Source: a virus. Taken from it: a stretch of DNA of 40,530 nt. Position 1 is the stretch's first letter, and every line of letters starts with the position of its first letter. A program made the translations under genes and the position numbers. The stretch covers positions 1 through 40,530 of IMG/VR virus record IMGVR_UViG_3300027833_000103. One strand, written 5' to 3'. Below the pieces are notes generated by a model. That model saw only the letters and a list, made by a program, of their open reading frames with translations. It was not told the DNA's origin and did not search any database. Below, in pieces: positions 1 through 40,530 of the stretch.

Positions 1-63
1 CCATGTCGCCAATCCGGCGGTTACCATAGCCCAAACCACTAGAATGGCCTTAGAGGGCCGCAT

Positions 64-309
64 ATGCAGGCAAACGCCCAGATCGGGCCAACTATGAGGT
101 ACACTATGAGCAGACAAGACATAGATACGAGCTGGCTGGAACACTTAGATACAGTCATAGCCCAGAACCCGACCGAGGCGGCCTTTGCCGAGGACGTTAA
201 CCAACTAATAACTGAGATCACTTGGTCCTGCCCTGTTCGAAACCTCGGACATTCTACTATTACACAACTCGCCTATCATCACGATAATAAACCTCAGAGG
301 AAAAGATAA
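64..309 (+). CDS. Hypothetical small protein
   Basis: I do not recognise this 81-residue soluble protein. The ATG at 64 follows GAGGG with a 6-base gap. A second start at 106 (MSRQDIDTSW) follows GAGG with a similar gap and would give 67 residues. The shorter form is plausible because the first 14 codons lie in what may be a divergent promoter area. The middle is acidic (around TEAAFAEDVNQLITEI) and the C-terminus is basic (KPQRKR). Its stop overlaps the start of the next gene by one base, which indicates one operon ending at the terminator at 724-750. No membrane segment or known motif is visible. Confidence 0.5.
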   Translation: MQANAQIGPTMRYTMSRQDIDTSWLEHLDTVIAQNPTEAAFAEDVNQLITEITWSCPVRNLGHSTITQLAYHHDNKPQRKR

Positions 310-563
310 TGAAAATACGGATACACGTTAACCAACACATAATCAGAGCCAATGCCAAGAACGGTAGGAATGATCCAACTCTGACCGCTAAGACTTATAG
401 ACATAATTACAAAGTCCATGAGGTAGACCTGCAAGTCAGCTCAGAGGTAAAGTATGAGCCAGATCACCCACTACCATGCGGAGCAAAGGTCTGGATCGAA
501 GCTACGGCGCAGGAAATAGCACTAACAAGTATTAGAGGAAGGGAGATTCTCCGTGTATTATAA
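309..563 (+). CDS. Hypothetical small protein
   Basis: This 84-residue protein has an ATG preceded by GAGGAAAAGATA, a good ribosome binding site. I do not recognise the family. It is basic at the N-terminus (MKIRIHVNQHIIRANAKNGR) and looks beta-rich, with alternating hydrophobic residues such as KVHEVDLQVSSEVKY and AKVWIEATAQEIAL. The pattern KVWIEATAQEIA followed by a short basic end could be a small nucleic-acid-binding fold, but that is a guess. It sits between two other small genes in the same operon, and the next gene starts 11 bases before its stop. Confidence 0.6.
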   Translation: MKIRIHVNQHIIRANAKNGRNDPTLTAKTYRHNYKVHEVDLQVSSEVKYEPDHPLPCGAKVWIEATAQEIALTSIRGREILRVL

Positions 564-696
564 TTACCGTTTAACATTCTATGACCCATATGGCGAGTTG
601 ATGTGTCATAAATCTTTTCGTAGCAAGTCAGAGGCAGAGTCAGAGTTTGCCAGAGCAAAGAAAGCAGGACTATGGGTCAGACTATTACCCTGTTAA
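553..696 (+). CDS. Small basic protein, GTG start
   Basis: An easily missed 47-residue gene starts with GTG at 553, inside the end of the previous gene. GGGAG lies 7 bases before the GTG, a good ribosome binding site. The product begins MYYNYRLTFYDPYGELMCHK, followed by a charged helix (SKSEAESEFARAKKAG) and the end LWVRLLPC. Its amino-acid use looks like real coding sequence rather than chance. It stops 28 bases before the stem of a strong intrinsic terminator, so it is the last gene of this small operon. Function is unknown. Confidence 0.6.
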   Translation: MYYNYRLTFYDPYGELMCHKSFRSKSEAESEFARAKKAGLWVRLLPC

Positions 697-723
697 ATAC
701 TAATACTATTAATCTGACTAAGG

Positions 724-750
724 CTCTGAGTATTACTCAGGGTCTTTTTC
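724..750 (+). terminator. Intrinsic terminator
   Basis: The sequence forms CTCTGAGT, a 3-base loop, then ACTCAGGG (one G-T pair), followed directly by TCTTTTTC. This is a classic stem plus U-tract for rightward transcription. It closes the operon 64-696 and isolates it from the thyX block. Confidence 0.8.
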
Positions 751-844
751 TTAGTCTTACTCTTAATAGTACTCTTAGTCATACTAAGACCAGGACTAAT
801 ACTCCGAGTCATATTAATACTCTTAGGCCGGGCATTACTAATAG

Positions 845-972
845 CCCTACAATGGAAAGCCCTCCGTGGGAATTTGGCCCCTACGTGGGAATTTAGTGTG
901 ATATATTTATCACCCCTACGTGGGAATTTGTACCCTCCGTGGGAATTTGCTTGCACCCTCCGTGGGAATTTG
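845..972 (+). repeat. Cluster of five 17-bp iterons plus a degenerate copy
   Basis: Five direct copies of CCC-T-(A/C)-CGTGGGAATTT-(G/A) start at 860, 879, 914, 933 and 956. A degenerate copy (CCCTACAATGGAAAG) starts at 845, and another lies inside the next gene at 1059. The core CGTGGGAATTT is identical in all five. Spacings are 19, 35, 19 and 23 bases, and the long gap is filled by the 898-913 palindrome. Iterons of this kind usually bind an initiator or regulator. The identity of the binding protein is unknown. Confidence 0.85.
898..913. repeat. Perfect palindrome in the iteron cluster
   Basis: GTGATA-TATT-TATCAC is a perfect inverted repeat lying between the second and third iterons, so the iterons flank it on both sides. 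It could be an operator or an easily melted, cruciform-forming centre of an origin. Confidence 0.75.
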
Positions 973-1002
973 ATTTAGTACTGGCAATGAAGGAGAAAAA
1001 AG

Positions 1003-1140
1003 ATGAGTGAAGAACTAAAAAAAGAGTTGCGTATGATTGGTGTACTAGATCATAAAGTCCCTACGGTGGAAAATGATACGGCACCCATATGGGTAAGAGA
1101 CGATGTAACATTTGATGATAACGGTGAGCCAAACTTTTAG
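1003..1140 (+). CDS. Hypothetical small acidic protein
   Basis: A 45-residue gene with a strong ribosome binding site (AAGGAGAAAAAAG before the ATG). It is the first gene of the replication block, directly after the iteron cluster. The product starts MSEELKKELRMIGVLDH and ends DDVTFDDNGEPNF, so it is acidic toward the C-terminus. I do not recognise it. It contains a degenerate copy of the iteron (1059-1075) in its coding sequence. Confidence 0.65.
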   Translation: MSEELKKELRMIGVLDHKVPTVENDTAPIWVRDDVTFDDNGEPNF

Positions 1141-1149
1141 GAGAGAGCT

Positions 1150-1314
1150 ATGATAAACAGAGATGTGTGGTTAGAGACACTAGACAAGTGTAAAGACGAC
1201 TACAAGATAATAAAGAGAGAGGCAGATTTGTGGGAGAGAGAAGCCAAGCGTCTGCTAGAAGAAAACCACAAACTAAAGGCACAGCTGCGGCTGTGGAAGG
1301 GTACAGGACTATGA
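1150..1314 (+). CDS. Small coiled-coil protein
   Basis: A 54-residue gene whose ATG follows GGAGAGAGCT. The product is highly charged and almost wholly helical, with a heptad-like pattern through WLETLDKCKDDYKIIKREAD and WEREAKRLLEENHKLKAQLR, so a short coiled coil is likely. Its stop codon overlaps the thyX start in an ATGA arrangement (1311-1314), implying translational coupling. Similar short coiled-coil genes precede metabolism genes in many phages, but no function can be given. Confidence 0.65.
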   Translation: MINRDVWLETLDKCKDDYKIIKREADLWEREAKRLLEENHKLKAQLRLWKGTGL

Positions 1315-1937
1315 TCGAAGTAACATACATAGACCACATGGGCAGTGACCTGAGTGTAGTCAATGCAGCTAGGGTAAGCTTTGGTAAGACACACAAAGCT
1401 ATGACAGAGGGTGACACCAAGCTGATCAAATACCTAGCCAAGCATAAGCATATGTCACCCTTTGGTCATGCCTTTGCTAGTTTTCATATCAAGGCTCCTA
1501 TCTTTGTCGCTAGGCAGTTGGTCAAGCATAAGTTCCTACGATGGAATGAGGTGTCTCGTAGGTATGTGGACAGTGATCCAGAGTTCTATGAGCCTGAACA
1601 TTGGAGGGACAAGAGTGAGGATAAGAAGCAGGGGAGCGGTGGAAAAAGTCAGTCCCAGTACTTCCCTAACATCTATGTAAAGGAGGTGGCAGAGAAGGCA
1701 CTAGGTGACTACAAGAAGATGCTAACTCAAGGAATAGCACCAGAGCAAGCACGTATGGTACTACCTCAGTCTACAATGACAGAGTGGTACTGGTCAGGCT
1801 CACTAGATGCCTTCATAGACATGTGTAACCTCAGGTGTAAGCCTGATACGCAGTATGAGACAAGGTTAGTAGCAGACTACATAAAAAGTGAGATGATCAA
1901 ACTGTTCCCAGTATCAGTAGAGGCTTTAGTAAGATGA
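1311..1937 (+). CDS. thyX: Flavin-dependent thymidylate synthase
   Basis: This 208-residue enzyme makes dTMP from dUMP using methylene-tetrahydrofolate, FAD and NADPH. The start at 1311 is chosen over the longer frame from 1230 because the ATG overlaps the preceding stop (ATGA) and the protein then begins MIEVTYIDHMGSD, as ThyX proteins do. The signature region, residues 72-85, reads KHKFLRWNEVSRRY. The family motif is RHR-x7-S, so His73 and Ser82 are kept but both arginines are lysines. An upstream segment HMSPFGHAF matches the usual HxSPFEH with Gly in place of Glu. The C-terminal part has ARMVLP and LRCKPDTQYETR, matching the substrate-binding end. It works with the RNR at 9275 and the MazG-like protein at 8663 in nucleotide supply. 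Confidence 0.93.
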   Translation: MIEVTYIDHMGSDLSVVNAARVSFGKTHKAMTEGDTKLIKYLAKHKHMSPFGHAFASFHIKAPIFVARQLVKHKFLRWNEVSRRYVDSDPEFYEPEHWRDKSEDKKQGSGGKSQSQYFPNIYVKEVAEKALGDYKKMLTQGIAPEQARMVLPQSTMTEWYWSGSLDAFIDMCNLRCKPDTQYETRLVADYIKSEMIKLFPVSVEALVR

Positions 1938-2131
1938 CGTTTTGTGAAATTATGTACTACTTAGAAAAAATAGAAATGCACTTTTCTGACAAGTTTGCTG
2001 CTAGGATAATGCTAATAGTTCAAAACAAGGTACGGGAAGTTAATGCAAACGAGGACTTTAAAGATTGGTCACTGGACTACATATTAGAACTTAACGACAA
2101 CCACAAGGAGCTGAGGCGTAATGAAGATTGA
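1934..2131 (+). CDS. Hypothetical small protein
   Basis: A 65-residue protein starting in an ATGA overlap with the thyX stop, so it is probably translated by coupling. It is helical with an amphipathic middle (FAARIMLIVQNKVREVNANE) and an acidic, charged end (LNDNHKELRRNED). I see no known domain. The next gene starts 11 bases before its stop. Confidence 0.6.
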   Translation: MTFCEIMYYLEKIEMHFSDKFAARIMLIVQNKVREVNANEDFKDWSLDYILELNDNHKELRRNED

Positions 2132-2243
2132 ATGGCTAGACCCCTATACGTTGTACATTACACACAACAACTACATGTACTGTGTGTTTGAACAAGATGG
2201 TAAAATCATTATGGAATGTAGAAAGCTACCCGCTAGTGACTAA
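2121..2243 (+). CDS. Hypothetical small protein
   Basis: A 40-residue gene with AAGGAG about 9 bases before its ATG, overlapping the end of the previous gene. The product (MKIEWLDPYTLYITHNNYMY at the N-terminus) is aromatic-rich and looks like a small beta hairpin or sheet. It is the last gene before the regulatory gap at 2244-2424. Function is unknown. Confidence 0.55.
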   Translation: MKIEWLDPYTLYITHNNYMYCVFEQDGKIIMECRKLPASD

Positions 2244-2424
2244 CATAAGTTTAACATAAGTTATTACTATTATGTTTAATACTAATAGTTAAAAGCTTAT
2301 GTTTAACTAAAGGGTACTTAAGGTAGATGGAACTTTTTATTTTGTTGTCAAGGGGCAGATAAATATTTATTTTCTACTTGTATCTTTGTTGCCATATGAT
2401 ATGTGTTGTCGAAAGGAGAACACA
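2244..2424 (+). promoter_or_regulatory. Regulatory gap before the primase-helicase
   Basis: A 180-base AT-rich gap. It holds a dyad ACTATTA-N10-TAATAGT at 2267-2290 inside a 26-base block (2266-2291) that recurs with two mismatches at 39945-39970. A promoter-like pair follows: TTGTCA at 2345-2350, a 17-base spacer, then TATTTT at 2368-2373. The GTTGTCAAGGGG part of this promoter also recurs near 40046. GAAAGGAGAACACA just before 2425 is the ribosome binding site for the next gene. The dyad upstream of a promoter suggests an operator. Confidence 0.6.
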
Positions 2425-4008
2425 ATGACTGAAACACCACACCAACCCTGCCCCTTCGTAGACTGTGGCTCGTCTGACGCCTTTGCGTACAACACAGAAG
2501 GCTACGGCAAGTGTCACAGCTGCGGACAAGGCTACCCTGCCAACAAGTCACACGCTACCTTTGACTGGGCAGACGATAAGTACCCGAAGAAAGAAAGAGG
2601 AAACATGAGCGAACATATCCCGACCACAAAGACCATACCCACTACGGGTGATGGCAAGTACGTAGACATGAGGGGCATCAAAGCCTCTACTATGGAAGAC
2701 TACGGTGTAATGACCTACGACAACACACAAGAGTACAAGTACCCTAGTGGTGGCGTGAAGGTACGTAACCTTAAAGAGAAAGGCTTCTGGGCTAAAGAAG
2801 GGTTCAAGGGTGACGAGCTGTTCGGTATGAACTTCTTTACCGCTGGTTCATCTAAGATGTTAACCATCACTGAGGGAGAGCTGGACGCCCTCTCTGTGTC
2901 CCAGATGCTTAAGTCGGGTACCTACACTAACCCTGTGGTATCGTTGCCCTCTGCGACCCCCTCTAAGAAGCTGTGGGAGAACTGTAGTGAGTGGATCAAT
3001 AGCTTTGAGAAGATCATTATCAGTGTTGACGGTGATGAGGCAGGCAATGCTATCGCCACTAAGATATCAAAGCTGTTCCCCAACAAGACTTACAGGGTGT
3101 CGCATGACAAGTACAAAGACGCTAACGAGTTTCTACAGGCTGGGGCTGGACAAGAGTTTAAGTCTGCTTGGTGGAACGCTAAGAAGTATGTTCCTGACAA
3201 TGTTCTTAACACTGCTGATCAGTTCCTTAAGCTGTTTAGAGAGACTCCCGACCATCAGTTTGTGCCTACAGGTATCCAATCCCTTGACGACAAAATCATG
3301 GGACTCATGCAAGGTCACTTTACCGTCATTAAGGCACCCACTGGTATCGGCAAGACAGAGGTAATGCGGTACTTAGAGTACAACCTGATCCAACGGGATG
3401 TACCCTTTGCCAGTTGGCACTTGGAAGAGACAAAGCTTAGGAGCCTCTTAGGGCTCGTTAGTTACAAGCTGGGCATGAACGTGACCCGAAGAGACCTGAT
3501 CGACGCTGGTGGTGCTACTGAGCAAGTGGAAGATGCCATTCGTCAGATAGCTGCCAACGAGTGTATCTATCAGTTCTTCTTAGGTGACGGTCAGGGTACT
3601 GAAGAGTTGTGTGAGCAGATCAGATACTTCCGTGAGGCTTGCGGTGTTCGCTATGTATTCTTTGAGCCTATCCAAGATGTAGTGTCAGGTCGATCAGAGA
3701 GTTCTAAGGAAGAGTTGTTGTCGGACTTGTCTGTACGGTTGTCTAAGTTAGCAGCAGAGCTTAACGTGGGTATCATCACTATCGCACACACTAATGATGA
3801 TGGTGATCCAAAGTATTGTAAAATGATTGGACAAAGGGCTTCAGTTATTATAGACTTGAGCAGAGACAAGGAAGCAGAGGACGATCAAGAAAGAAACACA
3901 ACCACCTTGAAGGTTGAGAAGAACCGCCCATGTAGTGAAGAGGGCTATGCTGGTTCACTACGGTTTAACATGGATACTTTTACTTTACAGGAACTAGACT
4001 ATGGATAA
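2425..4008 (+). CDS. T7 gp4-like primase-helicase
   Basis: This 527-residue replication protein primes lagging-strand synthesis and unwinds DNA as a hexamer. Domains in order: a zinc ribbon (Cys9, Cys14, Cys30, Cys33); a TOPRIM primase domain with Glu150 in ITEGELDA and the Asp202/Asp204 motif VDGDEAG; a linker; then a RecA-like DnaB-type helicase with Walker A APTGIGKT at residues 304-311. Start 2425 has a clear AAAGGAGA binding site, so the longer frame from 2386 is not used. An in-frame ATG at 2605 (Met61) lies just after the zinc ribbon and is preceded by AGAGGAAAC, so a shorter form without the zinc ribbon may be made, as with T7 gp4B. It overlaps the next gene by 8 bases. Its partners should be the polymerase at 4674 and the SSB at 6599. 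Confidence 0.92.
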   Translation: MTETPHQPCPFVDCGSSDAFAYNTEGYGKCHSCGQGYPANKSHATFDWADDKYPKKERGNMSEHIPTTKTIPTTGDGKYVDMRGIKASTMEDYGVMTYDNTQEYKYPSGGVKVRNLKEKGFWAKEGFKGDELFGMNFFTAGSSKMLTITEGELDALSVSQMLKSGTYTNPVVSLPSATPSKKLWENCSEWINSFEKIIISVDGDEAGNAIATKISKLFPNKTYRVSHDKYKDANEFLQAGAGQEFKSAWWNAKKYVPDNVLNTADQFLKLFRETPDHQFVPTGIQSLDDKIMGLMQGHFTVIKAPTGIGKTEVMRYLEYNLIQRDVPFASWHLEETKLRSLLGLVSYKLGMNVTRRDLIDAGGATEQVEDAIRQIAANECIYQFFLGDGQGTEELCEQIRYFREACGVRYVFFEPIQDVVSGRSESSKEELLSDLSVRLSKLAAELNVGIITIAHTNDDGDPKYCKMIGQRASVIIDLSRDKEAEDDQERNTTTLKVEKNRPCSEEGYAGSLRFNMDTFTLQELDYG

Positions 4009-4264
4009 TATAGTACCGATAGACGATGACATGGACGAGCAGGACTACTACAAATACAACGAAGTTTATACAGTGATCGTACCAGTGCTTGACGGGACAC
4101 AAGATATTATAGTAAGGTTAGGCATGGACGATAAGTACGACCCCGAAGCTTGGACACTACTGGGCGCCTATGGGGATCAAGACGGAGAGGTCTATGACCT
4201 CAACATAGGGCAATACTGCATGGCTATAGAGTTAGTGCAGACAATACACAGGAGATTGATATGA
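4001..4264 (+). CDS. Hypothetical acidic protein
   Basis: An 87-residue, strongly acidic protein (it begins MDNIVPIDDDMDEQDYYKYN) that looks beta-rich in the middle. It starts 8 bases before the stop of the primase-helicase and overlaps the next gene by 4 bases, so it is co-translated with replication genes. Highly acidic small phage proteins can be DNA mimics or inhibitors, but nothing in the sequence proves that. I do not recognise the family. Confidence 0.6.
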   Translation: MDNIVPIDDDMDEQDYYKYNEVYTVIVPVLDGTQDIIVRLGMDDKYDPEAWTLLGAYGDQDGEVYDLNIGQYCMAIELVQTIHRRLI

Positions 4265-4671
4265 CTACCAGTAAGGTGTGTAGGACTTGTGACGGAACTT
4301 TCCCCCTCACAGATTTTCACAAGCAGCATGATATGCGGGACGGAAGACGCAACGAGTGCAAGACCTGCTATAACTTAGACTTAAGTGTTAAGGCTTGCTT
4401 GCGCCGAGGTTTTGCTTCTTTGAAGCCAGCCGCTTGTGAGTGCTGTGGTAAGGTGACAGACAAGCTTAGTATTGATCACGATCACAAAACTAAGATGTTC
4501 CGAGGGTATTTATGTACCTCTTGTAACAGTAAGATTGGCTATATGGGTGATACCCTACAAGGTGTAAAAGACTGTGGCGCACATCGGATGTATGTGGACT
4601 ATATGAAGCGTTCGCAGTGGCGTATGGGATTTACCCACAGCGCAGGGAATAAGTACAAGCAAGGGATATAA
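4261..4671 (+). CDS. Recombination endonuclease VII-like nuclease
   Basis: A 136-residue HNH/beta-beta-alpha-metal nuclease of the T4 endonuclease VII family, which resolves branched DNA such as Holliday junctions. Two CxxC pairs (C-R-T-C near residue 8 and C-K-T-C near residue 36) form an N-terminal zinc site. A further pair (CECCGKV) precedes the catalytic segment LSIDHDHKTKMFRGYLCTSC, where the DHDH and the downstream Cys pair and Asn are typical (NSKIGYMGD). It sits between the primase-helicase and the polymerase, which fits branch resolution during replication. A free-standing homing HNH is the main alternative, but the position and match to endonuclease VII argue for a resident gene. 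Confidence 0.85.
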   Translation: MTTSKVCRTCDGTFPLTDFHKQHDMRDGRRNECKTCYNLDLSVKACLRRGFASLKPAACECCGKVTDKLSIDHDHKTKMFRGYLCTSCNSKIGYMGDTLQGVKDCGAHRMYVDYMKRSQWRMGFTHSAGNKYKQGI

Positions 4672-4673
4672 CT

Positions 4674-6536
4674 ATGACTGTATTCGATATTGAAACTGAC
4701 GGGTTCTTGGACAAGCTAACCAAGATACACGTTGTAAGCTATAAGACCCCTGACATGGCAGACCCTGTGTCTATGTTTGACTATGATGAAATGCGTGAGT
4801 TCTTCTTAAGTCAAGACACTCTGATCGGTCACTTCATTGTAGGCTTCGATGTTCCTGCTATCGAAAAGGTCTTGGGCATTACTATCAAAGCTAAGTTGAT
4901 CGACACCTTAAGCATCAGTTGGTACTTGTCGCCAGAGAGGGCCAGTCATGGTCTTGCCTCTTATGGTGAAGACTTTGGTGTGCCTAAGCCTGTAGTAGAT
5001 GACTGGGACAACTTGTCGCAGGACGAGTATGCTCACCGTTGTCAAGAAGACGTTAAGATCAACTTTCGTCTGTGGTCAATACAAGAGAAGAAGCTTGACC
5101 GCTTGTACATGCAGGAGTCAGAGAAGGTTAGGTTCTTGTCTTACCTGACAACCAAGATGCAGACTGCTAGGGAGCAAGCTGACAACGGCTGGCGGGTAGA
5201 CTTACTTAAAGCTAACGCCCTGTTGATTGACTGGGAAGCAGCCAAGTCAGTTAAGGTCGATCAGTTAGTGCAAGTCATGCCTGAGAAGCAACACTGGGTT
5301 ATGAAAAACAAGCCAGCACTTGAGCGTATGACCCTTAAGAACGGCCTACCTTCTGTTGCTGCTACTAAGTGGTTCGAACTACTGGCTGAAGCTAAGTACC
5401 CTATGACTACAGAGAGCCTACGGGTGCTACACAAGACTGATCCAGCCAACCCTAACTCACCAGATCAGGTGAAGGACTGGCTGTTCTCTATGGGTTGGGA
5501 GCCCTGTACGTTTAACTTTATTAAGGAAAGTGACGGCCAAAGTGTACACATGGTTGAAAGGAAGGTACCACAAATCCGTAAGGACGGTGAGCTGTGTAAC
5601 AGTGTTAAGCGTCTTATAAGTGTCAATGGTGATGTAGCATTACTGGACGGCCTTACTGTGTTGTCGCACCGTATTGGTATCATCAAGTCTTTCATCTCCT
5701 GTGAGAGAGGCGGGTTCCTTAAGGCTACCATTACTGGCCTGACTAACACGTTTAGGTTCAAGCACTCACGACCTTTAGTTAACCTACCATCGGTGGACAA
5801 GCCTTACGGTAAGGACATTCGTGGCTGTTTGATAGCAAGGGACGGTATGACTTTGTGTGGTGCTGACATGGTTAGTTTAGAGGACACTACCAAGCGTCAC
5901 TACATGCAACCTCTTGACCCTGACTACGTTAATGACATGTCCAAGGAAGGGTTTGACCCTCACCTTGACCTCGCTAAGTTTGCTGGTGCTGTAACACAGG
6001 AAGACATCGACAAGCACAACTCTGGGGAAGTTAGCCTTAAAGCTTTACGGAAGAACTACAAGGTCGTTAACTATAGTGCCACGTATGGTGTAGGAGCCCC
6101 TAAGCTGGCACGTGAGACAGGTCTTACACAAACGGCAGCAGCTAACCTACTAGAAGCTTTCTGGGCCCGTAACTGGGCAGTACAGAGGGTGGCTAACAAT
6201 GCTAAGGTTAGGGAGCTTATGGGTAAGTCGTGGATACAAAACCCTGTGTCAAAGTTCTGGCATGTGTTGCGTAGTGACAAGGACAGGTTCAGCACGTTAA
6301 ACCAAAGCACAGGCGTCTACTGCTTTGACACTTGGGTTAGCCACGTCAGAAAGTCTGGTGTTAAGATACTTGGGCAGTTCCATGACGAGATCATTGCAGA
6401 AGTACCAAAGGGAGAAGAAGCAAGACTATCTAGTATGCTAAAAGATGCTATGAGCTGTGCCAATGACAGTGTTAAGCTGAACCTTCCGTTAGGTATAGAT
6501 CACTCTTTTGGTAAAAGTTATGCAGAAATCCACTAA
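4674..6536 (+). CDS. polA: Family A DNA polymerase with 3'-5' exonuclease
   Basis: This 620-residue replicative polymerase is of the T7 gp5 type. The N-terminal proofreading domain has Exo I (Asp5 and Glu7 in FDIETDG), Exo II (Asp59 in GHFIVGFDVP) and Exo III (Tyr119 to Asp126). The polymerase domain has motif A around Asp398 (GADMVSLE), motif B from Arg459 to Gly472 (RKNYKVVNYSATYG) and motif C at His570-Asp571-Glu572 (FHDE). The motif B residue matching E. coli Phe762 is Tyr467, the residue linked in family A enzymes to poor discrimination against dideoxynucleotides. The protein is shorter than T7 gp5 (704 residues). The gene begins 2 bases after the endonuclease VII stop. Confidence 0.95.
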   Translation: MTVFDIETDGFLDKLTKIHVVSYKTPDMADPVSMFDYDEMREFFLSQDTLIGHFIVGFDVPAIEKVLGITIKAKLIDTLSISWYLSPERASHGLASYGEDFGVPKPVVDDWDNLSQDEYAHRCQEDVKINFRLWSIQEKKLDRLYMQESEKVRFLSYLTTKMQTAREQADNGWRVDLLKANALLIDWEAAKSVKVDQLVQVMPEKQHWVMKNKPALERMTLKNGLPSVAATKWFELLAEAKYPMTTESLRVLHKTDPANPNSPDQVKDWLFSMGWEPCTFNFIKESDGQSVHMVERKVPQIRKDGELCNSVKRLISVNGDVALLDGLTVLSHRIGIIKSFISCERGGFLKATITGLTNTFRFKHSRPLVNLPSVDKPYGKDIRGCLIARDGMTLCGADMVSLEDTTKRHYMQPLDPDYVNDMSKEGFDPHLDLAKFAGAVTQEDIDKHNSGEVSLKALRKNYKVVNYSATYGVGAPKLARETGLTQTAAANLLEAFWARNWAVQRVANNAKVRELMGKSWIQNPVSKFWHVLRSDKDRFSTLNQSTGVYCFDTWVSHVRKSGVKILGQFHDEIIAEVPKGEEARLSSMLKDAMSCANDSVKLNLPLGIDHSFGKSYAEIH

Positions 6537-6542
6537 AGGGGG

Positions 6543-6572
6543 TTGAAAGACCCTTACTACCTACTATATAAT
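6543..6572 (+). promoter_or_regulatory. Sigma70-like promoter for the SSB operon
   Basis: TTGAAA at 6543-6548, an 18-base spacer, and a perfect TATAAT at 6567-6572. This is the clearest host-type promoter in the rightward block, placed 27 bases before the ATG of the probable SSB gene. It would give this abundant protein and the genes after it extra transcription. An AAGGG/CCCTT stem at about 6536-6555 overlaps the -35 and could be a weak terminator for polA. Confidence 0.65.
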
Positions 6573-6598
6573 ATAAACACTCAACAAAGGAATATAAA

Positions 6599-7093
6599 AT
6601 GAGTAAAGCAAGAGTTATCGTAATGAACGGCTTCGTGGAGTATGCACGTGTGTTCAAAGAGAACATGGATAGCAACCCTGACTTCCACCCTACAGGTCAG
6701 TTCAACATGAACTTCTATCCAGCCACAGATGCAGACCTAGAAATGTTCTGGGAAGCTGGCGTAGCAAAAGAGTTCCGAGGCCACAAGCGTCTTAAAGACC
6801 CACGCAACGGTGATGGCTATGGTATCGGCCAGTTCATTCGCCTCAAGCGTGACAATGTAAACCCCGTAGCAGAGGCACTGGGTGGCGCCCCACAGGTTGT
6901 TAACTGGTCAGGTGATGAGCTGACTAAGGGTGCAGCTTGGACGTTCGCTGACGGTGAGCTGGGTAACGGTACTGAAGTGCGTGTCAAGGTCACTGTCTAT
7001 GGTGAAGGTGATCGTACAGGAAGCCGTGTCGATAAGATCGGCGTGATTAAGTTGGTACAGTACCAGTCAACTGTGTCAGAAGATGGCTTCTAG
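6599..7093 (+). CDS. Probable single-stranded DNA-binding protein, T7 gp2.5-like
   Basis: A 164-residue protein placed right after the polymerase with its own promoter and a good ribosome binding site (AAAGGAATATAAA). It appears beta-rich throughout (an OB-fold is plausible), for example FNMNFYPATDADLEMF and AAWTFADGELGNGTEVRVKV. It ends in SEDGF; an acidic tail with terminal Phe is how T7 gp2.5-type SSBs contact polymerase and helicase. I assign it as SSB from size, tail and position, not from a diagnostic motif. The order primase-helicase, polymerase, SSB, exonuclease supports the call. Confidence 0.7.
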   Translation: MSKARVIVMNGFVEYARVFKENMDSNPDFHPTGQFNMNFYPATDADLEMFWEAGVAKEFRGHKRLKDPRNGDGYGIGQFIRLKRDNVNPVAEALGGAPQVVNWSGDELTKGAAWTFADGELGNGTEVRVKVTVYGEGDRTGSRVDKIGVIKLVQYQSTVSEDGF

Positions 7094-7288
7094 GTGAAAC
7101 TTATCACCCTTAGCCAAGAAGCATGGGGGCCTGACGATAATCGTGAGGCTTCCTACTCATCCTCTAATGTAAACACTATTGAAGACTTCCTAGACCACTG
7201 TCAGAACGTGGCTAGGGTTGCTGGGTTCGGAGACTTAGCTATAGGCTCAAAGTATATGGGCGGAGAAGAAGTATGGTCCCAGTTTTAA
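7094..7288 (+). CDS. Hypothetical small protein, GTG start
   Basis: A 64-residue frame starting with GTG directly after the SSB stop codon (TAG-GTG), so translation is probably coupled; there is no strong ribosome binding site of its own. The product is soluble and mildly acidic, with MKLITLSQEAWGPDDNREAS at the N-terminus and a helix around IEDFLDHCQNVARVAGF. The exonuclease gene starts 16 bases before its end. Function is unknown. Confidence 0.55.
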   Translation: MKLITLSQEAWGPDDNREASYSSSNVNTIEDFLDHCQNVARVAGFGDLAIGSKYMGGEEVWSQF

Positions 7289-8013
7289 AGACTATCGTGG
7301 ATGGCGACATAGTGGCATACCGTGCCGCCGCCCACAAAGTAGAAGACAAAGACGGTAAGCGTGAGTGTACTTCGGTAGAAGCCCTAGAGTATGCTAAAGC
7401 GTTTATGAAAGAGATACTAGCAGAGTGTTCCTTCTACAATGAGAAGGGTGACTACTCAGTTTACTTAACTGGCAAGGGCAACTTTCGTTTCGATATTGCA
7501 AAGACTGCGGTCTACAAGGGAAACAGAAGTGATAAGCCTAAGCCTAGTATGTTACCAGTTGTTCGTAGGTACCTGTCTGAAGAGTGGGATGCCATTACCT
7601 CAGAGGGAGAAGAAGCAGACGATCTAATAGCTATAGATGCAGCTGACACTGGCTATCGTGCAGTTGTGGCTACCATCGACAAGGACATGCTGCAAATCAA
7701 AGGCCTTCACTACAACCTGACTAAGAAGACCTTTACCTATATGGATAGGTTTGACGGACTACACTGGTTCTACAAACAAATCCTTATGGGGGATGCAGCA
7801 GATAACATCAAGGGTCTACACAGGGTAGGTCCAGTTAAGGCAGAGGACATGCTAGTTCATTGCACTAACGAGAAAGAGCTGTATCACGCTGTGGTACATC
7901 GGTATGACGGAGACGAAGAGAGGGTACTAGAAAATGCCCGACTACTGTGGCTCAGACGAACGGAAGGAGAGTTATGGGTTCCGCCGCATCATCGAAAGCC
8001 AAAGGCCGCTTAG
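7273..8013 (+). CDS. 5'-3' exonuclease, FEN/T7 gp6 type
   Basis: A 246-residue structure-specific 5' nuclease that would remove primers and degrade host DNA. Metal-binding acidic clusters are visible in order: VDGDIVAYRAA near residue 10, EGEEADDLIAID near residue 115, TIDKDMLQI near residue 137 and GDAADNIKGLHRVGPVKA near residue 175, the last being the helix-hairpin-helix region of FEN enzymes. The gene overlaps the previous one by 16 bases and the next by 40. Phages of this kind use such an enzyme with PolA, which here has no 5' nuclease domain of its own. Confidence 0.88.
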   Translation: MVPVLKTIVDGDIVAYRAAAHKVEDKDGKRECTSVEALEYAKAFMKEILAECSFYNEKGDYSVYLTGKGNFRFDIAKTAVYKGNRSDKPKPSMLPVVRRYLSEEWDAITSEGEEADDLIAIDAADTGYRAVVATIDKDMLQIKGLHYNLTKKTFTYMDRFDGLHWFYKQILMGDAADNIKGLHRVGPVKAEDMLVHCTNEKELYHAVVHRYDGDEERVLENARLLWLRRTEGELWVPPHHRKPKAA

Positions 8014-8321
8014 GTCAACAAGAGATACGGGATAAGATACTGAAGACGTTCCCAACACTAGAACCTGACGATGTTAGGTCAACGGCTATGGGCCAACAAG
8101 GGGAAGACATACAGTTAAGTCCAAGGGCAAGAGAGCTTATCCCTATCTCTGCTGAAGTAAAGCGCAGGAAGAACTTGAAGACTATCTATGACTTTGTTGA
8201 CCAAGCCAAGCAAGGCGGTGAGTATGAGCCAGTAGTTTTCTTTAGAGCAGACAGACAAGAGTGGCTAGTAATAACCAAGCTAGATCACTATATGGAACTA
8301 ATAAAAGGATGGAAGACATGA
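7974..8321 (+). CDS. PD-(D/E)XK-like nuclease, possible junction resolvase
   Basis: A 115-residue protein. Start 7974 is chosen because AAGGAGAGTT precedes it; the longer frame from 7947 lacks a binding site. The N-terminus is basic (SSKAKGRLGQQEIRDKIL) and is followed by EPDDVRSTAMGQQGEDIQLS and then ISAEVKRRKNLKTIYDFVDQ. The Asp in GEDI and the E-V-K pair are spaced as in PD-(D/E)XK nucleases, and the order matches a small nuclease common in T7-like marine phages, where it is often annotated as a Holliday-junction resolvase. The exact substrate is not certain. It begins within the end of the 5'-3' exonuclease gene. Confidence 0.65.
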   Translation: MGSAASSKAKGRLGQQEIRDKILKTFPTLEPDDVRSTAMGQQGEDIQLSPRARELIPISAEVKRRKNLKTIYDFVDQAKQGGEYEPVVFFRADRQEWLVITKLDHYMELIKGWKT

Positions 8322-8497
8322 CTATAACTAAGTTACTAAGCGCACCCAAAGTAGATGAACGGGGTTTAACAAAGGTTTTTGTTGAGTATTTGGGTAAACC
8401 TTTAAACATGACCCTAGCAGATTACTCTGCTAAAGCAGTTGTAGATCACTTTAAGCACACGAACACGCCTTACATATTTGGCTATGAAGGCGCCTAA
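8318..8497 (+). CDS. Hypothetical small protein
   Basis: A 59-residue protein. The ATG at 8318 overlaps the preceding stop (ATGA) and follows AAAAGGATGGAAGAC. The product starts MTITKLLSAPKVDERGLTKV and reads like a small alpha/beta protein. I do not recognise it. The next gene's ATG shares the last base of its TAA stop. Confidence 0.6.
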   Translation: MTITKLLSAPKVDERGLTKVFVEYLGKPLNMTLADYSAKAVVDHFKHTNTPYIFGYEGA

Positions 8498-8661
8498 TGA
8501 CTAACTACCATGATGATCACACGCTACGTGGTGTTGTGGAAGATTTTGGGCTACTTCAACTAATGTTAGACGCTGGTTTGACACATGATGAAGTAGCCCT
8601 TCACTTGCACCACACAGGCTTAATAGATTTAGATGAATACTTAGACGATAAGGAGTACTGA
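8497..8661 (+). CDS. Hypothetical small acidic protein
   Basis: A 54-residue gene with a TAATG overlap to the previous gene, indicating coupled translation. The sequence is acidic and His-rich (MTNYHDDHTLRGVVEDFGLL; later HDEVALHLHHTG) and looks helical. The arrangement of two helices around a short turn (LLQLMLDAGLTHDEVALHL) is reminiscent of a helix-turn-helix-size domain, but the acidic composition does not favour DNA binding. Function is unknown. AAGGAG at its end is the binding site for the next gene. Confidence 0.6.
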   Translation: MTNYHDDHTLRGVVEDFGLLQLMLDAGLTHDEVALHLHHTGLIDLDEYLDDKEY

Positions 8662-8662
8662 G

Positions 8663-9100
8663 ATGATTACGCAAGACGATATAGACGCTTTCATGGAGAT
8701 GAACGATGACATTTCTATCGGCCAGTTTCCTATGTTTGCTGATGCAACAACACAAGAGATGGTTACACAGTTTGTTGACCACATGGGTCAGCCTATGGAC
8801 AAAGAGTACAAGCTGGGCTCAGACCTAGAGGACTTTAGGTTTGCCTTGATCCGAGAAGAGTTCTACGAGACTGTTGACGAGACAGAGCCACACGCCAGAT
8901 TAAAAGAGTTAGCCGACCTAGTGTATGTAATATATGGGTATGCGGTTACCTTTGGTTGGGACTTAGACGAAGCCTTTAAGCGGGTACATGAGTCCAATAT
9001 GTCAAAGCTGGGTGAGGATGGTAAGCCCATTAAAGACCAACACGGTAAGGTTATGAAGGGCCCCCACTATAAGCCACCTAATCTGAAAGACTTAGTATGA
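8663..9100 (+). CDS. MazG/PRA-PH-like nucleotide pyrophosphohydrolase
   Basis: A 145-residue all-helical enzyme of the MazG or phosphoribosyl-ATP pyrophosphohydrolase superfamily. The metal-binding pattern is visible as EEFYETVDE (near residue 70) followed by ELADLVYVIYGYA (near residue 87), the E-x2-E then E-x2-D arrangement. After it comes HESNMSKLGEDGKPI and GPHYKPPNL, a tail seen in many phage members. It probably hydrolyses nucleoside triphosphates such as dUTP or unusual dNTPs. The neighbouring RNR and the ThyX support a role in nucleotide pools. MazG action on ppGpp, proposed for cyanophages, is not supported by anything specific here. Confidence 0.8.
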   Translation: MITQDDIDAFMEMNDDISIGQFPMFADATTQEMVTQFVDHMGQPMDKEYKLGSDLEDFRFALIREEFYETVDETEPHARLKELADLVYVIYGYAVTFGWDLDEAFKRVHESNMSKLGEDGKPIKDQHGKVMKGPHYKPPNLKDLV

Positions 9101-9285
9101 ACTGGGTCACTAGATACTGGAAATACTTACAGACTTGGCGACTACACAGAGAGACCATCAAGCAGCTAAACACCTTGCCTAACTCTATACTAAAGGACAT
9201 AGGCATTAACCGTGGTGACATTAATCGTATGATCTGGTTAGACGAAGACATTATTCAACGAGGAAAGAACACAGATGAAAAGTAA
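9097..9285 (+). CDS. DUF1127 (YjiS-like) small basic protein
   Basis: A 62-residue protein with the DUF1127 pattern: aromatic, basic N-terminus (WVTRYWKYLQTWRLHRETIK) followed by QLNTLPNSILKDIGINRGDI, where the L-x3-ILKDIGI-xR segment is the family hallmark. DUF1127 proteins are small, arginine-rich and especially frequent in alphaproteobacteria, where members bind RNA or influence RNA turnover and phosphate uptake. The phage copy overlaps the MazG-like gene in an ATGA and starts the RNR inside its own 3' end. It is most simply a host-derived gene kept to alter host RNA metabolism; that role is inference. Confidence 0.8.
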   Translation: MNWVTRYWKYLQTWRLHRETIKQLNTLPNSILKDIGINRGDINRMIWLDEDIIQRGKNTDEK

Positions 9286-11182
9286 CTACCTACCAACAGA
9301 CTACCAAACCTTTATTGCGACCAGCCGTTATGCTCGGTGGCTTGAGGGTGTTGGACGTCGAGAGACTTGGGGAGAGACAGTAAACCGGTACATGACTAAT
9401 ATCGCTGGCAAGTACTTAGCTGATAATCCCGATACTATGGAAGAGATTGAGTCAGCTATTCTTAGCCTGTCTGTTATGCCAAGTATGCGATCACTTATGA
9501 CTGCGGGTATTGCTGCTGAACGTGACAACACTTGTATGTACAACTGTAGTTACCTACCCGTAGATGATCCTAAGTCTTTCGATGAGGCTATGTTCATCTT
9601 GCTTTGCGGTACGGGGGTTGGTTTCAGTGTTGAGCGTCAGTTCATCAGTAAACTCCCTGAGGTTCCTACGCTTTTCGAAAGCGAAACGACTGTCGTCATC
9701 AAGGATAGCAAGGAAGGCTGGGCTAAAGGTCTCAGGCAAGTGTTGGCACTCCTATGGGCTGGTGAAATCCCTAAGTGGGATGTGTCTAAAGTTCGCCCTG
9801 CTGGTGCTAAACTAAAGACGTTTGGTGGTAGGGCTAGTGGCCCTGCACCTTTGGTTGATCTGTTTAACTTTGCAGTCTCTACATTCAAAGCCTCACAGGG
9901 CCATCGCCTGTCAAGTCTTGAGTGTCATGACCTTATGTGTAAGATCGGTGAAGTCGTTGTTGTAGGGGGCGTTAGACGGTCTGCTATGATCTCTTTAAGC
10001 AACCTGTCAGATGATCGTATGCGTTACGCTAAGTCTGGGGATTGGTGGAAGACAGAGCAACAGAGAGGCCTAGCTAATAACTCTGTAGCCTATACAGAGA
10101 AGCCTGATAGTATGTCCTTCATGCGTGAGTGGACTGCACTTATGGAAAGTGGGAGTGGTGAACGTGGTATCTTCAACAGACAAGCATCAGTTAAACAAGC
10201 TGCAAAAAATGGCCGTAGAGAGTCTTGCTATGACTTCGGAACAAACCCCTGTTCGGAAATCATTTTACGCCCAAATCAGTTCTGTAATCTCACAGAAGTG
10301 GTTATCCGTGCAAACGACACTGTGGAAGACCTTGCAGACAAAGTCCGCCTTGCGACTATACTTGGAACCATTCAGTCAACCTACACACACTTCCCATATC
10401 TGCGAAAGATGTGGCAGTCCAATACAGCAACAGAGCGACTGCTCGGTGTGTCACTCACAGGGATAATGGACAACAAGCTAATGACACTGGCTAATGATGG
10501 CCTGTCAGAAACCTTGGAGCATTTAAGGGATGTGGCTATTTCTACTAACGCTGAGTGGGCTGACCGTCTTGGTATCCCTCATAGCACTGCTATTACTTGC
10601 GTTAAGCCCAGTGGAACAGTTTCCCAACTGGTTGACTCAGCTTCCGGGATTCACGCTCGTCACTCTCCCTATTATATCCGTACTGTACGTGGAGATAATA
10701 AAGACCCACTGACACAGTTTATGATAGATCAGGGTATCCCTAATGAGCCTGACGTTATGAAGCCTGATGCTACTACAGTGTTTAGCTTTCCCATGCAGTC
10801 TCCTCTGGGCGCCGTCCATACTGCTGACATGACTGCAATCGAGCAGCTAGATATGTGGCTGATGTACCAACGTCATTGGTGTGAGCATAAGCCTAGTGTT
10901 ACGATTAACGTCAAGAAGGACGAGTGGCTAGAGGTAGGTGCCTTTGTGTACAAACACTTTGATGAAATGTCAGGTGTATCGTTCTTACCTTTCAATGAGC
11001 ATACGTACCAACAGGCGCCCTACCAAGACTGTGACAAAGACCACTACCTTGCGATCAAAGATACCTCACCTAAGAGTATCGACTGGACTAAGTTATCTGA
11101 GTACGAACAAGAAGACAACACCAGTGGTATGCAGACTATGGCTTGCACTGGTGACGTTTGTGAAATGGTGGATATTACATAA
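9275..11182 (+). CDS. nrdJ: Class II (B12-dependent) ribonucleotide reductase
   Basis: A 635-residue monomeric adenosylcobalamin-dependent ribonucleotide reductase that makes deoxynucleotides from host ribonucleotides. Visible residues: Cys91 in NCSYLP (one of the active-site redox pair), LCGTGVGFSVER near residue 110, the core motif Asn324-x-Cys326-x-Glu328 in GTNPCSEI (thiyl radical site) and CVKPSGTVSQLV further on. The C-terminal redox pair Cys624 and Cys629 has the same 5-residue spacing as Cys731 and Cys736 of the Lactobacillus enzyme. No separate small subunit is present, as expected. The host must provide B12. It starts within the end of the DUF1127 gene and overlaps the next gene by one base. 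Confidence 0.93.
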   Translation: MKSNYLPTDYQTFIATSRYARWLEGVGRRETWGETVNRYMTNIAGKYLADNPDTMEEIESAILSLSVMPSMRSLMTAGIAAERDNTCMYNCSYLPVDDPKSFDEAMFILLCGTGVGFSVERQFISKLPEVPTLFESETTVVIKDSKEGWAKGLRQVLALLWAGEIPKWDVSKVRPAGAKLKTFGGRASGPAPLVDLFNFAVSTFKASQGHRLSSLECHDLMCKIGEVVVVGGVRRSAMISLSNLSDDRMRYAKSGDWWKTEQQRGLANNSVAYTEKPDSMSFMREWTALMESGSGERGIFNRQASVKQAAKNGRRESCYDFGTNPCSEIILRPNQFCNLTEVVIRANDTVEDLADKVRLATILGTIQSTYTHFPYLRKMWQSNTATERLLGVSLTGIMDNKLMTLANDGLSETLEHLRDVAISTNAEWADRLGIPHSTAITCVKPSGTVSQLVDSASGIHARHSPYYIRTVRGDNKDPLTQFMIDQGIPNEPDVMKPDATTVFSFPMQSPLGAVHTADMTAIEQLDMWLMYQRHWCEHKPSVTINVKKDEWLEVGAFVYKHFDEMSGVSFLPFNEHTYQQAPYQDCDKDHYLAIKDTSPKSIDWTKLSEYEQEDNTSGMQTMACTGDVCEMVDIT

Positions 11183-11619
11183 TGACAGAAGTAAAGAAAC
11201 GGTTTGAGCAAAGTTTATACGATAGGTTTGACAACCCTGCTAAGGTTAAGCTTATCGAAATCTTGGAGAAGCAAGGACACACAGTGTCTAACGTCAAAGA
11301 GAACTACTTTGCAGATGTAGAGACTACAAAGAAGGGTATCATCTATTACTCAGAGGGCGAAGTTAAGAGGGCATGGAAGGAGGAATGGCCCGATGATTGG
11401 GCAGAGATACGGATACCTCACCGTAAAGAAAGGCTACTAAAGAAGTATGACAGTAACGTAAACTTCTATGTCTTTAACGTCCACTTAACACAGTGCTGGA
11501 TGATCAGGGGGCAGCAGATGACAGAGGAGACTGTCCGAGGCGCCAAAGGTAGATACATTCAAAAGGGGGAGTTGTTCTACCATATCCCATACAAGGAAGC
11601 GGAGTTGATCAGACTGTGA
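11182..11619 (+). CDS. Unknown protein, possible small nuclease
   Basis: A 145-residue protein starting one base before the end of the RNR gene (TAATG). I do not recognise it with confidence. It starts with a helical segment (RFEQSLYDRFDNPAKVKLIEIL), then NYFADVETTKKGIIYYSEGE and VKRAWKEEWP, then a basic patch (IPHRKERLLKKY) and a beta-rich end (NFYVFNVHLTQCWMIRG). A D-V-E followed by E-V-K and several beta strands would suit a PD-(D/E)XK fold, but the order is not canonical. The end forms a GTGA overlap with phoH. Confidence 0.6.
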   Translation: MTEVKKRFEQSLYDRFDNPAKVKLIEILEKQGHTVSNVKENYFADVETTKKGIIYYSEGEVKRAWKEEWPDDWAEIRIPHRKERLLKKYDSNVNFYVFNVHLTQCWMIRGQQMTEETVRGAKGRYIQKGELFYHIPYKEAELIRL

Positions 11620-12311
11620 CACAGCAGCAACCCAAGACAAGACGTAAGACAACTTATAAAGGTGCAGATCAGAAGGCAACTTCTGGCCTCACCCCTAAGA
11701 CAACTAGGCAGAAGGAGTTCATAGAAGCCCTTACAGACTCTACACAGGTCTTCGTGTTGGGACCAGCAGGTACAGGCAAGACTTACATCACCGCCACAGT
11801 AGCTGCTGATCAGTACACTACTAAGAGTATTGATAAGATTGTCATTACCAGACCCCACGTGGCAGTAGGTAAAGACTTAGGGTATTTGCCAGGGTCTTTA
11901 GAAGAGAAGACTTACCCTTGGGCCTTACCAGTCTTAGACGTACTCATCAAACACTTGGGCAAGGGTACAGTGGAAACAGGTATTAAGTCTGGTAATATCG
12001 AGATGGCACCACTGGCCTTAATGAGAGGACGTAGCTTTGAGAACGCCTTTATCATAGTTGACGAGACTCAGAACATAACTACCCACGAACTTAAGATGCT
12101 ACTAACTAGGGTAGGGGAGAACTCTACTATCGTCCTTAACGGTGATGTCCAACAGTCGGACTTAAAGGAAGCAGACGGCTTGTCTAAGGTGATACACCTA
12201 GCTAAGAAACATTTGTTGCCCGTATCAGTTATCGAGTTTGGGGTTGACGACATAGTGAGAAGTGATATATGTGCCCAATGGGTACGTGTTTTTATGAAGG
12301 AGAACTTATGA
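11616..12311 (+). CDS. phoH: PhoH-like ATPase
   Basis: A 231-residue cytoplasmic P-loop ATPase. The GTG start overlaps the preceding stop (GTGA). After a basic, disordered N-terminus (KTRRKTTYKGADQKATSG), the ATPase core has Walker A GPAGTGKT at residues 49-56, the PhoH hallmark TRPHVAVGKDLGYLPG, Walker B FIIVDETQN and the sensor-like LNGDVQQSD. PhoH is very common in marine phages. It belongs to a family linked to RNA metabolism and, in bacteria, to phosphate starvation; its job in phages is still unclear. The nearby DUF1127 gene is also linked to RNA or phosphate. Confidence 0.92.
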   Translation: MTQQQPKTRRKTTYKGADQKATSGLTPKTTRQKEFIEALTDSTQVFVLGPAGTGKTYITATVAADQYTTKSIDKIVITRPHVAVGKDLGYLPGSLEEKTYPWALPVLDVLIKHLGKGTVETGIKSGNIEMAPLALMRGRSFENAFIIVDETQNITTHELKMLLTRVGENSTIVLNGDVQQSDLKEADGLSKVIHLAKKHLLPVSVIEFGVDDIVRSDICAQWVRVFMKENL

Positions 12312-12532
12312 TATACGTGTATGTAGTAATACTCAGCATGTGGGAGGACGGGGTACCTGTCTACTCGGTGAGAGCCCCTAATGCGGTGTATAAGACGGAA
12401 GAGAAGTGCCAAGCAGTGAGAGAGCTAAACATGCTATATTTGCTTGAGACTTCACCAAGCCCTACAGCAGAGTTTCGTAGTCTTTGCGTAGGGATGCAGT
12501 TTCAGAACCAGAAGACTAAAGGAGATTTATAA
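12308..12532 (+). CDS. Hypothetical protein
   Basis: A 74-residue protein. The ATG at 12308 overlaps the phoH stop (ATGA) and follows AAGGAGAACTT. The N-terminus is hydrophobic (MIYVYVVILSMWEDGVPVYS) but is more like a buried strand than a membrane helix. The rest is mixed, with two cysteines (EKCQAVRELN and RSLCVGMQF) that could pair. The stop overlaps the next ATG by one base. Function is unknown. Confidence 0.6.
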   Translation: MIYVYVVILSMWEDGVPVYSVRAPNAVYKTEEKCQAVRELNMLYLLETSPSPTAEFRSLCVGMQFQNQKTKGDL

Positions 12533-12678
12533 TGCAAGTTAAGGGTACAGTACAAGCGGGTCAGGCCAAGCTCGTCATTGGAGAGGGTGCCACGTTTACC
12601 CCAAGGGGCCAACCCGTTCCCCCTCTAGAGCCTCCTATGAAGACGGTACAAGAAGTTAAACCGACAGATAAGGACTGA
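12532..12678 (+). CDS. Small Gly/Pro-rich protein
   Basis: A 48-residue gene with GGAGATTTATA before its ATG. The ATG shares the last A of the preceding TAA. The product begins MQVKGTVQAGQAKLVIGEGA and then has a proline-rich stretch (PRGQPVPPLEPPMK) before a charged end. It looks like an extended or beta-hairpin peptide, not an enzyme. The DUF3310 gene follows after 2 bases. I do not recognise it. Confidence 0.6.
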   Translation: MQVKGTVQAGQAKLVIGEGATFTPRGQPVPPLEPPMKTVQEVKPTDKD

Positions 12679-12680
12679 CA

Positions 12681-12932
12681 ATGGCTAAATGGAAAGAAAT
12701 GACCAGTGACTTTGACAGTGACATGGTTAACCACCCGCCCCACTATGGGACAGGCTACATTGAGTGTATTGACTACATCGAGGACTTCTTAACCGAAGAA
12801 GAGTACATCGGGTACCTACGTGGGAATATCGCCAAATACTTACACCGATGGCGGTACAAGAACGGTATAGAAGACCTGAAGAAAGCCGAGTGGTACGGTA
12901 GCAGGTTGATGAAGGTGGTGGAGGATGCCTGA
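12681..12932 (+). CDS. DUF3310 protein (T7 gp1.7-related)
   Basis: An 83-residue protein with the DUF3310 signature: VNHPPHYGTG near residue 16, then ECIDYIEDFL, then GYLRGNIAKYLHRWRYKNGIEDLKKAEWY. In T7 the related domain lies in gp1.7, a nucleotide kinase acting on dGMP and dTMP, so a role in nucleotide metabolism is likely. The gene follows AAGGACTGACA, a good binding site. The next ATG is 8 bases before its stop. The coding sequence contains one near-copy of the iteron (CCTACGTGGGAATA, around 12816), probably by chance. Confidence 0.85.
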   Translation: MAKWKEMTSDFDSDMVNHPPHYGTGYIECIDYIEDFLTEEEYIGYLRGNIAKYLHRWRYKNGIEDLKKAEWYGSRLMKVVEDA

Positions 12933-13080
12933 TGTTATGTCTATAGTCCTTGTTGTCCAAACCTTGTTAATACTCTGGCTAGTAGGAAAGGTAGATAGGC
13001 TAGAGAAAGACATAGAATTTAAGATGAAGGTTCCTATGTATGCCCTCTTTAGACACTTAGACGAAGACCACGGCAAATAA
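12925..13080 (+). CDS. Small single-pass membrane protein
   Basis: A 51-residue protein, last of the rightward block, ending directly before the bidirectional terminator. The N-terminal half is one membrane helix (MSIVLVVQTLLILWLVGKV), followed by a charged cytoplasmic or periplasmic tail (DRLEKDIEFKMK, then HLDEDHGK). The ATG overlaps the DUF3310 gene by 8 bases with GGAGG close upstream. Possible roles include superinfection exclusion or a lysis helper, but there is no direct evidence. Confidence 0.65.
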   Translation: MPDVMSIVLVVQTLLILWLVGKVDRLEKDIEFKMKVPMYALFRHLDEDHGK

Positions 13081-13082
13081 AA

Positions 13083-13118
13083 AAAGCCCCCGTATCCTTA
13101 ATTGGACGCAGGGGCTTT
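13083..13118. terminator. Bidirectional terminator between convergent blocks
   Basis: AAAGCCCC, an unpaired middle, then GGGGCTTT forms an 8-bp stem with A-rich sequence on the left and T-containing sequence on the right, so it can stop both the rightward replication block and the leftward late block. Both blocks end within 13 bases of it. Confidence 0.85.
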
Positions 13119-13128
13119 ACTTTGTGTA

Positions 13129-13260
13129 TTACTTATTGTTAATAGTCTTCAGTATTAAATCCGCTTGTTGTTTAATTAGTTGTTGCTGCTTCTCTAGCTC
13201 AAGGTATTGCTTGTCTAACTCTGACGTTTGCGGGAACTCTAATACCTTACCGCTTTCCAA
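13129..13260 (-). CDS. Small coiled-coil protein at the end of the late block
   Basis: A 43-residue frame, last of the leftward block, overlapping the holin gene by 14 bases. The only start in frame is a TTG (13260) with no strong binding site, so coupling to the holin gene is likely. The product has a Gln/Leu-rich heptad pattern (LDKQYLELEKQQQLIKQQAD) typical of a short coiled coil. Composition and position suggest a real gene, possibly another lysis accessory, but it has no membrane segment. Confidence 0.5.
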   Translation of the reverse strand: MESGKVLEFPQTSELDKQYLELEKQQQLIKQQADLILKTINNK

Positions 13261-13600
13261 AGAACTTACTCACAGACCTCATACCTATGCTGGCACTAAC
13301 GATACCACCTAAGGCAATCTGATACCACTGGGGCATAACCTCAAGTGAGGCAAAGCCACGTGCTACTATGTCGTTGCCCCAATCTCCACAGAACGCAAGT
13401 ATGAGAGGTATACTGAACAGTAGGGTGATCCATTCGTCCTTCCAACTGTTCTCAGTAGACTTCATAGCCTCTATGTCCCAGTCAATCTCACCAGTAAGCT
13501 GCTTCTTCTTGATCTCAGCTTCGGTCAGTTTGATCTGTGTCTTACCATCTATGACGCTTGTAGCAAGCCCTGTAAGGCTGCTTATGAGGGCTCCTATCAT
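13247..13600 (-). CDS. Holin, GTA-type 3-TM family
   Basis: A 117-residue membrane protein. It starts with a hydrophobic amphipathic segment (MIGALISSLTGLATSVIDG), has a charged middle (KLTEAEIKKKQLTGEIDWD) and then two clear membrane helices (WITLLFSIPLILAFCGDW and YQIALGGIVSASIGMRSVS), ending in a basic KFFGKR. This matches the holin family of gene transfer agents and alphaproteobacterial phages, which permeabilises the inner membrane. It follows the endolysin within the lysis group of the late block. Confidence 0.8.
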   Translation of the reverse strand: MIGALISSLTGLATSVIDGKTQIKLTEAEIKKKQLTGEIDWDIEAMKSTENSWKDEWITLLFSIPLILAFCGDWGNDIVARGFASLEVMPQWYQIALGGIVSASIGMRSVSKFFGKR

Positions 13601-13803
13601 TTCTCATGTCCTAACCATACAGCAAAGGCTCCGGTCATAGCACCTGTCACAGTGGCAGTCAGAGCAGTGGCCTGTGAGGTCATAGCATCAGGTGGTAGGT
13701 GCATGAACCAGAACAGTACTTCGATATACATATATGTCATAACCATCATCATAAGACGGGGCATGATCTTCCAGTGCAGAAATCTTTCCATAGTCACGGT
13801 CAT
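13597..13803 (-). CDS. Small two-TM membrane protein, possible second holin
   Basis: A 68-residue protein with two hydrophobic helices (a Met-rich first one, PRLMMMVMTYMYIEVLFWFM, and ATALTATVTGAMTGAFAVWL). A short amphipathic N-terminus (MERFLHWKI) and a polar GHEK end make it class II holin-like. The start at 13803 has AAGGACGATAA upstream. It overlaps the holin gene by 4 bases. It could be a holin, an antiholin or an anchor protein; I cannot choose from sequence. Confidence 0.65.
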   Translation of the reverse strand: MTVTMERFLHWKIMPRLMMMVMTYMYIEVLFWFMHLPPDAMTSQATALTATVTGAMTGAFAVWLGHEK

Positions 13804-14097
13804 TTATCGTCCTTTCAATCCATCTATAATTTCTTGTGCAGAAGGCCTACGTTTCTTAAAGTCGTAGACGCACTCAAAACTCTGAGGACATTGTCGGTAA
13901 GCTGCCCCGTACTCATACTTAGGTATTAAGGGTGTGGGGTAGTATGTGGCAGAGGAGCCGTTAGGACCACGATACCAGCACTGCTGTATACCCATTATAG
14001 CAATGCGTTTCCACAACTTGCAGATAACCATACGTGGCTCTTTAGCCTGTACACCTACAGTGGAAAGCATCAGCAGTATGACGAACATCTTTACCAC
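13804..14097 (-). CDS. Secreted small Cys-containing protein
   Basis: A 97-residue protein with an N-terminal signal peptide (FVILLMLSTVGVQA, likely cleaved after VQA before KEP). The mature part has four cysteines (VICKLW, QQCWYR, RQCPQS, FECVYD) that could form two disulfides in the periplasm, and a basic end (KKRRPSAQEIIDGLKGR). The start is a GTG at 14097 or an ATG at 14088. Its place among lysis genes suggests a periplasmic role, such as an outer-membrane spanin-like part, but no lipobox is visible, so that is uncertain. Confidence 0.65.
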   Translation of the reverse strand: MVKMFVILLMLSTVGVQAKEPRMVICKLWKRIAIMGIQQCWYRGPNGSSATYYPTPLIPKYEYGAAYRQCPQSFECVYDFKKRRPSAQEIIDGLKGR

Positions 14098-14573
14098 GAA
14101 CCTGTACCCTTACCTATTAAATATACCCCGCCAAAAACAACGAATAGGATACCAAGGGACAGTGCAAACATAGCCATGTTATTTACGATCTGTTTCTTAG
14201 CTTCCATAGCCTTGTAGACAGTTTCTTCACGCTCTTTGCGTATCTGACGTCTGAGCTTTATCATTTCTTCCCAAGTAGAGGGACCGAACCTCATGTTCAG
14301 TAAGAACATCAGCTCCTTCTCCTGAGCTGCTAACTTCTTCTTATGGACAATTATGTCAAAGGCTTCCTTCTCTATACTATCACCAGCAGTTAGCTTCTCT
14401 ATAGTAGAGGGGGTCTTTCTTTGTTGTCCTGCCCTATGGAGATCAGAGGCGGCTCCGAACCACTCCCCTAGCTGCCCCATAACGTCTTCTATCTCTCTGC
14501 CATGTTGCACCAATTTTTTAGTCATAGTGAAGGCAGCAGTACAGGCTGATATAGCCGTTATGGGGTCTAGCAT
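14091..14573 (-). CDS. Coiled-coil protein with C-terminal membrane anchor
   Basis: A 160-residue protein. The N-terminus (MLDPITAISACTAAFTMTKK) is mildly hydrophobic. The centre is charged and helical (RRQIRKEREETVYKAMEAKK), and near the C-terminus is one membrane helix (AMFALSLGILFVVFGGVYLI) followed by GKGTGSW. Similar proteins occur in marine phages next to lysis genes, with unknown function. A spanin-type role is possible, but the membrane helix is C-terminal rather than N-terminal, unlike a typical inner-membrane spanin. Confidence 0.65.
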   Translation of the reverse strand: MLDPITAISACTAAFTMTKKLVQHGREIEDVMGQLGEWFGAASDLHRAGQQRKTPSTIEKLTAGDSIEKEAFDIIVHKKKLAAQEKELMFLLNMRFGPSTWEEMIKLRRQIRKEREETVYKAMEAKKQIVNNMAMFALSLGILFVVFGGVYLIGKGTGSW

Positions 14574-14851
14574 TAGTCTCTCTCCATTACCTCAAGCATC
14601 CTTTCAAGGGACTCTTTAATTCCCTTTATGTTTTCTTCTATCTTACCTAACTGTACGGCTTGAGTAATTGAGGATGTTTCAACAGCCTTAACATCGGCAC
14701 TTATTCTAACTATAGAGGCGTAGTTGGCATCTACGTCTGCCCTCATCTGTGAAATAGCCCAAACTATCATTGCGGCTTGCACTACCAAGGCAAACATAAG
14801 ACTTGCCGATATATTTTTATTCATTACCCAAAGTTCATCCCCGCTAGTCAC
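14573..14851 (-). CDS. Small TM plus coiled-coil protein, possible i-spanin-like
   Basis: A 92-residue protein with one N-terminal membrane helix (SLMFALVVQAAMIVWAISQM) and a long helical coiled-coil tail (for example GKIEENIKGIKESLERMLEV). The GTG at 14851 overlaps the endolysin end and has GGAAGG upstream; a shorter ATG start at 14824 (MNKNISAS) is a good alternative. One N-terminal membrane helix followed by a periplasmic coiled coil, directly after an endolysin, is the usual form of an inner-membrane spanin, but no clear outer-membrane partner lipoprotein is seen. Confidence 0.65.
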   Translation of the reverse strand: MTSGDELWVMNKNISASLMFALVVQAAMIVWAISQMRADVDANYASIVRISADVKAVETSSITQAVQLGKIEENIKGIKESLERMLEVMERD

Positions 14852-15224
14852 AGGGGTAGGCCTTCCAATCTAGCTGGAAGTGTGGCCCATCAGGGAACTT
14901 CTTCCAATCACCACCCCAAACAATCTTAATGTCTAACTCCTTTGCAGCTTGCTTCATAGCATCCCCAATAGGGTAAAAGTCTTCCCACTCCCATGATACA
15001 GGGTAGGGTACAACGTCTACTGCATGCCCTGTCAAGTGACGAGACTTAAGTGTGGTTGACTTACCTGTCTTCTTAAGCATACGCTGACGTTCAATGTTAC
15101 GAACACCCTCAGTTACACTAAAGTCTTTTTCACTAATCTCTAATGCTCTTGTAACAACAGCAATCATGTCAGGATGTACCCCCGACAAGTTCTGCTTACT
15201 TCTTAGTCCTAGTGTGTATCCCAT
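14844..15224 (-). CDS. Endolysin, M15 family peptidase
   Basis: A 126-residue zinc peptidase that would cut the peptide cross-links of peptidoglycan (L-alanyl-D-glutamate or D-Ala carboxypeptidase type). The M15 motif is clear: His63 and Asp70 in SRHLTGHAVD, and the third zinc ligand His115 in GPHFQL. An Arg-rich segment VRNIERQRML precedes it, as in phage T5 endolysin-like enzymes. It has no signal peptide, so it needs a holin for release. It lies directly after the fibre genes and before the small membrane proteins. Confidence 0.9.
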   Translation of the reverse strand: MGYTLGLRSKQNLSGVHPDMIAVVTRALEISEKDFSVTEGVRNIERQRMLKKTGKSTTLKSRHLTGHAVDVVPYPVSWEWEDFYPIGDAMKQAAKELDIKIVWGGDWKKFPDGPHFQLDWKAYPCD

Positions 15225-15244
15225 TGGTTGCTCCTTAAGATGGT

Positions 15245-16159
15245 TTATGATTTCTTAGTTCCGTACATGAGGATAGTTCCAGAAGCTATGTTTCCGCTTG
15301 AAAACTTGAACCTGATTGCATCTGTAACTTCGTTAACTGTGTGTCCTACACCAGAACTTGCGGAGGCGATATCCCCACTTGCGGATGTCCAAACCAAGTC
15401 TGATTTAGCCATTGTAAATTTATCACTGCCTGCATTGTAAACATTAAAAACGCCGTTTATTCCAGTGTCGCCAGATGCGTTACCGACGCCATTAGCACTG
15501 AAAAAACTTGTAGTAGCGGAGGAGCCTAATTTATAATTTGAGCCAGTATCGTAGTTTGAGCCTGCATCTGCGCTGACCTGTGGCTCAAGGGAAACATTAT
15601 CTGTGGTGGGTTTTACATCCAAGAATACAAACTGATAGTTGCAGTATTTAGAAGCATCAAACTGAGTAAATGGGAAGTCCGCAGCACTTATATTGCCAGA
15701 AGATGCAATAAATTCCGTGGCACCACCAGTAGCAGCAGCCCAACTAATGTCTGTACCATCCGAAGTTAGTACTGTTCCAGCACCGCCTTTAGCTAGTCTA
15801 TCAGTTGCACCAGAGGCATTACCATAAAGAATAGAGCCCCTAGTAATATTATCTAGCTGGTTAATTTCTGTACCTGAAGAGGTTAGGGTTGTACCCCCCA
15901 AGGCTAACGTCTGCGTGGCAATAACTGCGATATCTGCAGCACTTTGATCTAGTACTAATAGGGGTATCCAAGTATTGTTGGCTTGGTTCCTGAACTTAAG
16001 AGTGTTAGTGTCTGTCTCAAACCAAAACTGATTAGCAAACATGGTGGTAAACTCTGAGGCACCAGAAGAGTTACTAGCGAGGGCCTTCAGTGCTAGATTA
16101 ATGTCCGCCCTAGTAGCAGGGAAAAAGGCATTATCTATGTTAAACTTGTGTTGACTCAT
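15245..16159 (-). CDS. Tail fibre protein (distal, copy 1)
   Basis: A 304-residue beta-rich fibre. The N-terminus (FFPATRADINLALKALASNS) and the central segment GTVLTSDGTDISWA are shared with the fibre at 16576-17361, so the two are paralogues. The rest differs: this copy has a Gly/Ser/Asp-rich C-terminal domain (SGDTGINGVFNVYNAGSDKF) ending GTILMYGTKKS. It probably contacts the host surface. It is the last structural gene before the endolysin. A 44-base stretch (15739-15782) matches 16998-17041 with one mismatch. Confidence 0.75.
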   Translation of the reverse strand: MSQHKFNIDNAFFPATRADINLALKALASNSSGASEFTTMFANQFWFETDTNTLKFRNQANNTWIPLLVLDQSAADIAVIATQTLALGGTTLTSSGTEINQLDNITRGSILYGNASGATDRLAKGGAGTVLTSDGTDISWAAATGGATEFIASSGNISAADFPFTQFDASKYCNYQFVFLDVKPTTDNVSLEPQVSADAGSNYDTGSNYKLGSSATTSFFSANGVGNASGDTGINGVFNVYNAGSDKFTMAKSDLVWTSASGDIASASSGVGHTVNEVTDAIRFKFSSGNIASGTILMYGTKKS

Positions 16160-16168
16160 ATCAATGTC

Positions 16169-16576
16169 CTATTCTGGCTGTGTGGGCCAAGTTACTGTAT
16201 GGGGGAAGCCAGATTGCTCTGTGATGCCCAATAAGGCAGTCCTGAACGCAACCCACTCAGCTTGCTTGCTGCTGCTCAAATCAGCCCATCGTAGGGGGTT
16301 AGACACCAAAGGGTCAACAACGACCTCTAGGATGACGCTCCTGCGCTCTCTGACCCTCTCTGCCTCTGTCGCTGCGGCTTCCTCGGCTGTAGGTGCGACA
16401 TAGGGTATAAAGTCGTCACCAATCAGTTCCAAAAGGGCACCATTGTCTATAGTCATATCTGTGTCAGTAGGGCTTAAGTGATACTCTATCCAACCAGAGG
16501 TGCCTGTGTTTATCCACACGTTCATTCGGAGGTTATCGGGTTGGAGAGACTCTGCGTCTCTAAACTGTATATTCAT
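16169..16576 (-). CDS. Tail fibre assembly chaperone-like protein
   Basis: A 135-residue protein. The start at 16576 is chosen because AGAGGA lies 7 bases upstream and the ATG overlaps the fibre stop (TGATG); a start at 16579 is equally coupled. The C-terminal domain (LRWADLSSSKQAEWVAFRTA, then LLGITEQSGFPHTVTWPTQP) is that of phage tail assembly chaperones found beside fibres. The middle has a helical segment EEAAATEAERVRERRSVILE. It sits between the two fibre genes and may fold or attach both. Confidence 0.75.
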   Translation of the reverse strand: MNIQFRDAESLQPDNLRMNVWINTGTSGWIEYHLSPTDTDMTIDNGALLELIGDDFIPYVAPTAEEAAATEAERVRERRSVILEVVVDPLVSNPLRWADLSSSKQAEWVAFRTALLGITEQSGFPHTVTWPTQPE

Positions 16577-17361
16577 CATAAAATCCTCTGCCATACCATC
16601 ACGCATTGCTGCTTGGATGCCACTGTTGCTACATCATCATTACGCCCCATTTCTCCCTGACACCGATAAGAGCCTGCGGGTGCTATGTCAGACAGTCCGT
16701 GATTAGTGTTACTCGTAGCAAAAGTACTGGCAAGCCGAAGGACCGTCCCTGTAGCAACCGATCCAACGCCATATATATTTCCAGTACTATGCCCAGCGAG
16801 ACAGTAACACCCAATCTCACCACCAGACCGTAGAAGCACGTCTTTCTCAGCAGTCCAAACCACGTCACCGTCACCACCGTGGTCCATTGTAAGAACCGCT
16901 TTCGATGCGCCAGCAGCTAGTGCGACAGTTTGTGAGCTGGAATTACCAACTACAATCTGACCCCTTGTGAGCGAAGGTATTTGCGCTGCGGGGTCTGCCC
17001 AACTAATGTCTGTACCATCCGAAGTTAATACTGTTCCAGCAGCACCTTTGACCAACAGAGCGGTATTACTAGACGCATCACCATAGACAAGGGAACCCTG
17101 TGCGATGTTATTAAGAAGGTTTAGCTCAGTGTTACTACTCGTTATAGCAGCGTCTAAGATTACGACATTTACCCAAGCATTATTATCACCGTTCCTAATT
17201 TTAAGGATATTAGCAGTCGTATCGTACCACCACATATGAGCATATGTAGTAGATGGTTCGGTGCCTGAGTTGTTGCTTGCGATTGCAGCTAGGGCATTGT
17301 TTAAGTCCGCCCGTGCAGATGGAAAACTCTGGTTTCCTATAATGTAGTCATGGTGAGCCAT
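16576..17361 (-). CDS. Tail fibre protein (proximal, copy 2)
   Basis: A 261-residue fibre related to the one at 15245-16159. Shared parts are FPSARADLNNALAAIASNNS at the N-terminus and GTVLTSDGTDISWA in the middle. Its C-terminal domain is different and has several cysteines (GCYCLAGHS, YRCQGEMGR, KQQCVMVWQ) and a glycine-rich region, which suggests a separate receptor-binding tip. The gene is 3 bases from the tail-tip gene upstream and overlaps the chaperone gene downstream. Confidence 0.75.
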   Translation of the reverse strand: MAHHDYIIGNQSFPSARADLNNALAAIASNNSGTEPSTTYAHMWWYDTTANILKIRNGDNNAWVNVVILDAAITSSNTELNLLNNIAQGSLVYGDASSNTALLVKGAAGTVLTSDGTDISWADPAAQIPSLTRGQIVVGNSSSQTVALAAGASKAVLTMDHGGDGDVVWTAEKDVLLRSGGEIGCYCLAGHSTGNIYGVGSVATGTVLRLASTFATSNTNHGLSDIAPAGSYRCQGEMGRNDDVATVASKQQCVMVWQRIL

Positions 17362-17364
17362 TCG

Positions 17365-18624
17365 TTATCGTCCTTTCCCGTAGCCCTTAGCTACATAATC
17401 TAAGGTTACAGCGTTAGTACTGACTGCACTGCCAGTGAATATGTTAATAGTAAATCCCGTTCGGGTCTTGTTTGTGATTGTATACCTGTCTCCGTCTGTC
17501 ATATTTTGTAAGCCGATACCTACTGCGGGAGACTCTACGAAGGAGTTAGCAAAGGTTATTACCTTAGACCCTGTGAACGTAATGTCAGCCTCAGCGAAAG
17601 TCCTGTCGGGCATGTCTACGTTAACTGTCACTTCTTCTAGGATGGGGGAGGCATTAGAGTCTATAGTGGAAAGCTTGGCCCTAAACTCATACGCCCTTCC
17701 AGTAAAGTCAGCCACTGTAAAGGTTGACCAACCAGACCAACTAGGGTTGTTTTGAGGATCATCGTCAGTCTGACGGACTTGCAATTCCACAAGCACATCG
17801 TCAGAGTTAACTGCACTACCGTCAAACGGAGCATTTGGGTTAGCTGCATCAAAGAGTCCAGTCTGAGAATCAAACTCTTGATTACCCAGTGTCCTACCTA
17901 TCTTTTGAACATAGGAGAGTCTGCTTGTAAACTTAGCACCTAAATCTATACTGTTAGTGAAGTAGTAAAAGCCCTCCAACGCAAAACCAGTAAAGGCATC
18001 AAAGTCACCTAACCTGTCATTCCAATTCTCTGTGGGGGTATCAAAAGGTGGAAAGAAGTCTAGGAGGATAGTGTCGTTTAACTTGAGCGTATCTACTAGG
18101 GTTCCTGTAAAGGCCGTATGCTCTGAGATATTTGCTACCACGTTAAGGTCTTCTAGGGCAGCAGTAGTAGTTATAAAGAGCGAAGGGTTAACCGATTGAT
18201 TACTCCCACTCTGAGCCTCGTCAACAGCCTTAATAAAGTATGTGCCTGTCCCAGTAGTGGGTAGAGTAACCGTACTAGACTTGGCGCTTACCTTAACTCT
18301 AAACTCAGAAGAGTCGTATGTAGCACCAGAGGTAGCAGGGGAAAACCTAACGAGATAGTGGGCTAAGTCCAAGTCTGGTACAGGGGTCCAAGATAAGTAT
18401 ATGTTATCCCCAACTACGTTGCCACTGAAGTTAGTCACGTCTGCTGGTGGTGCGCCTTTAGCCTCAAGGAAGTTTTCATTATAGTACTGCCAAGGACCAC
18501 GAACACCTAAAGAGTTAATAACCCTGACCCTTACATCGTAAGTGCCATCTTCTATAGGGAACACTTCAACGGACTCGTTTCCTAAAAAACTACCAGTATT
18601 GCCAATTGTAATAAAGTCACTCAT
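17365..18624 (-). CDS. Tail tip protein with fibronectin type III domain
   Basis: A 419-residue virion protein. Residues about 55-150 form a fibronectin type III domain (DVTNFSGNVVGDNIYLSWTP, then LAHYLVRFSP and GTYFIKAVDEAQ). The remainder is beta-rich (for example AYEFRAKLSTIDSNASPILE) with no enzyme motif. It overlaps the end of the gpJ-like gene by 4 bases. In lambda-type phages the equivalent FN3 domains belong to the tail tip protein J, so this looks like the distal part of a gpJ protein encoded separately. Confidence 0.75.
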   Translation of the reverse strand: MSDFITIGNTGSFLGNESVEVFPIEDGTYDVRVRVINSLGVRGPWQYYNENFLEAKGAPPADVTNFSGNVVGDNIYLSWTPVPDLDLAHYLVRFSPATSGATYDSSEFRVKVSAKSSTVTLPTTGTGTYFIKAVDEAQSGSNQSVNPSLFITTTAALEDLNVVANISEHTAFTGTLVDTLKLNDTILLDFFPPFDTPTENWNDRLGDFDAFTGFALEGFYYFTNSIDLGAKFTSRLSYVQKIGRTLGNQEFDSQTGLFDAANPNAPFDGSAVNSDDVLVELQVRQTDDDPQNNPSWSGWSTFTVADFTGRAYEFRAKLSTIDSNASPILEEVTVNVDMPDRTFAEADITFTGSKVITFANSFVESPAVGIGLQNMTDGDRYTITNKTRTGFTINIFTGSAVSTNAVTLDYVAKGYGKGR

Positions 18625-20237
18625 GGCGTTTTCCTATACTGAACTTCTACTCCGTCAAGTAGCTTAGAGTTGTTAAAGACGTTAACTTTCATAACACCCA
18701 CAGCCTTGCCCTTAACTGTTCTAAGGTCGCCCTCAACTACCACGTCAACGGTAGGTACGTCGAATGGCGACAACAGGGTAGTGTTATCTTTCTCATAGAC
18801 AATGCCATCATCTACCTCATCAAAGATATTTTCAGATATCTCTTGAAGAGACATTTCAATTTGTAGGTCGTATTCCTGCTCTACCCCAAACGTCCAAGAA
18901 ACAATTTGGAACTCCTTCTCTTCAAAGCCGAGCCTAGTATTCGTTATCTTTACTATGTCACCTACTTGTAGCTGAAAGGCCCTCAGTCCAAACTTTGCGG
19001 AGAAGCCAAGCTGTTGCCTGTTACGCTCTAGCATAATACGGGAGAGCCTACGAGCTTCTATAGAGTTGTCACAGAAGGGTAAGTCATAGTCCAAGGAAGA
19101 CTCTAGTCCACCGTCAATAGTCAATAAGTCAGCGTTAGTCACTGGTGGGAAATCTGTTACTTGCCAGTTACTCTCAACGCCTCTGAACGTACCCTGTACG
19201 GTGTTAAAGTTATCTCTGCGAGAGTGTCTGGTTGAAACAGTAAGACCTGACCTAAGATCGTCTTCATCAAGGGTTAGTACTGGGGTGGTGTACTTAGCAA
19301 CCTTCAGGTTCCACTGGCCCTGAGTGTACCATAACATTGCACCACAACTTTTTATCATTTCCTCTAGTAGTTGTTGAGGGGTACTAGCTGTGGTAAAGGC
19401 TCCATTACAAGTAAACCTTTTAGTGCTTGCAAGGGTATTGGTGTCATTACAAATACCTTTGGCAAGAATAAATGAAGCGTCATTTATATTAGACTCGGCT
19501 TCCCCTAACCCATAGCCCGACTCTGTAATATAGTCCCGTATGCACAAGGCAGGGTTGTCTGACCAAGCGGGGGCAGCAGATGGGTTCTCTGGGTCAAAGA
19601 CCTTCTTACCCCTAATAACAGCCGTGATCTCAGGGACACCATTAGGGAAGGCGTCAGTGTCAAACTCAAATCTAGCATACATATAGGCGATGCCACGAAG
19701 CCTGTGTTCATTGGTGTAGCCAACACCAGCAGAAACTAGAGTAGGTTCAGCATCTTGGTCAGGGGAACCTAGCTTCATCTTAAGAGTTACCTTACCATCA
19801 AATCGAGAGGGTGAGGTTACATTACCATTAGAGGCTATCGTAACAAGTTCGTCATTGAGGTAGACCTGCTCATAGGCATCTATCTCATGTCCAGTAAAGG
19901 CTATAACTCTATGTAGGGTTACATTATCCGTTCCCGTAGTTCCATCAAAGACCCTTACAGGGCCAACTTTCATCTTACCATAGATGATCTGATGGTTCAT
20001 AGCAGAGCCGGTCTGCGTTACGTTATAACCCCTATTCTTCTTATTGCCACCACCAAACGTGGGCATATTCATGTCAGGTGCCAAGGCACTCATAAGGAGG
20101 CCTAAGCCAGCGTGTACATAGAATGTAGGTAAGAACGCCGCCGCTCCACCAGTAAGTACCATAATACCCGCAGTGAAAAACGCCACAACAGCGACTTTGA
20201 ACGCCTTTTTTAGACTTCTCTTTAAACTAAAACCCAT
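18621..20237 (-). CDS. Tail tip attachment protein, gpJ-like (N-terminal part)
   Basis: A 538-residue tail protein. It starts with a basic segment (GFSLKRSLKKAFKVAVVAFF) and a hydrophobic stretch, then a Gly-rich linker (PTFGGGNKKNRGYNVTQTGS), then the conserved core of tail-tip/host-specificity proteins, including QIIYGKMKVGPVRVF and the segment PALCIRDYITESGYGLGEAE. The order and size match the hub domains of gpJ. It works with the FN3 protein that follows and with the two proteins encoded upstream at 20250-21397 to close the tail and contact the host. Confidence 0.82.
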   Translation of the reverse strand: MGFSLKRSLKKAFKVAVVAFFTAGIMVLTGGAAAFLPTFYVHAGLGLLMSALAPDMNMPTFGGGNKKNRGYNVTQTGSAMNHQIIYGKMKVGPVRVFDGTTGTDNVTLHRVIAFTGHEIDAYEQVYLNDELVTIASNGNVTSPSRFDGKVTLKMKLGSPDQDAEPTLVSAGVGYTNEHRLRGIAYMYARFEFDTDAFPNGVPEITAVIRGKKVFDPENPSAAPAWSDNPALCIRDYITESGYGLGEAESNINDASFILAKGICNDTNTLASTKRFTCNGAFTTASTPQQLLEEMIKSCGAMLWYTQGQWNLKVAKYTTPVLTLDEDDLRSGLTVSTRHSRRDNFNTVQGTFRGVESNWQVTDFPPVTNADLLTIDGGLESSLDYDLPFCDNSIEARRLSRIMLERNRQQLGFSAKFGLRAFQLQVGDIVKITNTRLGFEEKEFQIVSWTFGVEQEYDLQIEMSLQEISENIFDEVDDGIVYEKDNTTLLSPFDVPTVDVVVEGDLRTVKGKAVGVMKVNVFNNSKLLDGVEVQYRKTP

Positions 20238-20249
20238 CCGTACTCTTCC

Positions 20250-20807
20250 CTACTTAGGCGATCTGCCCCAAACTATGTTCTTATCCTGTAAGTCTTCTAT
20301 GAAGTCTAAACCCTTATCATTGGGGAACTTCAACTTTTGATAAGCAGATGTGTACCGAGCGATCCTTGCCCTTTCTAGGTCGATCAACTTGTTCTCTATG
20401 GTTATCTCTATACTTCCAGAATCTGGACCTTCTGACACATTCATCTGGTCCATGAAGCCAGAGAAGACTTCTGTAAACGCAGTTTCATGTGTCCTAACTC
20501 CAAAGTATATGTTAGCTACCCTCCCCTGATAAGGTTGTGTTAGTGCAAGGGACAGTATCTCTGAGGGCAGACCACTGAGAGTAAGGACTGAACCTCTCGC
20601 AGAGAGATCGTTAGCTTCTTGCACCTCTGATATATTGAGTAAGTTACCGCCGCCAGTCCAAATGTGACCGTCATGATCAAGATCACCTACGCCTGTCCAA
20701 AGCCTTAAAGCTCCATCGTCATCAAACATTAGCTCCACAGCATAGAAGGGTACCACGACTTCATCTTCTAAGGCGTTAAGGACCACCGTGGGAATAGTAC
20801 GGGTCAT
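20250..20807 (-). CDS. Distal tail/baseplate protein
   Basis: A 185-residue protein, beta-rich with features of distal tail proteins: PFYAVELMFDDDGALRLWTG near the start, then GHIWTGGGNLLNISEVQEAN and VANIYFGVRTHETAFTEVFS. This pattern is like DUF2163-type tail proteins encoded just before the tip protein in GTA-like and related phages. It overlaps the next upstream gene by one base. It probably connects the tail tube end to the gpJ-like tip. The family call is moderate. Confidence 0.65.
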   Translation of the reverse strand: MTRTIPTVVLNALEDEVVVPFYAVELMFDDDGALRLWTGVGDLDHDGHIWTGGGNLLNISEVQEANDLSARGSVLTLSGLPSEILSLALTQPYQGRVANIYFGVRTHETAFTEVFSGFMDQMNVSEGPDSGSIEITIENKLIDLERARIARYTSAYQKLKFPNDKGLDFIEDLQDKNIVWGRSPK

Positions 20808-21397
20808 TACTGTATAACCTCCGCAGCCAGAAAGCTGATACCATAGGTGCTAGAGGAACCTACCTGCCACTCTTGTGTATTACTAGACAACCTAAACAGT
20901 CCCGAAGCGGGTGCAACATAGACAGCCTCGTTAGTGTAAGCTTTCCGAAGGGCGGGCCAGACTTCTACAGCACCCGTACTGCTAATATCTTCCAGAACCT
21001 TGTGTAGCTTGGTATTACCTAAGGTACCAAGTTGTATGTAGTCACCGGCCTTAAGTGTTGCAGCATTTGATAGGGTCAGTGTTACAGAGTCCGCACCCTT
21101 AGTGCCAGTGGCAACTATGTCACCATCTACCGCAGTACCTCTAGGGGCAGAACAGTTAGGATCAGACAGGAGAAAGTGGTTCTCTGATCCCCTTAGCGAC
21201 AACAGAAAAGCTATCCAAGGTTCAGCTAACTCTCTGCGAACAGGGGGGATGGAAACATCTGCTTCCCATGCTTGACCTGCGTGTCTTATAATCTGTTGCT
21301 TAAAGGTAAAGGGGGATTGGCTAGTAGCAATAGCATTGACTGCTCTAAAGGTTATTGACTCAAAGCCTATGGTAGTCGGCGCAGTTTTTATTGACAT
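20807..21397 (-). CDS. Minor tail protein
   Basis: A 196-residue protein encoded between the tape measure and the distal tail protein, the usual place for the distal tail (Dit-like or DUF2460-like) protein. It begins IGFESITFRAVNAIATSQSP and has RHAGQAWEADVSIPPVRREL, with a beta-rich second half containing a small hairpin-like insert (GDYIQLGTLGNTKLHKVLED). No catalytic motif is present. Role at the tail tip is inferred from position and composition. Confidence 0.65.
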   Translation of the reverse strand: MSIKTAPTTIGFESITFRAVNAIATSQSPFTFKQQIIRHAGQAWEADVSIPPVRRELAEPWIAFLLSLRGSENHFLLSDPNCSAPRGTAVDGDIVATGTKGADSVTLTLSNAATLKAGDYIQLGTLGNTKLHKVLEDISSTGAVEVWPALRKAYTNEAVYVAPASGLFRLSSNTQEWQVGSSSTYGISFLAAEVIQ

Positions 21398-21406
21398 GAG
21401 GTTCCC

Positions 21407-24400
21407 TTACCCAAACGCTTGTTTCATCTGACCACCCCTACGACGATCATCGAGTATCTGCTTTTTAGTCATAGCTGCGATTGAGGGCGCATGCTCTGAG
21501 ATAATCTTCTTAACGCTTTCGTCACCGTTGGCAGTAAAGTTAAAGTTCTGGTGGATAACGACATTGCTAACAGTGTCTCCTGCTTGACCTTCAACCTCTG
21601 CATACACACCAAGCTTACCATTCTTAGACCGCTTAAGTGGCATAATAGCTTCAGGACCAGCTTCACCCATAAGACCAGTCTGGTTATTTGACATAGAAAA
21701 GGTAGTTGGTGAGGAAACAACACCACCAGAAGCAAAGGGTATTACCTCTGCTCCACGACTAAAGGCTCCACCCTGAGAATAGGCTTTATCTACACCGTTT
21801 TGAATAACCCCGCCGTTAGCATAAGCACTGGCATTGAAGTCCATAAAGCCTGAAATCTGTCCTGCTATCATACCTGTGACCTGCTTAATAACAAAGATGT
21901 TCCACAACTCAGCGATGATCTCTCTCGCCATGTTCTTAAAGGCGTCACCAATACTCTTAGTCCCGTCAATTATGGAGGTTACAGCGTCACCAAAGCTCTC
22001 TGACATTGCCAGACCCAAGTCTTCATTACGCTTCCGTATCTTCTCTATCTGGGCAACCTCTTTTTCCCTAGCAGCGAAGAGTTCAGCTTGTTCTAGTATA
22101 GCTGCCTCGTACTGGGCCCTTCTCTCTGCCGACATGCCTGCCAGTTGTTCACTCACCTTAGACGTAAGGTTAAACTTGTGATTTTCTATGAGCAGCTCCT
22201 CCTCAGAGAGACCTATAAGCTGCTTACGGTGTTGTAACTTTAGGCTCATGGCAATAGCTTCTTTACGAAGTATCTCGCCAGCAGTCTTTTGGCCTTTCTT
22301 AGCTGGCCGGTTCTTGTCTTCCTCTGCTGCTATATCTAAGAGAAGTCTACGCCTATCTTTGAGGAGGTTGATTTGTTTCGTCTCCTCTTGGGTAAGACTT
22401 TCACTACTTACATCAGGGGTCGCACCTTGAGCTACTAGCCTTTTGTTCTCTTCTCTAAGAGCATCGATCTGGTCCTCTACTCTCATTATTTCGGTCGCAG
22501 TATCCCCACCAGCTTTAGCCTCTCGGCTAGACTTACCCTCTTGTAACAAGCGTAAGCGTTCCTTTAAGCCCTCTACATTTTGGCCTAACTTAATTCCTTT
22601 TCCTGTCATCGAGTCAAAGGCTTTAGCCGCACGTTCTACTTCTTGACGCAGGGTAGCAGCTTCTCTAGCTTGATCTGCAAGATGATCTGATGCTCTCTCA
22701 GAGGCATACTGCAATTCTACGGCTGCTTCTGCTGAGTCCTGAGCAGAGGTAACCTGTTGTTCCATCAAAGTAGTCTGCTTATCGGTCAATTGCAGCTGTC
22801 CGTTTTTAGCCCTTAAGACCTCATACTGAGCTTCGATCTCCTCTCTTGCAACCTTTCTTGCCAGCTCTACAGCCAACGCCTCGGCCTCTTTATTCTTTCC
22901 CTCAGCTTTCGAAAAAGCAATCCTCTGGGTCGCTATCTTATTTTCGTAACCTAGTATTGTCTTTGCGGCATTGGCGGCAGCTGACTCCTGAGCATCCTTA
23001 ATTTTTGCTGCAGCGGCAAGCCCAGCCTTAAGGCGTATGGCGAGTTGCCTCACCTGTAATTTGTGAGCTGCGATCACGCTTGCCGTAGCCTTCTCCCGTG
23101 CTTTCTTCTCAGCCTTCCGTATCTTAACACCCGCAGCTTCCAGTTGCTCATACGCCGTTGTCTGGGCCTTAACCTCAGCAGCAAGTACTTCGGCTAACTT
23201 CTTCTTGGCTTCTATCTCTTCAGAAGCAGCTTTAGCAGAACCGTCTAGTTGAGCTTGCATCTCCTTATAGGCTTCTGCCTGAGTCCTGAGCTTCATAACA
23301 TATTCTTGAGTAGATATGCTAAGTTTATCATAGGCCTCTGGGCCAATCAGTTGAAGGAACTGGTTTATTCTCTTTGCAGCATCCCCAGCCGACCCTATAC
23401 CCGCAACGTCCTTACCATCTTCATCCTTGAAGCCAGTGATCTTTTGCAAATCCTTGTAGAAGGTCTTAACAGCAGCAGAGTCAACACCCTTACCCAACTC
23501 TTTAGCCAAACCCTCTCTAAAGTTAATACCGGCGTTAACACCGGCTATGTCATACATGGTGCCAAACATTGGGAAGATAAAGTCACCTATAGCTATCAGT
23601 TGCTGTAGGGTGTGATCTAGTTGTGTCATTTCAATGAGGCTTTTGCCGATACTACCCCTAGCCTCTTTGACAAAAGCCCTAAGAGAACTGTTAAAGTTCG
23701 ATCCCAACACTGCCGCATCCAAGGCGATATAAGCGTCCCTCATCTTATATATCTCGTCGCTCATACTTCCGTACTGAGATACAACGTCCTCATAATCAAG
23801 GTTTGCCTGAGAATCTTTAAGGGCACTTGTTGCAGACTCAAGGTCACTCAAGGCTTCTTCAAGGGTCTTAATACCTTCTTTAGCTTTATAGGCTTGATAA
23901 GCTAAGTTACCCAATGCAGCTACAGCGGCAATAACCGCACCTATAACCGCACCACCAGTACCAAAGATACCAGCTAACTGAGAACCCTGTTGCCCGAAGG
24001 CTACGAGTGCGTTCTGCCCCGAGGCAATTTGAACAATAAAGTCATTGACCTGATAACCTGCTTGTTGCAGACCAACTGATGCAAATCTCTTGGTTCTCTG
24101 TTGGGCTCTGTAGGCTTGATCACCATAACGAGCAAACTGGTTTCCTGCATCCACAAGAGTGCCAGAGTTGTGAGCCTGTTCAAACTCGTGGTAGGAGGCA
24201 GTTAAGGCATCCAGCGCACGATCAGCTAACACTGACCCATTCGTTACGCCCCTAAAGGCATCTGCGATATCCAGTTGTTCTTGACGGTACCTACGGGTAG
24301 CTGCACCCATACTGTCATACTTATCCCGAAGACCATCGATGCGGTTAGACTCTTTGACTCTAGCCTTAATAAGACCTTCTGTTGTAGCCTTAAGTTCTTT

Positions 24401-24721
24401 TTGTTGTTGAAGTAGTACCTTATCTGTGTCTATGTTCTCTTGTAACTCAGTCTTCCGCTGCGTAAGCATCCGCCCATGCTTATTTTCAAGGTCAAGCGCC
24501 TCTTTACCCGTCAGGTTAAGCCTCTCCCTGATATTGATTAGTTCCTTCTCATAGCGAGTTAGTTGCTTAGTAGCTTTGAGCTCTCTATTGTTTGCCGCAG
24601 CTACGAAGTCGTGGTTGCTGACACGATCTACGTTAAGCTTATTGATATAGGCAAGGTTTTTAGCAGCCGCCTTAAGGTCACCCGTTCCGTGTACTACAAA
24701 TTTTAGGTCTACTACTGGCAT
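21407..24721 (-). CDS. Tail tape measure protein
   Basis: A 1104-residue protein, the longest in the window. It sets tail length and is ejected with DNA. It is mostly helical with long coiled coils (for example EEIEAKKKLAEVLAAEVKAQ), has a hydrophobic Gly/Ala segment (GTGGAVIGAVIAAVAALGNL) near residues 250-270 that may insert in the host membrane, and a lambda-gpH-like C-terminus with Gly-rich repeats (GGVIQNGVDKAYSQGGAFSR) and MGEAGPEAIMPLKR. At about 0.15 nm per residue the tail would be about 165 nm. The start overlaps the stop of the tail chaperone (TAATG). Confidence 0.92.
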   Translation of the reverse strand: MPVVDLKFVVHGTGDLKAAAKNLAYINKLNVDRVSNHDFVAAANNRELKATKQLTRYEKELINIRERLNLTGKEALDLENKHGRMLTQRKTELQENIDTDKVLLQQQKELKATTEGLIKARVKESNRIDGLRDKYDSMGAATRRYRQEQLDIADAFRGVTNGSVLADRALDALTASYHEFEQAHNSGTLVDAGNQFARYGDQAYRAQQRTKRFASVGLQQAGYQVNDFIVQIASGQNALVAFGQQGSQLAGIFGTGGAVIGAVIAAVAALGNLAYQAYKAKEGIKTLEEALSDLESATSALKDSQANLDYEDVVSQYGSMSDEIYKMRDAYIALDAAVLGSNFNSSLRAFVKEARGSIGKSLIEMTQLDHTLQQLIAIGDFIFPMFGTMYDIAGVNAGINFREGLAKELGKGVDSAAVKTFYKDLQKITGFKDEDGKDVAGIGSAGDAAKRINQFLQLIGPEAYDKLSISTQEYVMKLRTQAEAYKEMQAQLDGSAKAASEEIEAKKKLAEVLAAEVKAQTTAYEQLEAAGVKIRKAEKKAREKATASVIAAHKLQVRQLAIRLKAGLAAAAKIKDAQESAAANAAKTILGYENKIATQRIAFSKAEGKNKEAEALAVELARKVAREEIEAQYEVLRAKNGQLQLTDKQTTLMEQQVTSAQDSAEAAVELQYASERASDHLADQAREAATLRQEVERAAKAFDSMTGKGIKLGQNVEGLKERLRLLQEGKSSREAKAGGDTATEIMRVEDQIDALREENKRLVAQGATPDVSSESLTQEETKQINLLKDRRRLLLDIAAEEDKNRPAKKGQKTAGEILRKEAIAMSLKLQHRKQLIGLSEEELLIENHKFNLTSKVSEQLAGMSAERRAQYEAAILEQAELFAAREKEVAQIEKIRKRNEDLGLAMSESFGDAVTSIIDGTKSIGDAFKNMAREIIAELWNIFVIKQVTGMIAGQISGFMDFNASAYANGGVIQNGVDKAYSQGGAFSRGAEVIPFASGGVVSSPTTFSMSNNQTGLMGEAGPEAIMPLKRSKNGKLGVYAEVEGQAGDTVSNVVIHQNFNFTANGDESVKKIISEHAPSIAAMTKKQILDDRRRGGQMKQAFG

Positions 24722-25044
24722 TACTGCGTCCTTATGTATATCACGTCAAGCTCTTTAACGAGTTCTACTTCTCTTGGGTTTAGTGGTGTGCCTGTAAGTT
24801 CCATCCAAGCTTTTATACTTTCGTAAGGGAGAGGGTTAGCACCACTAAAACCCCCCGTCCTTCCCTTGCTACATGCAACAAAGGCAGACCAAATATGAGA
24901 CAAAAGAAACGGGAACTCTGGCCCCTCTAACTCCTTTGGTCTAATACCTGTCTGCCTTTCTACTTGTTCTAGGTGTGCAAGTTCGCTTGTACCACTTTGG
25001 TCGGCCTTGTTGAGTTCGAAAGAGTGTTCCGCAAACTCAAGCAA
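24721..25044 (-). CDS. Tail assembly chaperone, second (gpT-like) part
   Basis: A 107-residue open frame between the first tail chaperone and the tape measure. From the TTG at 25044 it begins LLEFAEHSFELNKADQSGTS, but no ribosome binding site precedes that codon. The same frame is open upstream to 25077, overlapping the end of the 25053-25451 gene in the -1 frame and reading YQSLIEDLLEFAEHSFEL without a stop. It is therefore most likely translated as a -1 frameshift extension, as in lambda gpG-gpT. A conserved-looking helix (PLPYESIKAWMELTG) and the end ELDVIYIRTQ complete it. Confidence 0.75.
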   Translation of the reverse strand: MLEFAEHSFELNKADQSGTSELAHLEQVERQTGIRPKELEGPEFPFLLSHIWSAFVACSKGRTGGFSGANPLPYESIKAWMELTGTPLNPREVELVKELDVIYIRTQ

Positions 25045-25052
25045 GTCTTCGA

Positions 25053-25451
25053 TCAGGCTTTGGTAAAATCCACAGAGTCAGCGATAGCCTCCTCTATTTG
25101 ATCTCTGATCCAAAACAACTCTGTATAAACGACCGTACAAAGTTCTGGGGTCAGCTTAGGCTTCTTGCCATCATAGGTGATATCCCAGTCTTTAGTGGTA
25201 CGAACTAGTAGGTTGATCGTATCTGCCTCTAACTCTTCTGCGGAGAAGTTACTAGCTTTTCTCTTTGAGGCTTTGGCAATACGTTTGTTTGTATGTTCAT
25301 GCAACACAGCCTTATACTCCTTGGTATGAGGAGAGTATACTGTGATAGACATTTCACTACCGTCTGCGTTGGTGAGTGACTCCAAGCTAGATGGGTGTAC
25401 TAAGAGTACTTCTACTGTGTCGGAGGTAGGCTTTAGGTTCATTAAGTCCAT
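25053..25451 (-). CDS. Tail assembly chaperone (gpG-like)
   Basis: A 132-residue cytoplasmic protein encoded between the tail tube and the tape measure, where the chaperone that coats the tape measure is always found. It begins MDLMNLKPTSDTVEVLLVHP, has a basic stretch (KRIAKASKRKASNFSAEELE) and ends AIADSVDFTKA. The frame at its end overlaps the -1 frame of the next gene. A ribosomal slip near 25065-25068 would fuse it to that frame to give a longer chaperone of roughly 240 residues. Confidence 0.8.
   Translation of the reverse strand: MDLMNLKPTSDTVEVLLVHPSSLESLTNADGSEMSITVYSPHTKEYKAVLHEHTNKRIAKASKRKASNFSAEELEADTINLLVRTTKDWDITYDGKKPKLTPELCTVVYTELFWIRDQIEEAIADSVDFTKA
25065..25068 (-). other. 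Candidate -1 ribosomal frameshift site
   Basis: On the minus strand the codons GAT TTT ACC AAA GCC TGA end the gpG-like gene. The four T residues allow the Phe tRNA on TTT to slip back one base onto TTT. After a -1 shift the frame continues as TAC CAA AGC CTG ATC and joins the next chaperone frame. The -1 frame is open from 25077, so the slip must fall between 25077 and the stop at 25053. The site is not a perfect X-XXY-YYZ heptamer, so efficiency may be low. Confidence 0.5.
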
Positions 25452-25484
25452 GTCAGGTTCCTGTCAGGGTTATGTCGGGTTAGT

Positions 25485-25520
25485 AAAAGGGGAGCATCAG
25501 ACCCGACACCGATGCCCCCC
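25485..25520 (-). terminator. Intrinsic terminator after the tail tube gene
   Basis: On the minus strand, GGGG-GCATC pairs with GATGC-TCCCC across a 12-base loop and is followed by TTTT. It lies between the tail tube protein and the tail chaperone, so it probably reduces transcription after the abundant tube protein. A perfect palindrome CCCTAGCTAGGG lies just before it (25522-25533). Confidence 0.7.
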
Positions 25521-25534
25521 GCCCTAGCTAGGGA

Positions 25535-26482
25535 TTAGGTGAACGGAGTACGCACAATCTTAAGGTTGGTGTTAGCAGTTGTATCATACAAAGCTGTAAA
25601 GCTAAGGTTAATGACACGGCTAGTTGGACCATCTACACCTACATCGGCAGAGTTGATCTTAACACGTGGGAAAGTAAATGCGTAACTGTTAACAGGGGAA
25701 GCACCGTCTGTAACCGACACTTCGATAGCTGACTCTGTTTCGTTAAGGAAACGGTTAATCAGGGTGGCGTCTTCAAAGTATGCTGAGAACGAACCTGTAA
25801 CCTCTGCACGACCAACCTCAAGTGCTGGTGTCTCATCAGAGCCAACAACAAAGGTAGGTGCAAACGAGTTAGACACGTTGAAGTCAATGGCGGTAATGAT
25901 TGCAGAGGATGCAAGGCCAGCTACATTGTTACCAATCTTTAAGTCACCTGAGTAAGCATCGAAGGGGGAGTTAACGCTTGAGGCTGTTTCGTGAGTAAAC
26001 TGGGTACCACTAATACTCATGCCCTTACCGACCATACCAAAGGTAGTAGTTACCATCTGGTTAGGGGCGATAGAGATACCCATAGTGGAAACAGTTTGAC
26101 CTGTAAACAAACGAGCCTGATCAATGTCAGCAGAGTAGTCTTCAATGGAGAAGTACTTAGGTGATGTGCCAACTAAAATACTTCCGTCTGACGTATCAAA
26201 CGAACTAAGCATGGCTGATTCAATGAAGGGGTCGAAGTCTCCACCACGAAGATCACATACAATGTCTCCAGCAGATTGTTTGTTACCGTGACGTTCATGG
26301 CGAGGCATACGGTCAGCTTGAATGTCTGTACCAGCAACCAAGTCTTTAGTTAGGTTAAGGCTGTGAGAGGTAAAGGGAAGGACAATTGACTTTGCGCTTG
26401 CGTCAACAGTGGGGGTAGTTCCGAATGTGGATTCTACAACGTAGCGTAGGCTAGATCGTGAACCTTGTGCGAAGGTAGGCAT
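25535..26482 (-). CDS. Major tail tube protein
   Basis: A 315-residue protein in the standard place of the tail tube, between the tail terminator and the tail chaperone. It begins PTFAQGSRSSLRYVVESTFG, a start common to phage tail tube proteins, and is beta-rich throughout with SVTDGASPVNSYAFTFPRVK near the C-terminus. At this size it probably carries an extra Ig-like outer domain. The start has AGGAGA upstream, a strong binding site, as expected for an abundant protein. An intrinsic terminator follows. Confidence 0.85.
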   Translation of the reverse strand: MPTFAQGSRSSLRYVVESTFGTTPTVDASAKSIVLPFTSHSLNLTKDLVAGTDIQADRMPRHERHGNKQSAGDIVCDLRGGDFDPFIESAMLSSFDTSDGSILVGTSPKYFSIEDYSADIDQARLFTGQTVSTMGISIAPNQMVTTTFGMVGKGMSISGTQFTHETASSVNSPFDAYSGDLKIGNNVAGLASSAIITAIDFNVSNSFAPTFVVGSDETPALEVGRAEVTGSFSAYFEDATLINRFLNETESAIEVSVTDGASPVNSYAFTFPRVKINSADVGVDGPTSRVINLSFTALYDTTANTNLKIVRTPFT

Positions 26483-26493
26483 GTGTTATTCTC

Positions 26494-26919
26494 CTAGTTA
26501 TAAATGTACCAGCCGATTGTAATCGGTATATAGTACCAAGGTGTATCCGTGAAGCCCTGCTGCCTCTCAGCATAGTCTATAGATACGATGGTTGTTGTTT
26601 CGCCACTTGTGTAAGAGACGTCAGTGTTTGACTCAAAGTTGTCAATAATTAGTTCAGCTAAGGTTTCTGCTGTAGCGGGGCCAGTATTTTCTGGTGAGTG
26701 TACGTTTATATGAAAGATGCCTTTATAAAGTATATTAGCGTTTAGACCTCTTGCTGCTCTTATACGCTGCGTGGGAATAAACTCACACTGAACAAAAGAG
26801 GTACCAGTAATAGGGTTAAAGGAAACATTCTCGTAAGCTACAGAAAAAGAGTTAGCAGTAGCTAGAGTAGCTAGTCGGCTTTCTAGTGCAGCTCTAATAG
26901 TTTTGTGTATACTAGCCAT
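26494..26919 (-). CDS. Tail terminator protein
   Basis: A 141-residue protein encoded just upstream of the tail tube. It has the size and order of features of lambda gpU / HK97 gp11-type tail terminators: an N-terminal helix (HKTIRAALESRLATLATANS), a beta segment (VAYENVSFNPITGTSFVQCE), then TIVSIDYAERQQGFTDTPWY and a hydrophobic C-terminus (YYIPITIGWYIYN). It stops tube growth and joins the tail to the head. It shares a TAATG overlap with the previous gene. Confidence 0.75.
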   Translation of the reverse strand: MASIHKTIRAALESRLATLATANSFSVAYENVSFNPITGTSFVQCEFIPTQRIRAARGLNANILYKGIFHINVHSPENTGPATAETLAELIIDNFESNTDVSYTSGETTTIVSIDYAERQQGFTDTPWYYIPITIGWYIYN

Positions 26920-27356
26920 TACTCAGTCCCTGTATCTACTTCTGCGGTACCAAGGATGTTAGCTAACTGCTGGTAAACGTGAGCTTGACCTTGACCACCA
27001 GCTCTGGGGATATTCCCTCTAGGATTGTTTTCAACTATACTGGCATGAGGAGAGTTGTTTCTAATGTTAAAGATGTCTTTAGTTAAGTCTAACTTACCAA
27101 GGTCAGACATAAGTTGTTCCCTAGCTATCGAAGGGTTTCCAGACTTTCTTTTACGACCTCTAGCTGATCTACTTCTTGGAGCGCCAGCAGTGTTACTTAA
27201 CGTATGAGACTCAATGTAGGCACCAGTGTCTACAGGGGAGTTTAATACAAGGTAGTCTATAGCTTGTGTGAGCATCTCTCTGATAGCATCTTCTTTTAGG
27301 GCGTCTACACCCTCTATAAGATCTTCAAACGTACCTGTTAGCTTAGTTTTAGACAT
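26919..27356 (-). CDS. Neck / tail completion protein, HK97 gp10-like
   Basis: A 145-residue protein. The first part (LKEDAIREMLTQAIDYLVLN, then SPVDTGAYIESHTL) is the hallmark of HK97 gp10-like neck proteins, where a helix is followed by SPVDTG. A very basic linker (RSRSARGRKRKSGN) comes next, then an Asn-rich segment NIRNNSPHASIVENNPRG. It is encoded between the head-closure and tail terminator genes, and it would sit at the head-tail interface. Confidence 0.8.
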   Translation of the reverse strand: MSKTKLTGTFEDLIEGVDALKEDAIREMLTQAIDYLVLNSPVDTGAYIESHTLSNTAGAPRSRSARGRKRKSGNPSIAREQLMSDLGKLDLTKDIFNIRNNSPHASIVENNPRGNIPRAGGQGQAHVYQQLANILGTAEVDTGTE

Positions 27357-27358
27357 GA

Positions 27359-27715
27359 CTACTCCTGTACGCTACACATATGACACAAGGCTACACCACC
27401 AGAGAAGAGGGTTGTCACAGAAGTTACCTTTACTGTGTCGCCATTGCCTACGACAAGGTCTTCATCATCAGGGGTAATTTCTAGCCCTTGAGCAGCTATA
27501 AGAAGCTTCCTCTGACCTCTTACAATCTCGTCATTGTTTCCTGTAAGACCGAGACTGTAGTTATAAAAGTAACCCAGTATGGTATAGTCTGTAGTTACGT
27601 CACCAGATATCCCGCCAGTGGCAGGGTCATAGGTGCCATCTGTTGTGATCTTACGAAGAGTCAAAGACTGTCCGTGATCACTAACAAGTCGGAATAAATC
27701 ACTCGGCCTAAACAT
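27359..27715 (-). CDS. Head closure (stopper) protein
   Basis: A 118-residue protein in the position of the head-closure protein, between the adaptor and the neck protein. It is beta-rich, with SDHGQSLTLRKITTDGTYDP near the start and then TTDYTILGYFYNYSLGLTGN, followed by GQRKLLIAAQGLEITPDDED. This order, a small beta-barrel with ITPDDEDLV, matches SPP1 gp16/HK97-type stoppers. It keeps DNA in the capsid until the tail attaches. The two C-terminal cysteines (ALCHMCSVQE) are unusual. Confidence 0.75.
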   Translation of the reverse strand: MFRPSDLFRLVSDHGQSLTLRKITTDGTYDPATGGISGDVTTDYTILGYFYNYSLGLTGNNDEIVRGQRKLLIAAQGLEITPDDEDLVVGNGDTVKVTSVTTLFSGGVALCHMCSVQE

Positions 27716-27724
27716 TTCTTGCCC

Positions 27725-28186
27725 CTAGCTAGTGTAATCGTCAGAGTAGTCGTAGCTTTCGGGGTTCTTAAACCTATCTCTTCGGAAGGTAGGATCAATC
27801 CTATCAGTGTCTTGACGTACAGCTTTAACAGAAGTTATGCTAACACCGCCTGCCCTTATGCCTATGACGGACCCAGCAGTCTTACCCTGAACGTCAAGTT
27901 TCCCTGCAAGGGCCATGTACTGCTTTGCAAGAGTAGAATACTTAGAGGTTAAGATGCCATCAAGGTCTGTGTCTACCAGTCGTGAGTACTTGGACGAGAT
28001 GGCCCGAGCAACCCAAGCAGCAGATGCGTAAACATTGTTACCAGTTTGAGTGAGGCTAAATTCAATCTCCTCGTTCTGTAACTGGGGGTCAGTAATGTCT
28101 GTATCACCAGCCAACAACCTCACACTGTTTAACCTCTCGTCTGCATCAACAGTACCAAGGGTAGTAGGATCATACGTCCAAGCCAT
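27725..28186 (-). CDS. Head-tail adaptor protein
   Basis: A 153-residue protein. The start (WTYDPTTLGTVDADERLNSV, then RLLAGDTDITDPQLQNEEIE) is typical of phage head-tail connector adaptors, which bind under the portal. It is helical in the middle (AAWVARAISSKYSRLVDTDL) and ends in an acidic/aromatic tail (NPESYDYSDDYTS). It overlaps the next upstream gene by one base. Confidence 0.8.
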   Translation of the reverse strand: MAWTYDPTTLGTVDADERLNSVRLLAGDTDITDPQLQNEEIEFSLTQTGNNVYASAAWVARAISSKYSRLVDTDLDGILTSKYSTLAKQYMALAGKLDVQGKTAGSVIGIRAGGVSITSVKAVRQDTDRIDPTFRRDRFKNPESYDYSDDYTS

Positions 28187-28581
28187 TAACCGTTCTCCAA
28201 CTGTCCGTAATTACGCCTCCAACTACGGATCATTCCTCGCTGCTTGTCTATTACCCTAGACTTCTTGCAACGCTTCTTGTCATACTCTCTTGTTGTTGCA
28301 CAAGAGACTTTGACCTTCTCATTTATCGTATCTACCAGACCTGAGAGACCATCAATATCTAATGCCTCAAGTCCATCACCAACCTTCATACCAGTCTCCT
28401 TAGTGGAGTCATGGAAGAGGGTTCTTTGATTGTAAAGTATACGAACCTTATTGTCATCTACGCTCAGTTCTTTCCAAGGAAAGTGATCACCAGCTTCCCA
28501 CTGCTTACCAGCACCAGTGAAGGGAACTCTTACGAACGTAGGTCTATCTATTTGAAACGGGAACTCTTCGGGTCTAATCAT
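28186..28581 (-). CDS. Small structural or head-tail protein of unknown role
   Basis: A 131-residue protein between the capsid and adaptor genes. It begins IRPEEFPFQIDRPTFVRVPF and contains GKQWEAGDHFPWKELSVDDN, then ends very basic with many Lys/Arg (REYDKKRCKKSRVIDKQRGM). The basic end suggests it contacts DNA at the portal vertex. I cannot name the family. It overlaps the adaptor gene by one base. Confidence 0.6.
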   Translation of the reverse strand: MIRPEEFPFQIDRPTFVRVPFTGAGKQWEAGDHFPWKELSVDDNKVRILYNQRTLFHDSTKETGMKVGDGLEALDIDGLSGLVDTINEKVKVSCATTREYDKKRCKKSRVIDKQRGMIRSWRRNYGQLENG

Positions 28582-28603
28582 AGTCGGGGTCTCCTGTGTG
28601 GAT

Positions 28604-28629
28604 GGTGGGACACCCTAAAGCATCCCACC
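28604..28629 (-). other. Strong hairpin after the major capsid gene
   Basis: On the minus strand GGTGGGA pairs with TCCCACC around a 12-base loop. No T-run follows, so it is not a typical intrinsic terminator. It may protect the 3' end of the capsid mRNA or mark a processing point. It sits between the capsid stop (28639) and the next gene's binding site. Confidence 0.55.
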
Positions 28630-28638
28630 TGTGTACGA

Positions 28639-29640
28639 TTATTGTACGATAGCGTTGAAGAAGTAACCCAAGTCTGGGCCAACCAGCTTCATGTCGTAAG
28701 CCATCTTAACTTGGATGTGCTCTGCAACTTGCTGACGCTTCAGTGCATCATCCGAGAAGGACTCAACAGTGATACCTAAGTTGTTAGCTCCTGGGATATT
28801 GTTCCAAGCAAAGGTAAGACCAGCCGCAGGGCTCATGAGACCCGCATTAGAAGGCGTGTGGCACAGAAGGGCATGCTTACCGCCAATAAAGGCAGTTGAC
28901 TCTGCAGCACCCTCTACAGCGGTGTTACGCACTGCTTCCATGACGTAGAAGTTCTCTACCTCAAAGATTTCAGCCATCTTAGCATCTGTGATCAGAGCTG
29001 TGTTGCTGACAGTGGCGCCACCGTTCAAGCGTGACAGGATGTCTGGGTGGTTGACCAGAATGTCACGGACTTCTTTACCAACAACCATAGTGTTTGGCTT
29101 ATAGCCACCAGAAACAAGCTGCATGGTGCGACGAGCAAGGGTGACGTTAGCAATCGGTGTTGCGTTAGTGTAGTCGTTCCAGTAGATCGGAACACCAGCA
29201 CCAGAAGCTGCACCTGAGACAGAAGTTGTCCAGAGGCTATTTGCAAAGAACGTGCTTGCAAACTGCTCTTCACGGTGGATCATCAGGCGCATAGCCAGAG
29301 TCTCAGCACCAGCTTGACGCAGGTTCAGTACTTCGTCTTCGTTAGCGATAGTCTGCTCATCGAAGTCCATACCCAAGCCATAGACGTCAGCAAAGTAGCT
29401 GCTGTTGGAGATAGCCATACCGATACGGTTGACCTCAGTCCGTGGCGCAAGCTTCTGTACGTCACCTGTGCGGTTCATGTTGGCACGGTCATAGATGTAG
29501 TACTTGTCAGACTGACGCTGTACCCCTACCGTGGGAAATACCTTATCAGCGATAAAGTTTGTTTGCGATTGTGCATAGGCCAGTGTCAGGTTAGACAACG
29601 GGCGGTCGATATGCACCTGTGATGGGGTTAGATTTGGCAT
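28639..29640 (-). CDS. Major capsid protein
   Basis: A 333-residue protein. It begins with PSQVHIDRPLSNLTLAYAQS and has NFIADKVFPTVGVQRQSDKY, a start shared by phage major capsid proteins of the HK97 fold. Residues IHREEQFASTFFANSLWTTS and AEIFEVENFYVMEAVRNTAV fit the A- and P-domain regions of that group. The start codon has AAGGAAATAAAATT upstream, a strong site. It follows the scaffold-like and decoration genes and precedes the connectors. Length fits a major capsid protein without a delta domain, which agrees with the separate scaffold-like gene. Confidence 0.88.
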   Translation of the reverse strand: MPNLTPSQVHIDRPLSNLTLAYAQSQTNFIADKVFPTVGVQRQSDKYYIYDRANMNRTGDVQKLAPRTEVNRIGMAISNSSYFADVYGLGMDFDEQTIANEDEVLNLRQAGAETLAMRLMIHREEQFASTFFANSLWTTSVSGAASGAGVPIYWNDYTNATPIANVTLARRTMQLVSGGYKPNTMVVGKEVRDILVNHPDILSRLNGGATVSNTALITDAKMAEIFEVENFYVMEAVRNTAVEGAAESTAFIGGKHALLCHTPSNAGLMSPAAGLTFAWNNIPGANNLGITVESFSDDALKRQQVAEHIQVKMAYDMKLVGPDLGYFFNAIVQ

Positions 29641-29665
29641 AATTTTATTTCCTTATTCTATGCTA

Positions 29666-30034
29666 TTAGGCGTGTGCGTTGCCAGTGGAGCCAAGTTCAA
29701 TGGCGATCAACTGGTCAGTTACGCCAGCTTCGTAAGCACGTCCGAGAATGATGTCGCCAGAAGCTGCGTTAACAGCCTTGCCTGCGGCGTCCGAAGCTAC
29801 ATCGTCACCGATAGTGACTGTTCCGCCACATTTGACCATGACTTTGCCAGATACGGTAACGGTAGATGCTGCAGCTGCGGTTCCACCGACTTCGATGACT
29901 CCGAAAGCTTGGGCTCCGTCACCACAGACTGCGGCTTTACCAGCCCCGTCCATAGCAGCGAACAGGTGTTGTGAAGTGCTGAGATCAGCAGCAGCGATTA
30001 GTGTGCGGTTGTCCCGTGATTGAGTAACAGCCAT
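29666..30034 (-). CDS. Capsid decoration protein
   Basis: A 122-residue Gly/Ala-rich beta protein just upstream of the major capsid gene. It begins VTQSRDNRTLIAAADLSTSQ and continues with short beta strands (STVTVSGKVMVKCGGTVTIG, then DDVASDAAGKAVNAASG and GRAYEAGVTDQLIAIELG). This matches DUF2190-type capsid cement proteins, which bind to the capsid surface after expansion. The binding site AAAGGGGAATAAAA is strong. Confidence 0.8.
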   Translation of the reverse strand: MAVTQSRDNRTLIAAADLSTSQHLFAAMDGAGKAAVCGDGAQAFGVIEVGGTAAAASTVTVSGKVMVKCGGTVTIGDDVASDAAGKAVNAASGDIILGRAYEAGVTDQLIAIELGSTGNAHA

Positions 30035-30036
30035 TT

Positions 30037-30828
30037 TTATTCCCCTTTATAGGATTTAGTGATCAGAGCTTTGCCTTCATCAGTCTTCGCTACGGCAGCG
30101 TAGGCCAAGGCATGCTGGCTCTTTTTCATTTTATTGTCGTCCATGTAGGACTTTACGAGTGCTTCCAACTTATCAGCCGCCGTGGCGAACTCTCCGTCTA
30201 CGTCAGATTTACCCAGTTCAGTCATGCTGTCAGCAAAGGCTTTGTCGGCTGCTTTGAGTGCTTGCATGATTGTCTCTTCGTCTCCGAAATTGGCAACCAA
30301 AGATTTGGCTACTTCAATGTCAAAGTTTGGCAATTCGGCTTCCGCATGCTTAACCAAGATGGCATCTGCTTTAGCAACTTCTGCTTCTTCCAGTGCCTTC
30401 AAGATAACCGCAGGAATATCCGCTTTGTTAATTTGCTCATCGCCGTAAGTTACAAACTCAGGCTCAACCATTTTCTCAATGGCATCTGCTTTAACGATGT
30501 AACCAGCGTCTTCTAGCGACTTGCTAAGACGATCAACCTCGGCTTTAGCTAGGCCTAGTTCTGCTTTGACTGTATCAACTTCATCAAGAGGGCCTTCGTA
30601 GGTCTTCTTCATGTTATACATTTTCATAGCTTCTTCCTCGGACATACCTTTGTCCATGTAAGGCTTAAGCTTTGCTTTCATGTCATCTGACATTTTCTCT
30701 ACTTCGTTCTCCATAGTATCTCCCTCGGAGTTGTCCCTTTTATAAAGAGAGACCATTGCTTGTTTGTTGGCTGGACGATCCACTAAAGATAGCTCGTCTA
30801 GTTCTAGTTGTTTCAGTAAATTAGGCAT
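30037..30828 (-). CDS. Scaffold-like protein with a protease-type N-terminus
   Basis: A 263-residue, mostly helical, strongly charged protein, as expected for a scaffold that fills the procapsid and is later removed (MENEVEKMSDDMKAKLKPYM, VKAELGLAKAEVDRLSKSLE). The first residues, LDELSLVDRPANKQAMVSLY, are the sequence normally found at the C-terminal end of XkdF-type prohead proteases (SLVDRPAN). Here the protease is a separate gene directly upstream that overlaps it by 8 bases, so an ancestral protease-scaffold fusion or split is likely. Its C-terminus is Lys/Ala-rich. Confidence 0.75.
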   Translation of the reverse strand: MPNLLKQLELDELSLVDRPANKQAMVSLYKRDNSEGDTMENEVEKMSDDMKAKLKPYMDKGMSEEEAMKMYNMKKTYEGPLDEVDTVKAELGLAKAEVDRLSKSLEDAGYIVKADAIEKMVEPEFVTYGDEQINKADIPAVILKALEEAEVAKADAILVKHAEAELPNFDIEVAKSLVANFGDEETIMQALKAADKAFADSMTELGKSDVDGEFATAADKLEALVKSYMDDNKMKKSQHALAYAAVAKTDEGKALITKSYKGE

Positions 30829-31483
30829 CGTAAGATTCCTTTACAGCACGACCGCCTATCGAGAAGGCCGCAAGTTCACCAGATTTGACCCGAGCCCAGA
30901 CATCATCATCGTACACTTTAAAAGCTACGACCCATCCTTCACGGTCACTCTGGATGCCAAGGGATTCACCGATCTCTTTAGTGATAGGCATGGAGTGGAT
31001 AACCGCCCCAATCTGATCCCCTTTGTGCATTTCTTTGCCGACACGAATGTTCTCCATGAAGCTGTTCACGGCTTTAACAAGCGTCTCTGGTTCGATGACA
31101 TCACCTTGGCGATCAACCACAGGTTCGCCCTTTTCGGTAACGACTGAGGCCCATCCGTAGACGAGACGTTGTTCATCGTCTGCCTTGAGGATTTGTCCTT
31201 CGATATTGTGTTTTGTGAGTTGTGACACTGATGTTCCTCCCTCCCACATTCTGCAAGACCAATATCCTGCTGTTGTTTTGTCCTTCTTTGAGTCGCAGTT
31301 ATGCCTTGCACGGAAGTTGGCCCGAGCTTTCGGATCATCCCGTCGAATCTCCATGTTGGGGTCACCGAATGATACACGCTTGACTTTCCCTCCACTCTCT
31401 ACAAAGACTTCAAATTTCTTGTTGCCACCCTGTATTCTACGGGGCTTATTTAGTGTGACTTTCTCACCTTGATACTCAGCCAT
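30821..31483 (-). CDS. Prohead protease, XkdF-like
   Basis: A 220-residue protein with two parts. The N-terminal ~95 residues hold a domain with FGDPNMEIRRDDPKARANFR and RHNCDSKKDKTTAGYWSCRM, seen in marine phage proteases. The C-terminal part is the XkdF-like serine protease: QRLVYGWASVVTEKGEPVVD, then QGDVIEPETLVKAVNSFMEN, then IGAVIHSMPITKE with a candidate catalytic His, and LAAFSIGGRAV with a candidate Ser. It matures the head by cutting scaffold and capsid proteins. It overlaps the downstream scaffold gene by 8 bases. Confidence 0.82.
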   Translation of the reverse strand: MAEYQGEKVTLNKPRRIQGGNKKFEVFVESGGKVKRVSFGDPNMEIRRDDPKARANFRARHNCDSKKDKTTAGYWSCRMWEGGTSVSQLTKHNIEGQILKADDEQRLVYGWASVVTEKGEPVVDRQGDVIEPETLVKAVNSFMENIRVGKEMHKGDQIGAVIHSMPITKEIGESLGIQSDREGWVVAFKVYDDDVWARVKSGELAAFSIGGRAVKESYDA

Positions 31484-31833
31484 TATACGCTCCTACAACG
31501 AAGTATTATTGCACGTTGTAACTTGGTTGCTATGCTTGTCTGTACTGTGCAGAGGAAGGTGTAATCTGTCAGGTCTAGACCACCAGCGATGTAAATTATG
31601 GCAACCCTGTCATTAACGAGTGCTTGCTGGATATTTTGAATACTGTCTTGAATAGCACCACTCGAGCCTTGGATACGATCTTGACCCGCATTTAGTACGG
31701 TCTCAGTGGGGTGAGTATTAGACCGTACAGACCAAATCACAGAGCTGATTGTAAATCCTACAGCGATATCAGTCCAGTCTACGCTGTAGTCCAGTAGTTC
31801 GTCTGGGTCTTTGTTAGGCCAAATAAGGCTCAT
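31483..31833 (-). CDS. Small beta-rich structural protein
   Basis: A 116-residue protein. It begins MSLIWPNKDPDELLDYSVDW followed by IAVGFTISSVIWSVRSNTHP; proteins with a W-P-x-KDPDE-x-LDY-x-VDW start occur widely in phages as small Ig-like virion proteins that adapt fibres or decorate heads. The C-terminus is hydrophobic with YTFLCTVQTSIATKLQRAII. It overlaps the protease gene by one base and follows the two large head-associated proteins. Function is inferred only from family resemblance and position. Confidence 0.65.
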   Translation of the reverse strand: MSLIWPNKDPDELLDYSVDWTDIAVGFTISSVIWSVRSNTHPTETVLNAGQDRIQGSSGAIQDSIQNIQQALVNDRVAIIYIAGGLDLTDYTFLCTVQTSIATKLQRAIILRCRSV

Positions 31834-31844
31834 GTTCTGTCCTT

Positions 31845-34109
31845 TTATGCGTCTAAGTGTTGCTCTGGCTTCACTAACTTAAGATGCCTTGGGGTAGCAA
31901 ATGTAGGGTTGACAATACGGTTCTGAGGCGGACCGGCAGAGACACTTCTTTTTGTGCTGTAGAGGTGTTTGATTGCCTCAAAGTCAAAGTGGATTGCAAG
32001 CTGCTGTAGGGTTAAGTTATGGTTCTCGTAAAGAACGTAGCTCGGCCAGAACAATGTAACTTCAGTTAGGATTTCACCCAGAGCAATCGTCTGAGTATCT
32101 GGTACCCCTGTACGACCAAGGTCGTGGAAGTACATGGCCCCAGCTATACCTACACTTAGGTTTAATGGCTCGGCAATATCCATAGGATAAGTCAGAGCAG
32201 AGTGTACGTAAGACCAGTTTAGGTTCTCTGAGAGGGTCAGGTCGGGGAGAGCAGGGAAGCTTGTATTAGCCTCTCCAGACACAAACGAGTCGCTTGCAAC
32301 GATACCAGTTACTAACTGTGAGGCTGGTATAGCGTTAACTTCACCCAGAATAGTCATCTCAGAAGTAGTAGGTATCTGAAGCTGCGCTTGGAAGTTGGTG
32401 GGGTGGAAAGTTACATTAGGCTTAATTGCACCAAGGGTAACGGTGTCTGCGTTAGGCTGACTGACAGGTTTAACATTGATAGTGCGAGTAACTATGGCGC
32501 CTAGACCAGAGTCTAGTTGGTAAGTTTCAGCTGCATCATATCCCGGAAATTCATTGAGGTTCTTACGGACAGCCTTGGGGCCCAACAACTCACCAAGACC
32601 CAAGACCTGATCAAAGGAAATAGTGGGAGAGTCGTTTACTACAAGGTCTCTACCAACATAGGGGTAGATGTGATCGTCAGCAGGCCTTTTAGCTTCAGCT
32701 CTGAGCTGTGGTCTTGCTGGGTTTAAGAACCACTGAGGGTCAGGTAAGCTGGCAGTGCCAAGATCGAAGGCGGGAAGGAGCTGGTCCTGAGTAACAAAGA
32801 CACTACCAATCGCAGGGTCAGCAGATGGTCGATGAGGGAGGGCGGAAAAGGCTACAGTTGTTTCAGGAAGGACTACAGGTTCAAAGACATTAACTTGAAT
32901 CTGACCTAGACTCTGAGTCATTAGTATCGTGTGAGTCTGTGGTACAGGAGTGCCATCAGGGAAGTTAGCAGCAGTAATAGCTGGCTGTAGTTGCATCCCG
33001 TACTTTACCCAAGCAGTGCCGTAATAGGTACCAGTGGGTTCGCTGGTTCCACCAGCGTCAATACGTTGAACTCGGAGACCATTTAGACTCGGGTTGAGTG
33101 GGTTGTGGATGTCAAAGCCCTTTTTGGGAAGGTCTTTAAACAGGTTCCTGAACTTCTCAGGTCCACCCACTTGCTCTGCAAAAGGGCTAGAGTCTGTCTG
33201 AACGTGAGCGTGAGCCCCGTTAGTGATGCCTATCGCATCAGCTTCACCGTAGAACCCTGCAACAGTTAAGCTTAACTCAGAGTCTATGTACTCTGTTGCA
33301 GTTCCCTCACCAGTAGTGTTTGTAGGGTTGTAACTATTTAGGGTTTGTATCGCCCCCACAAAGGTACTTGCAAACCTCTCTGTACCCGAATTTGGATACA
33401 AAGTCTGATCATCAATATCTGTTGTCAGGGCTAGTGTGGGGGTATCACTTAAACTAGTAATAGTGTAAGTCTGGGTACCATCCCCGTTGTCAACAGGCAC
33501 TTCATTGTGTTGATATAGGACAACCTCTTTAGAATGATTAGAGAGGGTTGGGGTGGTTGCAGTTGGTAAGGTGTATTCGCCATTAACAAGTTGGGCAAAG
33601 GCATCTTGGAACACTAATGGAGCAGTAGATAGCTCTGAACGTACCTTGGTCTGGTAGGATAGTGCTAGATGTTTCTTACTATCGGTAAAAGCAGCTTCTG
33701 ACCAAACTGGGCGTTCTAGAGCGCCATCCTCTGCGGTTTCAGCCCTGTTGCCTAGAGTAAGGTAATCGCCAAAATCGATGAAAGGTGAATTGGTTGGTTC
33801 GAAGTACGCAAGACTACCGTCGTTGGCGTAAACAGCCTCAATCGTGTTTGGTTTACGGTCAAGTACGAACAGGTCACGGTAACTGGTACGATTACTACTT
33901 GTAATTGGCAGGGTGCCAAATGTAGGTGTTGTTTGAAGAAGTGCTTCGGTTGTAACTGTGACAGTACCAATAGTAAGGACAACAGCAGCTATACCGTTAG
34001 TTATCCAATCAGGTACGGGACTACTGTCGTAGCCAGCACGGACAGTTTCTACCTCGACTCCACCATCATCACCGATAGGTGCTGCTGATAAGGGTGAAAA
34101 ACCTAACAT
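31845..34109 (-). CDS. Large beta-rich head-associated protein
   Basis: A 754-residue protein between the portal and protease genes. I do not recognise a domain. It begins LGFSPLSAAPIGDDGGVEVE and then carries imperfect repeats of a beta motif: VLTIGTVTVTTEALLQ, SLGQIQVNVFEPVVLP, TVTLGAIKPNVTFHP and IALGEILTEVTLFWPSYVL all follow a LG-x-I-x-x-x-VTF-like pattern. Such repeated short strands suggest a fibrous or layered surface protein. Most residues are polar, and there are few charged or coiled-coil segments. Position suggests a head fibre or large decoration protein. Confidence 0.7.
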   Translation of the reverse strand: MLGFSPLSAAPIGDDGGVEVETVRAGYDSSPVPDWITNGIAAVVLTIGTVTVTTEALLQTTPTFGTLPITSSNRTSYRDLFVLDRKPNTIEAVYANDGSLAYFEPTNSPFIDFGDYLTLGNRAETAEDGALERPVWSEAAFTDSKKHLALSYQTKVRSELSTAPLVFQDAFAQLVNGEYTLPTATTPTLSNHSKEVVLYQHNEVPVDNGDGTQTYTITSLSDTPTLALTTDIDDQTLYPNSGTERFASTFVGAIQTLNSYNPTNTTGEGTATEYIDSELSLTVAGFYGEADAIGITNGAHAHVQTDSSPFAEQVGGPEKFRNLFKDLPKKGFDIHNPLNPSLNGLRVQRIDAGGTSEPTGTYYGTAWVKYGMQLQPAITAANFPDGTPVPQTHTILMTQSLGQIQVNVFEPVVLPETTVAFSALPHRPSADPAIGSVFVTQDQLLPAFDLGTASLPDPQWFLNPARPQLRAEAKRPADDHIYPYVGRDLVVNDSPTISFDQVLGLGELLGPKAVRKNLNEFPGYDAAETYQLDSGLGAIVTRTINVKPVSQPNADTVTLGAIKPNVTFHPTNFQAQLQIPTTSEMTILGEVNAIPASQLVTGIVASDSFVSGEANTSFPALPDLTLSENLNWSYVHSALTYPMDIAEPLNLSVGIAGAMYFHDLGRTGVPDTQTIALGEILTEVTLFWPSYVLYENHNLTLQQLAIHFDFEAIKHLYSTKRSVSAGPPQNRIVNPTFATPRHLKLVKPEQHLDA

Positions 34110-35632
34110 TAGTAGTTATCAAACCCAGTTGGTGCTGAGTATGTTGGATTTCCACCATCCCCAGTTTGAATTTGCAAACCTATAGAGCCAGCAACATTGT
34201 TGTAACCTACAAAGAACCGAACAGCACCAGTGATGTCAGACATTGGCATACCCGCCCCAGTTACAGGGTTGCCAGTAAAGAGGCTCCAATTGTTGTTTAT
34301 GCCAAACCAAGCCTTTTTTGCAGTCGTGTCGAAGGCATACATCAGTATGTCAGCGGTGGTAACGCTGTTGCCAGTCGTGCAAACACCTGAAGTCCATTTT
34401 GAACTGGTAGAAAAGCCTGACTCATTGTCATATGGTCCGTTGTGTCCAACTTCGCCGTTCTGCTTAAACCAAACAGCCACATTGCCTCCGGGACTTGTAG
34501 AGTATCCAGTATCGTTGTTAGCGCCCCTTACAGCGTCAATAAAACCAGTGAACAAGCCACCGTTTGTAAGAGTGTGAGCCTGAGTGTATTTGGCCTCAAA
34601 GTACCATTTGCCCGTATTCAAAACATCCCCGACTAGGAAGCCATTCGTAGAAATAAACCCACCGTTTGTGGTGGCTGAAAACAGACCAGTTGAGGAAGAT
34701 GAAAGTGTGTCTCCATTTCGGGACAGCGAAGATACTGTAAAGTTAGCTGAGAATTGCAGTGTTACGGTGGTGACGCCAACTATTGTCGCAACTCCGTCAG
34801 ATGCCTGCGCCCTAAAGCTAACGGCACCCGCATCAGATGACGTGCCACTAGGGGTCAGTGTGTAAGTTCCGTTTTGGTTAACAGAGACTGCGGTTAGTTG
34901 TGGCGGTAACGCACTTGGCCCATACACATTTGAGCCAGAAAAAGCATCCCATGCGTATTGCACAGGATAACCCAGATCGTCTACTGCTACAGTAACTATG
35001 TCGGAGGTGGTAGAGCCATCACTTGCCAACAACAGTGTAGCTGGTGGTGCGGTTGTATACCTAGGTGCAACTTGACTACCCGTAGCCACTTTGTCCCATT
35101 CAGCACCATCATAGATGTATAACGACTTAGAATCTTCGACCCATATAAAGTCTTTTACCGACATACCCGTAAAAGCTGCAAGAGCCGTCTGATCGGCTAC
35201 ACTTGATATACCACCAGCGGGGGTAACTGGTCCCCACTTAGCAGTGCCACTGTTGTAAGCCAATACCTGATTAGCGTTAGGGACAGTGGTGGCTACATCA
35301 AGTAAGTTAGCTAGGTTTTGTACTATATCCTGAGCTAGTACAGTAACAAAGCAAGTAGCTGATGCGGGGACAACTAAGGCAGCATTGCCGCTTTCAGAGC
35401 TCTCAATAACAACACGACTCATACCAAATACGCCAGCAGAAACTGTAATAGTTCCTGTGCCTATCTCATACGAAACACCGCTTTCAATAGTGTAGTGACA
35501 TACGTCTCCTGCAACATAAGCTGCGTCATTGAATGTCTGATAACCATCTACAGCAGTGCCAAAGGTAAGGTCGCCCGTACCCGCAATGCCCACTAGGGTG
35601 TGCTTTACTCTGTTGCCAAACTTGACAGTCAT
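34109..35632 (-). CDS. Putative head fibre with C-terminal SPRY-like domain
   Basis: A 507-residue beta-rich protein. The first 140 residues resemble phage fibre bases (FGNRVKHTLVGIAGTGDLTF, later IVQNLANLLDVATTVPNANQ). The middle has a cadherin- or Ig-like segment (AGAVSFRAQASDGVATIVGV). The C-terminal ~190 residues look like a SPRY/concanavalin-like domain: GKWYFEAKYTQAHTLTNGGL, then FTGFIDAVRGANNDTGYSTS, VAVWFKQNGEVGHNGP, KKAWFGINNNWSLFTGNP and RFFVGYNNVAGSIGLQIQTG. SPRY domains bind proteins or glycans, so it may bind a host surface. Location next to the portal gene suggests a head or neck fibre. Confidence 0.75.
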   Translation of the reverse strand: MTVKFGNRVKHTLVGIAGTGDLTFGTAVDGYQTFNDAAYVAGDVCHYTIESGVSYEIGTGTITVSAGVFGMSRVVIESSESGNAALVVPASATCFVTVLAQDIVQNLANLLDVATTVPNANQVLAYNSGTAKWGPVTPAGGISSVADQTALAAFTGMSVKDFIWVEDSKSLYIYDGAEWDKVATGSQVAPRYTTAPPATLLLASDGSTTSDIVTVAVDDLGYPVQYAWDAFSGSNVYGPSALPPQLTAVSVNQNGTYTLTPSGTSSDAGAVSFRAQASDGVATIVGVTTVTLQFSANFTVSSLSRNGDTLSSSSTGLFSATTNGGFISTNGFLVGDVLNTGKWYFEAKYTQAHTLTNGGLFTGFIDAVRGANNDTGYSTSPGGNVAVWFKQNGEVGHNGPYDNESGFSTSSKWTSGVCTTGNSVTTADILMYAFDTTAKKAWFGINNNWSLFTGNPVTGAGMPMSDITGAVRFFVGYNNVAGSIGLQIQTGDGGNPTYSAPTGFDNY

Positions 35633-35649
35633 TATTAGCGATCCTCAGA

Positions 35650-36153
35650 TTAAGCTAGACGAAGAATACTCGTAGAAGCTCCCGGAGCAGGAAACTGAAT
35701 GGTAAAATTACCCTGAGTAGAACTTACGGTTCCGCCAAAGTCAAAGATTGCAATTATGTTATCATCACTAGCTGCGTTGTAAGAGGCATTGTACATAACA
35801 CAACCGTCAGCTTGGACAGTTACAGTGTGAAATGTGGCGTCTGTAAAGTCCATAATAGCAGTAGTGCTACCCGCCTCTATTTTAGGAAAGGTTGATTCGG
35901 CAACGGCTCTAGCGCCGGTAGCGAAAGTGTTATAAGGTTGGTTAGTACCACCAGCGTTAGTGCTATAACCAGCACCAGTGGTAAAGTCACTAGCTGTTTC
36001 AACGGTCTGCCAAGAGGTGGTGTCTGCATCATAGTCACCAGAGTGACCAAACTTAATCAGAGAGATGCGAATTTCATCATTTGCGAGGTCATGATTACCC
36101 TTAAGCAACTCGATCTTAAAGTTCTTGCTTAGAGCTGTTGTAATATCTGGCAT
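35650..36153 (-). CDS. Structural protein of unknown role
   Basis: A 167-residue beta-rich protein adjacent to the portal. It begins ALSKNFKIELLKGNHDLAND, EIRISLIKFGHSGDYDADTT, and ends with a hydrophobic strand (GNFTIQFPAPGASTSILRLA). Similar small proteins are found beside the portal and fibre genes of marine siphoviruses. It overlaps the portal gene by one base. It may be a head-associated adaptor or fibre base. Confidence 0.65.
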   Translation of the reverse strand: MPDITTALSKNFKIELLKGNHDLANDEIRISLIKFGHSGDYDADTTSWQTVETASDFTTGAGYSTNAGGTNQPYNTFATGARAVAESTFPKIEAGSTTAIMDFTDATFHTVTVQADGCVMYNASYNAASDDNIIAIFDFGGTVSSTQGNFTIQFPAPGASTSILRLA

Positions 36154-37526
36154 TAGTTTGTTTCCTTATCTTCTTCTGGCGCTTCCTCAGTGGGTAAGTC
36201 ACCTTGTGTGTCTGTGTTTAAGTCGGGGTTGTAGTTGAGTTCTGCTATAGCCATAAGGTCTTGTATAACCTCTGGGTGGTCACTTACGTCAATGTCAGCA
36301 CCGTTAAGATTACGCAAGAACCCTGAGATTTCACGTAGGTCATGTGGAGCGACATCACCAGCTTTGATGCAAGGCATCAGGTCATAGTTAAGACCGTTAA
36401 GCTGCCACAGTCGTTCTACAAGTTGTTTGTTAAGAACATCTACGATAGCTTGAATGTAGCTCTCTAAGGCACGTAGGAACAGGTCAGTCTTACTTTTAGA
36501 GAGTGCGTATGATCCATTGTTACCCCCACCGAGCATAAGAAACTCAGAAAGTACACTACGGGCAATGTCATGCTGATACCGTCTTACAATAGGGTCGATG
36601 TCTAAGTTACGTGTGCCACTAGAACTCATCAACTCCACGTCTACCAGACGGATGTCTGTAGGAGAGCCATCTTTGTCAGGATAGGTATCACTAGGCGTAA
36701 TGATGTAGCCCTGTTCGTTGAACTTTACATCACGAAGGATTCCCTCGAGATTGGCAACAAAACCTGACTGTGCTGCTGTAGCGTCTCCTGAGAGATACTC
36801 AGAGGGGATACGAGCAACTGGGATACCAGCTAACTCACGTTCCACTGCTATAGCTTCTATGCTCTGTAGGTTGTTTAAGTACTGGTAAGACGTATAAGCG
36901 TTACGTAGGATACTACGGCCACTAGGGTCACCGTTAATGCTGGTAGTACGGTAATAAAGGCTTTTGTTAGCTGGGATATAGTGTTGTGAGAGGGCATAGC
37001 CTGTGTCCTGATAAAGTCCTAGTACTTCGCCTGTCTTGGTGTCTACATCAAACCGAGAGACTGTCCAAGGCGCACGGCACACAATCTTGCGCACACCCAT
37101 ACGTCCGTCAGTATGCTTACTATATTTCTTGTACGACCTCTGAGTAGGCCCAACACGGCGCTTATAGACAACCTCAAACCAAGCAAAGCCATAACTAAGG
37201 CTTGATAGTGCTTCTGCAATATGATCATCAAGGGAGTGTTCCATATCATCAAGGACACTCTCGACAAACTCTGCTTCAGCCTTTGCTGCAGGGGTATCAT
37301 TAGCTGGCTCCACCTTGAGTTTGACATCACGAAGTACTTGTTCAGCTGCATACATAACCGCACCAATAGTACTGTCATTGTCTCTCATTTCTCGATACTT
37401 TCGTATCGCAGCTTTACCTCGTAACTCAGGTATAAACTCGTCAGAACGAATCTGACCGTTACGAACATTCTGACCACTTACTCCAAGGGTCTGTGTGGCC
37501 TTACTCTGGCTTAGTTTTCTAGGCAT
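36153..37526 (-). CDS. Portal protein (DUF935 / Mu gp29-like)
   Basis: A 457-residue portal that forms the dodecamer through which DNA is packaged. The first part (QIRSDEFIPELRGKAAIRKY, then REMRDNDSTIGAVMYAAEQV) is typical of the DUF935 group, and YGFAWFEVVYKRRVG is characteristic, as are DPSGRSILRNAYTSYQYLNN and the acidic tail near the end. A 47-base coding segment (VDTKTGEVLGLYQDTG, 37000-37046) has its two halves repeated in swapped order near the TerL start (38904-38948). Encoded immediately after TerL with no gap. Confidence 0.88.
   Translation of the reverse strand: MPRKLSQSKATQTLGVSGQNVRNGQIRSDEFIPELRGKAAIRKYREMRDNDSTIGAVMYAAEQVLRDVKLKVEPANDTPAAKAEAEFVESVLDDMEHSLDDHIAEALSSLSYGFAWFEVVYKRRVGPTQRSYKKYSKHTDGRMGVRKIVCRAPWTVSRFDVDTKTGEVLGLYQDTGYALSQHYIPANKSLYYRTTSINGDPSGRSILRNAYTSYQYLNNLQSIEAIAVERELAGIPVARIPSEYLSGDATAAQSGFVANLEGILRDVKFNEQGYIITPSDTYPDKDGSPTDIRLVDVELMSSSGTRNLDIDPIVRRYQHDIARSVLSEFLMLGGGNNGSYALSKSKTDLFLRALESYIQAIVDVLNKQLVERLWQLNGLNYDLMPCIKAGDVAPHDLREISGFLRNLNGADIDVSDHPEVIQDLMAIAELNYNPDLNTDTQGDLPTEEAPEEDKETN
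37000..37046 (-). repeat. Portal copy of the permuted repeat (blocks A and B)
   Basis: Inside the portal gene, read on the minus strand, block A (37046-37023, 24 bases) is followed by CTAG (5'-CTA-G) and block B (37019-37000, 20 bases). It encodes VDTKTGEVLGLYQDTG. Block A is identical, and block B has one mismatch, to sequence near 38904-38948, where the order is B then A. Confidence 0.9.
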
Positions 37527-38900
37527 CTATAATAGTCCTTTAGCCGAACTGTAGGCCAATTTAAGTTGAGGCTTGGCGTATCCGTTAAGACTAAGATCAG
37601 TGATAGCCCATACCATCGCATCAAGTCTGTCTGGTGATCCCATAGACCCAAGAGGTTCCCACTGAACCATCTGATCTTCTAGGTCGTTAAGCCCTCTGAC
37701 GTGTTTAACACGACCTTGTTCATAAAGTGCAGATACTGGCTCTGCTCTAGCCATCTTACCTCTTGAGGCGTGGACTAGACGTATTGGTAGTGTTTCATCT
37801 TCGGTGTGCAAGGTATGTCTAACCATGTCGCCACCTTGGTTCTTCTCGGCAACAATCCTATCAGCCATATGCTCTCTATATAACTCAACAGCTTTAGCAG
37901 CCCAAGCTTGAGGACTGTAGTTGCCTGTGTGGTCTTCTATGACATATGCAGTGCCGTTAACGTCTACACCAGCTACAATGATGCCAGTCATGTCCGAATC
38001 AGTGTTATTACTAATAGCTGGGTCTATAGCTACTACAATACGATTTAACTGGGGGACGTCCTCTTTGTCTACTTCACATGATGCTAGGAGGTTTCTGTTC
38101 CATAAGGCGCCAGAGGCTTCATCTAGTATTTCTGCGTAGAGTTCTTGTCGCCCTAATCGTGTTCCTTCGTAGGTCTTCTTTACAGCTACAAGAAAGGTAT
38201 CAGCAAGATTAGCACTGTTATCAAATGTAGAGCCAGTGGATACATGTGTAGTTTCATCATCTAATATACCACGGAGAAGCTTAGTGGTCTTGGGTGTGGT
38301 AGTAACGAAGACTACAGGTCGTTTACCTAATCGTAGGCCAAACTGTAACATATCCCAAGTGTCTTGTGCGTTTCTCCAAGCACATAACTCGTCACACCAT
38401 GCACTGTGAGCTTGTGGTCCCCTAAGCCTCTCAGGGTCTTCTGCTGAGAAAAATACAGCCTTAGCACCATTAGCCCAAGATATACTGTTATTAGTAGGAG
38501 ACCACACAGGATAACCCATGTCAGCCTTACGGTAGGTTTTGTCGCTCTTGTGGCAGACATTTAAGAGACCTGAGTCTCCCTCAACCATAACTCGTCTGAC
38601 GTCACCTTTAGTGGGGGCAACACAATGAACGATACGGTCGCCCATCTTGATCCTATGCCTGACCCACTCAGCACCAGCTCTAGTCTTACCCCAACCACGT
38701 CCAGCTAAGGCTACCCAAGTGTTCCACTTACCATCTGGCTCTAGTTGGTCTTGTCTAGCCCAGAATGACCAGTCATGCTTTAACTCTTCTGCTTGTTCAG
38801 GAGTTAACTGCCTGAGAGCCTCTTTAAGCTTACTTGAGCTTAAGTCTCGTAGAGAGTCTGCTGTTAGCTTACGTTTCGTCTGTTGTGTCAGGGTCTTCAA
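37527..38900 (-). CDS. Terminase large subunit (GTA-like)
   Basis: A 457-residue DNA-packaging motor with ATPase and nuclease domains. Walker A is AGRGWGKT at residues 66-73, with EWVRHRIK after it; Walker B is in HSAWCDELCAWRN. The nuclease domain has the metal-binding acidic sites in VVAIDPAISNNTDSDMTGII and DRLDAMVWAITDL, and VAEKNQGGDMV between them. GRGWGKTRAGAEWV is the form seen in GTA and alphaproteobacterial phage terminases. The only start without extending through the repeat is the TTG at 38900; the frame stays open upstream to 38950 through the permuted portal repeat, so the start is uncertain. Confidence 0.92.
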   Translation of the reverse strand: MKTLTQQTKRKLTADSLRDLSSSKLKEALRQLTPEQAEELKHDWSFWARQDQLEPDGKWNTWVALAGRGWGKTRAGAEWVRHRIKMGDRIVHCVAPTKGDVRRVMVEGDSGLLNVCHKSDKTYRKADMGYPVWSPTNNSISWANGAKAVFFSAEDPERLRGPQAHSAWCDELCAWRNAQDTWDMLQFGLRLGKRPVVFVTTTPKTTKLLRGILDDETTHVSTGSTFDNSANLADTFLVAVKKTYEGTRLGRQELYAEILDEASGALWNRNLLASCEVDKEDVPQLNRIVVAIDPAISNNTDSDMTGIIVAGVDVNGTAYVIEDHTGNYSPQAWAAKAVELYREHMADRIVAEKNQGGDMVRHTLHTEDETLPIRLVHASRGKMARAEPVSALYEQGRVKHVRGLNDLEDQMVQWEPLGSMGSPDRLDAMVWAITDLSLNGYAKPQLKLAYSSAKGLL

Positions 38901-38903
38901 TAA

Positions 38904-38948
38904 TACTTCGCCTGTCTTGGTGTCTACACCTGTGTCCTGATAAAGCCC
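38904..38948 (-). repeat. Permuted copy of the portal segment before the TerL start
   Basis: Read on the minus strand, block B' (38948-38929) comes first and block A' (38927-38904) second. A' matches portal block A at all 24 bases and B' matches block B at 19 of 20. The segment is in the same reading frame as TerL and would read VGLYQDTGVDTKTGEVL before LKTLTQQT, but no ATG or GTG start lies in that frame. Confidence 0.9.
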
Positions 38949-38956
38949 TACTTAGA

Positions 38957-39367
38957 TTATCCAGTAGGGTTAGAAGGGTCATCTGTATCCTTGCCCAGTA
39001 GGGTCATAAGTGCGTCAATGGCACTAGAGTCCTGATCTGGGTCTGTGTACTCGTCGGGGTCGTTAACAGTGCTCTGAGGGCTCCAACCACCTTTACTACG
39101 CAAGAACAGCTCTTGTGAGGCGAAGTGTCCGTCTATGGCTTGCTGTACGACTACATTACCTACCTTAGAGACAATCTCTGATCTGGCTTCTGCTATGTCA
39201 CTACCGTACAACTTATAGAAGGTACCAAGGGAACTAGGGGCGCTCTCATACTTATTAGCTACAGCAGCCATAATATCTTTAATCTGTACACCGTCTTGCA
39301 CTGCCTGACGGACATACTTAGAGATAGGCTTACTATAGGGCAACACCTGATTTTTAGGATAAGTCAT
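38957..39367 (-). CDS. Terminase small subunit
   Basis: A 136-residue protein encoded directly upstream of TerL, where the DNA-recognition subunit normally sits. The start is uncertain: MTYPKNQVLPYS at 39367 is used here; ATG at 39406 or TTG at 39424 would add residues, and none has a strong binding site. The N-terminal part has a helix-turn-helix-like pattern (SKPISKYVRQAVQDGVQIKD, then IMAAVANKYESAPSSLGTFY). It continues with helices (EARSEIVSKVGNVVVQQAID) and an acidic C-terminus (DEYTDPDQDSSAIDALMTLL). It should bind the packaging site. Confidence 0.75.
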   Translation of the reverse strand: MTYPKNQVLPYSKPISKYVRQAVQDGVQIKDIMAAVANKYESAPSSLGTFYKLYGSDIAEARSEIVSKVGNVVVQQAIDGHFASQELFLRSKGGWSPQSTVNDPDEYTDPDQDSSAIDALMTLLGKDTDDPSNPTG

Positions 39368-39491
39368 AATACTTAGGGGTTCTTTCGTAGAACTTGAGGT
39401 TCTCATGGGAAAATAAGGGGGCAAGGTCAGCTACTCTGCGTCTCACTCATTGCTAAAACAGTTGGGGAGGTATGAGTTTGACTCTTGCCGT

Positions 39492-39526
39492 GTTATACCA
39501 CATAGGTACTATTTTGCAAATGTCAA
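39492..39526 (-). promoter_or_regulatory. Putative late promoter before the terminase genes
   Basis: On the minus strand, a perfect TTGACA lies at 39526-39521 and TTGCAA at 39519-39514, followed after 16 bases by TATAAC at 39497-39492. TTGCAA/TATAAC gives a normal spacer; TTGACA to TATAAC is 23 bases and too long. This is the best leftward promoter in the 39425-39651 gap, which has no credible gene, and it would drive the late block of terminase, head and tail genes. Confidence 0.5.
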
Positions 39527-39651
39527 CCCCCAAAGGGTAATTATTTTGTATATTTCGTGTAAGACACTGATGTTAAACAAAAGAAAGTTTAAGTGGCGGG
39601 GCGGAACACTCTTGTCTATTCTAAGTAAGAACGACAACAAAAACAAAAGGT

Positions 39652-39840
39652 TTAAGGCTCTAGTTCTTCTACAAAGATTTCTTCTTTAGTTATATCTTCT
39701 ATGAGGTCTAGTAAGCAGTCTTCTTTAGTTTTATTTATATAGTAATACTTCTTGCCCTTATACTTGACAACACAATAAACACTAAAGTCTATGATCTTTT
39801 TGTTGTCATGGTGTACGATTTCTCTAAAGTCTACTAGCAC
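39652..39840 (-). CDS. Hypothetical small protein
   Basis: A 62-residue frame with a GTG start at 39840. AAGGG lies 10 bases upstream, which is a weak but possible binding site. The product is basic and aromatic in the middle (VYCVVKYKGKKYYYINKTKE) and acidic at the end (LLDLIEDITKEEIFVEELEP), with a mixed beta-then-helix pattern. It sits between the late promoter and the control region at 39841-40263 and reads leftward. It could be a small regulator of the late block, but no family is recognised. Confidence 0.5.
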   Translation of the reverse strand: MLVDFREIVHHDNKKIIDFSVYCVVKYKGKKYYYINKTKEDCLLDLIEDITKEEIFVEELEP

Positions 39841-39888
39841 TGGTTAAGTACCCTTATGTTATTATCATTAGGATTATTATTATAGTTG

Positions 39889-39900
39889 ACTCTTAAGAGT
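39889..39900. repeat. 12-bp palindrome in a leftward promoter spacer
   Basis: ACTCTTAAGAGT is a perfect palindrome. It lies between a TATAAT-like -10 (39884-39879 on the minus strand) and a weak TTAAGT -35 (39906-39901), that is, within the 16-base spacer. A second palindrome ACTTAAGT follows at 39901-39908. This is a likely repressor or activator site for the 39652-39840 gene and possibly for the late block. Confidence 0.6.
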
Positions 39901-39943
39901 ACTTAAGTTAAACATATGGTGTCATTTGTCTCTTTTAATTATT

Positions 39944-39969
39944 AACTATTATGATTAAAACTAATAGTT
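39944..39969. repeat. Dyad AACTATTA-N10-TAATAGTT
   Basis: An inverted repeat with 8-base arms. The surrounding 26 bases (39945-39970) match 2266-2291 with two mismatches, and both copies are followed by AAGCTTA and then by a TTGTCAAGGGG element. Two separate copies of an imperfect palindrome upstream of promoters is typical of a phage operator. Confidence 0.7.
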
Positions 39970-40120
39970 ATCTAATTAAGCTTAACAAATGTATAACATA
40001 TGTAGTGTCCTGTCCTGTCTTTGACATATAGGTATTAATTTTTATTTGTCAAGGGGTGGCCCCTATAAAAAGTGCTAGATTGTGGTAATAGTGTGTTAAA
40101 TATGTCACACATCACTTAAG

Positions 40121-40193
40121 CCAAGGTATTTTTTTATGAGACCCAAGGTATTTTTTTATGTTATAGATAGGAGACCCAAGGTATTTTTTTATG
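40121..40193. repeat. Three direct repeats at 22 and 33 bp
   Basis: The 18-base unit CCAAGGTATTTTTTTATG occurs at 40121-40138, 40143-40160 and 40176-40193. The last two are part of a longer identical unit of 33 bases. Start-to-start distances are 22 and 33 bases, about two and three DNA turns, so bound proteins would lie on the same helical face. They may be binding sites for an initiator or regulator, or tandem-duplication products. Confidence 0.85.
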
Positions 40194-40263
40194 TTATAGA
40201 TAGGGGTGGAGTCGAGGCTGGAACCTCCCAGACCTGAAATCTGAGAGGGACCCATACTTTAGG

Positions 40264-40371
40264 TCAGGGGGCCATTAATAAGAACATGCCGCAGACTACT
40301 ATGCAGCAGACTAAGAAAATAAGACATTCTCCCGCCTCTTTAAGCCAATCTTTAATCCAATCGTTCCACAT
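40264..40371 (-). CDS. Small single-pass membrane protein
   Basis: A 35-residue protein. The ATG at 40371 follows AGAGAGGATTATAAA, a strong binding site, so the longer open frame up to 40458 is not needed. The product has an amphipathic, charged start (MWNDWIKDWLKEAGE) and one membrane helix (CLIFLVCCIVVCGMFLLMAP). It could act in superinfection exclusion, as an early membrane protein or in lysis; no family is recognised. It lies downstream of the partial gene at the right edge and reads leftward. Confidence 0.65.
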   Translation of the reverse strand: MWNDWIKDWLKEAGECLIFLVCCIVVCGMFLLMAP

Positions 40372-40435
40372 TTTATAATCCTCTCTCATAGGGATAGGTA
40401 AGGGGCCAACTACTAGCCAGCCCCTCGCTTTGGTA

Positions 40436-40530
40436 TTACTTAGCAGCCAGAGCAGCAATTTTGGCTTGAACTTCTGGCGACAAGCTCTGGCCAGTGCTCG
40501 GAGGTTTGCTTGCGCTTGCCTCTTCTTGTG
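40436..40530 (-). CDS. Partial small gene cut by the right edge
   Basis: The C-terminal 31 codons of a leftward gene, reading QEEASASKPPSTGQSLSPEV, then QAKIAALAAK and a TAA stop at 40438-40436. The composition (Ala/Ser/Glu) looks like real coding sequence. If the two window ends are joined, ATG-GCA precedes CAA-GAA, giving a complete 32-residue peptide that starts MAQEEASAS. The frame can continue further upstream on the left end before a TAA, and an alternative frame across the join is also open, so the assignment is tentative. Confidence 0.4.
   Translation of the reverse strand, partial: QEEASASKPPSTGQSLSPEVQAKIAALAAK

Follow-up and report, generated by a model that had tools for sequence, protein, structure and literature searches.

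We conclude that the repeat cluster ahead of the early genes of this phage is probably a promoter-embedded multi-operator region, of a kind conserved across an abundant group of marine phages. The cluster is probably an operator array that controls the early/replication operon. The conservation and the orientation of the repeats are direct observations, as is the phasing of the repeats around a promoter in relatives of the Roseobacter phage CRP-6 type.

Repeat array and gene setting

The window, i.e., the whole stretch of DNA analysed, is a virus contig of 40.5 kb. Late genes are on the minus strand, while the plus strand encodes thyX, a T7-type primase/helicase, endonuclease VII, DNA polymerase A, an exonuclease and ribonucleotide reductase. 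The primase gene starts ~1.4 kb downstream of the cluster, with two small ORFs and thyX coming first. The repeats are called B-boxes here, after the wider family described below, and the palindrome among them is assigned to a second element, the A-box. The features of the region are as follows.

700-830, plus strand: 6-nt-periodic, relatively AT-rich stretch between terminator and array
720-746, plus strand: intrinsic terminator upstream of the array
845-859, plus strand: B-box copy 0, degenerate, CCCTACAATGGAAAG; fits the wider consensus CC-N-N-C-N-R-TGGAAA; 87% of positions invariant in 15 sequences
860-876, plus strand: B-box copy 1, CCCTCCGTGGGAATTTG; 100% of positions invariant
879-895, plus strand: B-box copy 2; exact core, conserved
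898-913, no strand: palindrome GTGATATATTTATCAC (GTGATA-TATT-TATCAC, 16 bp), a degenerate A-box between copies 2 and 3
914-930, plus strand: B-box copy 3; exact core, conserved
933-949, plus strand: B-box copy 4; exact core, conserved
951-979, plus strand: candidate sigma70-type promoter TTGCAC-17-TTTAGT, weak; placed as in CRP-6-type phages
956-972, plus strand: B-box copy 5; exact core, conserved; within the spacer of the candidate promoter
1003-1314, plus strand: two small ORFs 3′ of the promoter, of 45 aa (missing in some relatives) and 54 aa (coiled-coil-like)
1059-1072, plus strand: extra B-box match CCCTACGGTGGAAA in the 45-aa ORF; fits the wider family consensus; kept where relatives keep the ORF
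1311-1937, plus strand: thyX (PHROG 85, E 5e-72)
2241-2390, no strand: alternative origin candidate, intergenic, 24% GC, directly before the primase gene; shares 11-mers with 39840-40060
2386-4008, plus strand: T7-type primase/helicase, 67% identical to that of CRP-6

The core CGTGGGAATTT has five exact copies, at 865, 884, 919, 938 and 961, all on the plus strand and within 107 bp, and there is no further exact copy elsewhere in the 40.5-kb contig. When up to two mismatches are allowed, there are 16 matches compared with 6.9 expected, a number reached in 0 of 100 shuffles. In 100 first-order Markov sequences an 11-mer occurs at most twice per 110 bp, compared with five times in the window; five cores in 107 bp are far beyond chance. 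The initial annotation, which was made from the letters of the window, had described five copies of a 17-bp repeat with an invariant core, as well as one or two degenerate copies, and both descriptions hold; the degenerate copy is the one at 845-859, and a further one is present at 1059-1072. It was also correct in placing the array after a terminator. Its description of the stretch as gene-free needs qualification, since an ORF at 672-896 overlaps B-box copies 1 and 2, but this ORF is doubtful as a real gene because the terminator lies inside it and its sequence has a 6-nt period.

Sequence with a 6-nt period also adjoins B-box arrays in two other contigs (L114 7540-7880 and L127 5450-5964, compared with 700-830 of the window), with a period 6/12 autocorrelation of ~0.53. 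The length from terminator to array in relatives is 94-220 and varies only in multiples of 6, and one frame of the periodic stretch is open throughout, with alternating residues.

The cluster has a GC content of 41-47%. There is no RNA-structure signal at the array, with no excess folding (z -0.42) and no Rfam match, which makes a DNA site likelier than an RNA-level element, and the latter was rejected. The idea that the repeats are T7-primase sites, with GACCC before the repeats, was dropped, as the window copies have no preceding GA.

The contig is not a complete genome, because it is missing a segment of ~4 kb that is found between the late and early modules in relatives (contig end compared with L114 6700-11300). 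In the relatives this segment contains a second B-box cluster, a gene for a 528-aa protein and a peptidase gene.

Conservation in close relatives

A scan with a paired-core pattern retrieved 18 stretches. The same five copies with identical spacing of 19, 35, 19 and 23 are present in 14 IMG/VR relatives, with L007 as a variant, and all array copies are on one strand in both the window and the relatives. Across 15 aligned sequences, invariant positions make up 88-100% of the repeats, 87% of copy 0, 62% of the palindrome, 31% of the upstream periodic stretch and 42% of the interval from array to start codon; the repeats are the most conserved DNA of the region. The first small ORF 3′ of the array is absent from several relatives. 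A BLAST search of the cluster against phage records gave no match. The initial annotation had staked its reading on conservation in close relatives, and that reading survives, the cluster being strongly conserved. The fixed spacing in 14 relatives, together with near-invariant repeats, supports an operator array.

It is highly improbable that the cluster is a non-functional or packaging-related tandem repeat. Tandem arrays of 17-bp B-boxes are found elsewhere, with 14 copies in a Rhodobiaceae MAG contig (L357) and 6 copies in a phage contig with structural-looking genes (L359), and these suggest an expandable copy number; what argues against this explanation is the strong purifying conservation and fixed spacing of the cluster, as well as the phasing of the copies to a promoter in relatives. 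A BLAST search of the L357 array against plasmids gave no match.

The relatives have a second cluster ~4 kb upstream, CCCCTACCRTGGGAAATAG in 4-7 copies, located in the stretch absent from the window contig. This second cluster is without a clear promoter, which counts against the operator-array reading.

The perfect palindrome that was noted initially is present in the window, but the corresponding site is imperfect in most relatives (GTGACATATTTGCCAC and similar); judging from these sequences, exact symmetry is not the conserved property.

A wider family of sites built around a promoter

The closest cultured relative is Roseobacter phage CRP-6 (MK613348), with a primase 67% identical to that of the window. 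CRP-6 and other relatives with ~70%-identical primases have a related array, CCCC-N-C-C-R-R-TGG-AAA-T, which in CRP-6 is located at L001:44770-44871. Sites of the wider B-box family, CCCC-N-C-C-R-R-TGG-RAA, are situated where the early operon starts. When IMG/VR was searched for B-boxes embedded in a promoter, at least 120 stretches were obtained, and at least 100 of these have a cluster of three or more copies. Among the matches listed, most genomes have one main array, on a single strand and heading the early operon, and the remaining matches in those genomes are scattered, mostly within coding sequence. Window-type and CRP-6-type copies share one cluster in three contigs (L143, L168 and L184). 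Finding the same site family in CRP-6 and in at least 100 IMG/VR clusters, mostly as one main array where the early operon begins, again supports an operator array.

In CRP-6-type phages, one B-box copy lies within the 17-bp spacer of a sigma70-type promoter. Among the unique promoter-embedded copies in the matches listed, TAnnnT is present at a spacer of 17 in 45 of 81 and at a spacer of 18 in 3, compared with ~5% of random stretches at two offsets. A GANTC site, the target of the CcrM methylase, follows within 35 bp downstream in 74 of the 81 listed copies, compared with 14.5%, and is mostly right after the -10. Among the matches listed, 60/84 have their nearest upstream neighbour at -25 to -27, and 46/84 have their nearest downstream neighbour at +35 to +40. 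The frequency of the -35 is biased, because the retrieval pattern contained it, while the -10, GANTC and phasing were outside the pattern; three clusters fetched through the primase alone all have the same promoter, -35 included. The -10, the GANTC site and the phasing of copies around the promoter in CRP-6-type relatives are a further support for an operator array, as is the similar placement of the last window copy within TTGCAC-17-TTTAGT. The hexamers of this candidate promoter are weak and were not flagged by a plain consensus scan, which counts against the operator-array reading. At the same place relative L008 has TTGACT-17-TCTAGT.

The A-box, GTKGCAARAATGTCAC, is the second element of the same region. 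In the close relatives L008 and L009 the palindrome site is the exact A-box GTGGCAAAAATGTCAC in reverse complement; in most other relatives it has 1-2 mismatches to the A-box on one strand, and the window copy has 4. A-boxes form tandem repeats upstream of the CRP-6 array, and among the matches listed an A-box is found within 250 bp upstream of 46 of 95 distant clusters, compared with 8% of random stretches. The late/early intergenic region of the window (40093-40193) contains an A-box-like GTGTTAAATATGTCAC and then three near-identical CCAAGGTATTTTTTTATG repeats.

GANTC sites are about two-fold under-represented in the window (79 vs 156 expected from base composition). Near CRP-6-type arrays there are 800 compared with 254 across 100 clusters of the matches listed, and in cluster 2 of window-group relatives there are 4-8 compared with ~1 (7 vs 0.9 in G002). 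The window's own cluster shows no enrichment, with 1 compared with 0.6 in 311 bp, and there is no GANTC directly after the -10 of the window promoter. In Caulobacter, the timing of expression correlates with the position of GANTC relative to the -10 and -35 (PMC4287350).

Further occurrences of the B-box are less easily placed. An unrelated GC-rich phage contig (L125) has two B-box pairs, at 331-369 and 1046-1085. An 868-aa ORF, which from its sequence appears PrimPol-helicase-like, has one of the pairs at its start and contains the other; the pair inside this gene counts against the operator-array reading. With a CRP-6-type B-box promoter as query, BLAST against phage records yielded short, unconvincing matches only, chiefly to Lactococcus phages. 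A scan of a genome collection for paired B-boxes led for the most part to coding sequence or repeats, as well as to one phage-like contig, and to no clear host regulatory region. In three contigs (L056:101-190, L066:200-300 and L081:350-420), GAACGAATCAGGAAC repeats upstream of the B-box arrays contain GANTC sites and match GAAC-N7-GAAC, the alphaproteobacterial LexA-box form.

Search for a possible binding protein

No helix-turn-helix family scored above cut-off among the early gene products of the window and the extra segment of G002, and no recognised DNA-binding regulator was found in the window or near relatives, which counts against the operator-array reading. The initial annotation had expected the binding protein to be new; the binder may be encoded by the host, or it may be a small phage protein that has diverged.

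Three phage proteins were considered as binders and rejected: (i) a phage sigma70-like factor of CRP-6-type phages, which was not found in the window group; (ii) a WYL_2 protein encoded by CRP-6-type phages, which has no match above cut-off in the window group; and (iii) GP88/DUF7227, which is missing from the window group and for which fold evidence favours an enzyme. The gene for the sigma70-like factor lies just upstream of the primase gene in CRP-6-type phages (L197, L066, L081, L001:3586-4101 and others). It matches Sigma70_r4 with E 1e-8 in L197; the CRP-6 protein, gp14, is annotated merely as a hypothetical protein and its match is weak and below cut-off, with a profile tying gp14 to the family. 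Among the matches listed, 53 of 81 relatives encode GP88 or DUF7227 divergently, no more than ~2 kb upstream, and the unrelated L357 and L359 also have such a gene. GP88 and DUF7227 are never together in one locus (L226:2089-2976, L357:1415-2143, L359:5724-6452), and a third similar Cys-containing family, judged by eye, is located upstream in several more relatives. A structural model of GP88 (pLDDT 88) has no confident match in the PDB, the weak matches being mostly to TIM-barrel enzymes, and among viral structures it matches GP88 proteins and, weakly, radical-SAM ones. The weak TIM-barrel and radical-SAM-like matches of the model suggest that GP88 is more likely an enzyme than a site-specific DNA binder.

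The array is common to phages that do not share the sigma factor, WYL_2 or GP88, as might be expected if the array served for docking of a GcrA/CcrM-linked host regulator of the cell cycle or of stress, through which early transcription would follow host physiology. We consider this improbable. Of the 81 relatives listed, 74 have a GANTC where transcription would start, and in Caulobacter the position of GANTC correlates with expression timing (PMC4287350); both speak for such docking, but the window's own cluster is without GANTC enrichment, and the genome-collection scan revealed no clear host regulatory region.

Replication origin or operator array

The cluster had been proposed initially to be a replication origin or a site for a regulator. 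The regulator half of this proposal is supported by the B-box family built around a promoter in relatives and by the same placement of the last window copy, while the origin half is left without specific support. It is rather unlikely that the cluster is an iteron-type replication origin, either alone or together with a promoter under autoregulation, an arrangement known from plasmid P1 and Vibrio chromosome II. The oriR of plasmid P1 is an iteron origin; in an origin of this type, an initiator would bind the iterons, unwind adjoining AT-rich DNA and load the T7-type primase/helicase. The repeats are indeed iteron-sized, direct and in one orientation, ~1.4 kb before the primase gene, but in relatives the copies are in phase with a promoter, and no initiator family was found among the window genes or the recovered G002 segment, in agreement with the initial annotation, which had seen no initiator of a known type. 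The adjoining DNA at 671-820 is 34% GC, but the AT-richest DNA is elsewhere, at 39851 and 2241. GANTC, avoided genome-wide, is enriched at the arrays of relatives, but the window cluster has one in 311 bp. The L125 B-box pairs, which flank or sit inside a PrimPol-helicase-like gene, are consistent with an origin. GC skew, which had been suggested as a check, may speak against one at the array: it follows gene direction, with its minimum near the divergent junction, and in G002 the minimum (6.25 kb) is nearer the second cluster than the array.

By composition, 2241-2390 is a better origin candidate than the array. This stretch and the other of the two AT-richest, 39851-40000 (22% GC), share the 11-mers AAGGGTACTTA and ACTAATAGTTA, and together with nearby DNA both share TTGTCAAGGGG.

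A combination of these ideas, in which B-boxes, A-boxes and clustered CcrM sites form a joint origin and early-promoter switch tied to host methylation, is quite unlikely. If true, early transcription and replication would both depend on the methylation state of the host cell cycle.

Proposed mechanism

For the operator array that we favour, each 17-bp B-box would be an asymmetric DNA site for one DNA-binding protein, encoded by the phage or the host. The last copy would occupy the -35/-10 spacer of a predicted sigma70-type promoter, and cooperative binding may be made possible by the copies upstream of it. Occupied sites would obstruct host RNA polymerase at the promoter or set its timing there, with repression likelier than activation because the site fills the 17-bp spacer. 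The palindrome may represent a second type of site, the A-box, for another regulator. The array would thereby govern an early/replication operon that probably comprises the small ORFs, thyX, primase, polymerase and other genes.

Comparison with known systems and significance

The operators and stoperators of mycobacteriophage L5/TipsytheTRex are likewise short asymmetric sites oriented with transcription, some of them in promoters, and their asymmetry is explained by a repressor that binds as a monomer (PMC9283540). However, L5 has more than 20 such sites, spread genome-wide, whereas B-boxes form just one or two clusters, and the L5 system has a repressor with HTH and stoperator domains, whereas neither a repressor homologue nor lysogeny genes were seen in the window. 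By analogy, the array would act as the operators of L5 do. It falls outside the L5 system itself, given that its sites are clustered and that the search gave no repressor of this kind.

Iteron origins such as ori2 of Vibrio cholerae (PMC6090056) also place direct repeats, all oriented the same way, close to replication genes, and host methylation sites near the array, here enriched in relatives, are a further resemblance. Unlike iteron origins, the array has no initiator gene that we found and no clear AT-rich unwinding element of its own, and the CRP-6-type copies are phased on a promoter.

Caulobacter promoters that carry CcrM sites (PMC4287350) likewise have GANTC near promoter elements, in an alphaproteobacterial setting. 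The phage GANTC lies just after the -10 in CRP-6-type relatives and is absent at the window promoter. A methylation link, if true, would tie early phage expression to the alphaproteobacterial cell cycle.

No prior description of the array was present in the literature searched, with supplements and most subscription journals being outside that search. CRP-6-type phages are reported to be abundant in the ocean (PMC6918029), and a text search of that report turned up no mention of promoters, repeats, sigma factors or early-gene control. The early control region of CRP-6 resembles that of the window in having the same B-box family, A-box repeats and a promoter leading into the early genes. It differs in its core TGGAAA with one more spacer base, its many A-boxes and the GANTC at its start; in addition, the sigma-like gene of CRP-6 was not found in the window group. 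Because CRP-6 is a cultured phage with a cultured host, the RCA strain FZCC0042, the conserved two-element control region makes its early control directly testable, and the region could lead to an unrecognised DNA-binding regulator.
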